From Alicyclobacillus sp. SP_1 (GTDB lineage Bacteria > Bacillota > Bacilli > Alicyclobacillales > Alicyclobacillaceae): a stretch of 64,000 nucleotides of DNA. Shown here one piece after another: positions 1 to 64,000 of the stretch (position 1 is the first letter of the stretch; each line of letters begins with the position of its first letter). The stretch covers positions 1 to 64,000 of the forward strand of contig NZ_JAMCCX010000015.1 of NCBI RefSeq assembly GCF_024706985.1, written 5' to 3'. The translations under genes and the position numbers were made by a program. The notes beneath the pieces are model-generated. The model was not told the origin of the DNA and did not search any database. It saw nothing but the letters and a program-made list of their open reading frames with translations.

Positions 1-160
1 ATGAATGGGTTGTTGCAAGGCGGTATTTCAGCCGAGAGTCTATGGCTAAACTAACCGGCAACGACGAACAACAATTGCTGGCGCTAACGTCAGTTTTGCA
101 TAAATAGCAGACACTGAGTAGTTGCACTCAATTTACACCACTTGACGGGACACTACCCTG
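1..160 (+). pseudogene. Decayed 5' part of a spoVAF/gerA-like gene, cut by window edge
   Basis: This stretch has no intact reading frame, but fragments in different frames resemble the N-terminal domain of SpoVAF/GerA proteins. Frame 1 reads NGLLQGGISAES from base 4. Frame 3 continues from about base 42 as MAKLTGNDEQQLLALTSVLHK before a TAG at 105. Frame 1 then reads VVALNLHHLT from about 118. Removing one G from the GGG run at 147-149 joins that piece to the open frame that follows (LT-DTTLVNRVRKSL), which fits the family pattern. About 130 residues expected between the second and third fragments are absent. I infer frameshifts plus an internal deletion; the comparison is from memory of the family, not a computed alignment. 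Sequencing error could explain a frameshift but not the deletion. Confidence 0.5.
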
Positions 161-1054
161 GTGAACCGTGTGCGCAAGTCCCTTCAAGCCATCGACTCTG
201 ACATCGTTTCCATGGCAGAGCAGGCAGTCACCGACATCATTGCGAAAGTCGGGTGGAACCCTTATCCGACGGTCCGCTATACGGAACGCCCGGACGTAGC
301 AGCCACGGCATTGGTGGATGGACACATTGTGATTGTCGTAGACACGAGTCCGGAAGTCATCATTGCACCCATCACGCTCTTTCAGTTGCTGCAACATCCT
401 GAAGAATATCACTCTTATCCGACGGTTGGAACGTACATGCGCTGGGTCAGCATCATTGCCTGCTTGGTCAGCGTTCTCCTCCCAGGTATCTTTTTATTGG
501 CAAATTTACACCCTAATGTGGTGCCTCCACAGTTCGGTTTCCTAAAAATCAAAAATAACGGGCCCATGCCACTGTGGGCAGAACTGTTTATCGCGGAGAT
601 TGCATTGGACATTTTGCGTATGGCGGTGCTCAACACCCCCGTCAACATTGCCGCGATGGTCAGTATCATTGCCGCTTTCGCATTTGGAGAATTAGCTCCG
701 AACGTCAACTTTTTACCGCCGCAGGTACTTCTCTATGTGGCGCTTGTACTGGTGGCTCAATTGGCTCTCCCTTCCTACGAGCTGGCAACGGCCAATCAAA
801 TTAGCCGATTTTGGATTATTTTTTGGACGCAGGTAGGGCATTGGGTACATCTTCATGCATGGGGATTCGTCTTCTCTGTGGTCACTTGGATTGTTTTTTT
901 GGCCACACGAAAATCGTTCGGTGTTCCCTACCTATGGCCCTTAATGCCGTTCAAATGGACCAACGGCATGCACGAGATTTTATTGAGACGACCGATGACT
1001 CGAGTTCAGGGCCGTCCAGAGGCACTTGGCCCGAAGATGCAGAACCGAAAGTGA
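161..1054 (+). CDS. spoVAF: SpoVAF/GerA-family spore germination membrane protein, N-terminally truncated
   Basis: The open frame encodes 297 residues matching the C-terminal half of SpoVAF/GerA A-subunit proteins, which are normally about 490 residues. Recognisable pieces are the conserved PTVRYTERPDVAA segment near residue 46, a VDTSPEVIIAP stretch near 70, several membrane spans between residues 95 and 250, the PSYELATANQ motif and the terminal PYLWPLMPF motif. SpoVAF belongs to the SpoVA region and acts in the spore inner membrane during germination. The GTG at 161 has no Shine-Dalgarno sequence, and the missing N-terminal domain lies upstream in broken frames. The product is therefore probably a remnant, although the C-terminal part has stayed open. 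Confidence 0.75.
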   Translation: MNRVRKSLQAIDSDIVSMAEQAVTDIIAKVGWNPYPTVRYTERPDVAATALVDGHIVIVVDTSPEVIIAPITLFQLLQHPEEYHSYPTVGTYMRWVSIIACLVSVLLPGIFLLANLHPNVVPPQFGFLKIKNNGPMPLWAELFIAEIALDILRMAVLNTPVNIAAMVSIIAAFAFGELAPNVNFLPPQVLLYVALVLVAQLALPSYELATANQISRFWIIFWTQVGHWVHLHAWGFVFSVVTWIVFLATRKSFGVPYLWPLMPFKWTNGMHEILLRRPMTRVQGRPEALGPKMQNRK

Positions 1055-1075
1055 GCATACGAGGAGGGCGCATAG

Positions 1076-1552
1076 GTGGATAACTTGCATCAACGAATGC
1101 AGGAGCTTAATCGCCAGATTGAACAGCAGCAAGCCGCTGCCAAACAGCAACAGTTCCTCTCCGAACTTCACACCAAGCGGACCACAGAGGCTGTCGCACA
1201 TTGGTTCGAAAATGTCGCCAAGGAATACATCAAAACCGGGAAACATCTGTCGTTGGAAGAGGCACCACCAGGCACCACCGGATTTACGATTTCGTACAAC
1301 AAACGGACCAACTCCGTCCGCCCAAATTTCGCCGTATCTGCCACGTGCAAAGGAGACAACGTCGACATTCACGTAACCGACGATGAGTGGGAACAAATAC
1401 ACGGTCAACTGGGGGGGTGGGCGGATTGGACGGACGATAAGTCCATTTACTCTGGTCCGGTTGAAGAAAGTGCACTCCGCAAGGTACTCGATAAAGCATT
1501 TCTTGAGTGGTACGAGCGGTCTGCCAAGGCCCCCGATGAAAATCCACAGTAG
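1076..1552 (+). CDS. Hypothetical protein, 158 aa
   Basis: I do not recognise this protein. It starts at GTG with a good AGGAGGG Shine-Dalgarno about 8 bases upstream, and follows the spoVAF remnant by 21 bases on the same strand, so the two were probably co-transcribed. Residues 1-35 are rich in Gln, Ala and Lys and look like an amphipathic or coiled-coil helix. The rest is a soluble acidic/aromatic domain with a WEQIHGQLGGWADW stretch near residue 105. There is no signal peptide, membrane segment or catalytic motif that I can see. Position beside a spore germination gene is the only functional hint. Confidence 0.65.
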   Translation: MDNLHQRMQELNRQIEQQQAAAKQQQFLSELHTKRTTEAVAHWFENVAKEYIKTGKHLSLEEAPPGTTGFTISYNKRTNSVRPNFAVSATCKGDNVDIHVTDDEWEQIHGQLGGWADWTDDKSIYSGPVEESALRKVLDKAFLEWYERSAKAPDENPQ

Positions 1553-1634
1553 TTCCGGCGCTAGCGTGGACTGACGTAGTGACCGTGGTATGACGCAGGC
1601 AGTCGCACTGGTCATCGCAGCACACAACGAGAGA

Positions 1635-2132
1635 CTATTGCCGCTGCGCGCGCAAGTGAGACTGGCGCACAATACTTCGGTAACGCAGTAACATCACAAT
1701 TCGCCAGGGAAGAAGCATGCCAAACGCAAGTATGAAAAACATACCTCCGGTTTGAGGAAGAGTGACATACTTCGAAATGACGTTGTCTAAAATAAGTCGA
1801 ACAATCAACAGGCCAATCAACACGAGAATAAAGGCTGGTGACCGTCTGAGATACACCTTGTCTCCCTCGACTCGCATCTGCGAAGTCCAAATCAACGGAG
1901 GCGACAACAGCCACCCTGCAGCAAAAGCAATCAGGGCATAGAGCCAGGGAACACGAAGAATGGGAATGACAAACATGAGAAACCCAGATATCATCCCCAT
2001 CGCTGGAATCATAATTTTGCGCGCAGAAGTCGGCCGCTTGGCTGCCTGCCACCGCACGGCAATCACGACCAAGGCACCGATGATCAGAACAACCGTGCTA
2101 ATCACCTGGACCGCTTGATTAGAAAGATGCAT
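1635..2132 (-). CDS. CcdC-like (DUF1453) membrane protein
   Basis: The 165-residue product has four or so hydrophobic spans and the characteristic KRPTSARKIMIPAMGMISGF segment near residue 25, as in CcdC/DUF1453 proteins encoded beside cytochrome c biogenesis genes in Bacillus. Its biochemical role is not established and no ccdA or resABC gene is nearby. The reading frame is open 46 codons further upstream, but the ATG at 2132 has an AAGGGAG Shine-Dalgarno and begins just before the first membrane span, so I chose it. It lies 134 bases downstream of the helicase gene on the same strand and converges with the 158-residue gene. Confidence 0.7.
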   Translation of the reverse strand: MHLSNQAVQVISTVVLIIGALVVIAVRWQAAKRPTSARKIMIPAMGMISGFLMFVIPILRVPWLYALIAFAAGWLLSPPLIWTSQMRVEGDKVYLRRSPAFILVLIGLLIVRLILDNVISKYVTLPQTGGMFFILAFGMLLPWRIVMLLRYRSIVRQSHLRAQRQ

Positions 2133-2266
2133 GACTGGCCTACTCCCTTTCGAATAATCTTCCGGGTTGTCTGCAATTGCCGAAGGCAATCCTCGTCCAA
2201 TTTTAGCACGAATGAACGCCCAATGAAGAACGAATGAATTGTGCTTGCGCGTGCCTGCCAAGGCCT

Positions 2267-5200
2267 TCACCTGAGTCTCCCTCTCAAGCGCTCTACTTCA
2301 AGCTGAATTTTCTCAAGTTCCCCGCTTTTTGATTTCCACCAATTCCGACTCCATACCCGGTGAATTGACCATCCTTGCTGTTCAAGAAACCGTTGGCGAT
2401 ATAAATCCCGTTCCCGGGCGACTTTTGAAGAGTGATACATGGCACCATCGCACTCGATACCCAAGATAAATCGTTGCGGATCGTCAGGATGTACAATCGC
2501 TAGGTCGATTCGATACCCTGAAAATCCGATTTGACTCTGAACTTGATATCCAAGATTGCGAAGCCCTATCGCAACCTCTTCTTCAAACGGACTGTCGTAA
2601 ATCGACACATTTTCAATGGATTGAACTGCTGTGGCATCCAAAACACCTTCAAGAACGGTATTCACTCGACGATAATCACCATCAGAAACGGCTTTGGCAT
2701 ACTCAAGATAACGTTTCAAAAGGCGTGGACCGCGAGAATATGTTTCAACCCGAGTCCACTCACTTGGCTCAAACGAGCATACAATATATATTTTGAACCT
2801 GGCCCGCGTTATTGCAACATTCAAGCGGTTTTCACCCATGTCTTTCGATAAAGCTCCAAACTGACTGACCATTTTCCCATCCTGATCGTTGGCGTACGCG
2901 ACTGAGAACAAGATGATGTCTCGTTCATCACCTTGAACATTTTCTATATTTTTCACAAAAAGTCCAACATATTGGTCGCCATCTTTGCGGGAACGCGCTC
3001 GATCAATCAAGTCTTGAACAGATGGGTCGCTCTGTCCCCTTGCATCCAAGACGTCATGGATGAGTTCGGTCTGATCTGCATTGAATGTGATAATCCCTAG
3101 CGTTGGATGTTGTTGGTCGTATTTCAAGATGTCAATGACAACATCTGCAATTCTCTCTGCCTCTTTCTGATTCCGACGACCCATCCATTTTCCATCCACG
3201 CGAATGAACTCAATCGGTTTTTCCTTACCAAATCCGACGATTGGAGCCGTCTGCATCCGCTTTCCGTAAAAAGCATAGTTAGAAAAATTTATGAGGCCAT
3301 CATTGACAGAGCGGTAATGCCAGGTCAGCCATTGGTCTGCCATCTTCGGCTTACTCCAATCGAGCAAATGCTGCGCCTTCCTGTGGTGGTCGCGGGCAAA
3401 ATCCTCTATCTCATCATCGAGATCATCTTCGTCATCCGTGATGCGAAACAAATTAGTTGGTGGGAGTTGTTTTTCATCCCCTGCAACCACAACCTGCTTT
3501 CCTCGATAAATCGCAGGAAGGGCATTTTCAACAGGGCACTGGGAAGCCTCATCAAAAATAACGAGATCAAACAATCCATTCTCTGGTGGAAATATTGCGC
3601 TTACAGCTTCGGGAGTGCAAAGCCAGCATGGTACGAGCCTTAAAACGTCAGGCGTATACTCACGTAAGACTTTGCGCAGCGGTTTTAATTGACGTTTCTT
3701 ACCGGCTTCGTGTTTTAAAGTTGTTCTTGCTTGACCACGCACGTTTGAAACCTCGAGTGCTAATTGTTGGTCAATCCACTCTGGAACCAATTTGCGCTTC
3801 TCTTGTAACAGCGAACCGTAGCGGCTTCGGGCTTGCTCGAACAGTCCTGTCGATACTTCCGACACATGTTTCTCCACCTGTTCAATGGCATCGATCCAAG
3901 CATGAATAAAACTGTTTTCGATCATTTGTGTCCATAGATCAACGACACTGGGCGTTGATTCTATAGGGGCTCGTTCGCGACATCGATTCATCAAGACTCG
4001 ATTGAAGCCGTCGAGTTCGTCCTTCATTTGATCGAGACGCTGTAAACTGTCAAAGTCTCGAACTGCTTGATGTAAATCATCAAAACGTTTCGCATCGAAA
4101 ATTCCCTGACGAATCATCTCATGGAGCTCGGTCAGGGCATCGCCATCTAGATACGGATTGAGGTCTTCAATATCAATGCTCGCCTGTTCAGTTAAGGATA
4201 TCACTTGGAGAAGCCTGTCTACCGTTAAAGTGAAGCGAGGGTCTGTCAGTCGCGTTAAGTCCTCCTTCGTCATTAAATCAGGCAGCCAATCTTTAAAGCA
4301 AGTTTGCGCCTCAACGTATTTATCCAAAATTTCAAGTGCATGTTGTTTTCTTCGCGCCCAAGCTTCCCACTCTTCAATGGAATTTGTCATAGGTACATCG
4401 GAGAAAAAATGAACTTCGGCTAAATCTTCACGCATTTCTTGGAACAAAAGAAAACTTTTAATTGAATCGAGCTGCTTCTGTAGAGCTTTGCTAGTGAACT
4501 GAACTCCGAATTTGACGCAATATGCCTGTACCTCTTTTTTTAGTCCATACCAAGATGTTGAGACAAAGCGCGTCAGTTTTTGCTGATAGCCAAGAAAGTC
4601 AGCAATCTTTTTCGCACATTCCTTTGCTTCCAACACAGAGAGGTGATCCACAGAATCCGTCGACTCTTTCATGCGATTCAATTTTGGGCTAATTGTTTGG
4701 TGTTTCTGTTTTACTTTTCCGATTTGTTCCTTGGATTCAAATGACTTACCACCGCCCGCGTAAAACATAGACACATGTTCGTGAAGATTTGTACGCTGCA
4801 ATCTCTGTACCGCACTCTTCAATTTAACCAATGCTATTTTGTTTTGCAGTAAAAACTGAGGCGTATAAGGCAATTCCACCTGCATCCATATCTCACTTGC
4901 TTGATGAACAGCACTAGATAGCCGTTTCGTTGTTCCCTCCAATTGCATGTGTTGCTGATTTCCAAAAGAGACAAATGATTTTCGCTTTGCCCAAGGATGT
5001 TTTGAATTATCAAACTTCTGCATCATCACGGTGATCGATCGAATCTCCAACAGACGCTTTTGCAATTCATCATAAGTCATGCTGCTTGCCAAGTCAGACA
5101 CGTCAATGATCAAATTCTGATCCCATTTGGCATGGCCGTATAAATATTGAAGCGTCTTTCCGAATGGTCGTTCAACATGCAGCGAGTGAGCAATCATGTT

Positions 5201-6424
5201 AAGACTGTTAGCCAACGTATCCATTTCGGTGGATATGCGTTCAAGAGCCGTAACCCCAGCGGGTATATTCCTCTGCAAAATAGACCCGATTTTCCCGTAA
5301 ACAACCGCTTTATCGCGATTGACATCGTGCACGAGCACCACTTGGTGATTTAAGTTAATTGCGGCAAGACGATTGTAGACGACTTCGAGCGCAACTGGTT
5401 TTTGACACACAACAAGAACCCGTTGGCCGCGAGCCAGCCGGTCTGCAATGAGATTGACGATCACTTGAGACTTTCCTGTACCCGGTGGTCCATGGACGAT
5501 AAGTCCATCTCGCCCCCGCGAGGCGACTACTGCTGCTTCTTGACTCGCGTCCGTGTTCAGTACGAAAAATGCTTCCTCTTCCTTCTGCTGGTTCAAAAGT
5601 TCTGTCTTCACTTCCGACAACTGCTCATCGATTGGCTCTTTATCAAAGAGCCGGTATAACAAGCCATGCGTCGGCGGATTCTTCAATAATGCTTCATAAT
5701 CGACGAGCAAGTTACTGGTCGATTGACGAAACTTACCGAAAATCATGAACGGCTGAATCCGAAATGGCACTGATTCTACTATAATATCGGACTTCGTTAA
5801 CGACTGAAACGGAGCTAGTGATTCTTCGCCTCTCGTGACTTTCATATTTGCAGCTGAGAAAATCGAATCCACCCACGACCATACATCGTAGGTTGGGACT
5901 TCTTCACCCACTTGTTTCATGGCTTCACCCAAGTTAACGCCGAGAAACCTATTTAAAGCCAAATCCAACACAGGATTTAGGAAAGGCGGATTTTCAGATT
6001 CCAAGTCAATGACCCAATGAGGAACGCCACGGATTTTCTTTTTAAGCAAATGCCCAGGATACATTAGAATGGGGCTGCGGAGAAAAAAGTCTTCTACCAA
6101 GGTCCCCTCCAAAAAACCATACGCCACATGGAATGTATTCGCACCTGTCTCTTGTTCGATTAAATCCAACTCGCGCCTCAGCGTCGTTAACCGGCGATTC
6201 AAAAGAAGCTCTTCATCGGACTGCCCTAGCGCCGTCATCAGAACAATCTCCTGCTTCTGCTCCACGACTGCTTGAGCGATTCGAATGGAATGACCCTCTT
6301 CAGCAAACTCCATGGAACACATGTCCGCGTGATTTTTATTCGTTAATTTGAGTAATCGTAAACTGGGATTTCGCTTACTTAAATCGATAAGTCGATCACG
6401 ATACAATTCAAAAATATCCTGCAC
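2267..6424 (-). CDS. DUF4011-type SF1 helicase with C-terminal PD-(D/E)xK/Vsr-like nuclease
   Basis: The 1385-residue product has an N-terminal DUF4011-like region (RLIDLSKRNPSLR near residue 10) and a split superfamily 1 helicase core: Walker A GPPGTGKS at 312-319, Walker B FDEASQ at about 957-962, motif III GDEKQLPP just after, and the VQGDERDIILFSVAYA and NVAITRAR motifs towards the C-terminus. Between Walker A and B sits a roughly 600-residue, probably helical insertion. The last ~110 residues form a Vsr/DUF559-like nuclease with FEEEVAIGL, GYRIDLAIV and GIECDGAMYH (E1324, D1326, H1331), then a basic helix and HRVWSRNWW. Helicases of this architecture have been grouped with anti-phage defence genes (DUF4011-helicase-Vsr). 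The GTG start has a GAGGTGGG Shine-Dalgarno. The gene looks more AT-rich than its neighbours, which suggests acquisition. Activity in defence is inference. Confidence 0.85.
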   Translation of the reverse strand: MQDIFELYRDRLIDLSKRNPSLRLLKLTNKNHADMCSMEFAEEGHSIRIAQAVVEQKQEIVLMTALGQSDEELLLNRRLTTLRRELDLIEQETGANTFHVAYGFLEGTLVEDFFLRSPILMYPGHLLKKKIRGVPHWVIDLESENPPFLNPVLDLALNRFLGVNLGEAMKQVGEEVPTYDVWSWVDSIFSAANMKVTRGEESLAPFQSLTKSDIIVESVPFRIQPFMIFGKFRQSTSNLLVDYEALLKNPPTHGLLYRLFDKEPIDEQLSEVKTELLNQQKEEEAFFVLNTDASQEAAVVASRGRDGLIVHGPPGTGKSQVIVNLIADRLARGQRVLVVCQKPVALEVVYNRLAAINLNHQVVLVHDVNRDKAVVYGKIGSILQRNIPAGVTALERISTEMDTLANSLNMIAHSLHVERPFGKTLQYLYGHAKWDQNLIIDVSDLASSMTYDELQKRLLEIRSITVMMQKFDNSKHPWAKRKSFVSFGNQQHMQLEGTTKRLSSAVHQASEIWMQVELPYTPQFLLQNKIALVKLKSAVQRLQRTNLHEHVSMFYAGGGKSFESKEQIGKVKQKHQTISPKLNRMKESTDSVDHLSVLEAKECAKKIADFLGYQQKLTRFVSTSWYGLKKEVQAYCVKFGVQFTSKALQKQLDSIKSFLLFQEMREDLAEVHFFSDVPMTNSIEEWEAWARRKQHALEILDKYVEAQTCFKDWLPDLMTKEDLTRLTDPRFTLTVDRLLQVISLTEQASIDIEDLNPYLDGDALTELHEMIRQGIFDAKRFDDLHQAVRDFDSLQRLDQMKDELDGFNRVLMNRCRERAPIESTPSVVDLWTQMIENSFIHAWIDAIEQVEKHVSEVSTGLFEQARSRYGSLLQEKRKLVPEWIDQQLALEVSNVRGQARTTLKHEAGKKRQLKPLRKVLREYTPDVLRLVPCWLCTPEAVSAIFPPENGLFDLVIFDEASQCPVENALPAIYRGKQVVVAGDEKQLPPTNLFRITDDEDDLDDEIEDFARDHHRKAQHLLDWSKPKMADQWLTWHYRSVNDGLINFSNYAFYGKRMQTAPIVGFGKEKPIEFIRVDGKWMGRRNQKEAERIADVVIDILKYDQQHPTLGIITFNADQTELIHDVLDARGQSDPSVQDLIDRARSRKDGDQYVGLFVKNIENVQGDERDIILFSVAYANDQDGKMVSQFGALSKDMGENRLNVAITRARFKIYIVCSFEPSEWTRVETYSRGPRLLKRYLEYAKAVSDGDYRRVNTVLEGVLDATAVQSIENVSIYDSPFEEEVAIGLRNLGYQVQSQIGFSGYRIDLAIVHPDDPQRFILGIECDGAMYHSSKVARERDLYRQRFLEQQGWSIHRVWSRNWWKSKSGELEKIQLEVERLRGRLR

Positions 6425-6638
6425 AAACCCACCTCATTCTACAGCACAAAATAACATGTTATTCATAACTACACGACAAACTGGGCATTCAGAACGGGCA
6501 TGTTGAACGAAACGGTGGCTCTTCACTAGCACTCAAGACGGACATTGAATCTGTTTTTGGTATTGCCTCGGACTCTTCTTTGCAAACGCTGTGCGAAAAT
6601 TAATTCTCGAGGTAATCTGTAAGACCCTCAAAGAGTCT

Positions 6639-6680
6639 AAAAAAACCTTGTAATACGCTAGTTTTGCGCATTACAAGGTT
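6639..6680 (-). terminator. Rho-independent terminator downstream of glmS
   Basis: Perfect 11-base inverted repeat (AACCTTGTAAT at 6644-6654 and its complement at 6670-6680) with a partly paired loop. It is followed on the minus strand by a run of seven Ts. It ends the glmS transcript. I see no gene or other element in the rest of 6425-6782, which separates glmS from the helicase gene. Confidence 0.9.
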
Positions 6681-6782
6681 CCCACGAATGTCATTCTGCG
6701 GTCATAGACGGACGCATACATTGACTACAGGATGTTCTCTGTCTTGTGCCATCGACACAACCAACCCTGGTGTCCTGTTCAA

Positions 6783-8612
6783 CTACTCTACTGTCACCGA
6801 TTTGGCCAAATTACGCGGCTTATCCACGTCATTGCCACGCGAAACTGCTGCATAGTAGGCCAACAGTTGTAACGGAATGACATGAAGAATGGGGGCAACA
6901 TCGGGCGCTGTAAGAGGCAGGTAAATCACCGCATCGACCGATTTGGCCAAATCCTCATTGCCTACCCACGTAAGTCCAAGCACGAATGCTCCGCGCGCCT
7001 TGACTTCTTTGATATTGCTGACCGTCTTTTCATAAAGACTCGGCTGTGTGGCAAGGGCAATCACTGGGACACCCTCGGTGATGAGCGCAAGAGTCCCGTG
7101 CTTCAGTTCACCTGCTGCATAGGCTTCTGCATGGATATAGGAAATTTCTTTTAATTTTAATGCACCTTCTAGAGCGACAGAGTAGTCCAGTCCGCGACCG
7201 ATAAAGAAGGTATGCTCGGCGTGAACCCATTCCTTTGCAAACTGTTCCATATGCGGCGCCGTATCCACAACCTGTTCCGCCAACTGTGGCAAACTGTCCA
7301 GGGCGACAAGAACATCTCGCGCCTGTGCCAGTGTCAATTCTGCACGAATCTGTCCAAGGTGCACCGCGAGTAGATAGAGCGCTATCAATTGAGTGGTGTA
7401 AGCTTTCGTCGAAGCAACAGCAATTTCCGGCCCAGCCCAAGTGACCAAAACATCGTTGGCTTCGCGTGCCGCAGAGCTTCCGACAACATTCGTGATGGCC
7501 AGCACGTGGAGCCCCCGCGCTTTACATTCGCGTAAAGCGGCTAACGTGTCCGCCGTTTCTCCAGATTGCGAGATGACCACAATCAACGTATTGTCCGTCC
7601 TGACCGCGTCCCGGTAACGATATTCACTGGCAATCTCTACATCCACCGGGATGCGCGCGTACTTTTCCAGAACTACCTTTCCTACGAGTCCCGCGTGCCA
7701 AGACGTACCACAGGCGACAATATGGATCCGATCTATCGCGCGGATTTTGTCGTCTGACAGGGTCAAATCCGGCAAAACGACTCTAGATAAATCTTCTGAA
7801 ATACGTCCCGTCAACGTGTCGCGAATGGCCTTCGGCTGTTCGTGAATCTCTTTCAACATGAAGTGATCATATCCGCCGCGCTCCGCCGCCACTGCATCCC
7901 AGGTGACTTGATAGACGTCTTTCAGCACCGGTATTCCATCCAGAGTAAAACAGTCCACACGGTCCTTTCTAACCACGGCCATTTCACCATCGTCGAGCAC
8001 GTAAACATTGCGCGTATACTCGAGAATGGCGGGAATGTCCGACGCGATAAAGTTTTCCTCTTGGCCCAATCCGACAATAAGCGGACTGGATTTGCGCATG
8101 GCGAATATGGTATCTGGATGGTCTTTGGCCAATACGACGAGAGCATACGCTCCGTGAATTCGTTCCCCCACAGCTATCATCGTTTGAAACAAATCGCCAT
8201 TATATACTTCCTCTATCAAATGAGCCACCACTTCCGTATCGGTTTCCGAACGAAACGTGTGCCCAGCAGCCTCAAGTTCTTCCCTTAACTGCAGATAGTT
8301 TTCGACAATTCCGTTGTGCACAATCGCAAACCTACCACTGCAGTCCTGGTGGGGATGAGCATTGTCGTCGGACGGGCGTCCATGCGTCGCCCAACGCGTA
8401 TGACCAATCCCAAGATGTCCATCCAAACTCTCCGTAACAAGCTTATCCTCCAAATTCACAAGTCGTCCAACCGATTTAATGACTTTAAGTTTGCCATCCT
8501 CTAAAGTGGCAATTCCAGCAGAGTCGTATCCTCGATACTCCAATTTGCGCAGCCCACCAACGACGACTTCTTTCACATTTCTCGATCCGATATAGCCCAC
8601 AATCCCACACAT
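6783..8612 (-). CDS. glmS: Glutamine--fructose-6-phosphate aminotransferase (isomerizing)
   Basis: GlmS converts fructose-6-phosphate and glutamine to glucosamine-6-phosphate, the entry step to UDP-GlcNAc and the cell wall. The 609-residue length is normal. The N-terminal class II glutaminase begins MCGIVGYIG with the catalytic Cys2 and carries the HTRWATHG and HNGIVENY motifs. Two SIS isomerase domains follow (CGTSWHAG, SQSGETADT), and the protein ends with the typical PRNLAKSVTVE tail with its conserved Lys. The ATG has an AAGGAGG ribosome site. Expression should be set by the glmS ribozyme in the leader, and glmM upstream supplies the next pathway step. Confidence 0.98.
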   Translation of the reverse strand: MCGIVGYIGSRNVKEVVVGGLRKLEYRGYDSAGIATLEDGKLKVIKSVGRLVNLEDKLVTESLDGHLGIGHTRWATHGRPSDDNAHPHQDCSGRFAIVHNGIVENYLQLREELEAAGHTFRSETDTEVVAHLIEEVYNGDLFQTMIAVGERIHGAYALVVLAKDHPDTIFAMRKSSPLIVGLGQEENFIASDIPAILEYTRNVYVLDDGEMAVVRKDRVDCFTLDGIPVLKDVYQVTWDAVAAERGGYDHFMLKEIHEQPKAIRDTLTGRISEDLSRVVLPDLTLSDDKIRAIDRIHIVACGTSWHAGLVGKVVLEKYARIPVDVEIASEYRYRDAVRTDNTLIVVISQSGETADTLAALRECKARGLHVLAITNVVGSSAAREANDVLVTWAGPEIAVASTKAYTTQLIALYLLAVHLGQIRAELTLAQARDVLVALDSLPQLAEQVVDTAPHMEQFAKEWVHAEHTFFIGRGLDYSVALEGALKLKEISYIHAEAYAAGELKHGTLALITEGVPVIALATQPSLYEKTVSNIKEVKARGAFVLGLTWVGNEDLAKSVDAVIYLPLTAPDVAPILHVIPLQLLAYYAAVSRGNDVDKPRNLAKSVTVE

Positions 8613-8632
8613 TCACTTTTCCTCCTTGAGGT

Positions 8633-8769
8633 CTACTCACCCTTGTCTCGCGAGTCACCTCGCGACTTTCGGGTTTTGTTTACGGCGTGACCAACACCGG
8701 GAGGCATCCGCCGAATGCTTCGCCAACCTCCTCCGCGTCAACTGTTCATAGTGCACAGTCCGGGCGCTT
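8633..8769 (-). ncRNA. glmS ribozyme (glucosamine-6-phosphate-activated self-cleaving RNA)
   Basis: Read on the minus strand, the glmS leader contains AGCGCCCGGACTG at 8768-8756, then GTTGACGCGGAGGAGG, TTCGGCGGATGCCTCCCGG and finally ACAAGGGTGA about 20 bases before the start codon region. These are the hallmark core segments of the glmS ribozyme: the cleavage-site AGCGCC, the P2.1/P2.2 core and the P4 tail. Cleavage is expected between A8768 and G8767. When glucosamine-6-phosphate is plentiful the ribozyme cleaves and the mRNA is degraded, giving feedback control. Boundaries are approximate. Confidence 0.95.
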
Positions 8770-8936
8770 TCCCATCGTCACGGTCAGATTTGCGACGACA
8801 GTCTTTCTCTGCTCGCATCTTATGACAAACCTCTGCATCCGCTCTCTTGACAGCATCACTCCTCTCCAACACGCATCCCATCGTCTGCGTACTTCTTTTC
8901 CTGCTTCGACAAAACGCGCATTGTCCCAGCATCCAT

Positions 8937-8976
8937 CTCGATGGTCTGGATTCATTCTCGATGGTCTGGATTCATT
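8937..8976. repeat. 20-bp perfect tandem duplication upstream of the glmS ribozyme
   Basis: The unit CTCGATGGTCTGGATTCATT occurs twice with no gap at 8937-8956 and 8957-8976, in the intergenic region between glmM and the ribozyme. It lies about 170 bases upstream of the ribozyme cleavage site. Nothing else is recognisable in 8770-9047; I could not identify a convincing glmS promoter there. Confidence 0.9.
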
Positions 8977-9047
8977 CAGGATATTTAGTATGATTCATAC
9001 ATTTGTACGAGATGAACCTCTTGCGTGTGCATCAATCCGTTAGGATA

Positions 9048-10391
9048 TTAGGCGACACCCAACTCTTCCCGCACGACAGCCACAAGCCTACTCACACAAG
9101 CCTGCAACAACAGTTCGTCTGGCCCCTCTGCCATGACACGCACAATCGGTTCTGTGCCTGACTCACGGACCAAGATTCGCCCCTCTTCACCTAGGTGAGC
9201 TACCTCTACCTCAAGCGCTGCTTGAATACGAGGATTGTTCCGCCATGCAGTCTTATCCGACACCCGCACATTTTCGAGCAACTGAGGATAACGACGCATC
9301 ATCTGACGCAACTCTGCCAGCTGTCGCTGCGTGTCCTGCATGACATCCACCAACTGTAAGGCAGTTAAAATCCCATCTCCGGTCGTTGTGTGATTGAGAA
9401 AAATGATGTGTCCTGACTGCTCTCCGCCGAGAATCGCGGACGTCTCCCGCATCCGTTCCATCACATAGCGATCTCCCACCGATGTCACATCAACATGAAT
9501 TTGTTCATCGGCCATCGCTTTTAAAAATCCTAAATTGCTCATGACTGTAGAGACCACTCGGTCTCCCACGAGTTGCCCTCGAGATTTGAGTGCTTTCGCG
9601 CAAATAGCAAGAATAAAGTCGCCATCCACCACTTCACCGCTTTGGTCAACTGCAATGAGTCTATCCGCATCTCCATCAAATGCCAGGCCAACATCAGCCC
9701 CTGTCGACAAAACAGCGCGCTGAACGACGTGCGGATGCGTTGAACCGCACGCCACATTGATGTTCACCCCATCTGGAGCAGCATGAATCACTGTCAGCTT
9801 TGCACCCAATCGCTCAAACAGGGCGGGCGCAATCTCTGAAGCAGCTCCGTTCGCACAGTCCAGAACAATGTGCAACCCCGTCATCGAATGCTGCACGGTA
9901 CTGCTGAGAAAATCGATATAAGTTCCGAGAGCAGGCTCGTCGTACAAGCGTCCAACCGCCGCCCCAGTGGGTCTGGGCAGTTCATCCACGGCGAGGGACA
10001 TCCATCGTTCCATCTCATCTTCGATGTGGTCCGGCAATTTGAATCCGTCTCCAGCAAAAAACTTTATTCCATTATCCTCTACCGGATTGTGCGAAGCGGA
10101 GATCATGACCCCCGCATCCGCTCTCAGATGCTTTGTCAAATAGGCCACACCAGGTGTCGGAATGACTCCCAGACGCATGGCATCCACTCCGACAGACAAA
10201 ATACCACTGATCAGCGCAGTTTCCAGCAAATCTCCAGAAATGCGTGTGTCTTTACCGATAACAATCCGTGAAGATGGCTGACGGGCAGTCAACACGTACG
10301 CGCCAACGCGCCCTAATTTATAGGCCAACTCGGGAGTCAAGTCGCAATTGGCGACCCCCCGAACTCCATCTGTACCAAACCATTTGCCCAC
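9048..10391 (-). CDS. glmM: Phosphoglucosamine mutase
   Basis: GlmM interconverts glucosamine-6-phosphate and glucosamine-1-phosphate. The 447-residue protein starts GKWFGTDGVRG, has the catalytic phosphoserine loop ISASHNP with Ser100, a DGDADR metal-binding loop in domain 3 and the GEQSGH sugar-binding motif, ending with RESGTEPIVRVM in the phosphate-binding domain. The start is GTG with an AAAGGGGGA ribosome site 8 bases upstream. It follows cdaR by 69 bases on the same strand. The cdaA-cdaR-glmM arrangement is conserved in Firmicutes, where GlmM binds and restrains the CdaA cyclase. Confidence 0.98.
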   Translation of the reverse strand: MGKWFGTDGVRGVANCDLTPELAYKLGRVGAYVLTARQPSSRIVIGKDTRISGDLLETALISGILSVGVDAMRLGVIPTPGVAYLTKHLRADAGVMISASHNPVEDNGIKFFAGDGFKLPDHIEDEMERWMSLAVDELPRPTGAAVGRLYDEPALGTYIDFLSSTVQHSMTGLHIVLDCANGAASEIAPALFERLGAKLTVIHAAPDGVNINVACGSTHPHVVQRAVLSTGADVGLAFDGDADRLIAVDQSGEVVDGDFILAICAKALKSRGQLVGDRVVSTVMSNLGFLKAMADEQIHVDVTSVGDRYVMERMRETSAILGGEQSGHIIFLNHTTTGDGILTALQLVDVMQDTQRQLAELRQMMRRYPQLLENVRVSDKTAWRNNPRIQAALEVEVAHLGEEGRILVRESGTEPIVRVMAEGPDELLLQACVSRLVAVVREELGVA

Positions 10392-10460
10392 AGAGCAAAT
10401 CCCCCTTTAAGCACCCACCCATTTTGCCACAAGTTGATTCCACAAGACAATGGATAGACT

Positions 10461-11663
10461 TTACGTCACTTTGACTGGCACCGATGTTGCAGACACGCCA
10501 GTCACCACAAGCCACTGTGGCACATGAACGGCCACCGTAGCCTCGTCGTCTCCAGCAGGTAGGTTCGCAGCATTGAGCGTCACCTGTATGTCGTCTGCCT
10601 GTAAATTGTCAACCAAGGAAACAGGTCCGTAGACATGGACGTCTTCCTTCTGAACCCTCAATAGCGTCACCGATTCTCCACTTGGAACATTGATAACTTG
10701 AATGGGTAGGTTCACAAAGCTACGCGTAGCTGCGGGCTCAATGTTGACCTGCACGACCACTTTCGCAGGATTGGCTCTCTCCACGCCCCTCGAGAGCGGG
10801 ACAGCCAAGTGCAATGTGGTGCTGGAAGACAGTCCCTCTAATGAGACTGGAAGAGTCCAGTCGTCTACCGAGATCGCCGTTGGCATCCCAAACAGTTGCA
10901 CATGACCTGGATTTAAGGACACGCCTGCAACCGCATAGCCTGCTGCCGGATTTCCTGACAACTGCGGAACCAAGGTCACGTGGTCATGCTGAGAGACAAT
11001 CGGCACGGTGACCATGACTCGACTGGGAGACACCGCCACGCCCTGCACCGGATGACCGTCGCCGTCGACGGCCACGACGGGCACGGTTTCTGTTATGGTA
11101 TGCGTAGCATGGTCGACCGAGACGTCTGCAATAACGGCCGCCACCTGCTTTACTTGAGGGTCTGGTCCAGTCACAGACACCACCGCCGGATTGACGGTCA
11201 CGGTACCCAGCAGACCGCCGCTCGCCGGGTGTCCCGAAGTCTGCACTTGAACCGTTTCAGATGCAGACGCTTTTCCAGCCAGAACCACCTGCACGACTTT
11301 GGGCGACACACTGTACGCCTGCACCGAAGGCATTCCCTGCAAACTGACTCGCAGTTCATGCGTTCCGGCTGCCAAGCCAACCGCACTGACGGTGGCATCC
11401 ACGTTCTGCATTTGCGAGGAAAGTAAGACAGCATTAGCTGCGCTGACGGTAACCGACACACTGACTTCACTCGGATGAATCGCTGCGAGCGTCATCGACG
11501 GGCCAATGGCCACGTGAATCGGGCGGTGGAATGTCTCCATCACGCTGGCAGCTCCGGTTGGGCTCGACGCAGGTGCATGGACAATCACCCACACGATGCA
11601 GGCCATCACGAGTGCCAAAATCTTTAGCACGGTGTTGTTCTGGAGGAACTTGTTCATATTCAT
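10461..11663 (-). CDS. cdaR: CdaR (YbbR-domain) regulator of the diadenylate cyclase CdaA
   Basis: The 400-residue protein has one N-terminal membrane anchor at about residues 11-28 (ILALVMACIVWVIV) and then an extracytoplasmic region of repeated YbbR domains, seen as recurring beta-rich blocks of the form P-x-V-V-x-V-x-G. There appear to be about four, somewhat shorter overall than the 483-residue Bacillus subtilis protein. CdaR modulates c-di-AMP synthesis by CdaA from outside the membrane. Its start overlaps the cdaA stop by 4 bases, consistent with translational coupling. Confidence 0.93.
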   Translation of the reverse strand: MNMNKFLQNNTVLKILALVMACIVWVIVHAPASSPTGAASVMETFHRPIHVAIGPSMTLAAIHPSEVSVSVTVSAANAVLLSSQMQNVDATVSAVGLAAGTHELRVSLQGMPSVQAYSVSPKVVQVVLAGKASASETVQVQTSGHPASGGLLGTVTVNPAVVSVTGPDPQVKQVAAVIADVSVDHATHTITETVPVVAVDGDGHPVQGVAVSPSRVMVTVPIVSQHDHVTLVPQLSGNPAAGYAVAGVSLNPGHVQLFGMPTAISVDDWTLPVSLEGLSSSTTLHLAVPLSRGVERANPAKVVVQVNIEPAATRSFVNLPIQVINVPSGESVTLLRVQKEDVHVYGPVSLVDNLQADDIQVTLNAANLPAGDDEATVAVHVPQWLVVTGVSATSVPVKVT

Positions 11664-12475
11664 CGCGCCACTCTCTTTCGAAAGAATGGGATGTTTCGCG
11701 CGCTCTTCGTCACCAGCAAATCTTTGAGCAGTTGACGCAGTGAGTTCTCACTCAAAAAGCGAACCAAACTGCCGTCCACTCCGACAGAAATTCCTCCCGT
11801 TTCTTCCGACACCACGATGGATACGGCATCCGACTGCTCGCTTACGCCAAGCGCCGCACGGTGCCTGGTCCCCAACTGCTTGTCCAACTCGCGATTTTCG
11901 GTCAGTGGGAGAAAGCATCCAGCCGCGAGAATTTCGTCCCCTCGAACCATCACGGCACCATCATGCAAAGGCGTATTGGGAACAAAAAGATTCAGTAGCA
12001 AAGCAGAACTGACGCGCGCTCCAAGAGCAGTGCCCGTCTCGACGTACTCGCTGAGACCTGTCTTTCGCTCCACGACAATTAACGCTCCCGTTCGCGTCTT
12101 CGCCAATTGAACGGCGGCAAAAACGATTTCGTCAATGGTCTTGGCAACGCCCTCCGTCGTCTGATGCTCTGAAAAGGAAAAGAAACCCCCTCTGCCCAAT
12201 TGATCGAGTGCCCGCCGTAGCTCCGGTTGAAAGACGACTGGTATAGCGAAGAACCCGACCGTAATAATTTTGTTCAGCAACCAATTGAGCGCCTGCAAGT
12301 GCAAAGCACTGGAGAGCGCGGTGGCAATCAAAATAACGATGACTCCCTTGAGCAACTGGACAGCCCGCGTACCGCGAACAATCAACAGAACTCGATAGAG
12401 AACAAAAGCCACAATCAAGATGTCCAAAATGTTCAAGACATTAAAATTGCGGAGAATTTGAAGCCACGCACTCAC
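11660..12475 (-). CDS. cdaA: Membrane diadenylate cyclase CdaA
   Basis: CdaA makes c-di-AMP from two ATP. The 271-residue protein has three N-terminal membrane helices (about 13-30, 38-58, 65-82) and a cytoplasmic DAC domain with the DGA motif at 172-174 and the RHR motif at 204-206, both needed for catalysis. The start is GTG; the Shine-Dalgarno is weak. It sits 24 bases after the SGNH-hydrolase gene and overlaps cdaR by 4 bases, so the four genes to glmM look like one operon. A second cyclase, DisA, is encoded at the far end of the window. Confidence 0.97.
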   Translation of the reverse strand: MSAWLQILRNFNVLNILDILIVAFVLYRVLLIVRGTRAVQLLKGVIVILIATALSSALHLQALNWLLNKIITVGFFAIPVVFQPELRRALDQLGRGGFFSFSEHQTTEGVAKTIDEIVFAAVQLAKTRTGALIVVERKTGLSEYVETGTALGARVSSALLLNLFVPNTPLHDGAVMVRGDEILAAGCFLPLTENRELDKQLGTRHRAALGVSEQSDAVSIVVSEETGGISVGVDGSLVRFLSENSLRQLLKDLLVTKSARNIPFFRKRVAR

Positions 12476-12499
12476 TGTATTTCACCCATCTCTCTCACG

Positions 12500-13219
12500 T
12501 CACCCAAGTCTTCGAACTCTCCTTCGGTGTGTCGGCAGTGTACGGCGGTTAGACGGAGCACCAGTCTTTTGTTTTTGATTGTTGTGATATGCGCGATACG
12601 CATTCAACCACGCTTTCGCAATGGCAGCGTGGCCCGCGTCATTCGGATGAATGGGGTTTCCCTTCCATTTAAAATCACTGACCACGCCCCGGCGATACCC
12701 TTTAATATACTTGTCCTCGGCTTTGAAGAACAGTTTGTGTAGGTCGAGCAGAATAAGATTCTCCCGCCGCGCCACAAGGCGGATGGATTTGTTGATGAGC
12801 GAAGTGCACTCCTCCGCAACGAGAGAGTTCGGAAAGGGATTATAAATGGTGCCAATATAAATCTCCGAGCCAGGACGCTTTACAGTCCGCACAATGTCGG
12901 TCAAGTTGACCCTCAATTTCTCGGCAACACGCATCGAAGCTGCACTGTTTCCTTGAATGAGCCATGGCAGTGCCCATATAATATCATTTCCGCCGACCAG
13001 AATTGTGATGACTTTGGCTTCTTCCCACACGCAGTCAGGAACCGATTTTAGAGAGCGAAGAAGGTGCTTCGAGGTCCAGCCAGGCCGAGCTTGAACATGG
13101 AGAGAGACGCGCCTGCGGTTGCGGGAAAGCTCCCGTTGAATCCGCGCGACGAACCGCTTGCTGTCTGCGGTCGATTCGTATCCATGAGTGATGGAATCTC
13201 CGAGTGCCACGTAAAGCAT
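12500..13219 (-). CDS. SGNH/GDSL-family hydrolase
   Basis: The 239-residue product has the SGNH blocks in order: the nucleophile block VALGDSITHG at the N-terminus, the Gly block, LVGGNDI near residue 75 and the catalytic IHPNDAGH block near 195. These enzymes hydrolyse esters or lipids; the substrate cannot be read from the sequence. No signal peptide is visible, and the tail is very basic. The ATG at 13219 has an AAGGGGG Shine-Dalgarno 9 bases upstream; an ATG 21 bases earlier overlaps that site and is unlikely. In many Bacilli sigW-rsiW occupies this place before cdaA. It is probably co-transcribed with cdaA. Confidence 0.88.
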   Translation of the reverse strand: MLYVALGDSITHGYESTADSKRFVARIQRELSRNRRRVSLHVQARPGWTSKHLLRSLKSVPDCVWEEAKVITILVGGNDIIWALPWLIQGNSAASMRVAEKLRVNLTDIVRTVKRPGSEIYIGTIYNPFPNSLVAEECTSLINKSIRLVARRENLILLDLHKLFFKAEDKYIKGYRRGVVSDFKWKGNPIHPNDAGHAAIAKAWLNAYRAYHNNQKQKTGAPSNRRTLPTHRRRVRRLG

Positions 13220-13339
13220 GCCCAACTGGTCCCCCTTCATCGCTTTGGTTTTGGAGAAAGTGGAATTCGAGCGGGACCAGCGAGAAACAGTGTGGTCCCG
13301 AAGACTCGTGTGCTTTCCTCAAAACAAATAGCCCGCACC

Positions 13340-14236
13340 TTACATCACGGTCTTGCCAAAAAGAGATTCGAGCAATTCTACCGCCATGTTGGCTGTTTGA
13401 TTATGACTGTCGAGGATTGGGTTCACTTCGACAACATCTACGGAACGAACTTTCTCCGAAGAGGACAGTATCTCCATCGCCAAGTGACCTTCTCTATAAG
13501 TCACACCCCCATTGACCGGAGTACCCACACCCGGAGCAAAGGTCGGGTCGAGAGAATCGAGATCGAGACTGAGATGGATGCCATCTGTTCCCGCAGATGC
13601 GATGCGAATGGCTTCTTCCATGACGGGGCCCATTCCGACGCGATCGATCTCGGCCATGGTGTAGACACGAATTCCCGACTTGCGAATCAATGTGGCTTCC
13701 CCTTCGTCAATAGAGCGAATGCCCACGAGCACCACATTCTCAGGCTTTACCTTGGGAGAGAAACCTCCCAAATGGACGAGTTGCTCATTGCCGATGCCCA
13801 CATTCACGGCAAGCGGCATTCCATGAATGTTTCCAGACGGTGTCGTGTCTTCCGTATTCATATCGCCATGTGCATCAAACCAGATGACGCCGAAAGAGCG
13901 ATTGGCGGACGCAATACCAGCAATGCTGCCAATCGAAATACTGTGGTCCCCGCCGAGAATGATGGGTATATGGCCCTCTTTCATAGCACTGCCGACTTGG
14001 TGAAACAAATTTTCGCAAACGGTTTTGACTTCATCGAAATACTTGAGTTTCTCATGCTTCACTGTATGCATCTCAGGTGTGGGCACGGCGACGTCCCCCA
14101 AGTCTTGGACGTGATGCCCCAGTCGTTTAAGGCGCTCTGTCAATCCGGCATACCGAATGGCACTAGGACCCATGTCTACACCACGGCGTCCTTGCCCAAA
14201 ATCTGAAGGTGCACCTATAATCCGTAAATTTGCCAT
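13340..14236 (-). CDS. rocF: Arginase
   Basis: Arginase hydrolyses arginine to ornithine and urea. The 298-residue protein has the three manganese-site motifs of the ureohydrolase family: GGDHSISIG, WFDAHGDMN and SLDLDSLDP, and the correct length. The ATG at 14236 has a GGGAGGA ribosome site 9 bases upstream; an in-frame TTG two codons earlier is too close to it. It lies between the SpoIIM-like gene and the SGNH gene on the same strand, in the same chromosomal place as rocF in several Bacillaceae. Confidence 0.97.
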   Translation of the reverse strand: MANLRIIGAPSDFGQGRRGVDMGPSAIRYAGLTERLKRLGHHVQDLGDVAVPTPEMHTVKHEKLKYFDEVKTVCENLFHQVGSAMKEGHIPIILGGDHSISIGSIAGIASANRSFGVIWFDAHGDMNTEDTTPSGNIHGMPLAVNVGIGNEQLVHLGGFSPKVKPENVVLVGIRSIDEGEATLIRKSGIRVYTMAEIDRVGMGPVMEEAIRIASAGTDGIHLSLDLDSLDPTFAPGVGTPVNGGVTYREGHLAMEILSSSEKVRSVDVVEVNPILDSHNQTANMAVELLESLFGKTVM

Positions 14237-14303
14237 GACCAATCTCCTCCCAACATCCTTCTGAAAAATAGTACTACAAATACCCTGTAAACTCTCGTTG
14301 TAC

Positions 14304-14972
14304 CTAACGGATCGAGTGGCCTATCCCGATTTGAATGAGAATTGGCGTAATCCGCGACTCAATAAAGGCAGCTACGAGTAAAAGTGCGACCAAAATCGGC
14401 AAGACGTGCAAGTTGTAGTCCAGAACTTCGCGAAAGTGTTGGACTGGCGTACTCTGACTTTGTTCGACGCCTCTGACCGCAACCGCCTTTCGTGGCAGCA
14501 GCACGCGACGGGCCAGACCGGCAATCACACGCAACACAGCCCACCCGTTCAGTAGTCCTACTGACGATGCCCAAAACACCGCCGTCAATTCAAAAATTCC
14601 GTGCGGAGCCAGTCCAAAGACAATCAGCCGCCATGGTGCGATGCCGTGCAATACGGCGTCGCTATGGAGAAGATAGCCAATAACCAACCCATTCAGACAT
14701 AGATTCCACGCAGGATAAATACCGAGCACAAAGCCAAGCAACATCACCAGCGCGATGCTGACCGTATTGTGGACAAAAATCAACCAGAACAACCGGAGCC
14801 AGGCACCTTTTGCATAGACGTTTCCAAACGAATGCCGCATCTCGTGCAGTATTGGAAGTGCCAAGTGTCCGACATCTGCAGATGCAAAATAACCCAGTAG
14901 TGCACCTATGAGTAAAAACCCTAAGGATGCCAGAAACAGCGTACGGATTCCTTGCGGTCGAACTTTGGCCAT
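14304..14972 (-). CDS. SpoIIM-family (DUF95) integral membrane protein
   Basis: The 222-residue product has about five hydrophobic spans and the conserved SpoIIM pattern: HNTVSIALVMLLGFVLGIYP in the middle, NGLVIGYLL, then FGLAPHGIFELTAVF. SpoIIM is part of the DMP peptidoglycan-remodelling complex of engulfment, but many SpoIIM-domain paralogues have unknown roles. It occupies the place where Bacillus carries kbaA, divergently transcribed from pdaB. The ATG at 14972 has a GGGAGGA Shine-Dalgarno 6 bases upstream; an earlier in-frame TTG overlaps that site. Confidence 0.85.
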   Translation of the reverse strand: MAKVRPQGIRTLFLASLGFLLIGALLGYFASADVGHLALPILHEMRHSFGNVYAKGAWLRLFWLIFVHNTVSIALVMLLGFVLGIYPAWNLCLNGLVIGYLLHSDAVLHGIAPWRLIVFGLAPHGIFELTAVFWASSVGLLNGWAVLRVIAGLARRVLLPRKAVAVRGVEQSQSTPVQHFREVLDYNLHVLPILVALLLVAAFIESRITPILIQIGIGHSIR

Positions 14973-15104
14973 CGGTGGTCCTCCCAGCAACGTGTGTCAA
15001 CAAGCATTCATCCAGTGAATAGAGATTGGTCTGGAGGAGAACACTTCGCGTTGAGATGTTCTTGAAAACCAGAGCCAATCCCCTCAAAAAGGAGCGAACC
15101 AACC

Positions 15105-15866
15105 ATGCCCAGTGGTCGAAAACACCCATCACTGTCCCGAGCACTCATTGCTGCAGTCTCTGCAGCCTGTTTCTTTGCACTCTCTGTTTCGAGTCCCGAA
15201 GCTCGCACCCAGAGCAGTCCAGGAGGCTCTGGAAAGCCCTCCGCCATCTACAAGGTAGACACCGACAAAAAAATCGTGGCGCTGACGTTCGACATCTCTT
15301 GGGGAAACAAGGTGCCGGAACCGGTTCTCGACATTCTGAGAAAAGAGAACGTCACAAAGGCTACTTTTTTCCTTAGTGGTCCTTGGACACTGCGACATCC
15401 CAAAATAGCCAAACGGATTCAGACCATGGGATATGAAATCGGGAATCACGGAAATCTGCACAAAGACTTCTCCAACTATCCAGACAGTTGGATACGAGAA
15501 CAAGTCGCACAGTCGCAAAAGGCCATTCAGCAGACCACAGGAGTAAGAACTACGCTCATCCGCACACCCAACGGAGACTTTAATCCGCGCGTCTTAAGAA
15601 CACTGCAAGGTATGGGATATAAAGTCATTCAGTGGAACACCGATTCGCTGGATTGGAAAAATCCAGGTGTCGACAACATCGTTCACCGGGTGGTCACTCG
15701 CGCCGTTCCGGGGGATATCATCCTGATGCACGCCAGCGATTCGTCGAAACAAATCACCCAGGCTCTTCCGCAAATCCTCCACCAACTAAGAAGCAAGGGA
15801 TATCAATTTGTCACGGTCTCCGAGTTGCTGAGCAACGCCAAAGTCTCCACCAAGGTCCAGCAATGA
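15105..15866 (+). CDS. pdaB: PdaB-like polysaccharide deacetylase (sporulation)
   Basis: The 253-residue protein has an N-terminal signal or anchor helix (residues 12-30) and a NodB deacetylase domain. It carries the PdaB-type variant motif ALTFDISWGN instead of TFDDG, the metal motif GNHGNLH, the RTPNGDFN motif and a C-terminal GDIILMHAS. In Bacillus, PdaB is needed for spore maintenance, probably acting on spore peptidoglycan. The start has a good AAGGAG site. It is divergent from the SpoIIM-like gene and upstream of gerD on the same strand, matching the ybaN-gerD neighbourhood. Confidence 0.93.
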   Translation: MPSGRKHPSLSRALIAAVSAACFFALSVSSPEARTQSSPGGSGKPSAIYKVDTDKKIVALTFDISWGNKVPEPVLDILRKENVTKATFFLSGPWTLRHPKIAKRIQTMGYEIGNHGNLHKDFSNYPDSWIREQVAQSQKAIQQTTGVRTTLIRTPNGDFNPRVLRTLQGMGYKVIQWNTDSLDWKNPGVDNIVHRVVTRAVPGDIILMHASDSSKQITQALPQILHQLRSKGYQFVTVSELLSNAKVSTKVQQ

Positions 15867-15930
15867 CTTGAAAATGCTGGGGAACGCGCCGCTTTCCTCA
15901 TCATACCTCAGATACAGGATGGATGGTACC

Positions 15931-15961
15931 GGAATAGGGGGCGTGCGACAAAGCCATACTT
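15931..15961 (+). promoter_or_regulatory. Putative sigma-G/sigma-F promoter of gerD
   Basis: GGAATA at 15931-15936 and CATACTT at 15955-15961 are separated by 18 bases and resemble the forespore consensus (GAATA-type -35, CATACTA-like -10). The expected start of transcription lies about 25 bases before the gerD ribosome site, which fits the forespore expression known for gerD. Confidence 0.5.
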
Positions 15962-15995
15962 TACTCGACACGCGTAGACAGAACGGGGGATGCAC

Positions 15996-16700
15996 ATGTC
16001 ACAGCAGAGAGTATGGCTGGCGCTCGCCGTTACCTCCATCTTGGTTGCAGGATGTGGCGAAAATACGATGGGGATGGGCGCAGAAAACGGCGCTCAAACT
16101 TCCAGCAACACGCAGGACTACGGTACAACCAAGCAAATGGTCATTGATATTTTGCATTCATCCGAAGGCAAAGCGGCCCTTCTTGACATTTTGAAGGAAC
16201 CGACCTTTAAACAGCAGTTAGCTGTGTCGAATACCGATGTGAGTAAGGCCGTCGCAGCCACGCTACAATCGTCTAAAAACAAGTCCTTTCTCGCTTCCGA
16301 GGCAGCCAATCCAGAATTTGCGGCAGCCTTAGCCAAAGCAACCCAACCAGAAATGATGTCTACCATGAAACAGCTTTTGAGAGATCCCGACTCGCAAAAG
16401 GATATCCTCGTGCTCCTCAAATCCAATGACTTTACGACGCACCTGCAGGACCAAATGAAAACTCCTGAGTTTCGCAAGAGTATGATGTCCGTGATGACTC
16501 AAGCTCTGGACAATCCGGCCTTTCGCATGAAGTTTCAGGATGCGTTGAAAAAAGCAGTCGCAGACGCCATCAAGAACGACTCAGGAAGTGGCGGAAAGAG
16601 TGGAGGCGGTAGCGGCGGAGATAGCGGGAAGAGCTCGGGTGGGGATTCACAATCGGGATCGGATAAAGAGGAAGGCGGTAGTGGAGGCGGCGGTAGTTAA
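15996..16700 (+). CDS. gerD: Spore germination lipoprotein GerD
   Basis: The 234-residue product has a lipoprotein signal peptide with lipobox LVAGC near residue 20 and the GerD core of short helical repeats (residues about 45-185) that forms a rod-like trimer in known structures. GerD is a spore inner-membrane lipoprotein needed for clustering of germinant receptors in the germinosome. The last 45 residues are an unusual Gly/Ser/Lys/Asp-rich tail. ATG 15996 is 6 bases from GGGGG; the ATG at 15990 is too close to it. It lies beside salA/mrp and pdaB as in Bacillus. Confidence 0.95.
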   Translation: MSQQRVWLALAVTSILVAGCGENTMGMGAENGAQTSSNTQDYGTTKQMVIDILHSSEGKAALLDILKEPTFKQQLAVSNTDVSKAVAATLQSSKNKSFLASEAANPEFAAALAKATQPEMMSTMKQLLRDPDSQKDILVLLKSNDFTTHLQDQMKTPEFRKSMMSVMTQALDNPAFRMKFQDALKKAVADAIKNDSGSGGKSGGGSGGDSGKSSGGDSQSGSDKEEGGSGGGGS

Positions 16701-16701
16701 A

Positions 16702-16745
16702 ACAAGGTCCCACCCGAGGCGAGATGCTCAGTGGTGGGACCTTGT
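16702..16745. terminator. Strong hairpin terminator between convergent gerD and mrp
   Basis: A perfect 13-base stem (ACAAGGTCCCACC at 16702-16714 with its complement at 16733-16745) begins two bases after the gerD stop. The plus strand continues CTTTG and the minus strand TTTTAA, so it can act for gerD and possibly for mrp, which ends at 16907. No gene is seen in 16746-16906. Confidence 0.8.
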
Positions 16746-16906
16746 CTTTGACTGGTGAGGTGAATCGCGCGGGTTCCATCATGCTGAGCCATCAGTGCTT
16801 GCACCTCAGCCACCGGACGAGACCATAATGTCCTTCACCCTCGAAAGGTACTGCTCACGCCATCAGCTATCCGACTCAACCGTCACTCTGCACCTGTGCT
16901 TCCGAA

Positions 16907-17998
16907 TTATCTTACGGATACAGGATTCGGTGTCTTTAATTGAAGTTTTTGGGCAACACGTTCTGCGAGTACTCGATATTCACTGCCTTGATCAGTCTCA
17001 TTCTGGAACAGAGACTGCGCCTGCTGGTCCATGCTGGCGATGGGTATGTGTGCAATGACCTCGGTCTGCAGTGCCGCCGCAACCCGGTCGCCACCGCCAC
17101 GTCCAAATAGATAATGGCGATCCCCGCAACCTCCACATTCAAAATATGCCATATTTTCTACAACACCAATAATTTCATGATGAGTACGAATCCCCATGAT
17201 GCCCGCCCGCATTGCGACATCCGAAGCTGCCTCTTGTGGTGTCGTTACAATCAATTCCTTGCTCTGTGGCAGGAGAGTATGCACGTCGAGAGCCATATCT
17301 CCTGTACCGGGTGGCAGGTCGAGCAACACAATGTCAACCGAGCCCCAGTGCACTTCCCCAAAGAAGTTCCGTAGCATCTTCCCGAGCATGGGCCCACGCC
17401 ACACGACTGGACTTTTATCTGGCACGAAATAATGCATGGAAATGAGTTTTACTCCGTCCACCTCGACCGGGATGATCAAGTTGTCAATCATCGTGGGTCG
17501 CTTCTCCTGCACGCCGAAAATTCCAGGCAAACTGAACCCATAGATATCGGCATCGATGACTCCTACGGAGTATCCAAGTTGCGCCAACTGACGAGCGAGA
17601 TTCGCGGTGACAGTCGACTTTCCAACGCCACCTTTGCCCGAGGCTATCGCCAAAAACGTCACTCCTGCATCCGGAGCGAGCAAGGCTGGTGTAGCCATCG
17701 CAGCCTCAGGTGACTGTCCGCGGACTTTCGCAGCGAATGCAGCTCGCTCCTCGTCCGTCATGTGACCAATGGAGACGTCGACCTGAGTGACTCCGGGAAC
17801 TTCGGACAAAGCGGACCGAACGTCCGCTTCAATGACTGAGTGCAGAGGGCACCCGCGAATCGTGAGCACAATTTCGAGAGATACTTTCCCGCCGCGGACC
17901 TCAATATTCCGGACCATGTCCAAATCGACGATGCTTTGATGGACCTCTGGGTCTTCCACCGGCCGCAGTGCGTCGAGTATTTGTTCCTTTGTAACCAC
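16907..17998 (-). CDS. salA: Mrp/ApbC-family Fe-S carrier ATPase (SalA)
   Basis: The 363-residue protein combines an N-terminal DUF59/MIP18 domain (residues 1-80) with an NBP35-type P-loop ATPase: deviant Walker A GKGGVGKST at 121-129, LPPGTGDM switch and a C-terminal CxxC (YFECGGCG) that binds a bridging Fe-S cluster. Such proteins carry Fe-S clusters; the orthologue in this position in Bacillus is SalA, also implicated in scoC regulation. The GTG start has a GGGGGAG site 6 bases upstream. It lies between gerD and cwlD as in Bacillus. Confidence 0.93.
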   Translation of the reverse strand: MVTKEQILDALRPVEDPEVHQSIVDLDMVRNIEVRGGKVSLEIVLTIRGCPLHSVIEADVRSALSEVPGVTQVDVSIGHMTDEERAAFAAKVRGQSPEAAMATPALLAPDAGVTFLAIASGKGGVGKSTVTANLARQLAQLGYSVGVIDADIYGFSLPGIFGVQEKRPTMIDNLIIPVEVDGVKLISMHYFVPDKSPVVWRGPMLGKMLRNFFGEVHWGSVDIVLLDLPPGTGDMALDVHTLLPQSKELIVTTPQEAASDVAMRAGIMGIRTHHEIIGVVENMAYFECGGCGDRHYLFGRGGGDRVAAALQTEVIAHIPIASMDQQAQSLFQNETDQGSEYRVLAERVAQKLQLKTPNPVSVR

Positions 17999-18034
17999 CG
18001 AGACTCCCCCACTCTACCCAGTCTAATACCGTTA

Positions 18035-18538
18035 CTAGTGTAACGCAGGAGGCACCTCTGTGCCAGCGTGTATGTTCTCGTATTCTTCTACCCCGGCTGC
18101 ATCCCAGAGTACCGTGAAAGATGAAGCATCATGCCCAACTCCAGCTGGCGCTGCAAAGAGTATGGCATCGCCAGGTGACAAGTCGTAAGGGCCGTGGTCT
18201 TGCACGCGCAGTGGGGACGATGTCGCTCCTTGGGCCACGAACTGACCTTCGGTGGGGGTCGTCAAAAAAGGCAACAAACTTCCGCTCCAGGACTCCAAAA
18301 TGAGGTGGTGCAGCGTGACTCGAGATTCATTGGCAAGGAGATACACAGGCTGCCCGTGCCACGTCTGTGCCATTTTAGTTGCTTCGAGGCGCGGTGGATG
18401 GTGCGCATTACTTCTTAAGACGACGGTCGCTGCCTTCGTCTCCGGATGCAGTACCAAGATACCCACCGCAACCACCGATGCCGCCACGAGCCACTTACCC
18501 CACCCGATGGGCCGATCCGTTTTCTGGCGCAACTTCAT
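18035..18538 (-). CDS. Hypothetical membrane-anchored protein, 167 aa
   Basis: I do not recognise this family. The product has one N-terminal hydrophobic segment (residues about 14-31), probably an anchor or signal peptide, followed by an extracytoplasmic beta-rich region without cysteines. A GPYDLSPGDAILFAAP segment near residue 120 recalls cupin or copper-binding beta folds but is not enough to assign one. The ATG at 18538 has GAGGGGG 11 bases upstream and the gene overlaps the 3' end of cwlD by 44 bases, so it is translated from the cwlD mRNA. It lies between two genes of sporulation clusters. Confidence 0.7.
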   Translation of the reverse strand: MKLRQKTDRPIGWGKWLVAASVVAVGILVLHPETKAATVVLRSNAHHPPRLEATKMAQTWHGQPVYLLANESRVTLHHLILESWSGSLLPFLTTPTEGQFVAQGATSSPLRVQDHGPYDLSPGDAILFAAPAGVGHDASSFTVLWDAAGVEEYENIHAGTEVPPALH

Positions 18539-19286
18539 GATGGGATGCCCCCTCAAAATATCGAATCAATCCCGTATAGACGGAGAAGGCGATCAGCTCC
18601 TGGTAACGGGCGGTCTGCAGACGATGAAGCTCGGTTGGATGGGTGATAAAGCCTACCTCCACGAGAACTGCTGGTTCAGGAATTCTCTTCAATAAGTACA
18701 GTGTTTGGTTGGACTGAACGCTACGAACGCCATGCATCCCATTGGTCCGAAAAGCCTCTGTGACCGTCTCCGCCAACTCTTTTCCCTTTGGATTACGAGA
18801 AAAATACAGCACCTGTGCTCCGTACCAGGTAGGAGACGGATCGGCATTGCAGTGAATCGACACAAATCCGTCAATCGACTGTTTTCGAACCACCCGAAGT
18901 CTTCCTTGCAAGTCTCCCATATGTCGATGTCGCCGGCGTTCATCCGCATCGCTTGCCAAGTCGACGTCCTCTGTTCGGGTCATAACCACAAAGGCCCCGG
19001 CCTCTCTCAAATCCGTTGCCAGTCGCTTTGCGATGGCTAGATTCAAGCTCTTTTCGGTCGATCCGTCCGATGCCCGCGCACCAGTATCCTTGCCTCCGTG
19101 CCCCGCATCCACGACGATGGTCTTTCCGAACAAACCGTTCCAATTGTTTCCTTTCGACACTGCAAGCGGCTGTGCCGAGACAACATGACACGCAGACTGT
19201 GCGACAACCAAGGCACAAGAAACCAAGCCAAACAAACGGCTGCTCCAACGTTGCAACGTGCTACCCGTTCTCTTCGTGGCACTCAC
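18495..19286 (-). CDS. cwlD: N-acetylmuramoyl-L-alanine amidase CwlD
   Basis: CwlD cleaves stem peptides from muramic acid during spore cortex synthesis, the first step to muramic-delta-lactam. The 263-residue protein has a signal/anchor segment (about 17-38) and an Amidase_3 domain with zinc ligands in VVDAGHGGKDTGA (His63), Glu78 in STEKSLN and SIHCNAD, and the catalytic VEVGFIT Glu. The start is GTG after GTGGGGTGA. Position downstream of rpsI and next to salA is as in Bacillus. Confidence 0.95.
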   Translation of the reverse strand: MSATKRTGSTLQRWSSRLFGLVSCALVVAQSACHVVSAQPLAVSKGNNWNGLFGKTIVVDAGHGGKDTGARASDGSTEKSLNLAIAKRLATDLREAGAFVVMTRTEDVDLASDADERRRHRHMGDLQGRLRVVRKQSIDGFVSIHCNADPSPTWYGAQVLYFSRNPKGKELAETVTEAFRTNGMHGVRSVQSNQTLYLLKRIPEPAVLVEVGFITHPTELHRLQTARYQELIAFSVYTGLIRYFEGASHHEVAPENGSAHRVG

Positions 19287-19423
19287 CCCACTTATCGCTC
19301 TGCGGTTTAAAACGGATGTCCTGGTATTCCATGCCGCTCAATGAATCCTATCCATGGAACTTAATCCATTTTCAATATCCCTGCGCCTAGCCTGCCACGT
19401 CTACGTCATTTTATTCGTGGTCA

Positions 19424-19473
19424 TAAAAAAAATAGACAAAGCCATGAACTAGTATGTTCATGGCTTTGTCTAT
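19424..19473 (-). terminator. Rho-independent terminator of the ribosomal superoperon (after rpsI)
   Basis: A perfect 18-base stem (19432-19449 with 19456-19473) and a 6-base loop is followed on the minus strand by eight Ts. It lies 65 bases after the rpsI stop and separates the ribosomal transcript from cwlD. Nothing else is recognisable in 19287-19538. Confidence 0.95.
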
Positions 19474-19538
19474 TATGAACAGTTTGTGCCAACCCTGCCG
19501 ACGTGAAGGAAGAAACTCTTCCCCAAAATCGCGTGAAA

Positions 19539-19931
19539 CTATCTCTTTGAAAATTGTGGGGCACGACGAGCAGCTTTCAAGCCATACTTCTTCCGTTCCT
19601 TCATTCGAGCATCTCGAGTCAACAAGCCAGCTTTTTTCAATGTTGGCCGAAGCTCTGGGTCCACGCGAAGTAAGGCTCTGGCAATGCCATGCCTAATGGC
19701 GCCAGCCTGACCAGATACGCCACCACCATAGACATTCGCAACCACGTTATAACGGCCCAAAGTATCCGTCAGCATCATAGGCTGCTTCACAATCAACTTC
19801 AGCGTCTCTAACCCGAAATAATCGTCCATATTTCGTTGGTTAATCTGAATGGTACCGTCACCCGGCAACAACCGGACTCTCGCCACGGACTGTTTCCGAC
19901 GCCCGGTTCCCCAATACTGTAATTGAGCCAC
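19539..19931 (-). CDS. rpsI: 30S ribosomal protein S9 (uS9)
   Basis: The 130-residue protein begins [20 protein letters not shown] and ends in the basic SKR-type tail (APQFSKR) that reaches into the ribosomal P site. Length and motifs are normal. It follows rplM by 17 bases and is the last gene of the superoperon, just before a strong terminator. Confidence 0.98.
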
Positions 19932-19948
19932 CTAGTGTCCCTCCTTCA

Positions 19949-20389
19949 TCACTTCGTAGCCGGTGTAAAAGGCTCAGGTTTCTGCGCTGCATGCGGATGC
20001 TCCGGCCCAACGTATAATTTTAACTTCATGAACTGCTTACGGCCCAACGAGTTGTGAGGCAACATTCCGCGCACAGCCGCCTCCAGCACCCGCTCAGGAT
20101 GTTTCTGAAGCATATCTACTGCCTTCACTTCTTTCAATCCACCAGGATATCCAGAATGCCGACGATACAATTTTTGTTGTAGTTTTCTCCCGGTAAAGAC
20201 GACTTTTTCAACGTTGGTGACGATGACAAAGTCACCCGTATCCACATGAGGAGTAAACTCAGGCTTGTGTTTGCCCCGCAAGAGCGAAGCAATTTCCGTT
20301 GCTAAACGACCTACACGCCACCCTGTGGCATCTATGTGCAGCCATTTACGTTCCACGGCGTTCGGTTTCGCCATGTACGTCGTTGTCAT
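19949..20389 (-). CDS. rplM: 50S ribosomal protein L13 (uL13)
   Basis: The 146-residue protein has the L13 signature [18 protein letters not shown] and [13 protein letters not shown]. The N-terminal [16 protein letters not shown] form aligns with Bacillus L13, and the ATG at 20389 has a GGGAGGG ribosome site 7 bases away. The 66-base gap to truA may hold a promoter (TACAAT is visible, without a good -35). Confidence 0.98.
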
Positions 20390-20455
20390 AGGAGTCCCTC
20401 CCGAATCGATTCATTCTACATCCATTGTAACGGGGCTTACGATGGACAGAATGCA

Positions 20456-21244
20456 CTAATCTTCATGATACGTCATGCGATTCGAAATAGCAAGCTTCAA
20501 GTCGGTCTCATCATAGTAGACGTTCCACAGACTCAAACCCCGAGCCGCCGCTGTCGGGCCAGCAAGTTTTCGGTCCCTCTCGTACAAAATGTGTTCCACT
20601 GCACCCGGGGCTATTCTCCCTCGTCCCACTTCCAATAAGGTGCCAACCATGATGCGAACCATGTGCTGAAGGAACCCACTTCCAGTAATGAAGAAATCGA
20701 GGTAACCACCAGAGGGTGCGATGTCAATCTCGTAGACCGTCCGCTCTTTGGTTTGACTTTGACTTGAAGTCGCGCAAAACGACGTAAAGTCATGCCGACC
20801 AAGAAGTGCGCGCGCTGCTTCCTCCATTCGTGACACATCCAGAGCGTACGGAGTGTGCTCCGCAAACCGATAGCCAAAAATGTCGGGAACACGACGGGTA
20901 TCAACGCGGTAGCGATAGGTCTTGCCGATGGCCGAGTATTGGGCATGAAAAGCATCGTCCACAACCGTCGCGTCCAGAGCGATGATATCGCCTGGCAAAC
21001 AGCGACGCAGGACATAGGTAAACCGCTCAGCTGGCGGCCCTACGTCCTGTTCCCAGTTCACAACCTGAGCTCGCGCGTGAACACCCGCATCAGTTCGGCC
21101 TGACCCATAAATTTCAATGGGGTGTCCAACCAATCTCTGTACAACCGCCTCGAGCGTGCCTTGTACCGTTCGGAGACCGTTTTGACGCGCAAATCCGTGA
21201 AAGTCCGTGCCATCGTATGCCACGACCAACTTGATGTTCGCCAT
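20456..21244 (-). CDS. truA: tRNA pseudouridine(38-40) synthase
   Basis: TruA modifies uridines 38-40 in the anticodon stem-loop. The 262-residue protein has VAYDGTDFHGFARQ, the catalytic Asp in GSGRTDAGVHA and the LQHMVRIMVGTLLEVG motif. It follows rplQ by only 19 bases; the ecfA1-ecfA2-ecfT transporter genes that usually separate rplQ and truA in Bacilli are absent. The Shine-Dalgarno before the ATG is weak. Confidence 0.97.
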   Translation of the reverse strand: MANIKLVVAYDGTDFHGFARQNGLRTVQGTLEAVVQRLVGHPIEIYGSGRTDAGVHARAQVVNWEQDVGPPAERFTYVLRRCLPGDIIALDATVVDDAFHAQYSAIGKTYRYRVDTRRVPDIFGYRFAEHTPYALDVSRMEEAARALLGRHDFTSFCATSSQSQTKERTVYEIDIAPSGGYLDFFITGSGFLQHMVRIMVGTLLEVGRGRIAPGAVEHILYERDRKLAGPTAAARGLSLWNVYYDETDLKLAISNRMTYHED

Positions 21245-21263
21245 GGTCCATCATCCCAGCGGT

Positions 21264-21632
21264 TCACTGAACCAGTTCTAACAGTACCATCGGTGCAGCA
21301 TCCCCTCGACGGGGACCAATTTTGGTGATACGAGTATAGCCACCATTCCTTTCGGAATACCGCGGGCCAAGCTCAGAAAACAGTTTTTGAATGGCGTCGG
21401 GATTGCCTTCTTCCGCAGTGAGAAATTCGCGACGGACATAGCTCGCAACCTGACGGCGCGCATGAAGATCTCCACGTTTCGCCAGAGTAATCATTTTTTC
21501 CGCAATGGAGCGAAGTTCTTTCGCTTTCGCTTCCGTCGTCTGAATACGTTCGTAAAGGAATAAATCCGTCACCATGCTGCGAAACAACGCTTTTCGCGCA
21601 GACGAAGTGCGACCTAACTTACGATAAGGCAC
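21264..21632 (-). CDS. rplQ: 50S ribosomal protein L17 (bL17)
   Basis: The 122-residue protein has the L17 pattern [20 protein letters not shown] near the N-terminus and [16 protein letters not shown] at the end. GTG start with AAGGAGGA upstream. It follows rpoA by 99 bases as the end of the alpha operon. Confidence 0.98.
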
Positions 21633-21731
21633 CGAGAGTCCTCCTTTTGCAGTAAATTGTTCTGTCGACCACTATCCAGAGCGCGGCCTTCCAGCCACGT
21701 CTCACGAAAGGGTTTGGGCCGACATTAATTC

Positions 21732-22670
21732 TCAGTCTTCCGGACGAAGGGACAGGCCCATCCCAATCAACTTCTCCATCACTTCTTCAAGGGACTTGCG
21801 ACCAAGATTTCGGACTTTCATCATTTCATCTTCTGACTTTGCACACAGCTCCGCAACCGTGTTAATTCCAGCGCGTTTCAGGCAATTGTAAGAACGCACG
21901 GAGAGGTCCAGTTCTTCAATCGGCATATCTAAAACGCGCTCCGCGCCGCTGTCTTCTTTTTCAATCAACAGCTCCGCCCGCCGACCACTATCCGATAAAG
22001 CGGAAAAGAGCGACAGGTGGTCCGCTAAAATACGAGACGCCATCGAGACCGCCTCTTCAGGGCTCACACTACCATCCGTCCAAATCTCCAGGGTCAATTT
22101 ATCGTAATCCGTGACCTGGCCAACGCGAGTGTTCTCAACAGAAAAATTCACCCGCGTTATCGGGGAATAGAGGGAGTCGATAGGAATAACTCCAATCTCT
22201 TGCTCCTCCAACTTATTTCGATTGGCCGGTTGATAGCCGCGTCCCTGACCTGCGCGTAATTCCGCATAAATGCGTCCGCCTTCTGTCAAAGTGGCGATGT
22301 GCATTTCCGGATCGATAATATCCACATCAGAGTCGGCCCGAATGTCGCTCGCCGTCACGGGACCTGGTTGGTCCGCATCGATGACCAGCAACTTCTCTTC
22401 GTCGGAGTGTATCTTCAACGAGAGGCGCTTCAGATTCAGAATAATTTCGGTCGTGTCTTCGACCACTCCAGGCACTGTGGAGAATTCATGCAACACGCCT
22501 TCAATCTTTACCGAGCGCACGGCGGCACCAGGTATAGACGAGAGAAGAATTCTTCGCAACGAGTTGCCGAGTGTCGTCCCGTATCCTCGTTCAAGCGGCT
22601 CCACAATGAACTTACCATAGACAGGAGTGTGCTCGACCGTCTGAATGCTGGGCTTCTCCATTTCGATCAT
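21732..22670 (-). CDS. rpoA: RNA polymerase alpha subunit
   Basis: The 312-residue protein has the N-terminal dimerisation/assembly domain ([21 protein letters not shown]) and the C-terminal DNA/activator-binding domain ([31 protein letters not shown]). It starts MIEMEKP with AGGAGGG 7 bases upstream. It lies between rpsD and rplQ. Confidence 0.99.
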
Positions 22671-22725
22671 CCGTTACCCTCCTCTTCGACGCTACGGACC
22701 GACCGCCAGACGCATCGTCGCCCGC

Positions 22726-23352
22726 TTAGCGCGAATAGTACTCAACTATCATCTGTTCAGCCACCGGCGTATCAATCTCTTCGCGTGCTGGCTTGCGAAC
22801 GACTTTCGCGGTAGCTTTTTCTGCATCCAATTCCAGCCACTGCGGTATGGTTTTGCTAGCCGACAACTCAATAAGTTCTTTCATTCGAGCCAGTCCCTGA
22901 CTCTTCTCGCGCACGGCGATGACATCGCCGACTTTGACCATGAAGGATGGGATGTCCACTCGTTTTCCATTGACCGTAAGATGACCATGGCGTACGATTT
23001 GCCGTGCTTCCGCGCGCGATGCACCAAAGCCCAGACGGTGAGCCACATTGTCCAATCGGCTTTCCAAAATTTGAAGAAGATTTTCGCCTGTGACGCCGCG
23101 ATGCTTGGCTGCTTCTTCGTAATAGTGCTCAAATTGCTTTTCTAGCACACCGTAGAAGCGACGAGCTTTTTGCTTCTCACGCAACTGAGAACCATATTCT
23201 GAACTGCGCTTCCGGCCTTGACCATGCTGTCCCGGTGGAAATGGGCGCTTGTCAACCCCGCACTTTTCGCTATAGCACCGCTCTCCCTTGAGGTACAACT
23301 TGATTCCCTCGCGACGGCAGAGACGGCAAACAGGTCCCGTGTATCTCGCCAT
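22726..23352 (-). CDS. rpsD: 30S ribosomal protein S4 (uS4)
   Basis: S4 nucleates 30S assembly. The 208-residue protein has an N-terminal zinc-binding pattern (CRLCRREG ... CYSEKCGV), then the S4 RNA-binding domain with [18 protein letters not shown]. In Bacillus subtilis rpsD is a separate autoregulated gene; here it is within the alpha operon, as in clostridia and many other bacteria. The 104-base gap upstream contains an AGGAGGTG-like ribosome site and may carry S4-responsive leader structure, which I could not confirm. Confidence 0.98.
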
Positions 23353-23456
23353 TCTAGTGTTGACACCTCCAATATTACTTATACCAATTTGTGCATAGTT
23401 TCCGCGGATTTATGGAACAATCTTGAGTCGGCGCCTGAAGGACTTGATGCATCGCG

Positions 23457-23870
23457 TCAGACGCGGCGACGTTTCGGTGGACGGCATCCATTATGCGGAA
23501 TGGGTGTCACATCGCGAATTCCGCTGACTTCCAACCCCGCAGCCTGCAAGGAGCGAATGGCCGCTTCGCGCCCAGCTCCAGGTCCTTTTACCGACACCTC
23601 GACCTGCTTCATCCCATGTTCCATCGCCGCGCGTGCGGCTGCCTCTGCTGCCATCTGTGCCGCAAAAGGCGTGCTTTTGCGAGAACCTTTAAAACCGACA
23701 TTCCCGGCACTCGACCACGAGATGACGTTACCGGTCAAATCCGTGATGGAAACAATCGTGTTATTAAAAGTTGAGCGGACATGCGCAACGCCAATCTCGA
23801 CATTTTTTCTGTCGCGACGCTTTGTGCGCGGCGCTGGTCCGCCTTTTCGTTGTTGTTTGACCTTCGCCAT
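23457..23870 (-). CDS. rpsK: 30S ribosomal protein S11 (uS11)
   Basis: The 137-residue protein has a basic N-terminal extension and the S11 core [19 protein letters not shown], then [13 protein letters not shown] and the terminal [18 protein letters not shown]. It follows rpsM by 15 bases in the alpha operon. Confidence 0.98.
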
Positions 23871-23885
23871 CAGTCACACTCCCTC

Positions 23886-24254
23886 CTATTTCTTCTTGCC
23901 AGCAACCGTACGGCGTGGCCCTTTGCGTGTACGAGCGTTCGTCTTCGTGCGCTGCCCACGAACTGGCAAGCCGCGGCGATGACGATATCCACGATAACAA
24001 CCAATCTCCACAAGACGCTTGATGTTCAGCGCAATTTCTCGGCGCAAATCGCCTTCTACCTTGCAATTCTTGTCAATGTAGTCACGAAGACGAATGACCT
24101 CTTCTTCAGTCAAATCTTTGACACGGCGATTTGGGTCGATCTCCGTCGCCTTCAACACCTTATTCGATGTGGTCCGACCTATCCCAAAGATATACGTCAG
24201 GCCGATTTCTACGCGCTTATCGCGCGGCAAGTCTACGCCAGCGATACGGGCCAT
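23886..24254 (-). CDS. rpsM: 30S ribosomal protein S13 (uS13)
   Basis: The 122-residue protein begins [19 protein letters not shown] and ends in the basic GKKK tail with the [19 protein letters not shown] motif. The frame stays open 34 codons upstream, but ATG 24254 has GGAGGTG and matches the family start. Confidence 0.98.
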
Positions 24255-24386
24255 GCTGAATATCCACCTCCAAGGACTTTTCAATCTATAGAAACATGGA
24301 TACAGCTCCGTAGATACGGCAGCCGCGCTGCATTCCATGGCGGAAACAAGAGACAAAAAGGGATGCGGTCATAGGACGCGCTATCC

Positions 24387-24500
24387 TCAACCTTGACGTT
24401 GCTTGTGTTTCGGGTTTTCACAAATCACCATGACATTGCCCTTGCGTCGAATCACCTTACACTTTTCACACATTGGTTTCACCGACGGACGCACCTTCAC
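24387..24500 (-). CDS. rpmJ: 50S ribosomal protein L36 (bL36)
   Basis: This 37-residue gene reads [20 protein letters not shown] and then [17 protein letters not shown] with the zinc ligands Cys11, Cys14, Cys27 and His32. It is the zinc-containing (C+) form. GTG start with GAGGGA upstream. It lies between infA and rpsM as expected. Confidence 0.97.
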
Positions 24501-24559
24501 GGAAATCCCTCCTCACTCGCCAAATGATACCCTAGTCCAATCGACCATGCCAGTCTAGC

Positions 24560-24778
24560 TTATTTGAAACGATAGGTAATCCTACCACGACTCAAGTCGT
24601 AGGGAGAAAGTTCTACTGTAACGCGATCACCTGGCAAAATTTTAATGTAATGCATTCTGATTTTTCCAGAGACATGGGCCAATATCTTATGCCCATTCTC
24701 CAACTCCACTCGAAACATGGCATTGGGGAGTGGTTCTATCACTTTGCCCTCGACTTCGATGACATCATCTTTCGCCAT
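24560..24778 (-). CDS. infA: Translation initiation factor IF-1
   Basis: The 72-residue protein [19 protein letters not shown] is a complete S1/OB-fold IF-1 ending in [10 protein letters not shown]. The frame is open 22 codons upstream, but the ATG at 24778 has AAGGAG 8 bases away. It overlaps the end of the KOW-domain gene by 14 bases, so the two are coupled. Confidence 0.98.
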
Positions 24779-25088
24779 GGTCGCTATCTCCTTCCCGCCC
24801 GTATGCCGCGTGGAATCGCCGCATGTCATAGCGCAGCACTGCATTCGTCAACCGCTGTCCATTTTGAAGCAGAGACTCTGTATCCAGTCCGACATACCCA
24901 GTACTGCGCACATGGAGAACATTTTTTCTCTTCGGCTGTTCGACTCGACGAACCTCTCCATCCGCCAAATAGACGAATCTCTCCTGCGCGTGAGCGATAA
25001 CCACGAAATACAGACCAGTGTCTCTGCCTCTCATGACTTCGACGACGCTTCCCAGCTTCGGCAACTCTCGCTTCATCCTCAAGTCCAT
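24765..25088 (-). CDS. KOW-domain RNA-binding protein (YbzG-like)
   Basis: The 107-residue product carries a KOW motif near its start ([21 protein letters not shown]), as in the L14e-like KOW proteins found between map and infA in Bacilli. Function is unknown; RNA or ribosome binding is likely. I take the ATG at 25088, directly after the adk stop; an internal ATG at 25076 is the alternative. The Shine-Dalgarno is poor, suggesting coupling to adk. The map gene that normally precedes it is missing. Confidence 0.8.
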
Positions 25089-25090
25089 TC

Positions 25091-25741
25091 CTACTTTCGC
25101 AGGCCATTCAGGATGACGCAAACCTGATGAAAGACTTCGTCAATAGGCAACAGTCCATCGACTTCATACAATAGACTCCTGTCGCGATAGTAGTTCACCA
25201 GTGGCGCCGTCTGGGCGTACTGTTCTAATCGCGTGCTTACCGCCTCAACTGTATCGTCCGGGCGCTGGTAGAGAGTCGCTCCACAGACGTCACAGATGCC
25301 CTCCCGGCTGGGCGGATTGTACTCCAGATGATAAGTCGCACCACAGGACGAGCATATCCGCCGGCCAGTCAATCGCCGCATCAGTACGTCTTCTGGAACA
25401 TGAAGATACAGGACAGCATCGAGTCGTTTTTGAAGGTTCTCGAGGAGTTCACCGAGAGCATCTGCCTGTGCAAGAGTCCTCGGAAAGCCATCCAACAGAA
25501 ACCCAGACTGGACATCCTCTTCGATGAGACGACTACGAACCACTTCAATGGTCAGTTCGTCGGGAACGAGTCGACCACTATCCAGGTATTCCTGGACAGT
25601 GTTACCGAGTGAGCTGCCGCTCGCAATCGCCCGACGAAACATGTCTCCCGTAGAGATATGCGCTATTCCGTATTCGCTCTGAATGCGAGCTGCCTGCGTG
25701 CCTTTTCCAGCACCGGGTAGCCCGAGCAACATGATCTGCAC
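25091..25741 (-). CDS. adk: Adenylate kinase
   Basis: Adk interconverts ATP+AMP and 2 ADP. The 216-residue protein has the P-loop GLPGAGKGT, the FLLDGFPRT motif and a long LID with a four-cysteine zinc site (CSSCG ... CDVCG). GTG 25741 lies 7 bases from GAGGGGG and gives the usual distance from start to P-loop; the frame is open six codons further upstream. It follows secY by 18 bases. Confidence 0.98.
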   Translation of the reverse strand: MQIMLLGLPGAGKGTQAARIQSEYGIAHISTGDMFRRAIASGSSLGNTVQEYLDSGRLVPDELTIEVVRSRLIEEDVQSGFLLDGFPRTLAQADALGELLENLQKRLDAVLYLHVPEDVLMRRLTGRRICSSCGATYHLEYNPPSREGICDVCGATLYQRPDDTVEAVSTRLEQYAQTAPLVNYYRDRSLLYEVDGLLPIDEVFHQVCVILNGLRK

Positions 25742-25759
25742 GCTTTGGCCCCCTCGCAC

Positions 25760-27040
25760 TTAGCGGATGAATCCGCGATACTTTCTCTGTAGCACTTGGC
25801 CTTCCAATTGCTGCAGCGTCTGAAGAGACACACCGACGATAATCAGCAGGGAAGTACCGGTAATCGCAAACGACTGTAGTCCCATGCCCTCCAACAGAAC
25901 AAAGGGCAACACGGCGATAATGCCCAGGAACAGTGAGCCAAACACCGTAATACGATTGACAACCCCTATAATGTACTCCTCTGTCTCAGCACCCGGTCGC
26001 ACTCCTGGAATATATCCCGCATGCTTTTGCAACTGCTCCGCTAACTGCTGTGGGTTGATTTGGATGTGCGTATAGAAGAACGTAAAGGCAATAATCAACA
26101 GCACTTCCAGCCCCACAAACCACCACGATGACGGATACAGGTACCGCAGCACAAGGGTCGACCACTCGTGGCCGGGAAAATAAGACGCGATGGTGTACGG
26201 CAAAATCAACAGGGAGATTGCGAAAATAACAGGAATAACGCCCGCCGCATTGACCTTGAGCGGAATATGCGTCTGTTGCCCACTATACACTGTGCGCCCT
26301 ACCACGCGTTTGGCATATTGCACTGGAATCCGGCGCTCTGCCTGCTGAACATAGACAATCACAGCGAACAGAATCACCGCTCCCACGAGCAAAATGACGA
26401 CGCGCAGAATGCTCAAGAACAAGTGCTGATGTTGGCCAACAAACCACTTCTCATAGACGGCCTGGCCAAACTGCCCGAACTGAGAAATGATGCTGACAAA
26501 GATGAGAATGGAAATACCGTTTCCCACGCCTTTTTCAGTAATCATCTCTCCAAACCACATCAGCAACGTCTCACCAGCGGCTAAAGAAATGACGATGACC
26601 GCGTATTCCCACCAACTATTGGAGAGCAACACGCCACTTCTGTGAAAGGTGAATGTCAAGCCAGCCGCTTGTAGAATACCGAACGAGACCGCCAGATAAC
26701 GAGTGACTTGAGTCAATTTCTGGCGCCCCGACTCCCCCTCTTTTTGCCACTCCTCAAATCGTGTAACTACACCCGATTGAAGTAGTTGCATGATGATGGA
26801 GGCCGTGATGTAGGGCGTCACGCTCATCGCGAAAATGGAGAACCGATAAAACGCACCGCCAGAGAACATGTTCAAAAGGTTGAACAAAGCATTGTGATCA
26901 CCGGACGTCAGCGTGCTCGTATTAATCCCAGGAACGGGGATATAGGTGCCGATACGATAGACTGCTATCACAAACAAGGTGAACAAAATGCGATTTCGCA
27001 GATGCTTTAGTCGCCACAGGTTCGCGATGGTTTGCCCCAC
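25760..27040 (-). CDS. secY: Protein translocase subunit SecY
   Basis: The 426-residue protein has ten membrane spans and SecY signatures (GTYIPVPGIN, PYITASIIMQLL, plug region, SFVEVGRFIR-type C-terminal stretch GLQSFAITGTSLLI). It forms the SecYEG channel with SecE (also in this window). It follows rplO with one base between the stop and start. Confidence 0.99.
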   Translation of the reverse strand: MGQTIANLWRLKHLRNRILFTLFVIAVYRIGTYIPVPGINTSTLTSGDHNALFNLLNMFSGGAFYRFSIFAMSVTPYITASIIMQLLQSGVVTRFEEWQKEGESGRQKLTQVTRYLAVSFGILQAAGLTFTFHRSGVLLSNSWWEYAVIVISLAAGETLLMWFGEMITEKGVGNGISILIFVSIISQFGQFGQAVYEKWFVGQHQHLFLSILRVVILLVGAVILFAVIVYVQQAERRIPVQYAKRVVGRTVYSGQQTHIPLKVNAAGVIPVIFAISLLILPYTIASYFPGHEWSTLVLRYLYPSSWWFVGLEVLLIIAFTFFYTHIQINPQQLAEQLQKHAGYIPGVRPGAETEEYIIGVVNRITVFGSLFLGIIAVLPFVLLEGMGLQSFAITGTSLLIIVGVSLQTLQQLEGQVLQRKYRGFIR

Positions 27041-27041
27041 T

Positions 27042-27485
27042 TTAAATCACCTCGACCGTGCCACCCGCCGCCTCAATTTTTTCCTTGGCGGAATTCGAGA
27101 AGGCATGCGCATGCACCGTCAACTTCACCGTAAGTTCTCCGGTGCCAAGAATCTTGACCCCATCCAGGACCTTCCGGACGATCCGATGCTGACGAAGCAA
27201 TTCCGGCGTAATAATGGTACCCTCTGCGAAATCATTCAAAGACTCCAAGTTGACCACAGCATATTCCTTCTTGAAAGGCTCATTGCTGAAGCCGCGTTTG
27301 GGAAGGCGTTTGAAGAGCGGATTTTGACCACCTTCAAAACCTGGACGCACGCCGCCTCCAGACCTGGCCCACTGTCCCTTATGTCCACGTGTCGAGGTTT
27401 TACCGTGTCCGGAACTGGTACCGCGCCCCACCCGTTTCGGTGACTTACGAGAGCCCGGATTGCCTTTCAACTCGTGCAATTGCAC
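27042..27485 (-). CDS. rplO: 50S ribosomal protein L15 (uL15)
   Basis: The 147-residue protein begins (M)[13 protein letters not shown] and has [19 protein letters not shown] and the C-terminal [19 protein letters not shown]. The GTG at 27485 is 8 bases from AGGAGG and matches the family start; nearby in-frame GTG codons lie inside the ribosome site. Confidence 0.97.
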
Positions 27486-27497
27486 CACACACACCTC

Positions 27498-27701
27498 CTA
27501 TTCTGTGACAACTTCCTGTTCTATCTCTTCGACGGTCACGAGATGGCGAATACGATTCACCATGCCGCGAATCGTCTCCGTATCCGCATGTACAGCGGTC
27601 TTGTGCATCTTTCTCAGGCCAAGAGCGTAAGCCGTGCGTCGCTGATTTTCCGGACGACCGACCGTGCTGCGCGTCAGTGTGATAGCCAAGAACCTCGCCA
27701 T
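27498..27701 (-). CDS. rpmD: 50S ribosomal protein L30 (uL30)
   Basis: A 67-residue L30 with [27 protein letters not shown]. Slightly longer at the C-terminus than the 59-residue Bacillus form (acidic [10 protein letters not shown]). It lies between rpsE and rplO in the spc operon. Confidence 0.97.
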
Positions 27702-27713
27702 GTGGCACCCTCC

Positions 27714-28211
27714 TTAACCTTGAATTTCCTCCACCGTCTTACCGCGCAAACGCGCTACCTCTTCTGCTCGTTTCAATTGGCGCAGCGCCTGCAATGTGGC
27801 GTGCACCATGTTGATTGGGTTTGCGGACCCAAGCGATTTGGTGACAATATCTTTCACTCCGGCCAACTCCAAAACGGCGCGAGCAGGCCCACCGGCAATC
27901 ACGCCGCTTCCTTCCGGAGCGGGTTTAATCAAAACTTGCCCTGCACCAAAGTGACCGAGAGACTCATGCGGAATACTCGTACGCTTCATCGGCACATGAA
28001 TTAAATTCTTCTTGGCGTCTTCGACGCCTTTTCGAATAGCATCTGGAACCTCTTGTGCTTTACCTAGACCGGCGCCCACATGTCCATTCCCATCGCCGAC
28101 TACAACAAGTGCGGAGAACGAAAACCGACGACCACCTTTGACGACTTTTGCCACACGGTTGACGGAAACCACGCGTTCCGACAGTTCTAACTGACTTGGA
28201 TCGATTCGCAC
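27714..28211 (-). CDS. rpsE: 30S ribosomal protein S5 (uS5)
   Basis: The 165-residue protein begins (M)[19 protein letters not shown] and has the S5 signature [17 protein letters not shown]. The frame is open 35 codons upstream into rplR, but the GTG at 28211 has AGGTAGG at good distance and aligns with the family start. Confidence 0.97.
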
Positions 28212-28230
28212 ACTGGCACCTACCTTTCTT

Positions 28231-28596
28231 TTAGAATTCCAGCCCTGCTTCTCTCGCTGCATCTGCGAGCGCTTGAACGCGGCCATGATAGAGATATCCG
28301 CCGCGGTCGAAAACAACCGCCGTTACTCCCTTTGCCTTTGCACGCTCCGCCACTAAGCGACCGATTTTCTTCGCAGCTTCAACCGTTCCACCATTCGCTT
28401 GACCATCGCGCAATTCTTTATCCAAGCTGGACGCACTCACCAGCGTGACACCCGTCACGTCGTCGATCACTTGTGCGTAGATGTGCTTGTTGGACCGAAA
28501 CACGTTCAAGCGCGGCCGCTGAGTTGTCCCAGACACTTTCGCTCGAACTCGAATGTGCCGCCGTTGGCGTGCCTCATTGCGATTTTCCTTTGTAAT
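28231..28596 (-). CDS. rplR: 50S ribosomal protein L18 (uL18)
   Basis: The 121-residue protein has [18 protein letters not shown] and the terminal [19 protein letters not shown], and binds 5S rRNA. TTG at 28596 is preceded by AAGGAGG at 7 bases and gives the family start [14 protein letters not shown]; an earlier ATG lies in the ribosome site. Confidence 0.97.
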
Positions 28597-28625
28597 CAAA
28601 GGAACCCCTCCTTCCAATCAGGACA

Positions 28626-29165
28626 TTACTTCTTACCAGTCTTACCAACCTTGCGGCGAACAACCTCGTTCTCATAGCGGATACCCTTACCCTTGTACGG
28701 CTCAGGACGACGCAAGTCACGAACCTTTGCCGCATACTCGCCAACCAATTCTTTATTGATACCCCGAACAAGAAGCTTTGTTTGGGTAGGAACCTCTACT
28801 TCGATACCCTCTACCGTCGGCAATTCGACAGGATGGGAGAAACCGAGGGAAAGCGTTACTTTGTTGCCTGACTTGGCGGCGCGATATCCGACACCGACTA
28901 AGTCGAGCCCCTTAGTGTATCCTTCCGTCACACCTTGTATCATATTGTAGACCACACTGCGCGTCGTGCCATGCAGACTGCGATGCACTTTTTCATCGGA
29001 TGGTCTTTCCACTACAACCTGCCCGTCCGAAACCACTAATTTCATGTCCGGATGAATATTGCGGGACAACGTCCCCTTTGGTCCGCTCACGCTCACCAAA
29101 GTGCCATTCACGGTGAATTCTACACCTTGCGGCAGCGGAATTGGTTTTCTACCGATACGAGACAT
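28626..29165 (-). CDS. rplF: 50S ribosomal protein L6 (uL6)
   Basis: The 179-residue protein begins [12 protein letters not shown] and has the L6 signature [14 protein letters not shown] near the C-terminus. ATG 29165 has a GAGAGGAGG site; an ATG-like start three codons upstream is too close to it. Confidence 0.98.
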
Positions 29166-29192
29166 CCGTCTCAACCTCCTCTCCTTGCGACA

Positions 29193-29591
29193 TTACCAAA
29201 TGTAGCACAGCACTTCGCCGCCAACACCGTTTCTACGCGCCTCTTTGTCGGTCATGACACCACGGGATGTCGACAAAATGGCGATTCCAAGTCCGCCCAG
29301 GACGCGCGGTATATTGTCATGATTCACGTACACACGAAGGCCCGGCTTGGAAATACGCTTCAAACCAGTAATCACTCGTTCTTGCGCTTTGCCGTACTTT
29401 AAAAAGACACGAATAACACCCTGCTTTTCGTCACTGATAAACTCGGCGTCGCGAATGAAACCCTCATTTTTCAAGATTTCAGCGATGGACCGTTTAATGT
29501 TTGAACCTGGGACTTCCACTTTTTCATGACCGACCTGATTCGCATTACGAATGCGAGTGAGCATGTCGGCGATTGGATCGCTCACAACCAT
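29193..29591 (-). CDS. rpsH: 30S ribosomal protein S8 (uS8)
   Basis: The 132-residue protein begins [17 protein letters not shown] and ends with [26 protein letters not shown], typical of S8. It follows rpsN by 30 bases in the spc operon. Confidence 0.98.
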
Positions 29592-29621
29592 CTTTCGTAA
29601 ACCTCCTTCCTGTTCAACAAC

Positions 29622-29807
29622 TTACCAGCTAGCCTTGCGAACACCAGGCAACTGACCCTTATGCGCAAGATTTCGGAAGCAAATCCGGCAGACACCGAAT
29701 TTGCGAAGTACTGAATGCGGACGACCACAGACGCGACACCGTGTATACGCCTGAGTACTAAACTTGGGTTTGCGTTGAGATTTCACAATCATGGACGTCT
29801 TCGCCAT
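29622..29807 (-). CDS. rpsN: 30S ribosomal protein S14 type Z (uS14)
   Basis: A 61-residue zinc-binding S14 with [20 protein letters not shown] (two CxxC pairs) and the terminal PGVRKASW. It is the short form used by Firmicutes in the spc operon. Confidence 0.98.
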
Positions 29808-29837
29808 GAACTCGCCCTCCTCTCCGTGTGAATCGAC

Positions 29838-30380
29838 TTATGACTGACGGAACGGCATTCCCAACACTGTCAACAAAGCTCTGGCTTCCTCATCAGAAGG
29901 TGCAGTGGTTACAACCACAATTTCCAGACCGCGCACTTTATCGACTTTGTCGTAGTCAATTTCCGGAAAGATCAACTGTTCGCGGAGTCCCAAAGTATAG
30001 TTACCGCGACCATCAAATGCGCGTGGTGATACTCCACGGAAGTCTCGAACGCGAGGTAAGGCCACGTTCACCAGCTTGTCTAGGAACTCGTACATCCGAT
30101 CTCCGCGCAGCGTCACCTTCGTACCAATCGGCATCCCTTGGCGCAAGCGAAACTGAGCAATGGACTTTTTCGCCCGCGTCACAACTGGCTTCTGCCCTGA
30201 GATGAGCGTTAAATCTCCCACGGCAGCGTCAATGATTTTTGGGTTCTGAGTGGCTTCACCCAAGCCCATATTAATAACGACTTTCTCTACACGAGGCACT
30301 TGCATGATGGTCGTGTAATTGAATTGCTTCATGAGTTCCGGTACAGCTTGACTTGTATATCGATCCCGCAGACGGGCCAT
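29838..30380 (-). CDS. rplE: 50S ribosomal protein L5 (uL5)
   Basis: The 180-residue protein begins [20 protein letters not shown] and has the L5 signature [13 protein letters not shown] and [12 protein letters not shown] 30380 follows GGGAGG at 7 bases; an earlier in-frame start lies inside that site. Confidence 0.98.
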
Positions 30381-30406
30381 CTTGAAACCTCCCTTCACCT
30401 GGCTAC

Positions 30407-30727
30407 TCAGTCAATCACTTCGCCAGACTTTTTCGCATATCTTACTTTCGTTCCGTCTTCCAAAAACTTGTGTCCTATCCGGGTCGCTTTGCCACTTTTC
30501 GGGTCAACCAATGCGACATTCGACGCGTGAATGGACGCCTCTTTTTCAATAATCCCGCCGTCCGGGTTATTCTGATTGGGCTTCGTATGGCGTTTGACCA
30601 CCTGAACGCCCTCCACAATCACGCGGTTTTCTTTGGGTAGTACAGCCAATACCTGCCCCACCGACCCTTTGTTCTTACCCGCAATGACTATGACTTTATC
30701 GCCTTTCTTGACAAACATTTTCGGCAA
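30407..30727 (-). CDS. rplX: 50S ribosomal protein L24 (uL24)
   Basis: The protein has the KOW motif [19 protein letters not shown] at the N-terminus and ends KKSGEVID. I take TTG 30727, 8 bases after AGGAGG (106 residues); ATG 30718, which aligns with the Bacillus start, is 17 bases away and is the alternative. Confidence 0.95.
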
Positions 30728-30758
30728 TCTTGCCACCTCCTCTTCGCGTCACTCCGAC

Positions 30759-31127
30759 TCACAGCACTTCGGGCGCCAGGGAGATGATTTTCATGAAATC
30801 ACGCTCGCGCAATTCCCGCGCCACAGGGCCAAAGATACGAGTACCACGTGGACTTTTGTCATCACGAATGATGACTGCTGCATTCTCATCAAAACGAATG
30901 TGCGATCCGTCATTTCGGCGCAACCCTCGGCGGGTACGGACCACCACCGCCTTGACTACATCGCCTTTCTTGACAACGCCTCCTGGTGTTGCACTCTTGA
31001 CAGAGGCTACGATGACGTCACCAATATTGGCAGTCTTGCGATTCGATCCTCCGAGCACACGAAAGCACATGATCTCCTTCGCTCCGGAGTTGTCAGCGAC
31101 CAACAGCCGCGTTTGCGGTTGAATCAC
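30759..31127 (-). CDS. rplN: 50S ribosomal protein L14 (uL14)
   Basis: The 122-residue protein begins [18 protein letters not shown] and has the L14 signature [19 protein letters not shown]. Length and motifs are standard. It lies between rpsQ and rplX. Confidence 0.99.
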
Positions 31128-31157
31128 AACTTTCCCCTCCTCTCAAAAGCAATTCGC

Positions 31158-31418
31158 TCAAATAACGACAGCCTTCTCGACAATCTCGACGAGTCTCCAG
31201 CGTTTTTCTTTAGAAAGCGGGCGAGTCTCCATAATCCGGACTGTGTCGCCGATTTTTGCCTCATTGTGTTCGTCATGCGCTTTGAATTTCTTCGTGCGGC
31301 GAATGGTCTTTCCATAGAGACGATGCTTGATGTTCTCCTCTACGGCTACAACGATGGTCTTCTCCATTTTGTCACTGACAACCTTGCCAACTCGCACCTT
31401 GCGATAATTCCGTTCCAA
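31158..31418 (-). CDS. rpsQ: 30S ribosomal protein S17 (uS17)
   Basis: The 86-residue protein begins [20 protein letters not shown] and has [20 protein letters not shown]. The start is TTG, 8 bases after GAGGAGG. It lies 17 bases after rpmC. Confidence 0.97.
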
Positions 31419-31435
31419 CCAGGATTCCTCCTCTC

Positions 31436-31633
31436 TCAGCTGATGCCGAGCTCCCGCTGCCGCAATATGGTCTTCGCGCGAGCAATGTCCTTTCGAACCT
31501 GACGAATCCGCGTCGGATTCTCCAATTGCCCTGTGGCGTGCTGGAAGCGCAGGTTGAACAATTCATCTTTCAATTGATCGACGCGACCGACAATCTCATC
31601 ACTGCTCAGTTCACGGAAATCCTTAGCTTTCAT
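31436..31633 (-). CDS. rpmC: 50S ribosomal protein L29 (uL29)
   Basis: The 65-residue protein [20 protein letters not shown] has the L29 helical hairpin ending [15 protein letters not shown] 31633 overlaps the rplP stop by 11 bases; the frame is open 48 codons upstream inside rplP, but that part is not L29. Confidence 0.97.
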
Positions 31634-32057
31634 CAGATTCACCACCCTCTTGACCACGAACAATAAATTTCGTCTTGATAGGCAGCTTATGTGCGGCCAG
31701 ACGCATAGCTTCACGCGCTGTTTCCTCTGAAACGCCAGCAATCTCGAAAAGAATGCGGCCAGGCTTAACCACTGCAACCCACTTTTCTGGCGAACCTTTG
31801 CCGCTACCCATACGGGTCTCCGCTGGCTTTTGGGTTACGGGCTTACTCGGAAAGATCTTTATCCAAACCTTTCCGCCACGACGCATGTAACGGGTCATCG
31901 CGATACGAGCGGACTCGATTTGCCGGTTGGTGATCCAAGCTGGCTCGAGAGCCTGTAACCCGAATTCGCCAAACGCGACCTCGTTGCCACCTTTTGAAGC
32001 ACCCGTCATGCGCCCGCGATGTTCTTTGCGGTGCTTGACCCGCTTTGGCATCAACAT
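31623..32057 (-). CDS. rplP: 50S ribosomal protein L16 (uL16)
   Basis: The 144-residue protein begins [17 protein letters not shown] and has the L16 signatures [19 protein letters not shown] and [14 protein letters not shown]. It starts two bases after the rpsC stop. Confidence 0.98.
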
Positions 32058-32059
32058 GA

Positions 32060-32725
32060 TTAGTTACCCCCTTCTTCGGCGCCCTTTCTCGTCCGTTGCG
32101 GGAGAATTTCGCCACGGTATATCCACACTTTTACTCCAATGCGACCATAGGTCGTGTGCGCCTCAGACAGAGCGTAGTCAATGTCCGCACGCAGGGTGTG
32201 CAACGGAACAGTACCTTCCGCATAGCCCTCCGTGCGGGCAATTTCCGCGCCTCCCAAGCGACCGGACACCTGAACACGGATCCCTTTGGCCCCAGAGCGC
32301 ATACTGCGCTGGATGGCTTGCTTCAGCGCGCGGCGAAATGAAACTCTTCGAACGAGTTGGCTAGCAATGTTGTCAGCCACCAATTGAGCGAATAGGTCTG
32401 GATTTTTGATTTCCGAAATCGAGATGTGAACACGTTTACCAGTGAGATGACTCAACTGATTTCGCAAATTATCGACTTCCGTGCCGCCCTTGCCAATCAC
32501 CATGCCTGGTTTCGCTGTGTGAACAGTCACATTCAAGCGATTTGCGGCGCGTTCAATGTCAACACTCGCCACAGCTGCGTCGCGGAGGCGACGGAACACA
32601 TATTTGCGAATCTCAATGTCTTCATGAAGCAAATCCTGGTAGTCTTTCTTATTCGCAAACCATTTGGACTCCCAGTCGCGAATGATGCCAATACGCATTC
32701 CTACGGGGTTGATCTTTTGACCCAT
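32060..32725 (-). CDS. rpsC: 30S ribosomal protein S3 (uS3)
   Basis: The 221-residue protein has [14 protein letters not shown], a type II KH domain with [15 protein letters not shown], and the S3 signature [20 protein letters not shown]. It forms the mRNA entry helicase site with S4 and S5. It follows rplV by 6 bases. Confidence 0.99.
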
Positions 32726-32731
32726 GAACTC

Positions 32732-33079
32732 TTATCCCTCCCTTTCGGCAACCACGACAGTGACATGGCTCGTGCGCTTCAAGATACTGTAGGCGCGGCC
32801 TTGAGCGCGTGGATGGAAACGTTTCAATGTGGGGCCTTCGTCAACATAGATTTCCTTCACGAACAATCGCTCGCTGTCCATGTTGTGATTGTTCTCAGCG
32901 TTTGCCACGGCCGATTTGACCACTTTAGCCACCACCGGAGACGCACCTCGTGGCGTGAACTCGAGAATCGCCAGAGCTTCGCGAATGTTCTTCCCCCGAA
33001 TCAGGTCGACTACAAGACGAACTTTACGCGGCGCAATACGAATATACTTAGCAACCGCTCGTGTCTGTGTCATTTCCAC
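32732..33079 (-). CDS. rplV: 50S ribosomal protein L22 (uL22)
   Basis: The 115-residue protein has [23 protein letters not shown], the macrolide-relevant hairpin ([18 protein letters not shown]) and ends VVAEREG. GTG 33079 lies 6 bases after GGAGGG; an ATG two codons later is possible. Confidence 0.98.
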
Positions 33080-33108
33080 GGAACTCCCTCCTTTCTTGTG
33101 CCATTCAA

Positions 33109-33390
33109 TTACCTCGAACGAGAAGCCTTCTCGTCGCCAGCGTGACCCTTAAACGTGCGTGTTGGCGCAAATTCACCCAACTTGTGGCCCACCATGTCCT
33201 CAGACACATACACCGGCACATGCTTACGACCATCGTGCACAGCAAAGGTATGTCCTACAAACTGTGGAAAAATCGTCGAACGGCGCGACCAAGTCTTAAT
33301 GACTTTCTTCTCGCCACTACTGTTCTGAGTCTCCACCTTCTTCATCAGGTGACCGTCACAGAAAGGACCTTTTTTTAAAGAACGTCCCAT
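33109..33390 (-). CDS. rpsS: 30S ribosomal protein S19 (uS19)
   Basis: The 93-residue protein begins [19 protein letters not shown] and has the S19 signature [17 protein letters not shown]. The frame opens 7 codons upstream within the GGAAGGAGG ribosome site, so ATG 33390 is the start. Confidence 0.98.
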
Positions 33391-33444
33391 AAAACTCGAA
33401 CCTCCTTCCAAACTCCGGCCCCCATACAGCCGGTCGATGGCACT

Positions 33445-34275
33445 TTACTTCTTGCGGCGGCGCACAATATACTTGTCCGTCCGGTGATTCTTTTTGCGAG
33501 TTTTCTTACCCAGCGTTGGCTTTCCCCAAGGAGACATAGGCGACTTGCGTCCAATCGGCGCTCGGCCTTCGCCACCACCATGAGGATGGTCTACCGGGTT
33601 CATGACCAAGCCGCGAACCGTAGGACGTTTGCCCATCCAGCGCGACCGCCCAGCCTTACCGATGTTGATATTTTCATGGTCTAAGTTCCCGACCTGCCCA
33701 ATCGTAGCTCGGCACTCCATGCGTACCAAACGGACCTCGCCGGACGTAAGACGAATTTGAGCATAGGCACCTTCTTTGGCCATCAACTGCGCCGAAGCTC
33801 CGGCAGCACGCACCAGTTGCCCGCCTTTGCCCGGTTTCAATTCGACGTTATGAATGACCGTTCCGACCGGAATGTTAGCAATCGGCAAAGCATTACCCAC
33901 TCGAATATCCGCACCCGGACCAGAAACGACAACATCACCGACTTTTATACCGTGCGGGGCGATAATGTAGCGCTTCTCTCCATCCGCATAGTGCAACAGA
34001 GCAATGCGAGACGAGCGATTCGGGTCGTATTCAATCGTTGCTACCTTTGCGGGTATACCGTCTTTTAATCGCTTGAAGTCGATAATTCGGTACTGGCGTT
34101 TATGTCCGCCCCCTTGATGCCGAACCGTTATCTTTCCCTGATGATTGCGCCCGGCCCGCCGATGCAGCGGAGCCAACAATGATTTTTCAGGTTTGTCCGT
34201 TGTCAACTCCTCGAACGTGGAAACGGACATGAAACGGCGGCCCGGGGAGGTTGGACGATACTTTTTAATAGCCAT
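33445..34275 (-). CDS. rplB: 50S ribosomal protein L2 (uL2)
   Basis: The 276-residue protein has the peptidyl-transferase-related [16 protein letters not shown] equivalent ([19 protein letters not shown]) with the conserved His and ends in the basic [15 protein letters not shown]. It follows rplW by 32 bases. Confidence 0.99.
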
Positions 34276-34307
34276 TGACCAACATCCTCCTACCTAAATT
34301 GCCAAAA

Positions 34308-34595
34308 TCAGTTCTCGCCAAATATCTCAATACCCTTAGATTCCGGAGTCAATGCGACGATTGCTTTTTTCTTTTCAGGCGTCATGCCGACATAGCGACC
34401 CACACGCTTCTTCTTACCAGGCGTACGCATCGTGTGAACAGATGCGACTTTAACGCCGAAAATTTTTTCAACAGCTTGACGAATCTCAATTTTATTGGCG
34501 CGCTTATCGACTTCGAACACGTATTTATTGTCCTCCATCATCGCGGTAGACGCCTCTGTGATAATTGGGCGCTTGATGACATCACGCGGATCCAC
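34308..34595 (-). CDS. rplW: 50S ribosomal protein L23 (uL23)
   Basis: The 95-residue protein begins [16 protein letters not shown] and forms the exit-tunnel rim site for trigger factor and SRP. The GTG start shares one base with the rplD stop (TAGTG), so the two are translationally coupled. Confidence 0.98.
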
Positions 34596-35215
34596 TACGC
34601 GAACACCTCCTGAACTTTAAGCACGGCGTCCTTGGTCAACACAACATGATCGTAGTGAAGAAGGTCGTACACATTGACCCCATTGGCACCTACGTATTTG
34701 ACACCTTGGAGGTTACGCGCCGACAACATGACGTCCTCTTCGCGCTCAGCATCGACTACCAAAACTCGATTGAGGTCGAATTTCTGTAACAACGTGACCA
34801 TGTGTTTCGTCTTGATGTTCGGAACGGAAAGTTGATCAAGCAACACCACTTTACCTTCGCCCACTTTCGTCGACAAGGCACTGTACAGCGCCAAGCGGCG
34901 AACCTTCTTAGGTAGGCGGTAGTGGTAATCCCGCGGCTTGGGGCCGAAGACCACGCCCCCACCCTTCCACTGTGGAGCGCGGATACTGCCTTGACGGGCG
35001 CGACCCGTACCTTTTTGACGCCACGGCTTCCGACCGCCGCCAGATACTTCAGAACGCCCTTTGACTTTATGAGTACCGCGGCGCTGACCCGCCAAGTACA
35101 TAAGAACGACGTCATGCATCAAATCGGGTCGTACCGACGCAGCAAACACGCGGTCGCTCAATTCCATTTCGTCCACTTGTTCGCCGGACATATTGTAAAC
35201 AGGTAACTTCGGCAC
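34595..35215 (-). CDS. rplD: 50S ribosomal protein L4 (uL4)
   Basis: The 206-residue protein has the long tunnel loop [20 protein letters not shown] and the L4 core [14 protein letters not shown]. It lies between rplC and rplW; the start has AAAGGAGG upstream. Confidence 0.98.
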
Positions 35216-35238
35216 AGAGTTTCCTCCTTTCTAATTGA

Positions 35239-35871
35239 TTATTTCCCGTCGGACTTAATCGCGGAACGCACTGTCACGTAGGAGTTTTTCGGGCCTGGTA
35301 CCGAACCCTTGATAAGCAGCAAATTGCGCTCGGCATCTACTTTGACCACTTCGAGATTTTGAACTGTAACTCTTTCAGCACCCATGCGGCCAGCCATGGT
35401 TTGACCTTTGAACACGCGGTTGGCAGCAATCGAACCTAGCGAACCGACTCCCCGGTGATATTTGCTACCATGAGCCATCGGGCCGCGGGATTGATTGTGA
35501 CGCTTTACTGGACCTGCAGTACCTTTGCCCTTGGAGACACCAATGACATCTACGAGTTCGCCCGACTGAAAGACATCCGCCTTTAACTGCTGGCCGAGTT
35601 GATACCCAGAGATATCCACCCCGCGAAATTCGCGAACATAACGCTTCGCAGCCGTATTTGCTTTTTGCGCGTGCCCCTGTTCAGCTTTCGTGGAGCGGCT
35701 CAGCTTCTTGTCTGAAAAGCCAAGTTGCACTGCTTCATAACCGTCAGTTCCCTTGTTCTTGACCTGCAACACCGCACACGGCCCAGCCTCAATGACAGTG
35801 ACCGGCACGACTGTGCCATCTTCCGTAAAGACCTGAGTCATACCAAGCTTACGGCCTAAAATACCTTTCAC
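35239..35871 (-). CDS. rplC: 50S ribosomal protein L3 (uL3)
   Basis: The 210-residue protein begins (M)[14 protein letters not shown] and has the peptidyl-transferase-approaching loop [23 protein letters not shown] 35871 is 6-7 bases from GGAGGAGGT; the frame is open 18 codons upstream but those residues are not L3. Confidence 0.98.
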
Positions 35872-35921
35872 GCGCGCACCTCCTCCGAAAACCATCGTTA
35901 ACCATTTCCCTGAACAGAAAA

Positions 35922-36230
35922 TCAAAGTTTGATCTCGATATCAACACCGGACGGCAAGTCCAATCTCATCAAGGAATCGACCGTTTGTGATGTCGGATTC
36001 AAAATATCAATGAGGCGCTTGTGAGTGCGCATCTCGAACTGCTCCCGTGAATCTTTGTACTTATGCGGAGCTCGCAGAATTGTAAAGACTGACCGCTCCG
36101 TCGGAAGCGGAATAGGCCCGGCTACGTGTGCACCAGAACGCTTGGCCGTCTCCACAATTCGCTCAGCGGACTGGTCAAGAATCTGATGGTCATACGCTTT
36201 CAAACGGATACGGATCTTTTGATTCGCCAT
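35922..36230 (-). CDS. rpsJ: 30S ribosomal protein S10 (uS10, NusE)
   Basis: The 102-residue protein [20 protein letters not shown] is a standard S10, with [20 protein letters not shown]. It is the first gene of the superoperon, with a ribosome site of GGGGGGA type and a 160-base leader behind a strong promoter. Confidence 0.99.
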
Positions 36231-36397
36231 ATGTTTCCCCCCTCGCTGTACGGGCTTTGACAGTGTCTCGCGGACACCAGTCGACAGTCGCCCAATGAAT
36301 TGGACATACTCTGCAGAAATTTCCTCAGCGGTGCCTCATATGGCGAAAGCACATAAGCAACCTTCTGCCTCATCGCTGTCAGAGACCAACGTTCGAT

Positions 36398-36426
36398 ATT
36401 ATACTAGAAGAGTCGGCAAAGCACAA
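36398..36426 (-). promoter_or_regulatory. Sigma-A-type promoter of the S10/spc/alpha superoperon
   Basis: On the minus strand TTGTGC (36426-36421), a 17-base spacer and a perfect TATAAT (36403-36398) form a strong vegetative promoter. The predicted leader to rpsJ is about 160 bases; I see no known regulatory RNA in it. Confidence 0.8.
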
Positions 36427-36490
36427 GAAAATCTTTTCGGCAGCATGTATGACGACAGCCAAGGGTGTCGGGAAAGTCGGGAAGGCACTA

Positions 36491-36523
36491 AAAAAGCAGA
36501 GGAACCACAGTGGTTCCTCTGCT
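36491..36523 (-). terminator. Rho-independent terminator of the str operon (after tuf)
   Basis: A 14-base stem (AGCAGAGGAACCAC at 36495-36508 with 36510-36523) has a very tight loop and is followed on the minus strand by five Ts. It lies about 60 bases after the tuf stop and isolates the str transcript from the S10 promoter. Confidence 0.9.
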
Positions 36524-36585
36524 AACGGGACTTCAAGCGACGGGCAGCACGCTTCCTAAACGCTAGCTAACTCCGTCTTGTCAAC

Positions 36586-37773
36586 TCACTTCTTAATGGA
36601 AGCCACGACGCCCGCGCCGACCGTGCGACCACCTTCGCGAATAGCGAAGCGGGTTCCATCTTCCAAAGCAATCGGAGCAATCAATTCCACTTCCATGGTG
36701 ATGTTGTCGCCAGGCATGACCATCTCTGTTCCTTCTGGCAATTCGCAAACACCCGTGACATCGGTTGTCCGGAAGTAGAACTGCGGACGATAGCCGTTGA
36801 AGAACGGCGTATGACGTCCACCTTCTTCTTTGGTCAACACGTACACTTCAGCCTGAAATTTGGTGTGTGGCTTGATGGAGCCCGGCTTAACCAAAACCTG
36901 GCCGCGTTCTACATCCTTACGCTCAACACCGCGAAGCAAGGCACCGATGTTGTCACCAGCTTGCGCCTGGTCGAGCAATTTACGGAACATCTCAATACCG
37001 GTCGCGACAGTTTTGCGGCTGTCTTCAACCAAGCCGACAATCTCGACCTCGTCGCCAACCTTCAACACACCACGCTCCACGCGACCCGTAGCAACTGTAC
37101 CGCGTCCGGTAATGGTGAACACGTCCTCCACCGGCATCAAGAAGGGCTTGTCAGTGTCGCGCTCTGGCGTTGGGATGTAGCTGTCGACCGCTTCCATCAA
37201 TTCTTCAATTTTAGCCACATACGCAGCATCGCCTTCCAAAGCCTTTAACGCAGAGCCGCGAATCACCGGGATGTCGTCGCCAGGGAAGTCATACTCGCTC
37301 AGCAACTCGCGCACTTCCATCTCAACTAATTCCAGAAGTTCCTCGTCATCAACCATGTCGCACTTGTTCAAAAACACAACCAAATGTGGAACGCCCACTT
37401 GACGAGAGAGCAAAATATGCTCGCGAGTCTGCGGCATGGGGCCGTCAGCTGCAGACACCACCAAAATGGCACCATCCATCTGGGCGGCTCCCGTAATCAT
37501 GTTCTTCACGTAGTCGGCATGACCCGGGCAATCGACGTGCGCATAGTGACGAGCATTCGTCTCATACTCGACGTGCGCTGTGTTAATCGTGATACCACGC
37601 TCACGCTCTTCTGGAGCCTTGTCAATCTCGTCGTACTTCTGAGCTTGTGCCTGGCCTTTCGACGCTTGAACACTAGTAATAGCAGCCGTTAAAGTCGTCT
37701 TGCCGTGGTCAACGTGTCCGATGGTACCAACATTCACATGCGGTTTCGAACGATCAAATTTAGCCTTTCCCAT
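36586..37773 (-). CDS. tuf: Elongation factor Tu
   Basis: The 395-residue protein has G-domain motifs [20 protein letters not shown] and NKCDMVDDE and domains 2 and 3 complete to the C-terminal [13 protein letters not shown]-Tu delivers aminoacyl-tRNA. It follows fusA by 19 bases and is the last gene of the str operon. Confidence 0.99.
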
Positions 37774-37792
37774 TACGCTTCACTCCCTGTTC

Positions 37793-39868
37793 TCATTCGC
37801 CCTTACTTTTGGCGATAATCTCTTGCGCAATTGACTTCGGAACTTCCTCGTAAGCCGCAAGTTCCATTGAATATGTTCCTCGGCCTTGCGTCCTGGAACG
37901 CAAGGACGTCGAGTACCCAAACATCTCGGACAACGGTACGAAGCCCCGAATGACGCGAGCATTTGCACGTTGTTCCATGCCCTCAATTCTTCCGCGACGA
38001 GAGTTGATGTCGCCCATGATATCACCCATGTACTCTTCGGGCACTGTCACTTCCACTTTCATGACAGGCTCGAGTAGAACGGGACCAGCTTTCACCGCGC
38101 CAGCTTTGAGCGCCATGGAACCGGCAATTTTGAACGCCATTTCAGAAGAGTCGACGTCGTGGTAAGAACCATCAAACAACGTGACCTTGACGTCCAACAT
38201 CGGATAACCAGCAATAACACCGTTTCGAAGCGCCTCTTGAATTCCTTCATCGACAGGTGCGATGTATTCCTTCGGCACCACGCCACCGACAATTTTGTTC
38301 TCGAATTGGTAGCCTTGACCACGTTCGAGTGGTTCGAGAATGATTTTAACATGGCCATACTGCCCACGACCACCCGATTGGCGAACGAACTTCCCTTCTT
38401 GCTCAACCCGTTGAGTAATCGTTTCTTTGTAAGCAACCTGCGGACGGCCAACGTTACACTCGACTTTGAACTCACGTTGCAGGCGGTCGACGATGATTTC
38501 AAGGTGCAATTCACCCATGCCCGAAATAATGGTTTGACCCGTCTCTTGGTCCGTATACGTGCGGAAAGTCGGGTCTTCCTCGGTGAGTTTTCCCAGGGCG
38601 ACGCCTAGTTTGTCTTGGTCAGCCTTCGTCTTCGGCTCAATCGATACGGAAATAACCGGGTCCGGAAATTCCATCGATTCCAGGACGACCACTTGCTTCT
38701 CATCACAGAGTGTGTCACCAGTGGTCGTGTCTTTCAGACCGACCGCCGCCGCAATGTCCCCGGCGTACACCTGAGCAATCTCTTCTCGGTGATTTGCATG
38801 CATTTGCAGAATGCGGCCAATACGCTCTCGTTTGCCTTTGGTCGAGTTCAAAACGTACGATCCGCTGCCCAAGACTCCGGAATACACTCGGAAGAATGCG
38901 AGCTTCCCAACAAATGGGTCGGTCATAATTTTAAAGGCAAGTGCGGAGAACGGTTCTTCGTCACTGGAGTGCCGTTCAATTTCCTGCCCTTCCGCCGTCA
39001 CACCCTTAATCGCCGGCACATCTGTAGGCGAAGGGAGGTAGTCAACCACCGCATCCAGCATCGGCTGTACACCCTTATTGCGATAGGAGGAACCACACAG
39101 GACAGGGAAAAGTTGCACAGAGCATGTACCCTTGCGCAGTGCGCGTTTAATTTCAGGAACCGAGACCTCTTCGCCATCCAAATACTTGACCATCAATTCC
39201 TCATCGACCTCAGCACACGCCTCAATGAGTTCTACGCGGTATTTTTCCGCAAGTTCTCGCATGTCATCGGGGATGGCAGCCTGCTCAGAAGTTGTACCGA
39301 GATCATCCGTATAGAGGATGGCTCGATTTTCGACCAAATCCACCATGCCTTTAAAATGGTCCTCCGCGCCGATAGGAAGCTGAATGGGCACCGCCTTGGC
39401 ACCAAGACGAGTCCTCATTTGCTCCACACACATAAGGAAGTCGGCACCAATGATGTCCATTTTGTTCACGTAAGCGATTCGAGGAACGTGGTATTTGTCC
39501 GCTTGACGCCACACAGTCTCAGACTGCGGCTCGACGCCACCTTTTGCATCGAATACGCCACAGGCACCGTCCAGAACACGGAGAGAGCGCTCAACCTCGA
39601 CGGTAAAATCCACGTGCCCTGGTGTATCGATGATATTGATGCGATGTCCGTTCCACTGAGCTGTGGTTGCTGCCGAAGTAATGGTGATGCCACGTTCTTG
39701 CTCCTGCACCATCCAGTCCATTGTGGCCGCACCGTCGTGAACTTCGCCGATTTTGTGAACACGACCCGTATAGAACAAAATTCGTTCTGTCGTCGTCGTT
39801 TTTCCGGCGTCTATGTGCGCAATAATGCCGATATTGCGCGTCTTTTCCAAAGGAAACTGACGGCTCAC
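37793..39868 (-). CDS. fusA: Elongation factor G
   Basis: The 691-residue translocase has [30 protein letters not shown] and [10 protein letters not shown] and the five EF-G domains, ending with [15 protein letters not shown]. It lies between rpsG and tuf. Confidence 0.99.
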
Positions 39869-39910
39869 AGGGCAACCTCCTTGTCTACTTCTAATGTCCT
39901 AGCGATGCTC

Positions 39911-40381
39911 CTACCAGCGATAATGAGCGAAGGCTTTATTCGCCTCGGCCATGCGGTGTGTGTCTTCCCGCTTCTTCACGGCACCACCTGTATTGTTGAA
40001 CGCGTCCATCAATTCATTCGCCAGTTTTTGCTCCATCGTCTTTTCGCCACGGAGGCGGGCGTAATTCACGAGCCAGCGAAGGCCCAAGGTAGAGCGCCGG
40101 TCGGGACGAACCTCGATGGGCACTTGGTAGTTGGAGCCACCCACACGACGAGCTTTGACTTCAAGCACTGGCATGATGTTTCTCATTGCAGCTTCAAACA
40201 CTTCCATCGGGTCTTTCCCGGAGCGCTCGCGCACTGTGTCGAGCGCAGAGTAAACAATTTTCTGGGCAGTCCCGCGTTTGCCATCTAACATCACCTTGTT
40301 AATCAGGCGAGTCACCATTTTGTTACTGTAGATTGGATCAGGCATCACATCGCGCCTCGGTACTGGTCCTTTACGCGGCAT
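39911..40381 (-). CDS. rpsG: 30S ribosomal protein S7 (uS7)
   Basis: The 156-residue protein begins [18 protein letters not shown] and has the S7 signature [23 protein letters not shown] 40381 follows GGGGGGG; an in-frame start six codons upstream lies in the ribosome site. Confidence 0.98.
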
Positions 40382-40451
40382 GACTGTCCCCCCCTTCAAA
40401 TTTCTCGAAAATATGATTGATGTTCACAGCGTATACTGGCCTGCTCGCCAG

Positions 40452-40871
40452 TTACTTCTTGACCTTCGGACGCTTAGCCCCATATTTCGACCGTGCTTGC
40501 TGACGGTCTTTTACTCCAGCCGTGTCCAAGGCCCCACGGACAATGTGATAGCGCACACCAGGAAGGTCCTTGACACGCCCACCGCGAACAAGCACAACAG
40601 AGTGCTCCTGAAGATTATGGCCGATACCAGGAATATAGGCAGTCACTTCGATGGTGTTCGTCAGGCGGACACGCGCGTACTTCCGAAGCGCCGAGTTCGG
40701 CTTCTTTGGGGTCATAGTACCCACGCGCGTACAGACACCGCGCTTTTGTGGTGCTGGCAAGTCCGTCTGTTCCTTGTCAAAACTGTTGTAGCCTTTTTGC
40801 AGCGCTGGAGCCGTCGACTTGTACGTCACTGGCTTGCGACCTTTGCGTACTAACTGATTAATGGTCGGCAT
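40452..40871 (-). CDS. rpsL: 30S ribosomal protein S12 (uS12)
   Basis: The 139-residue protein begins [15 protein letters not shown] and has the decoding-site loop [11 protein letters not shown] and the second conserved loop [13 protein letters not shown], both with the wild-type lysines associated with streptomycin sensitivity. The ATG at 40871 follows GGAGG; the upstream frame is the ribosome site itself. Confidence 0.98.
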
Positions 40872-40996
40872 CGCTGCACCTCCCTCCACATATTTTTAAG
40901 TCCACAGTGCCTGGTGATTCATACAAACACAAGAAAAATCGTCGCATGAGACCGACTTGAATGAACTCGCGTCCGTTCTTCCGTCTCCACGAGTGA

Positions 40997-41245
40997 TTAA
41001 TCAAGAATCGCTGCAGTTGCTGCACCAACTTCTATGCCGCACGCCTTACCGAGCATCCGCATAGAGTCGACCCAGACCAAAGACAATCCTTGTTGTTCGG
41101 CCAATTGAAGTACGGGCTGTAGGACTCTGGGTTCTGCATCCCGTGCAACGTAAACTTCTCTCGCCGCCAACTGTTGCATTGCCTTTAGAGTCTGATTCAA
41201 GCCGATGGTACGGTTCTTCGCAAGGCGGATGCGATCTAAAGACAC
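40997..41245 (-). CDS. L7Ae/L30e-family ribosomal protein (YbxF-like)
   Basis: The 82-residue protein has the L7Ae/L30e/Gadd45 fold pattern: NRTIGLNQTLKAM, VYVARDAEPRVLQPV and LGKACGIEVGAATAAILD. In Bacillus, YbxF binds kink-turn RNA and associates with ribosomes. GTG start 8 bases from AGGAGG. It is the first gene of the str operon. Confidence 0.92.
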   Translation of the reverse strand: MSLDRIRLAKNRTIGLNQTLKAMQQLAAREVYVARDAEPRVLQPVLQLAEQQGLSLVWVDSMRMLGKACGIEVGAATAAILD

Positions 41246-41302
41246 CGCAGTAGCCTCCTTTTACACAGCTACTTGGCGAACCGCGCTTTGGCGCACCCTG
41301 AG

Positions 41303-41332
41303 ATTCTATCATCCGGAATTTATGCCTGTCAA
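41303..41332 (-). promoter_or_regulatory. Sigma-A-type promoter of the str operon
   Basis: On the minus strand a perfect TTGACA (41332-41327), an 18-base spacer and TAGAAT (41308-41303) lie 58 bases upstream of the L7Ae-like gene. The -35 falls in one arm of a 12-base inverted repeat (41322-41333 and 41351-41362, one mismatch) just after the rpoC stop. No T-run follows that repeat, so it is not a standard terminator. Confidence 0.75.
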
Positions 41333-41377
41333 CCGCCCATGCGCGAGCGAGTCGACAGGCATCGTCCAGATTCCCTG

Positions 41378-44300
41378 TTACTCTCCGACAGGTACCGCAG
41401 CTTCTGCAGAAGTCAGATTTGGCTCCTCGACATCAGCGCCATCTACGAGCCGAATATTCCGGTAGCGAGCCATTCCGGTTCCGGCGGGAATGAGCTTGCC
41501 AATGATGACATTTTCCTTCAGTCCAAGAAGTCTGTCGACTTTGCCCTTGATGGCGGCCTCTGTAAGAACGCGCGTAGTTTCCTGGAAAGAGGCCGCGGAA
41601 AGGAAGGAATCCGTTTCAAGCGACGCTTTGGTGATACCGAGCAGTGCTGGACGAGCAACTGCCGGCTCCCCTCCGGAAAGCAATGCACGCCGGTTCGCTT
41701 CCTCGTAGTCGAAGAGGTCCACATATGTGCCAGGCAAGAGATCCGTATCGCCAGCATCCAAAATACGCACTTTACGAAGCATCTGCCGTACCATCACTTC
41801 GACGTGTTTATCATTGATGTCCACGCCTTGCAGACGGTAGACGCGCTGCACTTCGCGGAGGAGGTAGTTCTGTACGCCTTGAAGCCCGCGAACACGGAGC
41901 ATTTCTTTCGGATCGACCGAGCCCTCCGTCAACTCGTCACCAGCCTCAACCATCTGCCCGACGTGTACCCGAATTCTCGAACCATACGGAATAGGATAGA
42001 CCTTCGTCTCGCTCTCACCGTTCAGTTCGACTTCCCGCTTGTCTTTACCATCCCGAATATCGGTGATTTCTCCTTCAAACTCGGCAATAACGGCCTGGCC
42101 TTTCGGATTGCGTGCCTCGAACAACTCTTGAATCCGAGGTAGACCTTGCGTGATGTCATCGCCCGCCACGCCACCGGTATGAAACGTACGCATGGTTAGC
42201 TGAGTGCCCGGCTCGCCAATCGACTGCGCAGCGATAATACCTACTGCTTCGCCAATCTCCACCATTTTCCCGGTCGCCAAATTCCGTCCGTAACAGTTGA
42301 TGCAAACGCCATGGCGAGAACGACATGTTAGGACAGACCGAATATAAATTTCCTTAATGTCCGCTTGAAGAATGGCAGCAGCTTTTTCTTCATCGATCAA
42401 CTCATTCTTAGCGACAAGAACCTGACCAGTCTTCGGATGCAGGATGTCTTGGAATGCGACACGACCTTCCAGACGGTCCGCAAATTCTTCGATGACTTCT
42501 TTACCGTCCCGAATTTCCGCAATTCGCAGCCCTTTATCCGTACCACAATCCACTTCACGGACGATAGTATCTTGCGCTACATCCACTAGGCGACGCGTCA
42601 GGTATCCTGAGTCCGCCGTGCGAAGCGCTGTGTCTGCAAGTCCCTTCCGCGCACCATGGGTGGAAATGAAGTATTCCAAGACCGTGAGGCCTTCTCGGAA
42701 GTTCGACTTGATGGCCAACTGGATGATCTCGCCAGCAGGATTGGCCATCAGTCCTCGCATGCCTGCCAACTGTGTAATCTGCGAGTTGGAACCGCGCGCA
42801 CCGGAGGTCGCCATCATGTAAATCGGATTGAACTCATCCATGCTGGTCATCAGCGTGTGCGAAATATGTTCTTTGGCTTCCGACCAGATTTGGCTGAAGG
42901 TCATGTACTGCTCTTCCTCCGTGATGAGCCCACGCCGATACTGTTGCTTCAGCTTGTGCTCGCGCTCATTCGCCTCCTCCGTAATGCGGTACTTCTCTTC
43001 CGGAACAATGATATCGGCCACAGAAATAGTGATACCTGCGCGCGTGGAGTAGTTGAATCCGAGACGCTTGACGCGGTCAAGGATTTCCGCAGTGACGGTA
43101 GTTCCGTAACGGCGGAAGCACTCTCCTAGAATATTCCCCAAGTCTTTCTTGATAATCGCTTTAGGAATCGGTCGATTTGCCACGCACTCTCGCAAGTGCA
43201 ACCCTTTTTCCAAGACGAACGTCTCGTCTGGCGCACCCTCCAGCAGGTTCTTGCGAGACCCGGAGTGTAAGTACGGGAAGTCCGCTGGAAAGACTTCATT
43301 GAATATTAACTTCCCGAGTGTTGTAATTAAAAATCCGTTTTGCTGTGCAGCAGTGAGCGATGTCTTGCCAAGCGCTTTGGCGGGCAAAGCGATGCGAGAA
43401 TGTAGGGTGATAAGGTTTTGCTGATAGGCGAAGTGGGCCTCGGCAACGTCCGCAAAGACTGACCCTTCCCCTACTGCGCCTTCTTTTTCAACCGTTAAAT
43501 AGTACGGTCCGAGCACCATGTCTTGCGTCGGCGTGACGACTGGTTTGCCGTCCTTCGGATTGAGAATGTTGTGAGCCGCCAACATCAAGAGTCTCGCTTC
43601 AGCCTGTGCCTCAGCAGAGAGCGGTACGTGCACGGCCATCTGGTCACCGTCAAAGTCGGCGTTGTAGGCCGTGCAGACGAGCGGGTGCAATTTGATAGCG
43701 CGGCCCTCCACGAGAATGGGCTCGAACGCTTGAATACCCAGTCGATGCAATGTGGGTGCTCGGTTCAGTAAAACAGGGTGCTCGCGAATGACGTCTTCGA
43801 CCACATCCCAAACCTCAGGCGAAACGCGCTCGACTTTGCGTTTAGCACTCTTGATATTGTGAGCAAGCCCGCGCGCCACCAACTCTTTCATGACAAACGG
43901 CTTGAACAACTCAAGCGCCATCTCTTTCGGTAGTCCGCATTGATACATGCGGAGTTCAGGCCCGACGACAATGACGGATCGGCCAGAGTAATCCACACGC
44001 TTGCCAAGGAGATTCTGGCGGAACCGCCCCTGCTTTCCCTTGAGCATATGAGACAGCGACTTGAGCGGTCGGTTGCCAGGCCCCGTTACGGGTCGACCCC
44101 GGCGCCCATTGTCGATGAGCGCATCCACCGCCTCTTGGAGCATGCGTTTTTCATTCTGGACAATGATGTCCGGCGCCCCGAGGTCAAGCAGGCGTTTGAG
44201 ACGGTTGTTTCGGTTGATGACGCGTCGATACAGGTCATTCAAATCAGACGTTGCAAAACGCCCACCATCCAATTGCACCATTGGGCGCAAATCCGGCGGA

Positions 44301-45001
44301 ATGACTGGGAGCGCGTCAAGAATCATCCAACTCGGATGGTTCCCCGATGCGCGAAACGCTTCCAAGACTTCCAGCCTCTTGATTGCGCGATTCCGACGCT
44401 GTCCTTGAGCCGTCCGCAATTCTTCTTTCAACTGCTCGACTTCACGGTCCAAGTCAATTTCGAGAAGTAACCGCCGAACCGCTTCCGCCCCCATGCCCGC
44501 TTGAAACGCGTAGCCATACTTCTCACGATAAGAACGGTACTCTTTCTCACTCAGCAACTGCTTCTTGTCGAGCGGAGTATCTCCAGGGTCTGTCACCACG
44601 TAGGACGCAAAATAGATGACCTCTTCGAGCGACCTCGGTGACATGTCCAGAACAAGCCCCATGCGGCTGGGAATACCCTTGAAGTACCATATGTGTGACA
44701 CTGGTGCAGCCAGTTCAATGTGACCCATGCGCTCCCGGCGAACTTTCGCCCGCGTGACTTCTACGCCACACCGGTCACACACCACGCCCTTGTAGCGGAT
44801 GCGCTTGTACTTACCGCAGTGACACTCCCAGTCCCGCTGCGGGCCAAAGATTTTTTCGCAAAACAGACCCTCTTTTTCCGGACGCAAAGTACGATAATTG
44901 ATGGTTTCCGGTTTCTTTACCTCGCCATGCGACCAAGACCGAATTTTTTCCGGTGAGGCCAGGCCAATTTTCATGAACTCGAAGTTGTTGACGTCCAGCA
45001 A
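41378..45001 (-). CDS. rpoC: RNA polymerase beta' subunit
   Basis: The 1207-residue protein has the N-terminal zinc site CHCGKYKR ... CDRCGVEV, the catalytic [16 protein letters not shown], the trigger-loop region and a second zinc site [17 protein letters not shown] take TTG 45001, 7 bases after GGAGGG, because it gives the family start [14 protein letters not shown]; a GTG two codons upstream is too close to the ribosome site. It follows rpoB by 61 bases. Confidence 0.99.
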
Positions 45002-45062
45002 CCGCACACCCTCCGTTTCGATGAATGGCTAGTACACAATACAGCGGCAGATTCGGGCGGCA

Positions 45063-48000
45063 CTACTCGCCAATTTCGTGATATTCCAAATTGAGGTTGA
45101 GCTTTTCTCCCGTATCCTCTTCTTCGTCGCTCTCGCGCATGACAATTTCTTGCTCGTCACCCGTCAATATCTTGACGTCCATACCTAAGCTTTGAAGCTC
45201 CTTGATGAGGACCTTGAACGACTCTGGCACGCCGGGTTCAGGGACATTTTCACCCTTCACAACCGCCTCATACGTCTTGACACGTCCCACTACGTCATCT
45301 GACTTAACCGTCAAAATTTCTTGGAGGGTATACGCTGCCCCGTAGGCTTCGAGCGCCCACACCTCCATCTCTCCAAACCGCTGTCCACCGAACTGAGCCT
45401 TGCCGCCGAGAGGCTGCTGAGTGACGAGAGAGTAGGGGCCCGTGGAACGAGCGTGAATCTTGTCGTCCACCAAATGGTGAAGCTTCAACATATAGACATA
45501 CCCGACCGTGACGCGATTATCAAATGGCTCGCCGCTACGACCGTCATATAGCACGTGCTTTCCGTCGCGAGAGAAATTGGCTTCTTCGAGTGTTTCGAAG
45601 ACGTCCTCAGCGTGCGCGCCATCAAACACAGGTGTAGCGATGCGAATCCCGAGAGCAGCAGCAGCCATCCCCAAATGCGTCTCCAGCACCTGTCCGATGT
45701 TCATACGGGAAGGCACCCCAAGTGGATTGAGCACAATCTGAACGGGCGTTCCATCCTCTAAAAATGGCATGTCCTCTTCCGGTAAGATGCGTGCGACCAC
45801 GCCCTTATTACCGTGACGACCAGCCATTTTATCACCCTCTGAAATCTTCCGTTTTTGGGCGATATAGACTCGGACCAACTGATTGACGCCGGCAGGTAGC
45901 TCGTCGCCATTTTCACGCGTAAAGACTTTGACATCAACGACAATCCCCGCTCCACCGTGAGGTACCCGCAAGGACGTATCGCGAACTTCACGCGCTTTTT
46001 CACCAAAAATCGCATGGAGCAATCGCTCTTCAGCAGTCAACTCCGTGACACCTTTCGGAGTGACTTTCCCAACCAAGATATCGCCAGTACGAATTTCCGC
46101 ACCAATTCGAATGACTCCGCGGTCATCCAAGTTTTTGAGCGCATCTTCGCCGACGTTCGGAATGTCCCTCGTGATTTCTTCAGGCCCAAGTTTGGTGTCA
46201 CGAGACTCCAACTCGTACTCCTCAATGTGAATTGAAGTGTACACATCTTCCTTAACCATTTTCTCGGAGAGGAGGATGGCATCTTCGTAGTTGTACCCTT
46301 CCCATGTCATGAAAGCCACGAGCACATTCCGCCCCAAGGCCAATTCGCCATGGTCTGTCGCTGGTCCATCGGCAAGAATGGTGCCGGCAGTCACTTGCAT
46401 TCCTTCACGGACAATCGGCCGCTGGTTAATACAAGTATTCTGGTTCGACCTCGTAAACTTCTGCAGCTTGTATTTGTCGAGATCGCCACGCACCAGTTTC
46501 CCGTCCACCATCTGCTGATGGCGTACCCAGATTTCTCTAGCAGTCACACGTTCCACCACACCAGCACGGCGCGCTACAACACACACACCAGAGTCTCGAG
46601 CCGCCTGGTGTTCCATGCCAGTCCCGACATAAGGTGAATCAGGAACGAGGAGCGGTACCGCCTGCCTCTGCATGTTCGACCCCATCAGTGCTCGGTTCGC
46701 ATCGTCATTTTCGAGAAATGGAATCATCGCCGTTGCAACTGAGACAACCTGCTTCGGAGAAACGTCCATATAGTCAATGCGAGAGCGCGGAACAGTAATG
46801 ACATCCTCGCGGTAGCGCACGGTAATCTCTTCAGAGACAAGTCGTCCATCCTCACCCAGAGGCTCGTTCGCTTGAGCGACGACATAGTTCTCCTCTTCGT
46901 CAGCAGTCAAGTAATCAATCTGTGCGGTGACAATTTCCGTCTCTGGATCGACACGGCGATACGGAGTCTCAATAAAACCATACTCGTTAATGCGAGCGTA
47001 GGACGAAAGTGAGTTAATCAAGCCAATATTGGGGCCCTCAGGTGTCTCAATTGGGCACATCCGGCCGTAGTGTGAGTAATGAACGTCACGAACTTCAAAG
47101 CCTGCGCGTTCTCTGGTGAGACCACCCGGGCCAAGCGCAGACAATCGACGCTTATGGGTCAATTCCGCGAGCGGATTTGTCTGGTCCATAAATTGCGACA
47201 ACTGACTGGACCCAAAGAACTCTTTGATAGCCGCAATGACGGGTCGAATGTTAATCAGTGCTTGCGGTGTAATGGTGCTCGCATCTTGAATGGACATACG
47301 CTCGCGCACGACTCGCTCCATACGCGACAGACCAATGCGAAACTGATTCTGAAGCAACTCTCCGACAGAACGGAGTCGGCGGTTACCAAGATGATCGATG
47401 TCGTCGGTCGTGCCCACACCTCTCAACAAGTTGAAGAAGTAGGATACGGCCGCAAGAATGTCACTTGGCGTAATATGCTTGATTGAGCGATCAATCTCGC
47501 CGTTCGAGATGACATGGAGTATTTTACCATCCTCGGTCGGACTAAAAATTTTCACCATCTGAACAAACGTCGTATCGGACCCTGTCAAATCCGGAGTGCA
47601 CGGCACGGTCACACGGCCGACGTTGCCTTCAAGCGCCGGAATGATGCGGTCCAGAAGACGGCGGTCAATGACAGCTCCCGCTTCCGCAATGATTTCTCCA
47701 GTGTCGGCATCCACGAGAGTTTCGGCCAAGCGCTGGTTCAGCAGGCGATTCTTCAGGTGGATTTTCTTGTTGATTTTGTAGCGGCCAACGCTAGCTAAAT
47801 CGTATCGTTTTGGGTCAAAGAACCGAGCTGACAACAAAGCTCGCGCATTCTCATACGTTGGTGGCTCACCGGGACGCAAACGCTCGTAAATTTCCAGAAG
47901 CGCTCTCTCAGTTGAATCCGTGGTGTCCTTATCCAAAGTGTTCTGAAGATATTCATCTTCGCCGATAAGCTGCACAATTTCCGCATCCGAAGACAATCCT

Positions 48001-48593
48001 AGAGCCCGGAGCAAAACGGTAATGGGTAACTTGCGCGTCCGGTCAATGCGCACATACACAATATCCTTCGCGTCAGTCTCAAATTCCAACCATGCTCCGC
48101 GATTCGGAATGACGGTTGCAGAATATGCTTTTTTTCCGTTTTTATCGATTTTTGCATGATAGTAGACACTCGGGGAACGGACCAATTGGCTGACGATAAC
48201 CCGTTCAGCGCCATTAATGATAAAAGTCCCCGTCTCCGTCATCAACGGAAAGTCTCCCATAAATACTTCTTGTTCTTTAACCTCGCCAGTTTCTTTGTTG
48301 AGCAGGCGAACTTTCACGCGGAGAGGAGCTGCGAAGTTTACATCTCTCTCTTTGGACTCATCTACATCGTATTTAGGTTCCCCCAGACTATAGTCGATGA
48401 ATTCCAGAATGAGATTACCGGTAAAGTCTTGAATTGGTGAGATATCCGCGAACATTTCGCGTAACCCTTCCCGCAAAAACCACTCATAAGACTTTTGTTG
48501 GATCTCAATAAGATTCGGAAGATCCAGCACTTCATGGATCCGAGAGTAGGAGCGACGTTCACGCCACCCGTACTTGACCATGTGACCCTGCAA
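45063..48593 (-). CDS. rpoB: RNA polymerase beta subunit
   Basis: The 1176-residue protein has the rifampicin-region [20 protein letters not shown] and [14 protein letters not shown] in wild-type form, and [16 protein letters not shown] near the C-terminal third. The frame is open to a GTG at 48644, which has no Shine-Dalgarno. TTG 48593 has AAGGGG at 7 bases and gives the same spacing to [11 protein letters not shown] as the Bacillus protein, so I prefer it. Confidence 0.98.
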
Positions 48594-48784
48594 ACTCTTC
48601 ACCCCTTGAGTTGTAGACTCCAATGATGCGCGAGAGACGGACACGTAAAAACAAAAAAGAAAATGAGGCTACAGGTAACCACATTTTGGTGCCAAGGATA
48701 CTTTATTCACCTATTCCCTATCGGTACGGTTTTTATTCATAGCGTGGTGGCAACCGTCCCATCTAATCCAGTATGCAATAAATG

Positions 48785-48813
48785 ATAATATCACAGTTGC
48801 AATGACAACGCAA
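48785..48813 (-). promoter_or_regulatory. Putative sigma-A-type promoter of rpoBC
   Basis: TTGCGT (48813-48808), a 17-base spacer and TATTAT (48790-48785) on the minus strand, at the end of the methyltransferase gene spacer. It would give a leader of about 185 bases before rpoB. Nothing else is recognisable in 48594-48844. Confidence 0.5.
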
Positions 48814-48844
48814 GAAACAAAGTCGGAAAATCACACATATTTCT

Positions 48845-49474
48845 CTACCCTTTTACTTCTGCGCACAACAGATGATAACCACCATCCCGAGCTACTCGCT
48901 CCACCTTCGAGAACAGAGTCCGTAGAAATTCGGCCGCACTTTCCGCACCCTGCTTTTTCGCCATGACGACCCACAGGCGGCCACCCGGGAGCAGTACTTC
49001 CCGAGACTCTCGAAAAAATCGATACACAACGGGCTTCCCAGCGCGAATCGGTGGATTGGTCAAAACATCCGTAAACCGATACCCCTGTAGCTTTGTCAAA
49101 CCATCACTCTGGACAAACTTCACACGGGTTAGACCCACACAGTTCTCTTCGGCCAACGCCAACGCCCGCTCATTGATATCGACGGCAATCCATTGACTGT
49201 TTGGATAGACAGACGCAAGAATCGCTACAATCGGTCCATAACCGCATCCTAAATCCACTGCTTGAGCTTCTGCAGGCAACGAGACTTTGTCCAAAAGCAA
49301 CCTCGTCCCAAAGTCTAAACCTCGCTTTGAAAAAACGCTGCTGTCCGTCCAAAACTCCCGCTCCACACCACGCACAGAGACTCGAATCCGCTGGCGATCC
49401 GTTGAGGACGACGGCTTCTCAGTGAAATAGTGTTCGCTCAAAGACATCCCCTTCAAATGAGACAAATCAGGCAC
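48845..49474 (-). CDS. Class I SAM-dependent methyltransferase, RsmC/YbxB-like
   Basis: The 209-residue product has the SAM-binding motif VDLGCGYGPI, an acidic AVDINERAL motif II and the NPPIRAGK motif typical of RsmC-type 16S rRNA guanine-N2 methyltransferases. It is the YbxB homologue found between rplL and rpoB in Bacilli; the target rRNA position is inferred, not shown. The GTG at 49474 has no clear Shine-Dalgarno; ATG 49447 is an alternative but abuts its own AAGGGG. Confidence 0.88.
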   Translation of the reverse strand: MPDLSHLKGMSLSEHYFTEKPSSSTDRQRIRVSVRGVEREFWTDSSVFSKRGLDFGTRLLLDKVSLPAEAQAVDLGCGYGPIVAILASVYPNSQWIAVDINERALALAEENCVGLTRVKFVQSDGLTKLQGYRFTDVLTNPPIRAGKPVVYRFFRESREVLLPGGRLWVVMAKKQGAESAAEFLRTLFSKVERVARDGGYHLLCAEVKG

Positions 49475-49511
49475 CCAGATTTCAGGCGCCTGACCGCTCC
49501 GACATAAAGGC

Positions 49512-49886
49512 TCACTTTACTTCGACAGAAGCTCCTGCCTCTTCCAACTTGGCCTTGAAGTTGTCCGCATCTTCTTTGGACACCTTTTCCTTGATAGCCT
49601 TCGGGGCATTGTCTACGAGGTCCTTCGCTTCTTTCAAGCCAAGTCCTGTAATTTCGCGAACCGCTTTGATGACGTTGATTTTCGAACCACCTGCACTGGT
49701 CAAAATAACGTCAAACTCGGTCTGCTCAGCCACTTCTTCCGCACCCGCACCAGCGCCAGCTCCACCCATCATAGCGACCGGAGCTGCTGCTGTTACTCCA
49801 AACTCTTCCTCGATTGCTTTCACCAAATCATTCAATTCCAGAACTGTCATCGCCTTAATCGATTCAATCATTTCTTCTTTCGTCAC
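49512..49886 (-). CDS. rplL: 50S ribosomal protein L7/L12 (bL12)
   Basis: The 124-residue protein has the N-terminal dimerisation region ([18 protein letters not shown]), an Ala/Gly-rich hinge at about 34-50 and the C-terminal factor-binding domain [21 protein letters not shown] start after GAGGAGG. It follows rplJ by 94 bases. Confidence 0.98.
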
Positions 49887-49980
49887 GCCAATGACCTCCT
49901 CAAATCAATCATGTTTTTTCACAATCTCAACGCATTCGCACACAGAATTCGCATCCGGTTATCGCGAACCAACACACGCC

Positions 49981-50484
49981 CTACTCTGCTGCTGACTCTT
50001 GCTTTTCTGCCACTTGTGAGACGGCATAAGCCAAATTCCTCATAGGAGCCTGCAACACACTGAGCAACATGGACAGCAGCCCTTCACGAGATGGCAGGGT
50101 CGCCAATTCGGACACACCTTGTGCGTCGATGACGCGCCCTTCGACAACCGCACCTTTCAATTCCAACGCTTTATGGCGTCGCGCGAAATCACTCAGAATT
50201 TTCGCTGGACGCACCGGATCGTCATAACTAAAGGCGATGGCCGTTGGACCCTTCAGATATTCGTCTAAGTCTGAAAGTGAAGTCAGCGCGGTCGCACGGC
50301 GTGCCAGTGTATTTTTCAACACTTGGAAATCAATCCCGGCATCCCGCAACTGCTTCCGAAGTTCTGTCACTTCCGCCACGGTCAGGCCGCGGTAGTCGGT
50401 CACTACAGTTGCTTTACTGCGAGAAAGGCGCTCGACAATCTCGTCAACTTGCTGCGCCTTTTCTTGATGCACCGCTGTGGACAT
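49981..50484 (-). CDS. rplJ: 50S ribosomal protein L10 (uL10)
   Basis: The 167-residue protein has [10 protein letters not shown]-like [20 protein letters not shown] and a C-terminal helix that binds L7/L12 ([16 protein letters not shown]). ATG 50484 has GGGAGG at 7 bases; the frame is open 22 codons upstream into the leader. Expression is probably controlled by the leader attenuator. Confidence 0.97.
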
Positions 50485-50564
50485 TTCAACACCTCCCGTA
50501 AGTACTCCTATGAAAATCCGCTGCCTCACAAAGTCATTGTTTCCACCCAAAGAAGTGAGGCATT

Positions 50565-50640
50565 AAAAAGGGCGCCGCCGCAGAAGCGAAGACGCCCAAT
50601 CCACAAGAAAGGATTGTTGCGAACCTCGGTAGGCGGTTTC
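50565..50640 (-). promoter_or_regulatory. L10-type ribosomal leader with attenuator hairpin
   Basis: The rplJ leader on the minus strand contains CCGCCTACCGAGGTTCG (50636-50620), resembling the conserved L10 leader, followed by a hairpin GGGCGTC ... GGCGCCC and five Ts (50597-50565). This is the arrangement expected for L10(L12)4 feedback on its own operon by termination. The leader start upstream and the antiterminator pairing were not worked out. Confidence 0.65.
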
Positions 50641-50700
50641 CCATTATCCCAAACTCGGACCTACGGTCTACGGCTCATACTGGAAACAAGTTTGCTTGCG

Positions 50701-51405
50701 TTACTCTTGCACCGCGCCCACTCGCGATGGATTCACGCGAATGCCGGGGCCCATTGTGGAAGAAACGGTGATACCCCGTACATACTGACCTTTAGCACCC
50801 GAAGGCTTTGCTTTCTGCAGTGCGTCCAACAGTGTTTCGAAATTACCTAGCAAAGCCGTCACATCGAAAGATGCTTTGCCGAGCGGGACATGCACAATAC
50901 CCGCTTTGTCCAGGCGATACTCAATCTTACCTGCCTTAGACTCCGCAACCGCACGAGCAACATCAAAGGTCACCGTTCCAGTTTTAGGGTTTGGCATGAG
51001 TCCTTTTGGCCCAAGCACGCGTCCCAGACGACCCACGGCACCCATCAGGTCCGGAGTCGCGATGACTACATCAAATTCGAACCAACCCTGGCTGATACGC
51101 TGGATAAGGTCGTCATCGCCCACATAGTCTGCTCCAGCAGACTCAGCTTCTTTGGCCTTGTCTCCTTTGGCAAAAACCAAGACGCGCACAGTCTTACCAG
51201 TACCATGCGGAAGCACCACCGCACCGCGCACCTGTTGATCCTGCTTCTTTGGGTCAACGCCCAAACGCACAGCTGCCTCGACTGTCTCATCAAACTTGGC
51301 AGTCGCTATTTGCTTCACCAAGTCAAACGCCGTCGATGCATCGTACACCTGATTTTTATCAATCAATTTCGCGATTTCCGCGAAACGCTTTGACTTTCTC
51401 GCCAT
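50701..51405 (-). CDS. rplA: 50S ribosomal protein L1 (uL1)
   Basis: The 234-residue protein begins [16 protein letters not shown] and has the L1 signature [25 protein letters not shown] 51405 has AGGAGG 8 bases upstream. L1 forms the mobile stalk at the E site and often represses its own operon. Confidence 0.98.
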
Positions 51406-51478
51406 CCATTCCACCTCCTTGTGGTCTCAGGTCCGAAAACCTCCCACTTTGTTTCCCTAATGACACGAAGGAAACCTC

Positions 51479-51907
51479 TTACTCTTCGACTACGATACCC
51501 ATGCTCCGGGCCGTGCCTTCAACCATTCGCATAGCAGCTTCTACAGAAGCAGCATTCAAGTCCACCATTTTTTGCTCCGCAATCTCGCGAACTTTGGCTT
51601 TCTTGACAGTGGCAACTTTTTTCTTGTTCGGTTCTGCCGAACCCGACTCAATGCCTGCAGCCTTTTTCAGGAGCACCGCTGCAGGAGGTGTCTTTAAGTC
51701 AAAAGTGTACGAACGGTCTTCATACACGTACAGAACCACAGGAATAACGAGTCCCACTTGGTCTGCCGTGCGAGCATTAAACTCCTTACAAAACCCCATA
51801 ATATTTCCCACCTGAGCTTGGCCTAGAGCAGGCCCTACCGGCGGAGCAGGAGTAGCTTTCCCTGCTGCAATCTGCAGCTTTACAACTTTCACAATTTTCT
51901 TCGGCAA
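51479..51907 (-). CDS. rplK: 50S ribosomal protein L11 (uL11)
   Basis: The 142-residue protein has [23 protein letters not shown] and the C-terminal rRNA-binding [10 protein letters not shown]. The start is TTG 51907, 8 bases after AGGAGG, giving [12 protein letters not shown] as in the family; the frame is open 27 codons upstream without a ribosome site. Confidence 0.97.
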
Positions 51908-51914
51908 CGTGTCC

Positions 51915-51965
51915 ACCTCCTTTGCCGTAAAATGTGGTCTGACGGGCACAGGACCCTCCCACGCA
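51915..51965 (-). promoter_or_regulatory. Putative L1-responsive rplK leader
   Basis: On the minus strand GTGGGAGGG (51962-51954) followed by CCCGT and ACCACA (51939-51934) just before the rplK ribosome site resembles the conserved structured leader of L11-L1 operons, thought to bind L1. The match is from memory and short, so the call is tentative. Confidence 0.35.
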
Positions 51966-52055
51966 CCAGGTGGAACACCATAGCGCATCTATGGACGCCA
52001 CCCAAGAAGGCAAGGCGTCACAGAAAAGGTCGCCATCAAGGCGCCTACTCTGCCA

Positions 52056-52604
52056 CTAGGATAATTTCTCAACTTGCGCGTAGTCTAATTCCATTGGAGT
52101 TTCTCGACCAAACATCGACACCAAGACGCGCAGTTTCTGATTCATTTCATGGACTTCCTCAACCGTGCCGACCATATCTGCGAAGGCTCCGCCAATCAAG
52201 CGAACGGCCTCGCCAACCTCAAAGTGAAGCACCGCTTTCGACTCGCCTACACCCATCTGCCGCATGATAGACTGCACTTCATCCCCGAGCAAAGGAGTGG
52301 GCTTAGAGCCAGAGCCGGACGACCCCACAAAACCGGTCACACCAGGCGTATTTCGGACCACGTACCAAGAATCGTCGGTCATAATCATCTCGACCATGAC
52401 ATACCCCGGATAGACTTTCCGCTGGACAACTTTACGCTTGCCATTTTTTACTTCCATTTCTTCTTCTGTGGGTACAAGCACCCGAAAAATCTTATCTTCC
52501 ATACCCATCGTCTGGACACGGCTTTCCAGATTGTTCTTGACTTTGTTCTCGTAGCCCGAGTAGGTATGAATGACAAACCATTGTTTTTCTAGATTTTCCA
52601 TCAT
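52056..52604 (-). CDS. nusG: Transcription termination/antitermination factor NusG
   Basis: The 182-residue protein has the NGN domain (QWFVIHTYSGYENKVKNNLE, VRNTPGVTGFVGSSGSGSKP) and a C-terminal KOW domain (GEAVRLIGGAFADMVGTV). Two adjacent ATGs (52604, 52601) are possible; the Shine-Dalgarno is weak. It follows secE by 38 bases. Confidence 0.98.
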   Translation of the reverse strand: MMENLEKQWFVIHTYSGYENKVKNNLESRVQTMGMEDKIFRVLVPTEEEMEVKNGKRKVVQRKVYPGYVMVEMIMTDDSWYVVRNTPGVTGFVGSSGSGSKPTPLLGDEVQSIMRQMGVGESKAVLHFEVGEAVRLIGGAFADMVGTVEEVHEMNQKLRVLVSMFGRETPMELDYAQVEKLS

Positions 52605-52642
52605 TCCAAGGACGGTCGCCCCGCACCTCCCTCGCTCTCAGG

Positions 52643-52870
52643 TTAGACAAGGCCAATCATCGACAGAAGTTTCGCAATCCCCACATCAAAGCCCCAAACC
52701 ATCAGGCCAATAATGATACACGTCAGCAGTGCTGCTGTCGTGTAATTGACAACCTCGTGTCTGGTAGGCCAGCGTACTCGCTTTATCTCTCGATAGGATT
52801 CGGAAAAGAAAGATACCAGCCCGCCGCGATGTTTGCGAGGTTCCAGAGTCGTTTCGTCCGGCTTCGCCAT
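52643..52870 (-). CDS. secE: Preprotein translocase subunit SecE
   Basis: The 75-residue protein has the SecE amphipathic helix FFSESYREIKRVRWPTRHEV and one C-terminal membrane span. GAGG ribosome site. It lies between rpmG and nusG. Confidence 0.97.
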   Translation of the reverse strand: MAKPDETTLEPRKHRGGLVSFFSESYREIKRVRWPTRHEVVNYTTAALLTCIIIGLMVWGFDVGIAKLLSMIGLV

Positions 52871-52901
52871 TCAATAAAACCTCACTTTGCAAGGCGTGAC
52901 G

Positions 52902-53051
52902 TCAGCGCGTTTCACGATGAACGGTCTGTCCATTGCAGTATCGGCAGAACTTCTTGAGCTCAACCCGGTCAGGGTCGTTTTTCTTGTTTTTTGTCGACGT
53001 GTAGTTTCTCTGTTTGCACTCGGTGCAAGCGAGCGTGACAATGACGCGCAT
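52902..53051 (-). CDS. rpmG: 50S ribosomal protein L33 (bL33)
   Basis: The 49-residue protein [20 protein letters not shown] carries two CxxC pairs (CTEC, CRYC), the zinc-binding form. ATG 53051 follows GGAGGTG. A longer open frame upstream is not conserved. Confidence 0.96.
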
Positions 53052-53137
53052 AATAGTGCACCTCCTTCGACAGGCATCACCTGTCCAAAAACATAAACAA
53101 ACGAACCCCATCCATTCGGGACCCGTACACCCAGTGT

Positions 53138-53166
53138 ACTGTAGCACAGACACACTGCTACGTCAA
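53138..53166 (-). promoter_or_regulatory. Sigma-A-type promoter of rpmG-secE-nusG
   Basis: TTGACG (53166-53161), a 17-base spacer and TACAGT (53143-53138) on the minus strand lie about 90 bases upstream of rpmG. It would start the transcript towards nusG and rplK. Nothing else is clear in 53052-53301. Confidence 0.65.
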
Positions 53167-53301
53167 TCATCTTTAGGCGAGTTTGGACACGATGGTTACG
53201 TAAACAGACAACGAACCTCTCCTGTAAAACATCCAGGGCAAATTTCCCGTAATGGCAAAGGTAGCAGAGGATGTAGAAGCGTAGGTACAGACATCTAGCA
53301 C

Positions 53302-53949
53302 TCACACATAGACATTTCGATAATCTAAATATTTTTCAAGTTTTCTCTTGACACGCTGAAGAGCATTGTCAATCGACTTCACATGCCTCTCTAAGTCCAC
53401 TGCGATCTCTTGATAAGAGCGCCCATCCAAGTAGAGCATTAGCACCTTCCTCTCAAGGTCGCTCAAGAGTTCAGACATTTTAACCTCGATGTCGTCAAAT
53501 TCTTCTTGGTGGATGACGAGTTCTTCCGGGTCTGTCACACGAGCGGTGCAGATGACATCCATCAACGTGCGATCCGACTCACCTTCAAAGACGGGTTTAT
53601 CAAGGGAGACATAAGAATTGAGAGGTATATGCTTCTGGCGAGTGGCAGTTTTGATAGCGGTAATAATCTGGCGGGTGACACAAAGTTCGGCAAATGCTTT
53701 AAAGGAAGCGAGCTTGTCCTCTCGAAAGTCGCGAATGGACTTATACAAGCCAATCATACCTTCTTGCACAATGTCCTCACGGTCGGCGCCAATCAGGAAG
53801 TAGGAGCGGGCTTTCGAGCGCACAAAATTCCTATACTTATAAATCAAGTATTCCAGCGCCAACGAGTCGCCATTTCGAACGCATTCGACCAACACCTCGT
53901 CCGCCAGACATTCTAACGCGGCGAAATCTGAGTTGTGTAAGGTGGTCAA
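53302..53949 (-). CDS. sigH: RNA polymerase sigma factor SigH (Spo0H)
   Basis: The 215-residue protein has sigma region 2 (LIYKYRNFVRSKARSYFLIG, DREDIVQEGMIGLYKSIRD) and region 4 (LSDLERKVLMLYLDGRSYQEI, HVKSIDNALQRVKRKL). SigH is the transition-phase factor that activates early sporulation genes. The start is TTG after GGGGGG. Position between yacP and rpmG is as in Bacillus. Confidence 0.97.
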   Translation of the reverse strand: MTTLHNSDFAALECLADEVLVECVRNGDSLALEYLIYKYRNFVRSKARSYFLIGADREDIVQEGMIGLYKSIRDFREDKLASFKAFAELCVTRQIITAIKTATRQKHIPLNSYVSLDKPVFEGESDRTLMDVICTARVTDPEELVIHQEEFDDIEVKMSELLSDLERKVLMLYLDGRSYQEIAVDLERHVKSIDNALQRVKRKLEKYLDYRNVYV

Positions 53950-54013
53950 GCCGAAACCCCCCGGACCCGTAGGATGCCGACATTATACATTATGTAGCCT
54001 AGCGGAATCAACG

Positions 54014-54565
54014 CTAGTTTTCCCCACGCCGCAAGGCTTCTAATTTTTCAGCGACCGATTTCGACAGTTTGTCTGCCAATCCCACCTTTGCAGACGAACC
54101 GCTTTCCTTCGCGTTGGCAGAAATCTTATCCATAACATGGCCTAGGCGAGCACTGAATTCTCGGGCGGAAATACGGAGCGCGCCGCCACCAAAAGTAATC
54201 TGCTGTTCCAGTGCATCCGATGTGACTACCGTGATGTATCGATAGACGCCGGAGAGCTCGCGAACCAAGCGCTCAATGCGCTCATCGGCGGTCTCTCCAC
54301 GGTCTGTATATATCACAGACACACTGCCTCTTAGCGACTCTTCACGAGGCCGCTGAAGCGTCTGGTGCGCGTCAAAAACCAGCAGTACATCTTCGCCGGT
54401 AATGGAGGAATACTCCATCAGGCGCCCAGCTAAGTTCAACCGGGCACCTTCCAAGTCAATCATCTTCGGCAAAGGAATACCCAGCCATTGCGGCAGAAAA
54501 TTGTATCCGTCGACAATCAAACACCGATGGTGCCCCGTTTCACGACCGTTGTCTGACCGCTTCAT
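54014..54565 (-). CDS. rae1: NYN-domain ribonuclease YacP/Rae1
   Basis: The 183-residue protein has the NYN/PIN-like fold with LIVDGYNFLPQW near residue 15, LLVFDAHQT and VVTSDALEQ, the acidic residues of the metal site. The Bacillus homologue Rae1 cleaves certain mRNAs in the ribosomal A site. It overlaps the end of rlmB by 26 bases. Confidence 0.92.
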   Translation of the reverse strand: MKRSDNGRETGHHRCLIVDGYNFLPQWLGIPLPKMIDLEGARLNLAGRLMEYSSITGEDVLLVFDAHQTLQRPREESLRGSVSVIYTDRGETADERIERLVRELSGVYRYITVVTSDALEQQITFGGGALRISAREFSARLGHVMDKISANAKESGSSAKVGLADKLSKSVAEKLEALRRGEN

Positions 54566-55439
54566 AGAGCATCACGCCTGCGGCAACTGACGCATTCAGA
54601 CTCTGCAACTGTCCCATCATGGGTAGTGAGACAACGTGATCACAAGTGGATTCCACAAGTCGTCCGAGGCCCTTGCCCTCAGCTCCGATGACGAGCGCTA
54701 TCTTTCCTTTCATATCCACTTCAGTGTGCCTCTGTTCGGCACCGACAGAGGCTCCCACTATCCAATACCCCTGTTTCTTAAGGTATTCCATCGTCTGGAC
54801 CAAATTGGATACGCGCGCGACAGGAACGTATTCTAGAGCGCCTGCCGCCGCTTTTGCAACCGTGCCAGTCAAGGGGACGGCACGCCTCTTAGGAATGATG
54901 ACCCCCTGCACTCCAGTAGCATCCGCAGTCCGAAGAATCGCTCCGAGATTGTGCGGGTCTTCGACCTCATCCAAAATCAGGACAAGCGGAACCTGCCCTG
55001 TCTCCCTCGCCACAATCTCGTCCACCTCCGCGTAAGCGCGCGGAGATACGTAGGCAACGATGCCTTGATGGCGCTCGCCAGCGAGACGAGTCAGAGACGC
55101 TCGCGGGACGTTCTGAATGACAATTCCAGACTCCTTGGCGCGGGCGATAATTTCCGCTAGCGAACCGCCTTCGGCCCCTTCTGCAAGCAACAACTTATTC
55201 ATAGGTCGACCTGCTTTGAGTGCTTCCAGCACAGGATGACGACCCGATAGAATTTCGTCGGACGTTTCCACTGTTTTGCGTTCGACTTCCTTCACTCTTC
55301 TCGCGGCCCGAGGTGCCTCTTCATATGCGCTACGCCTTGAAGTCTTTCCGACCGGCGTGCGCGTGAACTTCTTGTCCGAGCCTACCGATGCTCTGCCTTG
55401 CCCCTTACTCCTTCTCTCCACGGAGAGCGCCCCCCTCAT
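54540..55439 (-). CDS. rlmB: 23S rRNA (guanosine-2'-O-)-methyltransferase RlmB / TrmH family
   Basis: The 299-residue protein has a basic, probably disordered N-terminal extension (residues 1-60), a substrate-binding domain (HPVLEALKAGRPMNKLLLAE) and a SpoU knot with DPHNLGAILRTADATG, VIGAEGKGL and the SLNASVAAGVMLYE motif. The precise rRNA target is inferred. It overlaps mrnC by 35 bases. Confidence 0.93.
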   Translation of the reverse strand: MRGALSVERRSKGQGRASVGSDKKFTRTPVGKTSRRSAYEEAPRAARRVKEVERKTVETSDEILSGRHPVLEALKAGRPMNKLLLAEGAEGGSLAEIIARAKESGIVIQNVPRASLTRLAGERHQGIVAYVSPRAYAEVDEIVARETGQVPLVLILDEVEDPHNLGAILRTADATGVQGVIIPKRRAVPLTGTVAKAAAGALEYVPVARVSNLVQTMEYLKKQGYWIVGASVGAEQRHTEVDMKGKIALVIGAEGKGLGRLVESTCDHVVSLPMMGQLQSLNASVAAGVMLYEAVRQRS

Positions 55440-55842
55440 TCACCTGGTCAATCCAATCCAACGCAGACCCGGCCAGTATGTGCAATCGTTCCCATTGGCT
55501 CGTCATCGCCAAATAGCCAATGAGAGCTTCAAACCCTGTCCCATGTCGATAGTCCGCCATGGTAGCATTTTTGCGGATACTCTTTGACTTCGAGTTTCTA
55601 CCCCGTCTTGCAATATCCCGTTCTTCGTTGGTCAACAGGGGATCGATACCACGTAGCGCCTCTGCTTGCCCGGCAGCGCATACGTATCTCGTACACTGCT
55701 GATGCAGTTTCGAGGGACGACGAATGTCCCCATGCATCGTGCGCTCCCTTGCATACACTTCCCAAATTGCATCGCCGATGTACGCCATTGCGAGCGGAGA
55801 CCAATCCGAGACACGCAAATTTAAAAATAAGTTAGACATCAT
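55405..55842 (-). CDS. mrnC: Mini-ribonuclease III (MrnC)
   Basis: The 145-residue protein is an RNase III catalytic domain without a dsRNA-binding domain: LAMAYIGDAIWEVYAR carries the first acidic residues and TGFEALIGYLAMT the second motif. It matures the ends of 23S rRNA. Its start overlaps the cysS stop by 4 bases. Confidence 0.96.
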   Translation of the reverse strand: MMSNLFLNLRVSDWSPLAMAYIGDAIWEVYARERTMHGDIRRPSKLHQQCTRYVCAAGQAEALRGIDPLLTNEERDIARRGRNSKSKSIRKNATMADYRHGTGFEALIGYLAMTSQWERLHILAGSALDWIDQVNEGGALRGEKE

Positions 55843-57260
55843 GCTTTACTCCAACGCGTACCTTGCGGCGTATCTTCGATAACGATCCCTTTGGCGAGTA
55901 ACTCGTCGCGAATTTTATCGGATGTGACAAAATCTCGATTTTTCCGAGCTTGTGCACGTTCCTCGATGAGAGACTGGATGTAGACTTCGGCGACATCCAC
56001 GTCATGCTCAGGGCTACCTATGCCGAGGACATCAAGAAACTCGAGTACAATATCCTTCCAAGCCGTCACATCTCCTAAAGTCACATTATCTTCTAACGCA
56101 AGATTTGCTTGGCGAACCGCATCGAACATGACGCTGATTCCTTCCGCCGTATTAAAGTCATCATCCATGACACGAATAAAAGCAGCTCGTATCGCTTCTA
56201 TTGCGCGCTCCGTTTCCCTCCTAACATCCCCATGAACAGAGAGAAACTGTGGGGCAGCCTGAATCGAATCCGCACGAAAAGATAAGTTCTTGAGCGCTCT
56301 GTCCACGCGCGCCAGCGCATTCTCCCAGTGGTCGAGCGCCTCTTCCGTGTAGTTCAATGGATGGCGATAATGGGCGCTGAGTAGGAACAGCCTCAAAGCG
56401 CGCGCATCTCTCCGTTCCAACAAATCTCGCGTCATAATAAAATTGCCGGTGGACTTGGACATCTTTTCCCCATTGATATTGAGAGTGCCATTATGCAACC
56501 AATACCGGGCAAAAGTTTTTCCGGTTTTCGCTTCAGTCTGGGCGATCTCGTTTTCATGATGAGGAAACACCAAATCTCGCCCGCCCGCATGAATATCAAT
56601 CTGTTCTCCTAAATACTTTTCATTCATGACCGAGCACTCAATGTGCCAACCGGGCCGACCAGGTCCCCAAGGGCTCTCCCAAAATTCTTCGCCGGCCTTT
56701 GCGGCTTTCCAAAGCGCGAAATCAGTCGCGTCGTGTTTCTCGTCCAGCACATCGACACGAAATCCGGCCTGCATACTGTCCAAAGACTGATGCGACAGTT
56801 TCCCGTAATCTGCGAAAGTAGACGTATCAAAGTATACCGTCCCCGCTTCTTCATAAGCGTGCCCTTTATCGATTAGCTCTTCAATAAAACGTATGATGTC
56901 CGGGATACATTCGGTCACCCGCGGATGCACTACGGCGCGCTGAATGTGTAATTTGTCGGCATCTTCGAAGTAGGCCTCGATATAGCGGTTGGCAACCTCG
57001 CGCACGCTGTCCCCCGTCTCATTGGCACGGTGAATAATGCGATCATCGACATCGGTAAAATTTTGTACATACCGAACTGCATAACCCCGATATTCAAGAT
57101 ACCTTCGAACCGTATCGAAAATCACAAACATTCGACCGTTACCGATATGAAACAAGTTGTACACAGTTGGGCCACACGCATAAAACCGCACCTTACCTGG
57201 TTCCAGCGTGTGAAGCTCTTCTTTTTCTCCGGACAGAGTATTATACAGCCGAATGCCCAT
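55839..57260 (-). CDS. cysS: Cysteinyl-tRNA synthetase
   Basis: The 473-residue class I synthetase has [17 protein letters not shown] (HIGH-type motif), the zinc ligand region [14 protein letters not shown] and [14 protein letters not shown] start after GGAGGGG. It overlaps ispF by 20 bases; the gltX and cysE genes usual between ispF and cysS are absent. Confidence 0.98.
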
Positions 57261-57738
57261 TGTTTCCCCTCCTTTGCAACAAGACCACAGCCAGAGCCGC
57301 TATCCCTTCTTCGCGACCAACGAAACCCAGACGCTCGGTAGTGGTCGCCTTGACTGACACCGAAGACACGGACGTGCGCAGATAGTGTGCCATTGCAGAA
57401 CGCATCTGCGGAATATGCGGTGCCAGTTTCGGCACCTGTGCCATGATGGTACAATCCACATTGCCCACTTCATATCCTTCTGCTTCGACCAAGTCCATCA
57501 CCGAGCTTAATAACTGCGCGCTGTCTGCATCCTTATAACGTGGATGGGTGTCGGGAAAATGCTGACCTATATCACCGAGCGCCAACGCCCCTAGAAGAGC
57601 ATCCATCACGGCATGCAAGATTACATCTGCGTCAGAATGCCCCAATAGTCCTAAGTCATGTGGAATATTCACTCCACCTAAAATCAATCGCCGATTCGGT
57701 GCAAAAGCATGCACATCAAACCCCTGTCCTATCCTCAT
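57241..57738 (-). CDS. ispF: 2-C-methyl-D-erythritol 2,4-cyclodiphosphate synthase
   Basis: The 165-residue MEP-pathway enzyme has [14 protein letters not shown], the zinc-binding [20 protein letters not shown] and the C-terminal [17 protein letters not shown]. Its start overlaps the ispD stop by 4 bases, so isoprenoid steps four and two to five are coupled. Confidence 0.98.
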
Positions 57739-58460
57739 GCTTTCAACCCTCCTCCAAACCGCTGTTCAGCCCAATACTCCGCAAATCGGAGATCTTCGGG
57801 CGTGGTGATTTTACCGTTATAAGCGCTCGAAGAGACCAGAGTCACTGGGTGCCCGATTGTCTCAAGAAACATCGATTCATCCGTCATATGTTCTGGATTG
57901 GCCTCTCCGTCATATGCGCATAACAGCAAGTCTGCTCGCAGGCACTGCGGAGTCTGGGCCAGCCACAAATTCTCTCTCGGGAGAGTTTTCTCGACCTGTG
58001 ACCCCACAGACCACTTGACTGTATCTTTGCACCGCTCCGCGAGAATTGCCGCACCGCTTGATGAAGCGGCTATAAAGACGGCCTCGATGTCTTGACTCAC
58101 AGTGAAAGGACGAGCAGCATCGTGAACGGCAATCAACAACGTCGCAGGGTCAACATCCCCGAATTTCGAAATCGCTCTCTCAACACCTTGTCGACTCGAA
58201 TTCGCTCGGTGGGTACCGCCAGCCACAAAATCCAACTCTGTTTGCCATGAATGCTGTAGGGCCTGTGCACGCATGCGCTGCACCTCGTCTTCCGGGGCAA
58301 CGACCACCAAGCAGTCCAGGGCGACACTGTCGAGTGCTTGAGCGGAGCGAATCCACATCGGCACACCACGTATTGGATAATGTTGCTTTCGAAAGCCAAT
58401 TCTCGACCCACTACCAGCCGCCACCAACACGCCAATGCGGTGAAATCCATTCCTATTCAT
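57735..58460 (-). CDS. ispD: 2-C-methyl-D-erythritol 4-phosphate cytidylyltransferase
   Basis: The 241-residue enzyme has the nucleotide-binding [20 protein letters not shown], the AVHDAARPF motif and [16 protein letters not shown]. It makes CDP-methylerythritol in the MEP pathway. A GAGGGG ribosome site precedes the ATG. Confidence 0.97.
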
Positions 58461-58538
58461 GCGAAAAATGCCCCTCCGTGACGAGTTCCGTCTTCACCTA
58501 ACCGTTTCTACACTTTCTTCAGCAGAATTGCAAGAAAC

Positions 58539-58591
58539 GGGCATGCAGATGACATTTCCTCACCGCGAGGGAGGCCGTCATCCACATGCCC
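58539..58591. repeat. Imperfect inverted repeat in the yacL-ispD spacer
   Basis: GGGCATGCAGATGAC (58539-58553) pairs with GTCATCCACATGCCC (58577-58591), 13 of 15 positions, with an inner CCTC/GAGG pairing. No T-run follows on either strand. Apart from this I see nothing in the 305-base spacer 58461-58765. Confidence 0.6.
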
Positions 58592-58765
58592 ACAGCAACA
58601 CGCTTCGATTGCCAATTTGAATCCCCAGCCAAGTCCGGAACATGACACAAATCATTGAGTAGAGCTTACCGACGCACCTCTCCCAAAATCCCAAGGTCTT
58701 TTAATGAGCATGTCGTGCCTGACAGCAACCATCACCAGCCTTTGAAAAGGACAGCGGCATGGGAA

Positions 58766-59872
58766 CTAAAGCGCACGCTCTAGTAGTTTTGGCTTTGCAA
58801 AAATCATTCGACCTGCCGAAGTCTGAAGGACGCTCGTCACTAAAACATCCAGTTTACCCCCGATGTACTCACGGCCTCCTTCGATGACAATCATCGTACC
58901 ATCATCTAAATACGCTACTCCCTGATTGTACTCCTTGCCGTCCTTAATGACTTGAACAGACATTTCCTCGCCGGGCAACACGACCGGTTTAAGAGCATTC
59001 GCCAAGTCGTTAATATTTAATACAGCCACGCCTTGCAACTCACACACCTTATTCAGATTGAAGTCATTTGTAACCACCTTACCATGGAGCTGTTGAGCAA
59101 GGCGAACCAACTTGCTATCCACCTCTTGGATGTCCTCAAAATCAATTTCGACCACTTGCACTTTGACTTTAGACTCTTTTTGGATTCGGTTCAAAACGTC
59201 TAGTCCTCGCCGTCCTCTGTTTCTCTTCAGCACATCGGAGGAATCGGCAATGTGTTGAAGTTCCGCCAAGACAAACGAAGAAATGACCAACACACCATCC
59301 AAAAATCCTGTTTCCACCAAATCCGCAATGCGCCCGTCAATAATGACGGAAGTATCCAGAAGCTTTGCCTCACCTGTGCGAAATGCCAGTGTTTTGCGCT
59401 CTTTTTCTCGATCTTTATCTTTTTCCTTATCTTTCATCGAAAGTTTACCCGAAAACAGGTTGACCAAATCTTCCCGTTTCGTAAAGCCAATCCTTAAACC
59501 GAGATAAGCGAAAAGTAGAGACACGAAAAACTGCAGAGGAATCCCGACGACCGGAATGTCACGAATGGCGGTGCCAAATAGATATGCCACCAAAAGTCCA
59601 ATGACAATCCCGATAGTGCCTCCGAGCACATCCGAAAGAGGCGTGACTTTGAGCCGATCTTCCACCCAACGAATCAGGGTAGTCACATAGTTGACCAACC
59701 ACGTGGTAGTGAGGATGAGGAGAGCTCCACCTAGCGCAGCGCCAAACCAGTGCGAATCGAGTACTGCATTGTTCGTAATATGAAAAATGGATTTGAATAA
59801 GTGCGGGACGATGGCATAACCTAATACGATTCCAATAACTGCGAAAAATAAGTGGACGACACGCTTCAACAC
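58766..59872 (-). CDS. yacL: PIN/TRAM-domain membrane protein YacL
   Basis: The 368-residue protein has four N-terminal membrane helices (to about residue 130), a charged linker (KDKEKDKDREKERK), a PIN domain with LLDTSVIIDGRIADL and VVTNDFNLNKV acidic residues, and a C-terminal TRAM domain. A nuclease role is likely but not established. GTG start with AGGAGGTG. It lies between pssA and ispD. Confidence 0.93.
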   Translation of the reverse strand: MLKRVVHLFFAVIGIVLGYAIVPHLFKSIFHITNNAVLDSHWFGAALGGALLILTTTWLVNYVTTLIRWVEDRLKVTPLSDVLGGTIGIVIGLLVAYLFGTAIRDIPVVGIPLQFFVSLLFAYLGLRIGFTKREDLVNLFSGKLSMKDKEKDKDREKERKTLAFRTGEAKLLDTSVIIDGRIADLVETGFLDGVLVISSFVLAELQHIADSSDVLKRNRGRRGLDVLNRIQKESKVKVQVVEIDFEDIQEVDSKLVRLAQQLHGKVVTNDFNLNKVCELQGVAVLNINDLANALKPVVLPGEEMSVQVIKDGKEYNQGVAYLDDGTMIVIEGGREYIGGKLDVLVTSVLQTSAGRMIFAKPKLLERAL

Positions 59873-60120
59873 GATACTGTCACCTCCTGATTTCAGTATG
59901 GACAGCCCTTGGCGGAAAATAACCTAAGTTTATACGTGCGGTGTTCCGACTTCTTTGAAAAGCAATGCTCGAAAACCCCCATCATCCGAGAACTGCGAGA
60001 CAGAGATAGCTCCGGCCAGTCGACGGAGCTTTTTGGGAGCAAGCCGACGAAACATTGCAAAAGACTATACCCCAATGCTAGTTTAGCACGCGTCAAAAAA
60101 AGCGTCAAAGTTTTCCGGAA

Positions 60121-60879
60121 TCAGGATTTTCGGATAGGCTTGCGGAGACTCTTTCCTTCCATTGCTCTGTCCTTCTCTTCGTCTTCCTCTTCCTGCTCCA
60201 ATTGCGTGTTGCGAAGTCTCAAAAAGCGCCAGGCACCATACCCAGCATACACAGCCAGTACCGCAAAAATGAGCAGACCAGCATAGGGATGGCCGTAGCG
60301 CACAATGAAATAGACAACCAGGGCAAGTACAGGTACCACCATCAAGGTCGACGACGGAAACGGCACGCGCTTGAAGTTTGGGTATTTTACATTGCTGACC
60401 ATCAACACGGACAGAAGGACCATACCCACAGGAAGAGTCACATCCGTAGCAGGCAGAATATTTCGGCAGAGGGCCATCGTGGCCACAATTCCACCAGCCG
60501 CCGTAATGGGAAGTCCGACGAAGTAAGAACGGGGCCTTGTATCGGTATTGAATCGAGCCAATCGCAAGACGCCGCAGGCGGGAAACAAAATACCAACCAA
60601 GATACCGAAAATACCGATGTACTGTAAGGTTAGAACGTACATAATCGCTGCGGGAGCGACCCCAAAGGTGACCACGTCAGAAAGAGAATCCAACTGACGA
60701 CCAAACTCGCTTTCTGCATGGAGCAAACGAGCCACGCGACCATCTAAAGCATCGACAACCATACCCGCCAGAATGAGAAGTGAAGCCCATTCGTACCCAC
60801 CTGACTGAGTGAGTGCAAGCGCAGCCAGACCGAAGAACAGATTGGTAAGGGTAAGAAAACTTGCAATCACTTTCCCCAT
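60121..60879 (-). CDS. pssA: CDP-diacylglycerol--serine O-phosphatidyltransferase
   Basis: The 252-residue membrane enzyme has the CDP-alcohol phosphotransferase motif DGRVAR(x8)G(x3)D(x3)D (VVDALDGRVARLLHAESEFG then RQLDSLSD) and about seven membrane spans. It makes phosphatidylserine. The tail is highly charged. It is inserted between disA and yacL, which are adjacent in Bacillus. ATG after AAGGAGG. The spacer 59873-60120 holds only the yacL ribosome site that I can see. Confidence 0.95.
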   Translation of the reverse strand: MGKVIASFLTLTNLFFGLAALALTQSGGYEWASLLILAGMVVDALDGRVARLLHAESEFGRQLDSLSDVVTFGVAPAAIMYVLTLQYIGIFGILVGILFPACGVLRLARFNTDTRPRSYFVGLPITAAGGIVATMALCRNILPATDVTLPVGMVLLSVLMVSNVKYPNFKRVPFPSSTLMVVPVLALVVYFIVRYGHPYAGLLIFAVLAVYAGYGAWRFLRLRNTQLEQEEEDEEKDRAMEGKSLRKPIRKS

Positions 60880-60920
60880 TCTGTATATCCTCCTTCATGA
60901 TGACAACCGGACGACTTGCA

Positions 60921-62000
60921 TTACAGGTGACGGTCAATGAAGACTTGTTCTTGAATTCGCTTTAAGCCCTCTTGGATAGTGCGCGCCCTAACGGAGCCAA
61001 TGCCTTCGACTTCATCCAACCGCTCGACGGAAGCTGCTAAAACATTGCTCAGCGTCTCGAAGTATTCCACGAGATTTTCGATGACTGGTTGAGGAAGTCT
61101 GGTGATTTTATTCAATATACGATATCCACGCGAGGGTATAATTTCGTCAGCCAAATCGACCATCGGCCCATATCCCAGCACGCGCGCCAGTGTCGTACCA
61201 TCGTGAAGTTCTTCGGTGCCCAGTTCGTGAACATGAGTCAGCATTTGGTGAGGTGTTGCGTCAGCATCGAAAAGGCCATAGTCTTTAACGAGGAGATACG
61301 CTTCTTCATCTACTCGCGAGACCAATTCGTCCAATTGCATTGAAATGAGCCGTCCTTCACTTCCAAGTTCCGTGATGTAGCGCCGGATTTCGGCACGCAC
61401 TCGCAAGACCATCTCAAACCTCTGCAGCACACTGGTGATATCGTGAAGCGTCACCAGTTCCTCAAACTCCAATGCACTCAGATTCGTTAACGATTGGTCT
61501 AAAACCGACTTGTATTTTTCTAGGGTTTGAATCGCTTGGTTGGCTTTCGTCAAGATGACGCCAATGTCTTTCAAACTGTATTTAAAATTCCCATGGTACA
61601 AGGTGATGACATTTCGGCGCTGGGAGATACAGACCACGAGTTGGTTTGTCTGCTTCGCCACTCGTTCTGCCGTACGGTGCCTGGTCCCCGTCTCGGAAGT
61701 TTGAATTGTGTGGTCTGGATTGAGATTTGTGTTCGCATGAAGTACGCGCTTCAAATCTTCACTGACAATCAGCGCTCCATCCATCTTGGCTAATTCATAA
61801 AGATGAGCCGGAGTCAATTCACATTGAATCGAAAATCCGCCATCCATAATTGACAGCACTTGCTCCGATGCACCTACGACAATCAGTCCACCAGTCTTCG
61901 CCCGCAGAATGTTTTCAATACCCTCGCGCAAGACAGTACCAGGCGCCACTGTTCTCAAAATCTTAGTGATCATCGCTTCTCTCTTTGCGTCTTCTCTCAT
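60921..62000 (-). CDS. disA: DNA integrity-scanning diadenylate cyclase DisA
   Basis: The 359-residue protein has an N-terminal DAC domain with DGA at 74-76 and RHR at 107-109, a linker domain and C-terminal helix-hairpin-helix motifs (LDEVEGIGSVRARTIQEGL). DisA makes c-di-AMP and responds to branched DNA structures. It begins 4 bases after the radA stop, as in Bacillus. Confidence 0.98.
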   Translation of the reverse strand: MREDAKREAMITKILRTVAPGTVLREGIENILRAKTGGLIVVGASEQVLSIMDGGFSIQCELTPAHLYELAKMDGALIVSEDLKRVLHANTNLNPDHTIQTSETGTRHRTAERVAKQTNQLVVCISQRRNVITLYHGNFKYSLKDIGVILTKANQAIQTLEKYKSVLDQSLTNLSALEFEELVTLHDITSVLQRFEMVLRVRAEIRRYITELGSEGRLISMQLDELVSRVDEEAYLLVKDYGLFDADATPHQMLTHVHELGTEELHDGTTLARVLGYGPMVDLADEIIPSRGYRILNKITRLPQPVIENLVEYFETLSNVLAASVERLDEVEGIGSVRARTIQEGLKRIQEQVFIDRHL

Positions 62001-62004
62001 CTCG

Positions 62005-63369
62005 TCACCTCGAGAAAGCTTCCGTCAGCGCATCGCCAATCGATGAAACACCGACCACTTCCAGACTGTCCGCTCGAAGGAGCGATGGGCTCCACCCATG
62101 CTTTGGCACAACGCATCTTTTGAAACCCAATTTTTGCGCCTCGCGAATGCGCTGTTCTAATCTTGACACTTGACGAACCTCGCCAGTAAGCCCAACTTCC
62201 CCAATGAAAACATCTCCTGCATGCAAAGCTCGATTGCGAAAACTCGAAGCAAGCGCCATGGCCATCCCTAAGTCCAAAGCCGGTTCGTCAACACGCACAC
62301 CGCCAGCTATATTGACATATGCATCAGATGATTGTAAATGCATGTCTACGCGCCGTTCGAGTACCGCCAACACCATATTCATCCGCTGTTGATCCGCTCC
62401 GGTTGCCATCCTCCTCGGTGTGCCAAAGCTAGACAGCGCAACCAGCGCCTGTACCTCCAGCAGAAGCGGACGACTCCCCTCAAGGGCCGCCACCACCGCC
62501 GAACCAGGCGCTTCATCAGGACGCTCTAACAAAAACATTTCCGAAGGATTGGCCACCTGCTCTAACCCATGCTCACGCATGTGAAAAATGGCCATTTCAT
62601 GAGTAGAGCCAAATCGATTTTTTACAGCACGCACAATTCGTTGGTCGTGATATCTGTCTCCCTCAAAGTATAGTACTGCATCCACCATGTGTTCAAGCAG
62701 TCGAGGCCCGGCCAGCAGTCCATCCTTCGTCACATGCCCAACGATACAGATAGCAATGCCAGCTTGTTTCGCCATTCTCAACAGCGTCCCCGTACACTCG
62801 CGAACCTGCGCTACGCTACCGGCAGCAGACGTTACCGAACTTCGGTAGACGGTTTGAATCGAATCGACAATCATGAAGTCTGGCGCAAGAGCACTCGCCT
62901 GTTGCAGTGCCGCATCCAAATTCGTTTCTGCCAGAACAAATAACCTTGGAGACAACGCGGCGAGTCGCTCGGCGCGCATCTTCAGTTGAGTCGTCGACTC
63001 TTCTCCAGAAACATAGAGAATCTTCTTCCCACTGCTCGCTAAGTTTCGGCAAATTTGCAAAAGTAGCGTCGATTTTCCGATGCCTGGGTCACCACCGATT
63101 AAGACAAGCGAACCAGGGACCACGCCACCACCGAGCACCCAGTCCAATTCCGACATGCCGGTACTGTATCGCTCTTCGCGTTCGAAGTGAACATCATCGA
63201 TAGCAATGGCAGAACTCGCCTGACCAAAGACGCCTCCACGCGCATCGGGAACGGTTTGAACGACTTCCTCAAGAGAATTCCACTCGCCACATCCTGAACA
63301 TCTTCCCAGCCATTTTGCTGACTCCGTGCCGCATTCTCGACAGATGAATTTTGACTTTGGCTTCGCCAT
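62005..63369 (-). CDS. radA: DNA repair protein RadA/Sms
   Basis: The 454-residue protein has an N-terminal C4 zinc motif (C10, C13, C24, C27), a RecA-like ATPase with Walker A GGDPGIGKST at 92-101, the RadA-specific KNRFGSTHE and a C-terminal Lon-like domain. It is a branch-migration helicase in recombination. ATG after GAGGGG. Confidence 0.98.
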   Translation of the reverse strand: MAKPKSKFICRECGTESAKWLGRCSGCGEWNSLEEVVQTVPDARGGVFGQASSAIAIDDVHFEREERYSTGMSELDWVLGGGVVPGSLVLIGGDPGIGKSTLLLQICRNLASSGKKILYVSGEESTTQLKMRAERLAALSPRLFVLAETNLDAALQQASALAPDFMIVDSIQTVYRSSVTSAAGSVAQVRECTGTLLRMAKQAGIAICIVGHVTKDGLLAGPRLLEHMVDAVLYFEGDRYHDQRIVRAVKNRFGSTHEMAIFHMREHGLEQVANPSEMFLLERPDEAPGSAVVAALEGSRPLLLEVQALVALSSFGTPRRMATGADQQRMNMVLAVLERRVDMHLQSSDAYVNIAGGVRVDEPALDLGMAMALASSFRNRALHAGDVFIGEVGLTGEVRQVSRLEQRIREAQKLGFKRCVVPKHGWSPSLLRADSLEVVGVSSIGDALTEAFSR

Positions 63370-63485
63370 TCATTTTTACCCCTCTACGGTCAGGCGCTAC
63401 CCTAGGACTCATCCATCTATCATACTCGATGGTCTAATTTTGTCCATGACACTGAATAGAAAAATGCGTCAAAAGAGAAAACATC

Positions 63486-63516
63486 CAGAACAAAAGCTCA
63501 CACCGCAGTGTGAGCT
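63486..63516 (-). terminator. Rho-independent terminator after clpC
   Basis: A 10-base stem (AAGCTCACAC at 63493-63502 with 63507-63516) and a four-base loop is followed on the minus strand by TTTTGTT. It ends the clpC transcript about 85 bases after its stop and precedes radA. Confidence 0.8.
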
Positions 63517-63601
63517 TCTACAAACTCATCCGTCCTTTCGATGGCGTCTGCTCGACCGAAGGCAAGCCCACTCTCCAATGGATGGCTCGCACCAACCGAG
63601 T

Positions 63602-64000
63602 TTAAACAGTAGCACCTTGCTCAATGTCTAATCCGCCATCTCCAAGCCCAATCCGCACCTGCTGTCCTTTGCGAATTTCACCCGACAGAAGTGCTTCTGA
63701 AAGTCTGTCTTCAATGTGGCGCACGATGGCCCGTTTGAGTGGGCGAGCTCCGTACTGCGGATCAAACCCTTCTTTAGCCAAGAACTGCTTTGCCTCGTCC
63801 GTCAACGTGAACTGAATCTCCTGCTCCTTCAAACGCTTTTGTAAATCTGCCACCATCAAATCGACGATATGGCCAATTTGCGTTTCGTCCAGCGCATGAA
63901 AGACGATGATTTCGTCAATTCGATTCAGAAACTCTGGACGGAAAGACTTCTTCAGGTCGTCCATCACTTTGCCTTTCATGCCCTCATATTCGCTTGACCG
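63602..64000 (-). CDS. clpC: ClpC ATPase, 3' end only (cut by window edge)
   Basis: The frame runs off the right edge. The visible 132 residues are the end of the second AAA+ module and the D2 small domain: KSFRPEFLNRIDEIIVFHAL (sensor and arginine-finger region), YGARPLKRAI (sensor 2) and IEDRLSEALL, as in ClpC/MecB chaperones of the Clp protease. Its place upstream of radA matches ClpC rather than ClpB or ClpE. Confidence 0.93.
   Translation of the reverse strand, partial: RSSEYEGMKGKVMDDLKKSFRPEFLNRIDEIIVFHALDETQIGHIVDLMVADLQKRLKEQEIQFTLTDEAKQFLAKEGFDPQYGARPLKRAIVRHIEDRLSEALLSGEIRKGQQVRIGLGDGGLDIEQGATV

What the first reader, a model, noticed from the sequence alone, without database searches (positions are those of the whole stretch)
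2267..6424. Stand-alone DUF4011-helicase-Vsr-like nuclease, candidate defence gene
A single 1385-residue protein joins a DUF4011-like N-terminus, an SF1 helicase with a long helical insertion and a PD-(D/E)xK/Vsr-like nuclease (E1324, D1326). Proteins with this order have been grouped with anti-phage systems. Here it has no methyltransferase or other partner beside it, so it may act alone. The nuclease retains its acidic residues, and the helicase motifs look complete, so the gene appears active.
Basis: partly seen in the sequence, partly recalled or inferred. Interest (0 to 1): 0.72.

Follow-up and report, generated by a model that had tools for sequence, protein, structure and literature searches.

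The report
Compact stand-alone DUF4011 helicase-nuclease
A single intact bacterial gene encodes a DNA-unwinding motor fused to a DNA-cutting domain; it is a shortened relative of known anti-phage proteins, it moves between species on its own, and it most likely protects the cell against foreign DNA, although nobody has tested this.

Summary
In detail: window 2267-6424, minus strand, is one intact 1385-aa ORF with DUF4011, a Upf1/Dna2-type SF1 helicase and an MTES_1575 (Vsr-like) nuclease, with every motif conserved in close relatives. It belongs to a well-supported compact clade (about 1250-1430 aa). That clade is sister to the long Hhe/ProA-type anti-phage proteins but lacks their DUF3320/winged-helix tail and the ProA N-terminal extension. 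It scores 702 bits against ProA (cut-off 1500) and 452 against Hhe (cut-off 2000), so it is a relative of both and a member of neither. It also matches PADLOC's untested candidate PDC-S37. The gene is accessory and mobile: 5 of 41 genomes in its family and 24 of 399 in its class have it. It is 71% identical to copies in another family whose GlmS is only 62-64% identical, and it has low GC. It sits at a different site in each genome, without a recurrent partner. Stand-alone defence is the best reading (about 60%). A warning: the Bacteroidota branch of the same compact clade is a near-universal single-copy gene (35 of 41 genomes) with an altered nuclease site, so defence cannot be assumed for the whole clade.

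The parts
2267..6424 (-). 1385-aa compact DUF4011 / SF1B helicase / MTES_1575 nuclease gene (GTG start at 6424, TGA stop at 2267-2269)
5963..6394 (-). DUF4011 domain (residues 11-154); mixed alpha/beta fold in the model, no convincing PDB match
   Evidence: Pfam PF13195 E 3e-9; model pLDDT 78
5468..5491 (-). Walker A GPPGTGKS (residues 312-319)
3635..5248 (-). long all-helical insertion between helicase motifs Ia and II (about residues 393-930); 645 residues from Walker A to DEAS, against about 508 in other Bacilli members
   Evidence: model secondary structure; spacing
3458..3556 (-). helicase motifs II (FDEASQ) and III (GDEKQLPP), residues 957-989
2774..3340 (-). second RecA domain, AAA_12 (residues 1029-1217), motifs IV-VI
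   Evidence: Pfam PF13087 E 3e-18
2303..2587 (-). MTES_1575 Vsr-like nuclease (residues 1280-1374); D1307 at 2504-2506, E1324 at 2453-2455, D1326 at 2447-2449; only 11 residues follow, so no DUF3320 winged-helix tail
   Evidence: Pfam PF18741 E 3e-34
6639..6678 (-). intrinsic terminator (13-bp stem, T7) after glmS, separating it from the helicase gene
   Evidence: sequence and fold -18.7 kcal/mol
6783..8612 (-). glmS, upstream core neighbour (end of the cdaA-ybbR-glmM-glmS cluster); not part of the system
1635..2135 (-). ccdC (DUF1453), downstream neighbour; not part of the system; likely true start near 2135, because homologues lack the first 45 or so residues of the ORF
   Evidence: Pfam PF07301 E 3e-45

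Best explanation
A stand-alone, horizontally moving defence nuclease of the DUF4011-SF1-Vsr superfamily, in a compact form. SHOWN: architecture, intact motifs, purifying selection in relatives, patchy mobile occurrence, no partner. INFERRED: the Upf1/Dna2-like (5'-to-3' class) helicase loads on a DNA end, gap, fork or replication/recombination intermediate of an incoming phage or plasmid. It uses ATP to translocate or unwind. ATP hydrolysis, with remodelling of the DUF4011 domain and the long helical insertion (the likely sensor and clamp), places or releases the C-terminal Vsr-like nuclease, which nicks or cuts the DNA. There is no methyltransferase, so self/non-self discrimination should rest on DNA structure or a phage-triggered intermediate and not on sequence modification. 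The winged-helix domain proposed to recognise DNA in the long relatives is absent, so recognition must lie in the DUF4011/helicase/insertion part.
For: Domains and motifs. Nearest curated families are all anti-phage: PDC-S37 675 bits and Hhe 318 in PADLOC, ProA 702 and Hhe 452 in NCBIfam. Helicase core matches IGHMBP2, Upf1, Sen1 and Dna2 by sequence and fold. Accessory: 5 of 41 family genomes, 24 of 399 class genomes, absent from the one other species of its genus searched. Transfer: 71% identity to G039/G040 against GlmS 62-64% and CcdC 55-59%; in the tree the f2 copies nest with the window inside an f1 group, supports 99-100; GC 45% against 51%. Different site in each genome, no shared partner. 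Transposases beside the G026 copy; type I R-M directly beside the G140 copy and near the G337 copy. Long relatives on conjugative plasmids pass the ProA cut-off, with AbiJ, toxin-antitoxin or transposase neighbours.
Against: No phage or plasmid assay exists for any compact member that I could find. No defence island around the window gene; few defence neighbours in two scans. The Bacteroidota compact branch is a near-universal single-copy gene, and a DUF4011 gene is also core in every P. aeruginosa isolate (PMC10250203), so some members are probably not conventional defence genes.
Confidence: 0.6

Rival explanations
1. A mobile accessory DNA-repair or recombination enzyme (Dna2/IGHMBP2-like helicase-nuclease) that processes stalled forks or flaps, kept for genome maintenance and not for defence.
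For: Helicase core closest to IGHMBP2, Upf1, Sen1 and Dna2. In Bacteroidota the same compact architecture is a single-copy gene in 35 of 41 genomes of one family, next to a ComEA-like helix-hairpin-helix gene in six of nine loci and TerC in two.
Against: In the Bacilli the gene is rare, moves between families and is lost to fragments in G002. The intact ExD site of the Bacilli branch differs from the altered Bacteroidota site. The nearest named families are anti-phage.
Confidence: 0.22
2. A type IV-like restriction enzyme aimed mainly at plasmids, or at modified, damaged or mismatched DNA, with phages as secondary targets.
For: Vsr-type nuclease fused to a motor and no modification gene; type I R-M beside two Bacilli copies.
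Against: No known modification-binding domain is detected. The target preference cannot be read from sequence.
Confidence: 0.15
3. An inactive or decaying passenger gene left by horizontal transfer.
For: A decayed remnant exists in the relative G002.
Against: The window copy is uninterrupted over 1385 codons with every catalytic motif; G039/G040 dN/dS is 0.18.
Confidence: 0.03

Closest known systems
PDC-S37 (PADLOC phage-defence candidate, single gene)
   Same: Best PADLOC match: 675 bits over residues 51-1381, single gene.
   Different: The model is 1550 positions and matched only at 78-1342; it is a candidate without a tested function that I could find, and its cut-off is not shown by the tool.
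ProA anti-phage protein (NCBIfam NF058533)
   Same: Co-linear over DUF4011, helicase and MTES_1575; 702 bits.
   Different: Below the 1500-bit cut-off; lacks about 400 N-terminal positions and the about 190 C-terminal positions that hold DUF3320. Plasmid-borne Klebsiella and Pseudomonas proteins do pass, at 2225 and 2372 bits.
Hhe (NCBIfam NF042953 / PADLOC Hhe)
   Same: Upf1-type SF1 helicase plus Vsr-like nuclease, DUF4011; Hhe is placed in SF1_Upf1 in PMC10925250.
   Different: 452 bits against a cut-off of 2000, best stretch only the C-terminal 480 residues; about 400-500 residues shorter.
MTES_1575-type giant proteins (HEPN, transglutaminase-like, SF-I helicase, Vsr REase, two wHTH; PMC3710099)
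   Same: Helicase plus Vsr REase without modification genes; proposed there to act without modification.
   Different: The window protein has no HEPN, no transglutaminase and no wHTH/DUF3320, the part proposed there to recognise DNA.
Dna2 / Upf1 / IGHMBP2 SF1B helicases
   Same: Helicase core by sequence and fold.
   Different: DUF4011, the 540-residue helical insertion and the C-terminal Vsr-like nuclease.

Membership tests
ProA (NF058533) | Score at or above the curated cut-off of 1500 bits | tested here: not met
   702 bits; 704 on the genome search
ProA (NF058533) | Full-length architecture with N-terminal extension and C-terminal DUF3320 | tested here: not met
   match begins at profile position 399; no DUF3320; only 11 residues after the nuclease; ProA-passing plasmid proteins have DUF3320
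Hhe (NF042953) | Score at or above the curated cut-off of 2000 bits | tested here: not met
   452 bits
PDC-S37 (PADLOC) | Best-matching PADLOC model over nearly the full protein | tested here: met
   E 9e-203, residues 51-1381
PDC-S37 (PADLOC) | PADLOC's own score and coverage thresholds for the system | not testable with these tools
   thresholds are not given by the tool
DUF4011-SF1-Vsr superfamily | DUF4011 + AAA_11/AAA_12 + MTES_1575 in one protein, all above gathering score | tested here: met
Anti-phage defence gene | Accessory, patchy, horizontally moved occurrence | tested here: met
Anti-phage defence gene | Location in a defence island | tested here: not met
   window neighbours are glmS and ccdC
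Anti-phage defence gene | Defence genes repeatedly near relatives | tested here: inconclusive
   type I R-M beside or near about 2 of 17 Bacilli loci; few hits otherwise; no formal background rate
Anti-phage defence gene | Protects against phage in an assay | not testable with these tools
   needs an experiment
Housekeeping core gene | Same locus in all relatives | tested here: not met
   for the Bacilli lineage

The most novel reading that the evidence does not exclude
The compact clade is a separate lineage, sister to Hhe/ProA, that senses foreign DNA through the DUF4011 domain and the helical insertion with no winged-helix reader. One branch (Bacilli) stayed a mobile stand-alone restriction gene. 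The other (Cytophagales and relatives) was domesticated into a near-universal single-copy gene with a rebuilt or silenced nuclease, possibly tied to DNA uptake or repair, as its ComEA-like neighbour suggests.
Probability: 0.3. Interest if true: 0.65.

Novelty: new variant of a known kind. Interest (0 to 1): 0.42.

Why it matters
If true, it defines the minimal working core of a large group of helicase-nuclease immune proteins. At 1250-1400 residues it is easier to express, solve and mutate than the 1700-2200-residue relatives, for which no solved structure of the DUF4011 type was found in the PDB copy searched. The split between a mobile Bacilli branch with an intact nuclease and a core Bacteroidota branch with an altered one gives a direct way to ask what the nuclease and the insertion each do.

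Tried and rejected
Membership in ProA or Hhe was rejected on score and architecture. A conserved operon partner was rejected: the roughly 300-aa gene upstream of many Bacteroidota copies is ComEA-like, TerC or a dehydrogenase depending on genome, and no neighbour recurs in 17 Bacilli loci. Defence-island enrichment was weak: a mixed set of 123 neighbours gave only scattered, mostly cross-hitting matches, and ten chosen neighbours gave none. The source paper for ProA and any paper naming PDC-S37 were not found in the library. The fold of the DUF4011 domain was compared with the PDB by Foldseek and VIA-align without a convincing match (best VIA Z 3.1), which does not show that the fold is new. 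dS between the window copy and G039/G040 is saturated, so dN/dS is given only for the G039/G040 pair.

Full report
Observation. Window 2267-6424 holds one uninterrupted ORF of 1385 codons on the minus strand. It starts with GTG behind an AGGTGG ribosome site and stops with TGA. Pfam places DUF4011 at residues 11-154, AAA_11 (E 1e-19) and AAA_12 (1029-1217) across the helicase and MTES_1575 at 1280-1374, all above the curated cut-offs. Walker A, DEAS, GDEKQLPP, WHYRS, NVQGDERD and NRLNVAITRAR are present and are invariant or nearly so in relatives down to about 37% identity. In the closest relatives pair the gene is under purifying selection, dN/dS 0.18 overall and 0.14 in the second RecA plus nuclease part.

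Surroundings. Upstream lies the core cluster cdaA-ybbR-glmM-glmS. A strong intrinsic terminator (13-bp stem, -18.7 kcal/mol, T7) at 6639-6678 separates glmS from the helicase gene, so the gene is probably transcribed from its own promoter. Downstream is ccdC (DUF1453), whose true start is probably near 2135, because homologues match only from about residue 46. In other genomes glmS and ccdC lie apart from each other and from the helicase. The gene has 45.2% GC and GC3 0.45, against 51.4% for the window and GC3 of 0.52-0.61 for its neighbours.

Distribution. Close homologues (E up to 1e-120) occur in 5 of 41 genomes of the family and 24 of 399 of the class, in 21 of 145 genera. The one other species of the genus that was searched has none. 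The best matches, 71% identical over the whole length, are in two species of another family (G039, G040). Their GlmS is only 62-64% identical to the window's and their CcdC 55-59%, although GlmS is a highly conserved enzyme. In the tree, the window pairs with these two inside a group whose other members come from the window's own family, with supports of 99-100. A decayed remnant is present in G002. Together these point to repeated horizontal movement and loss.

Context elsewhere. The homologues sit at different places: beside efflux pumps, glycosyltransferases, polA or transposases. Seventeen further Bacilli loci share no recurrent neighbour, so the stand-alone state is general. A type I restriction-modification operon lies directly beside the G140 copy (51% identical) and near the G337 copy. 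That is suggestive, but no formal background rate was computed. Two other neighbour scans showed little.

Relation to known systems. PADLOC's best match is PDC-S37, a single-gene candidate (675 bits), then Hhe. NCBIfam's are ProA (702 bits, cut-off 1500) and Hhe (452 bits, cut-off 2000). Plasmid-borne proteins of Klebsiella and Pseudomonas do pass the ProA cut-off and carry DUF3320 after the nuclease. In the order itself there are separate long-form genes at about 1480 bits. A tree of the helicase-nuclease part of 89 sequences separates a compact group (23 rows, support 99) from the long DUF3320 group. The tree is a quick one without bootstrap, and a few rows have long branches. A 2013 analysis described the giant MTES_1575-type proteins (HEPN, transglutaminase-like, SF-I helicase, Vsr REase, winged helices) and proposed that the C-terminal winged helices recognise invading DNA without any modification enzyme (PMC3710099). 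The compact proteins have neither HEPN nor winged helices, so that recognition model cannot hold for them.

Structure. Models of residues 1-310 (pLDDT 78) and 270-1385 (pLDDT 83) were made from 19 compact sequences. The helicase core matches Upf1, IGHMBP2, Sen1 and Dna2 by sequence and by fold, which places it in SF1B, a class that moves 5' to 3' (established knowledge). Residues of about 393-930 form an all-helical insertion. The window's subgroup has about 137 more residues there than other Bacilli members (645 against 508 between Walker A and DEAS). The DUF4011 domain gave no convincing match.

Mechanism. The parts fit a motor-driven nuclease: the helicase loads on unusual or free DNA, the DUF4011 domain and helical insertion sense it, and the C-terminal nuclease cuts. 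Shown here: the parts, their conservation and mobility. Inferred: substrate, trigger, direction of movement and the link between ATP hydrolysis and cutting. Other helicase defence systems give precedents for damage sensing, such as Hachiman (PMC10925250).

A caution. In Bacteroidota the same compact architecture is a single-copy gene in 35 of 41 genomes of the family of Dyadobacter. In the nine loci read it lies beside a ComEA-like helix-hairpin-helix gene in six and beside TerC in two (TerC named from the sequence by own knowledge). Its nuclease is altered: the glutamate equivalent to E1324 is replaced, mostly by threonine, while D1307 and D1326 are kept, and Pfam no longer detects the nuclease in the member tested. 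Whether it is inactive or only changed cannot be told from sequence, since Vsr itself uses a threonine near that position (own knowledge). A DUF4011 gene is also core in all P. aeruginosa isolates, where it flanks a defence hotspot (PMC10250203). So 'DUF4011-helicase' alone does not prove defence.

Verdict. The protein is a compact variant of a known kind and not a ProA or Hhe. Being stand-alone is the rule for this clade, so that part of the finding is correct but not special to this window.

Noticed in passing
L065, L066, L068-L070, L073, L075, L077, L116; genomes G419-G462: Bacteroidota compact DUF4011-helicases are near-universal single-copy genes (35 of 41 genomes of one family), with the nuclease E1324 equivalent replaced (mostly by T) and a ComEA-like or TerC neighbour: a possible domesticated immune gene.
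   Followed up: partly
window 1-1054, + strand: GerA spore-germination ORF at 161-1051 matches only the C-terminal part of the family (profile 184-465) and stop codons break all three + frames upstream: an N-terminally truncated or broken gerA copy next to the contig end.
   Followed up: partly
L146 1465-13335: On a Halalkalicoccus plasmid a DUF4011 gene follows genes annotated as a NucS-domain endonuclease, a PD-(D/E)XK nuclease and a UvrD helicase (AddAB-like pair), with an HNH endonuclease after it: a possible larger system.
   Followed up: no
L047, L048, L049, L050: Separate long-form (1660-1960 aa) DUF4011 helicase-nucleases occur in the same bacterial family; two of them (in G006 and G009) score 1482-1487 bits, just under the 1500-bit ProA cut-off, so that cut-off may exclude true relatives.
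   Followed up: partly
window 2774-5248 and L150-L166: The helical insertion differs by about 137 residues between two Bacilli subgroups (645 against 508 residues from Walker A to DEAS), which may mark different sensing parts.
   Followed up: partly
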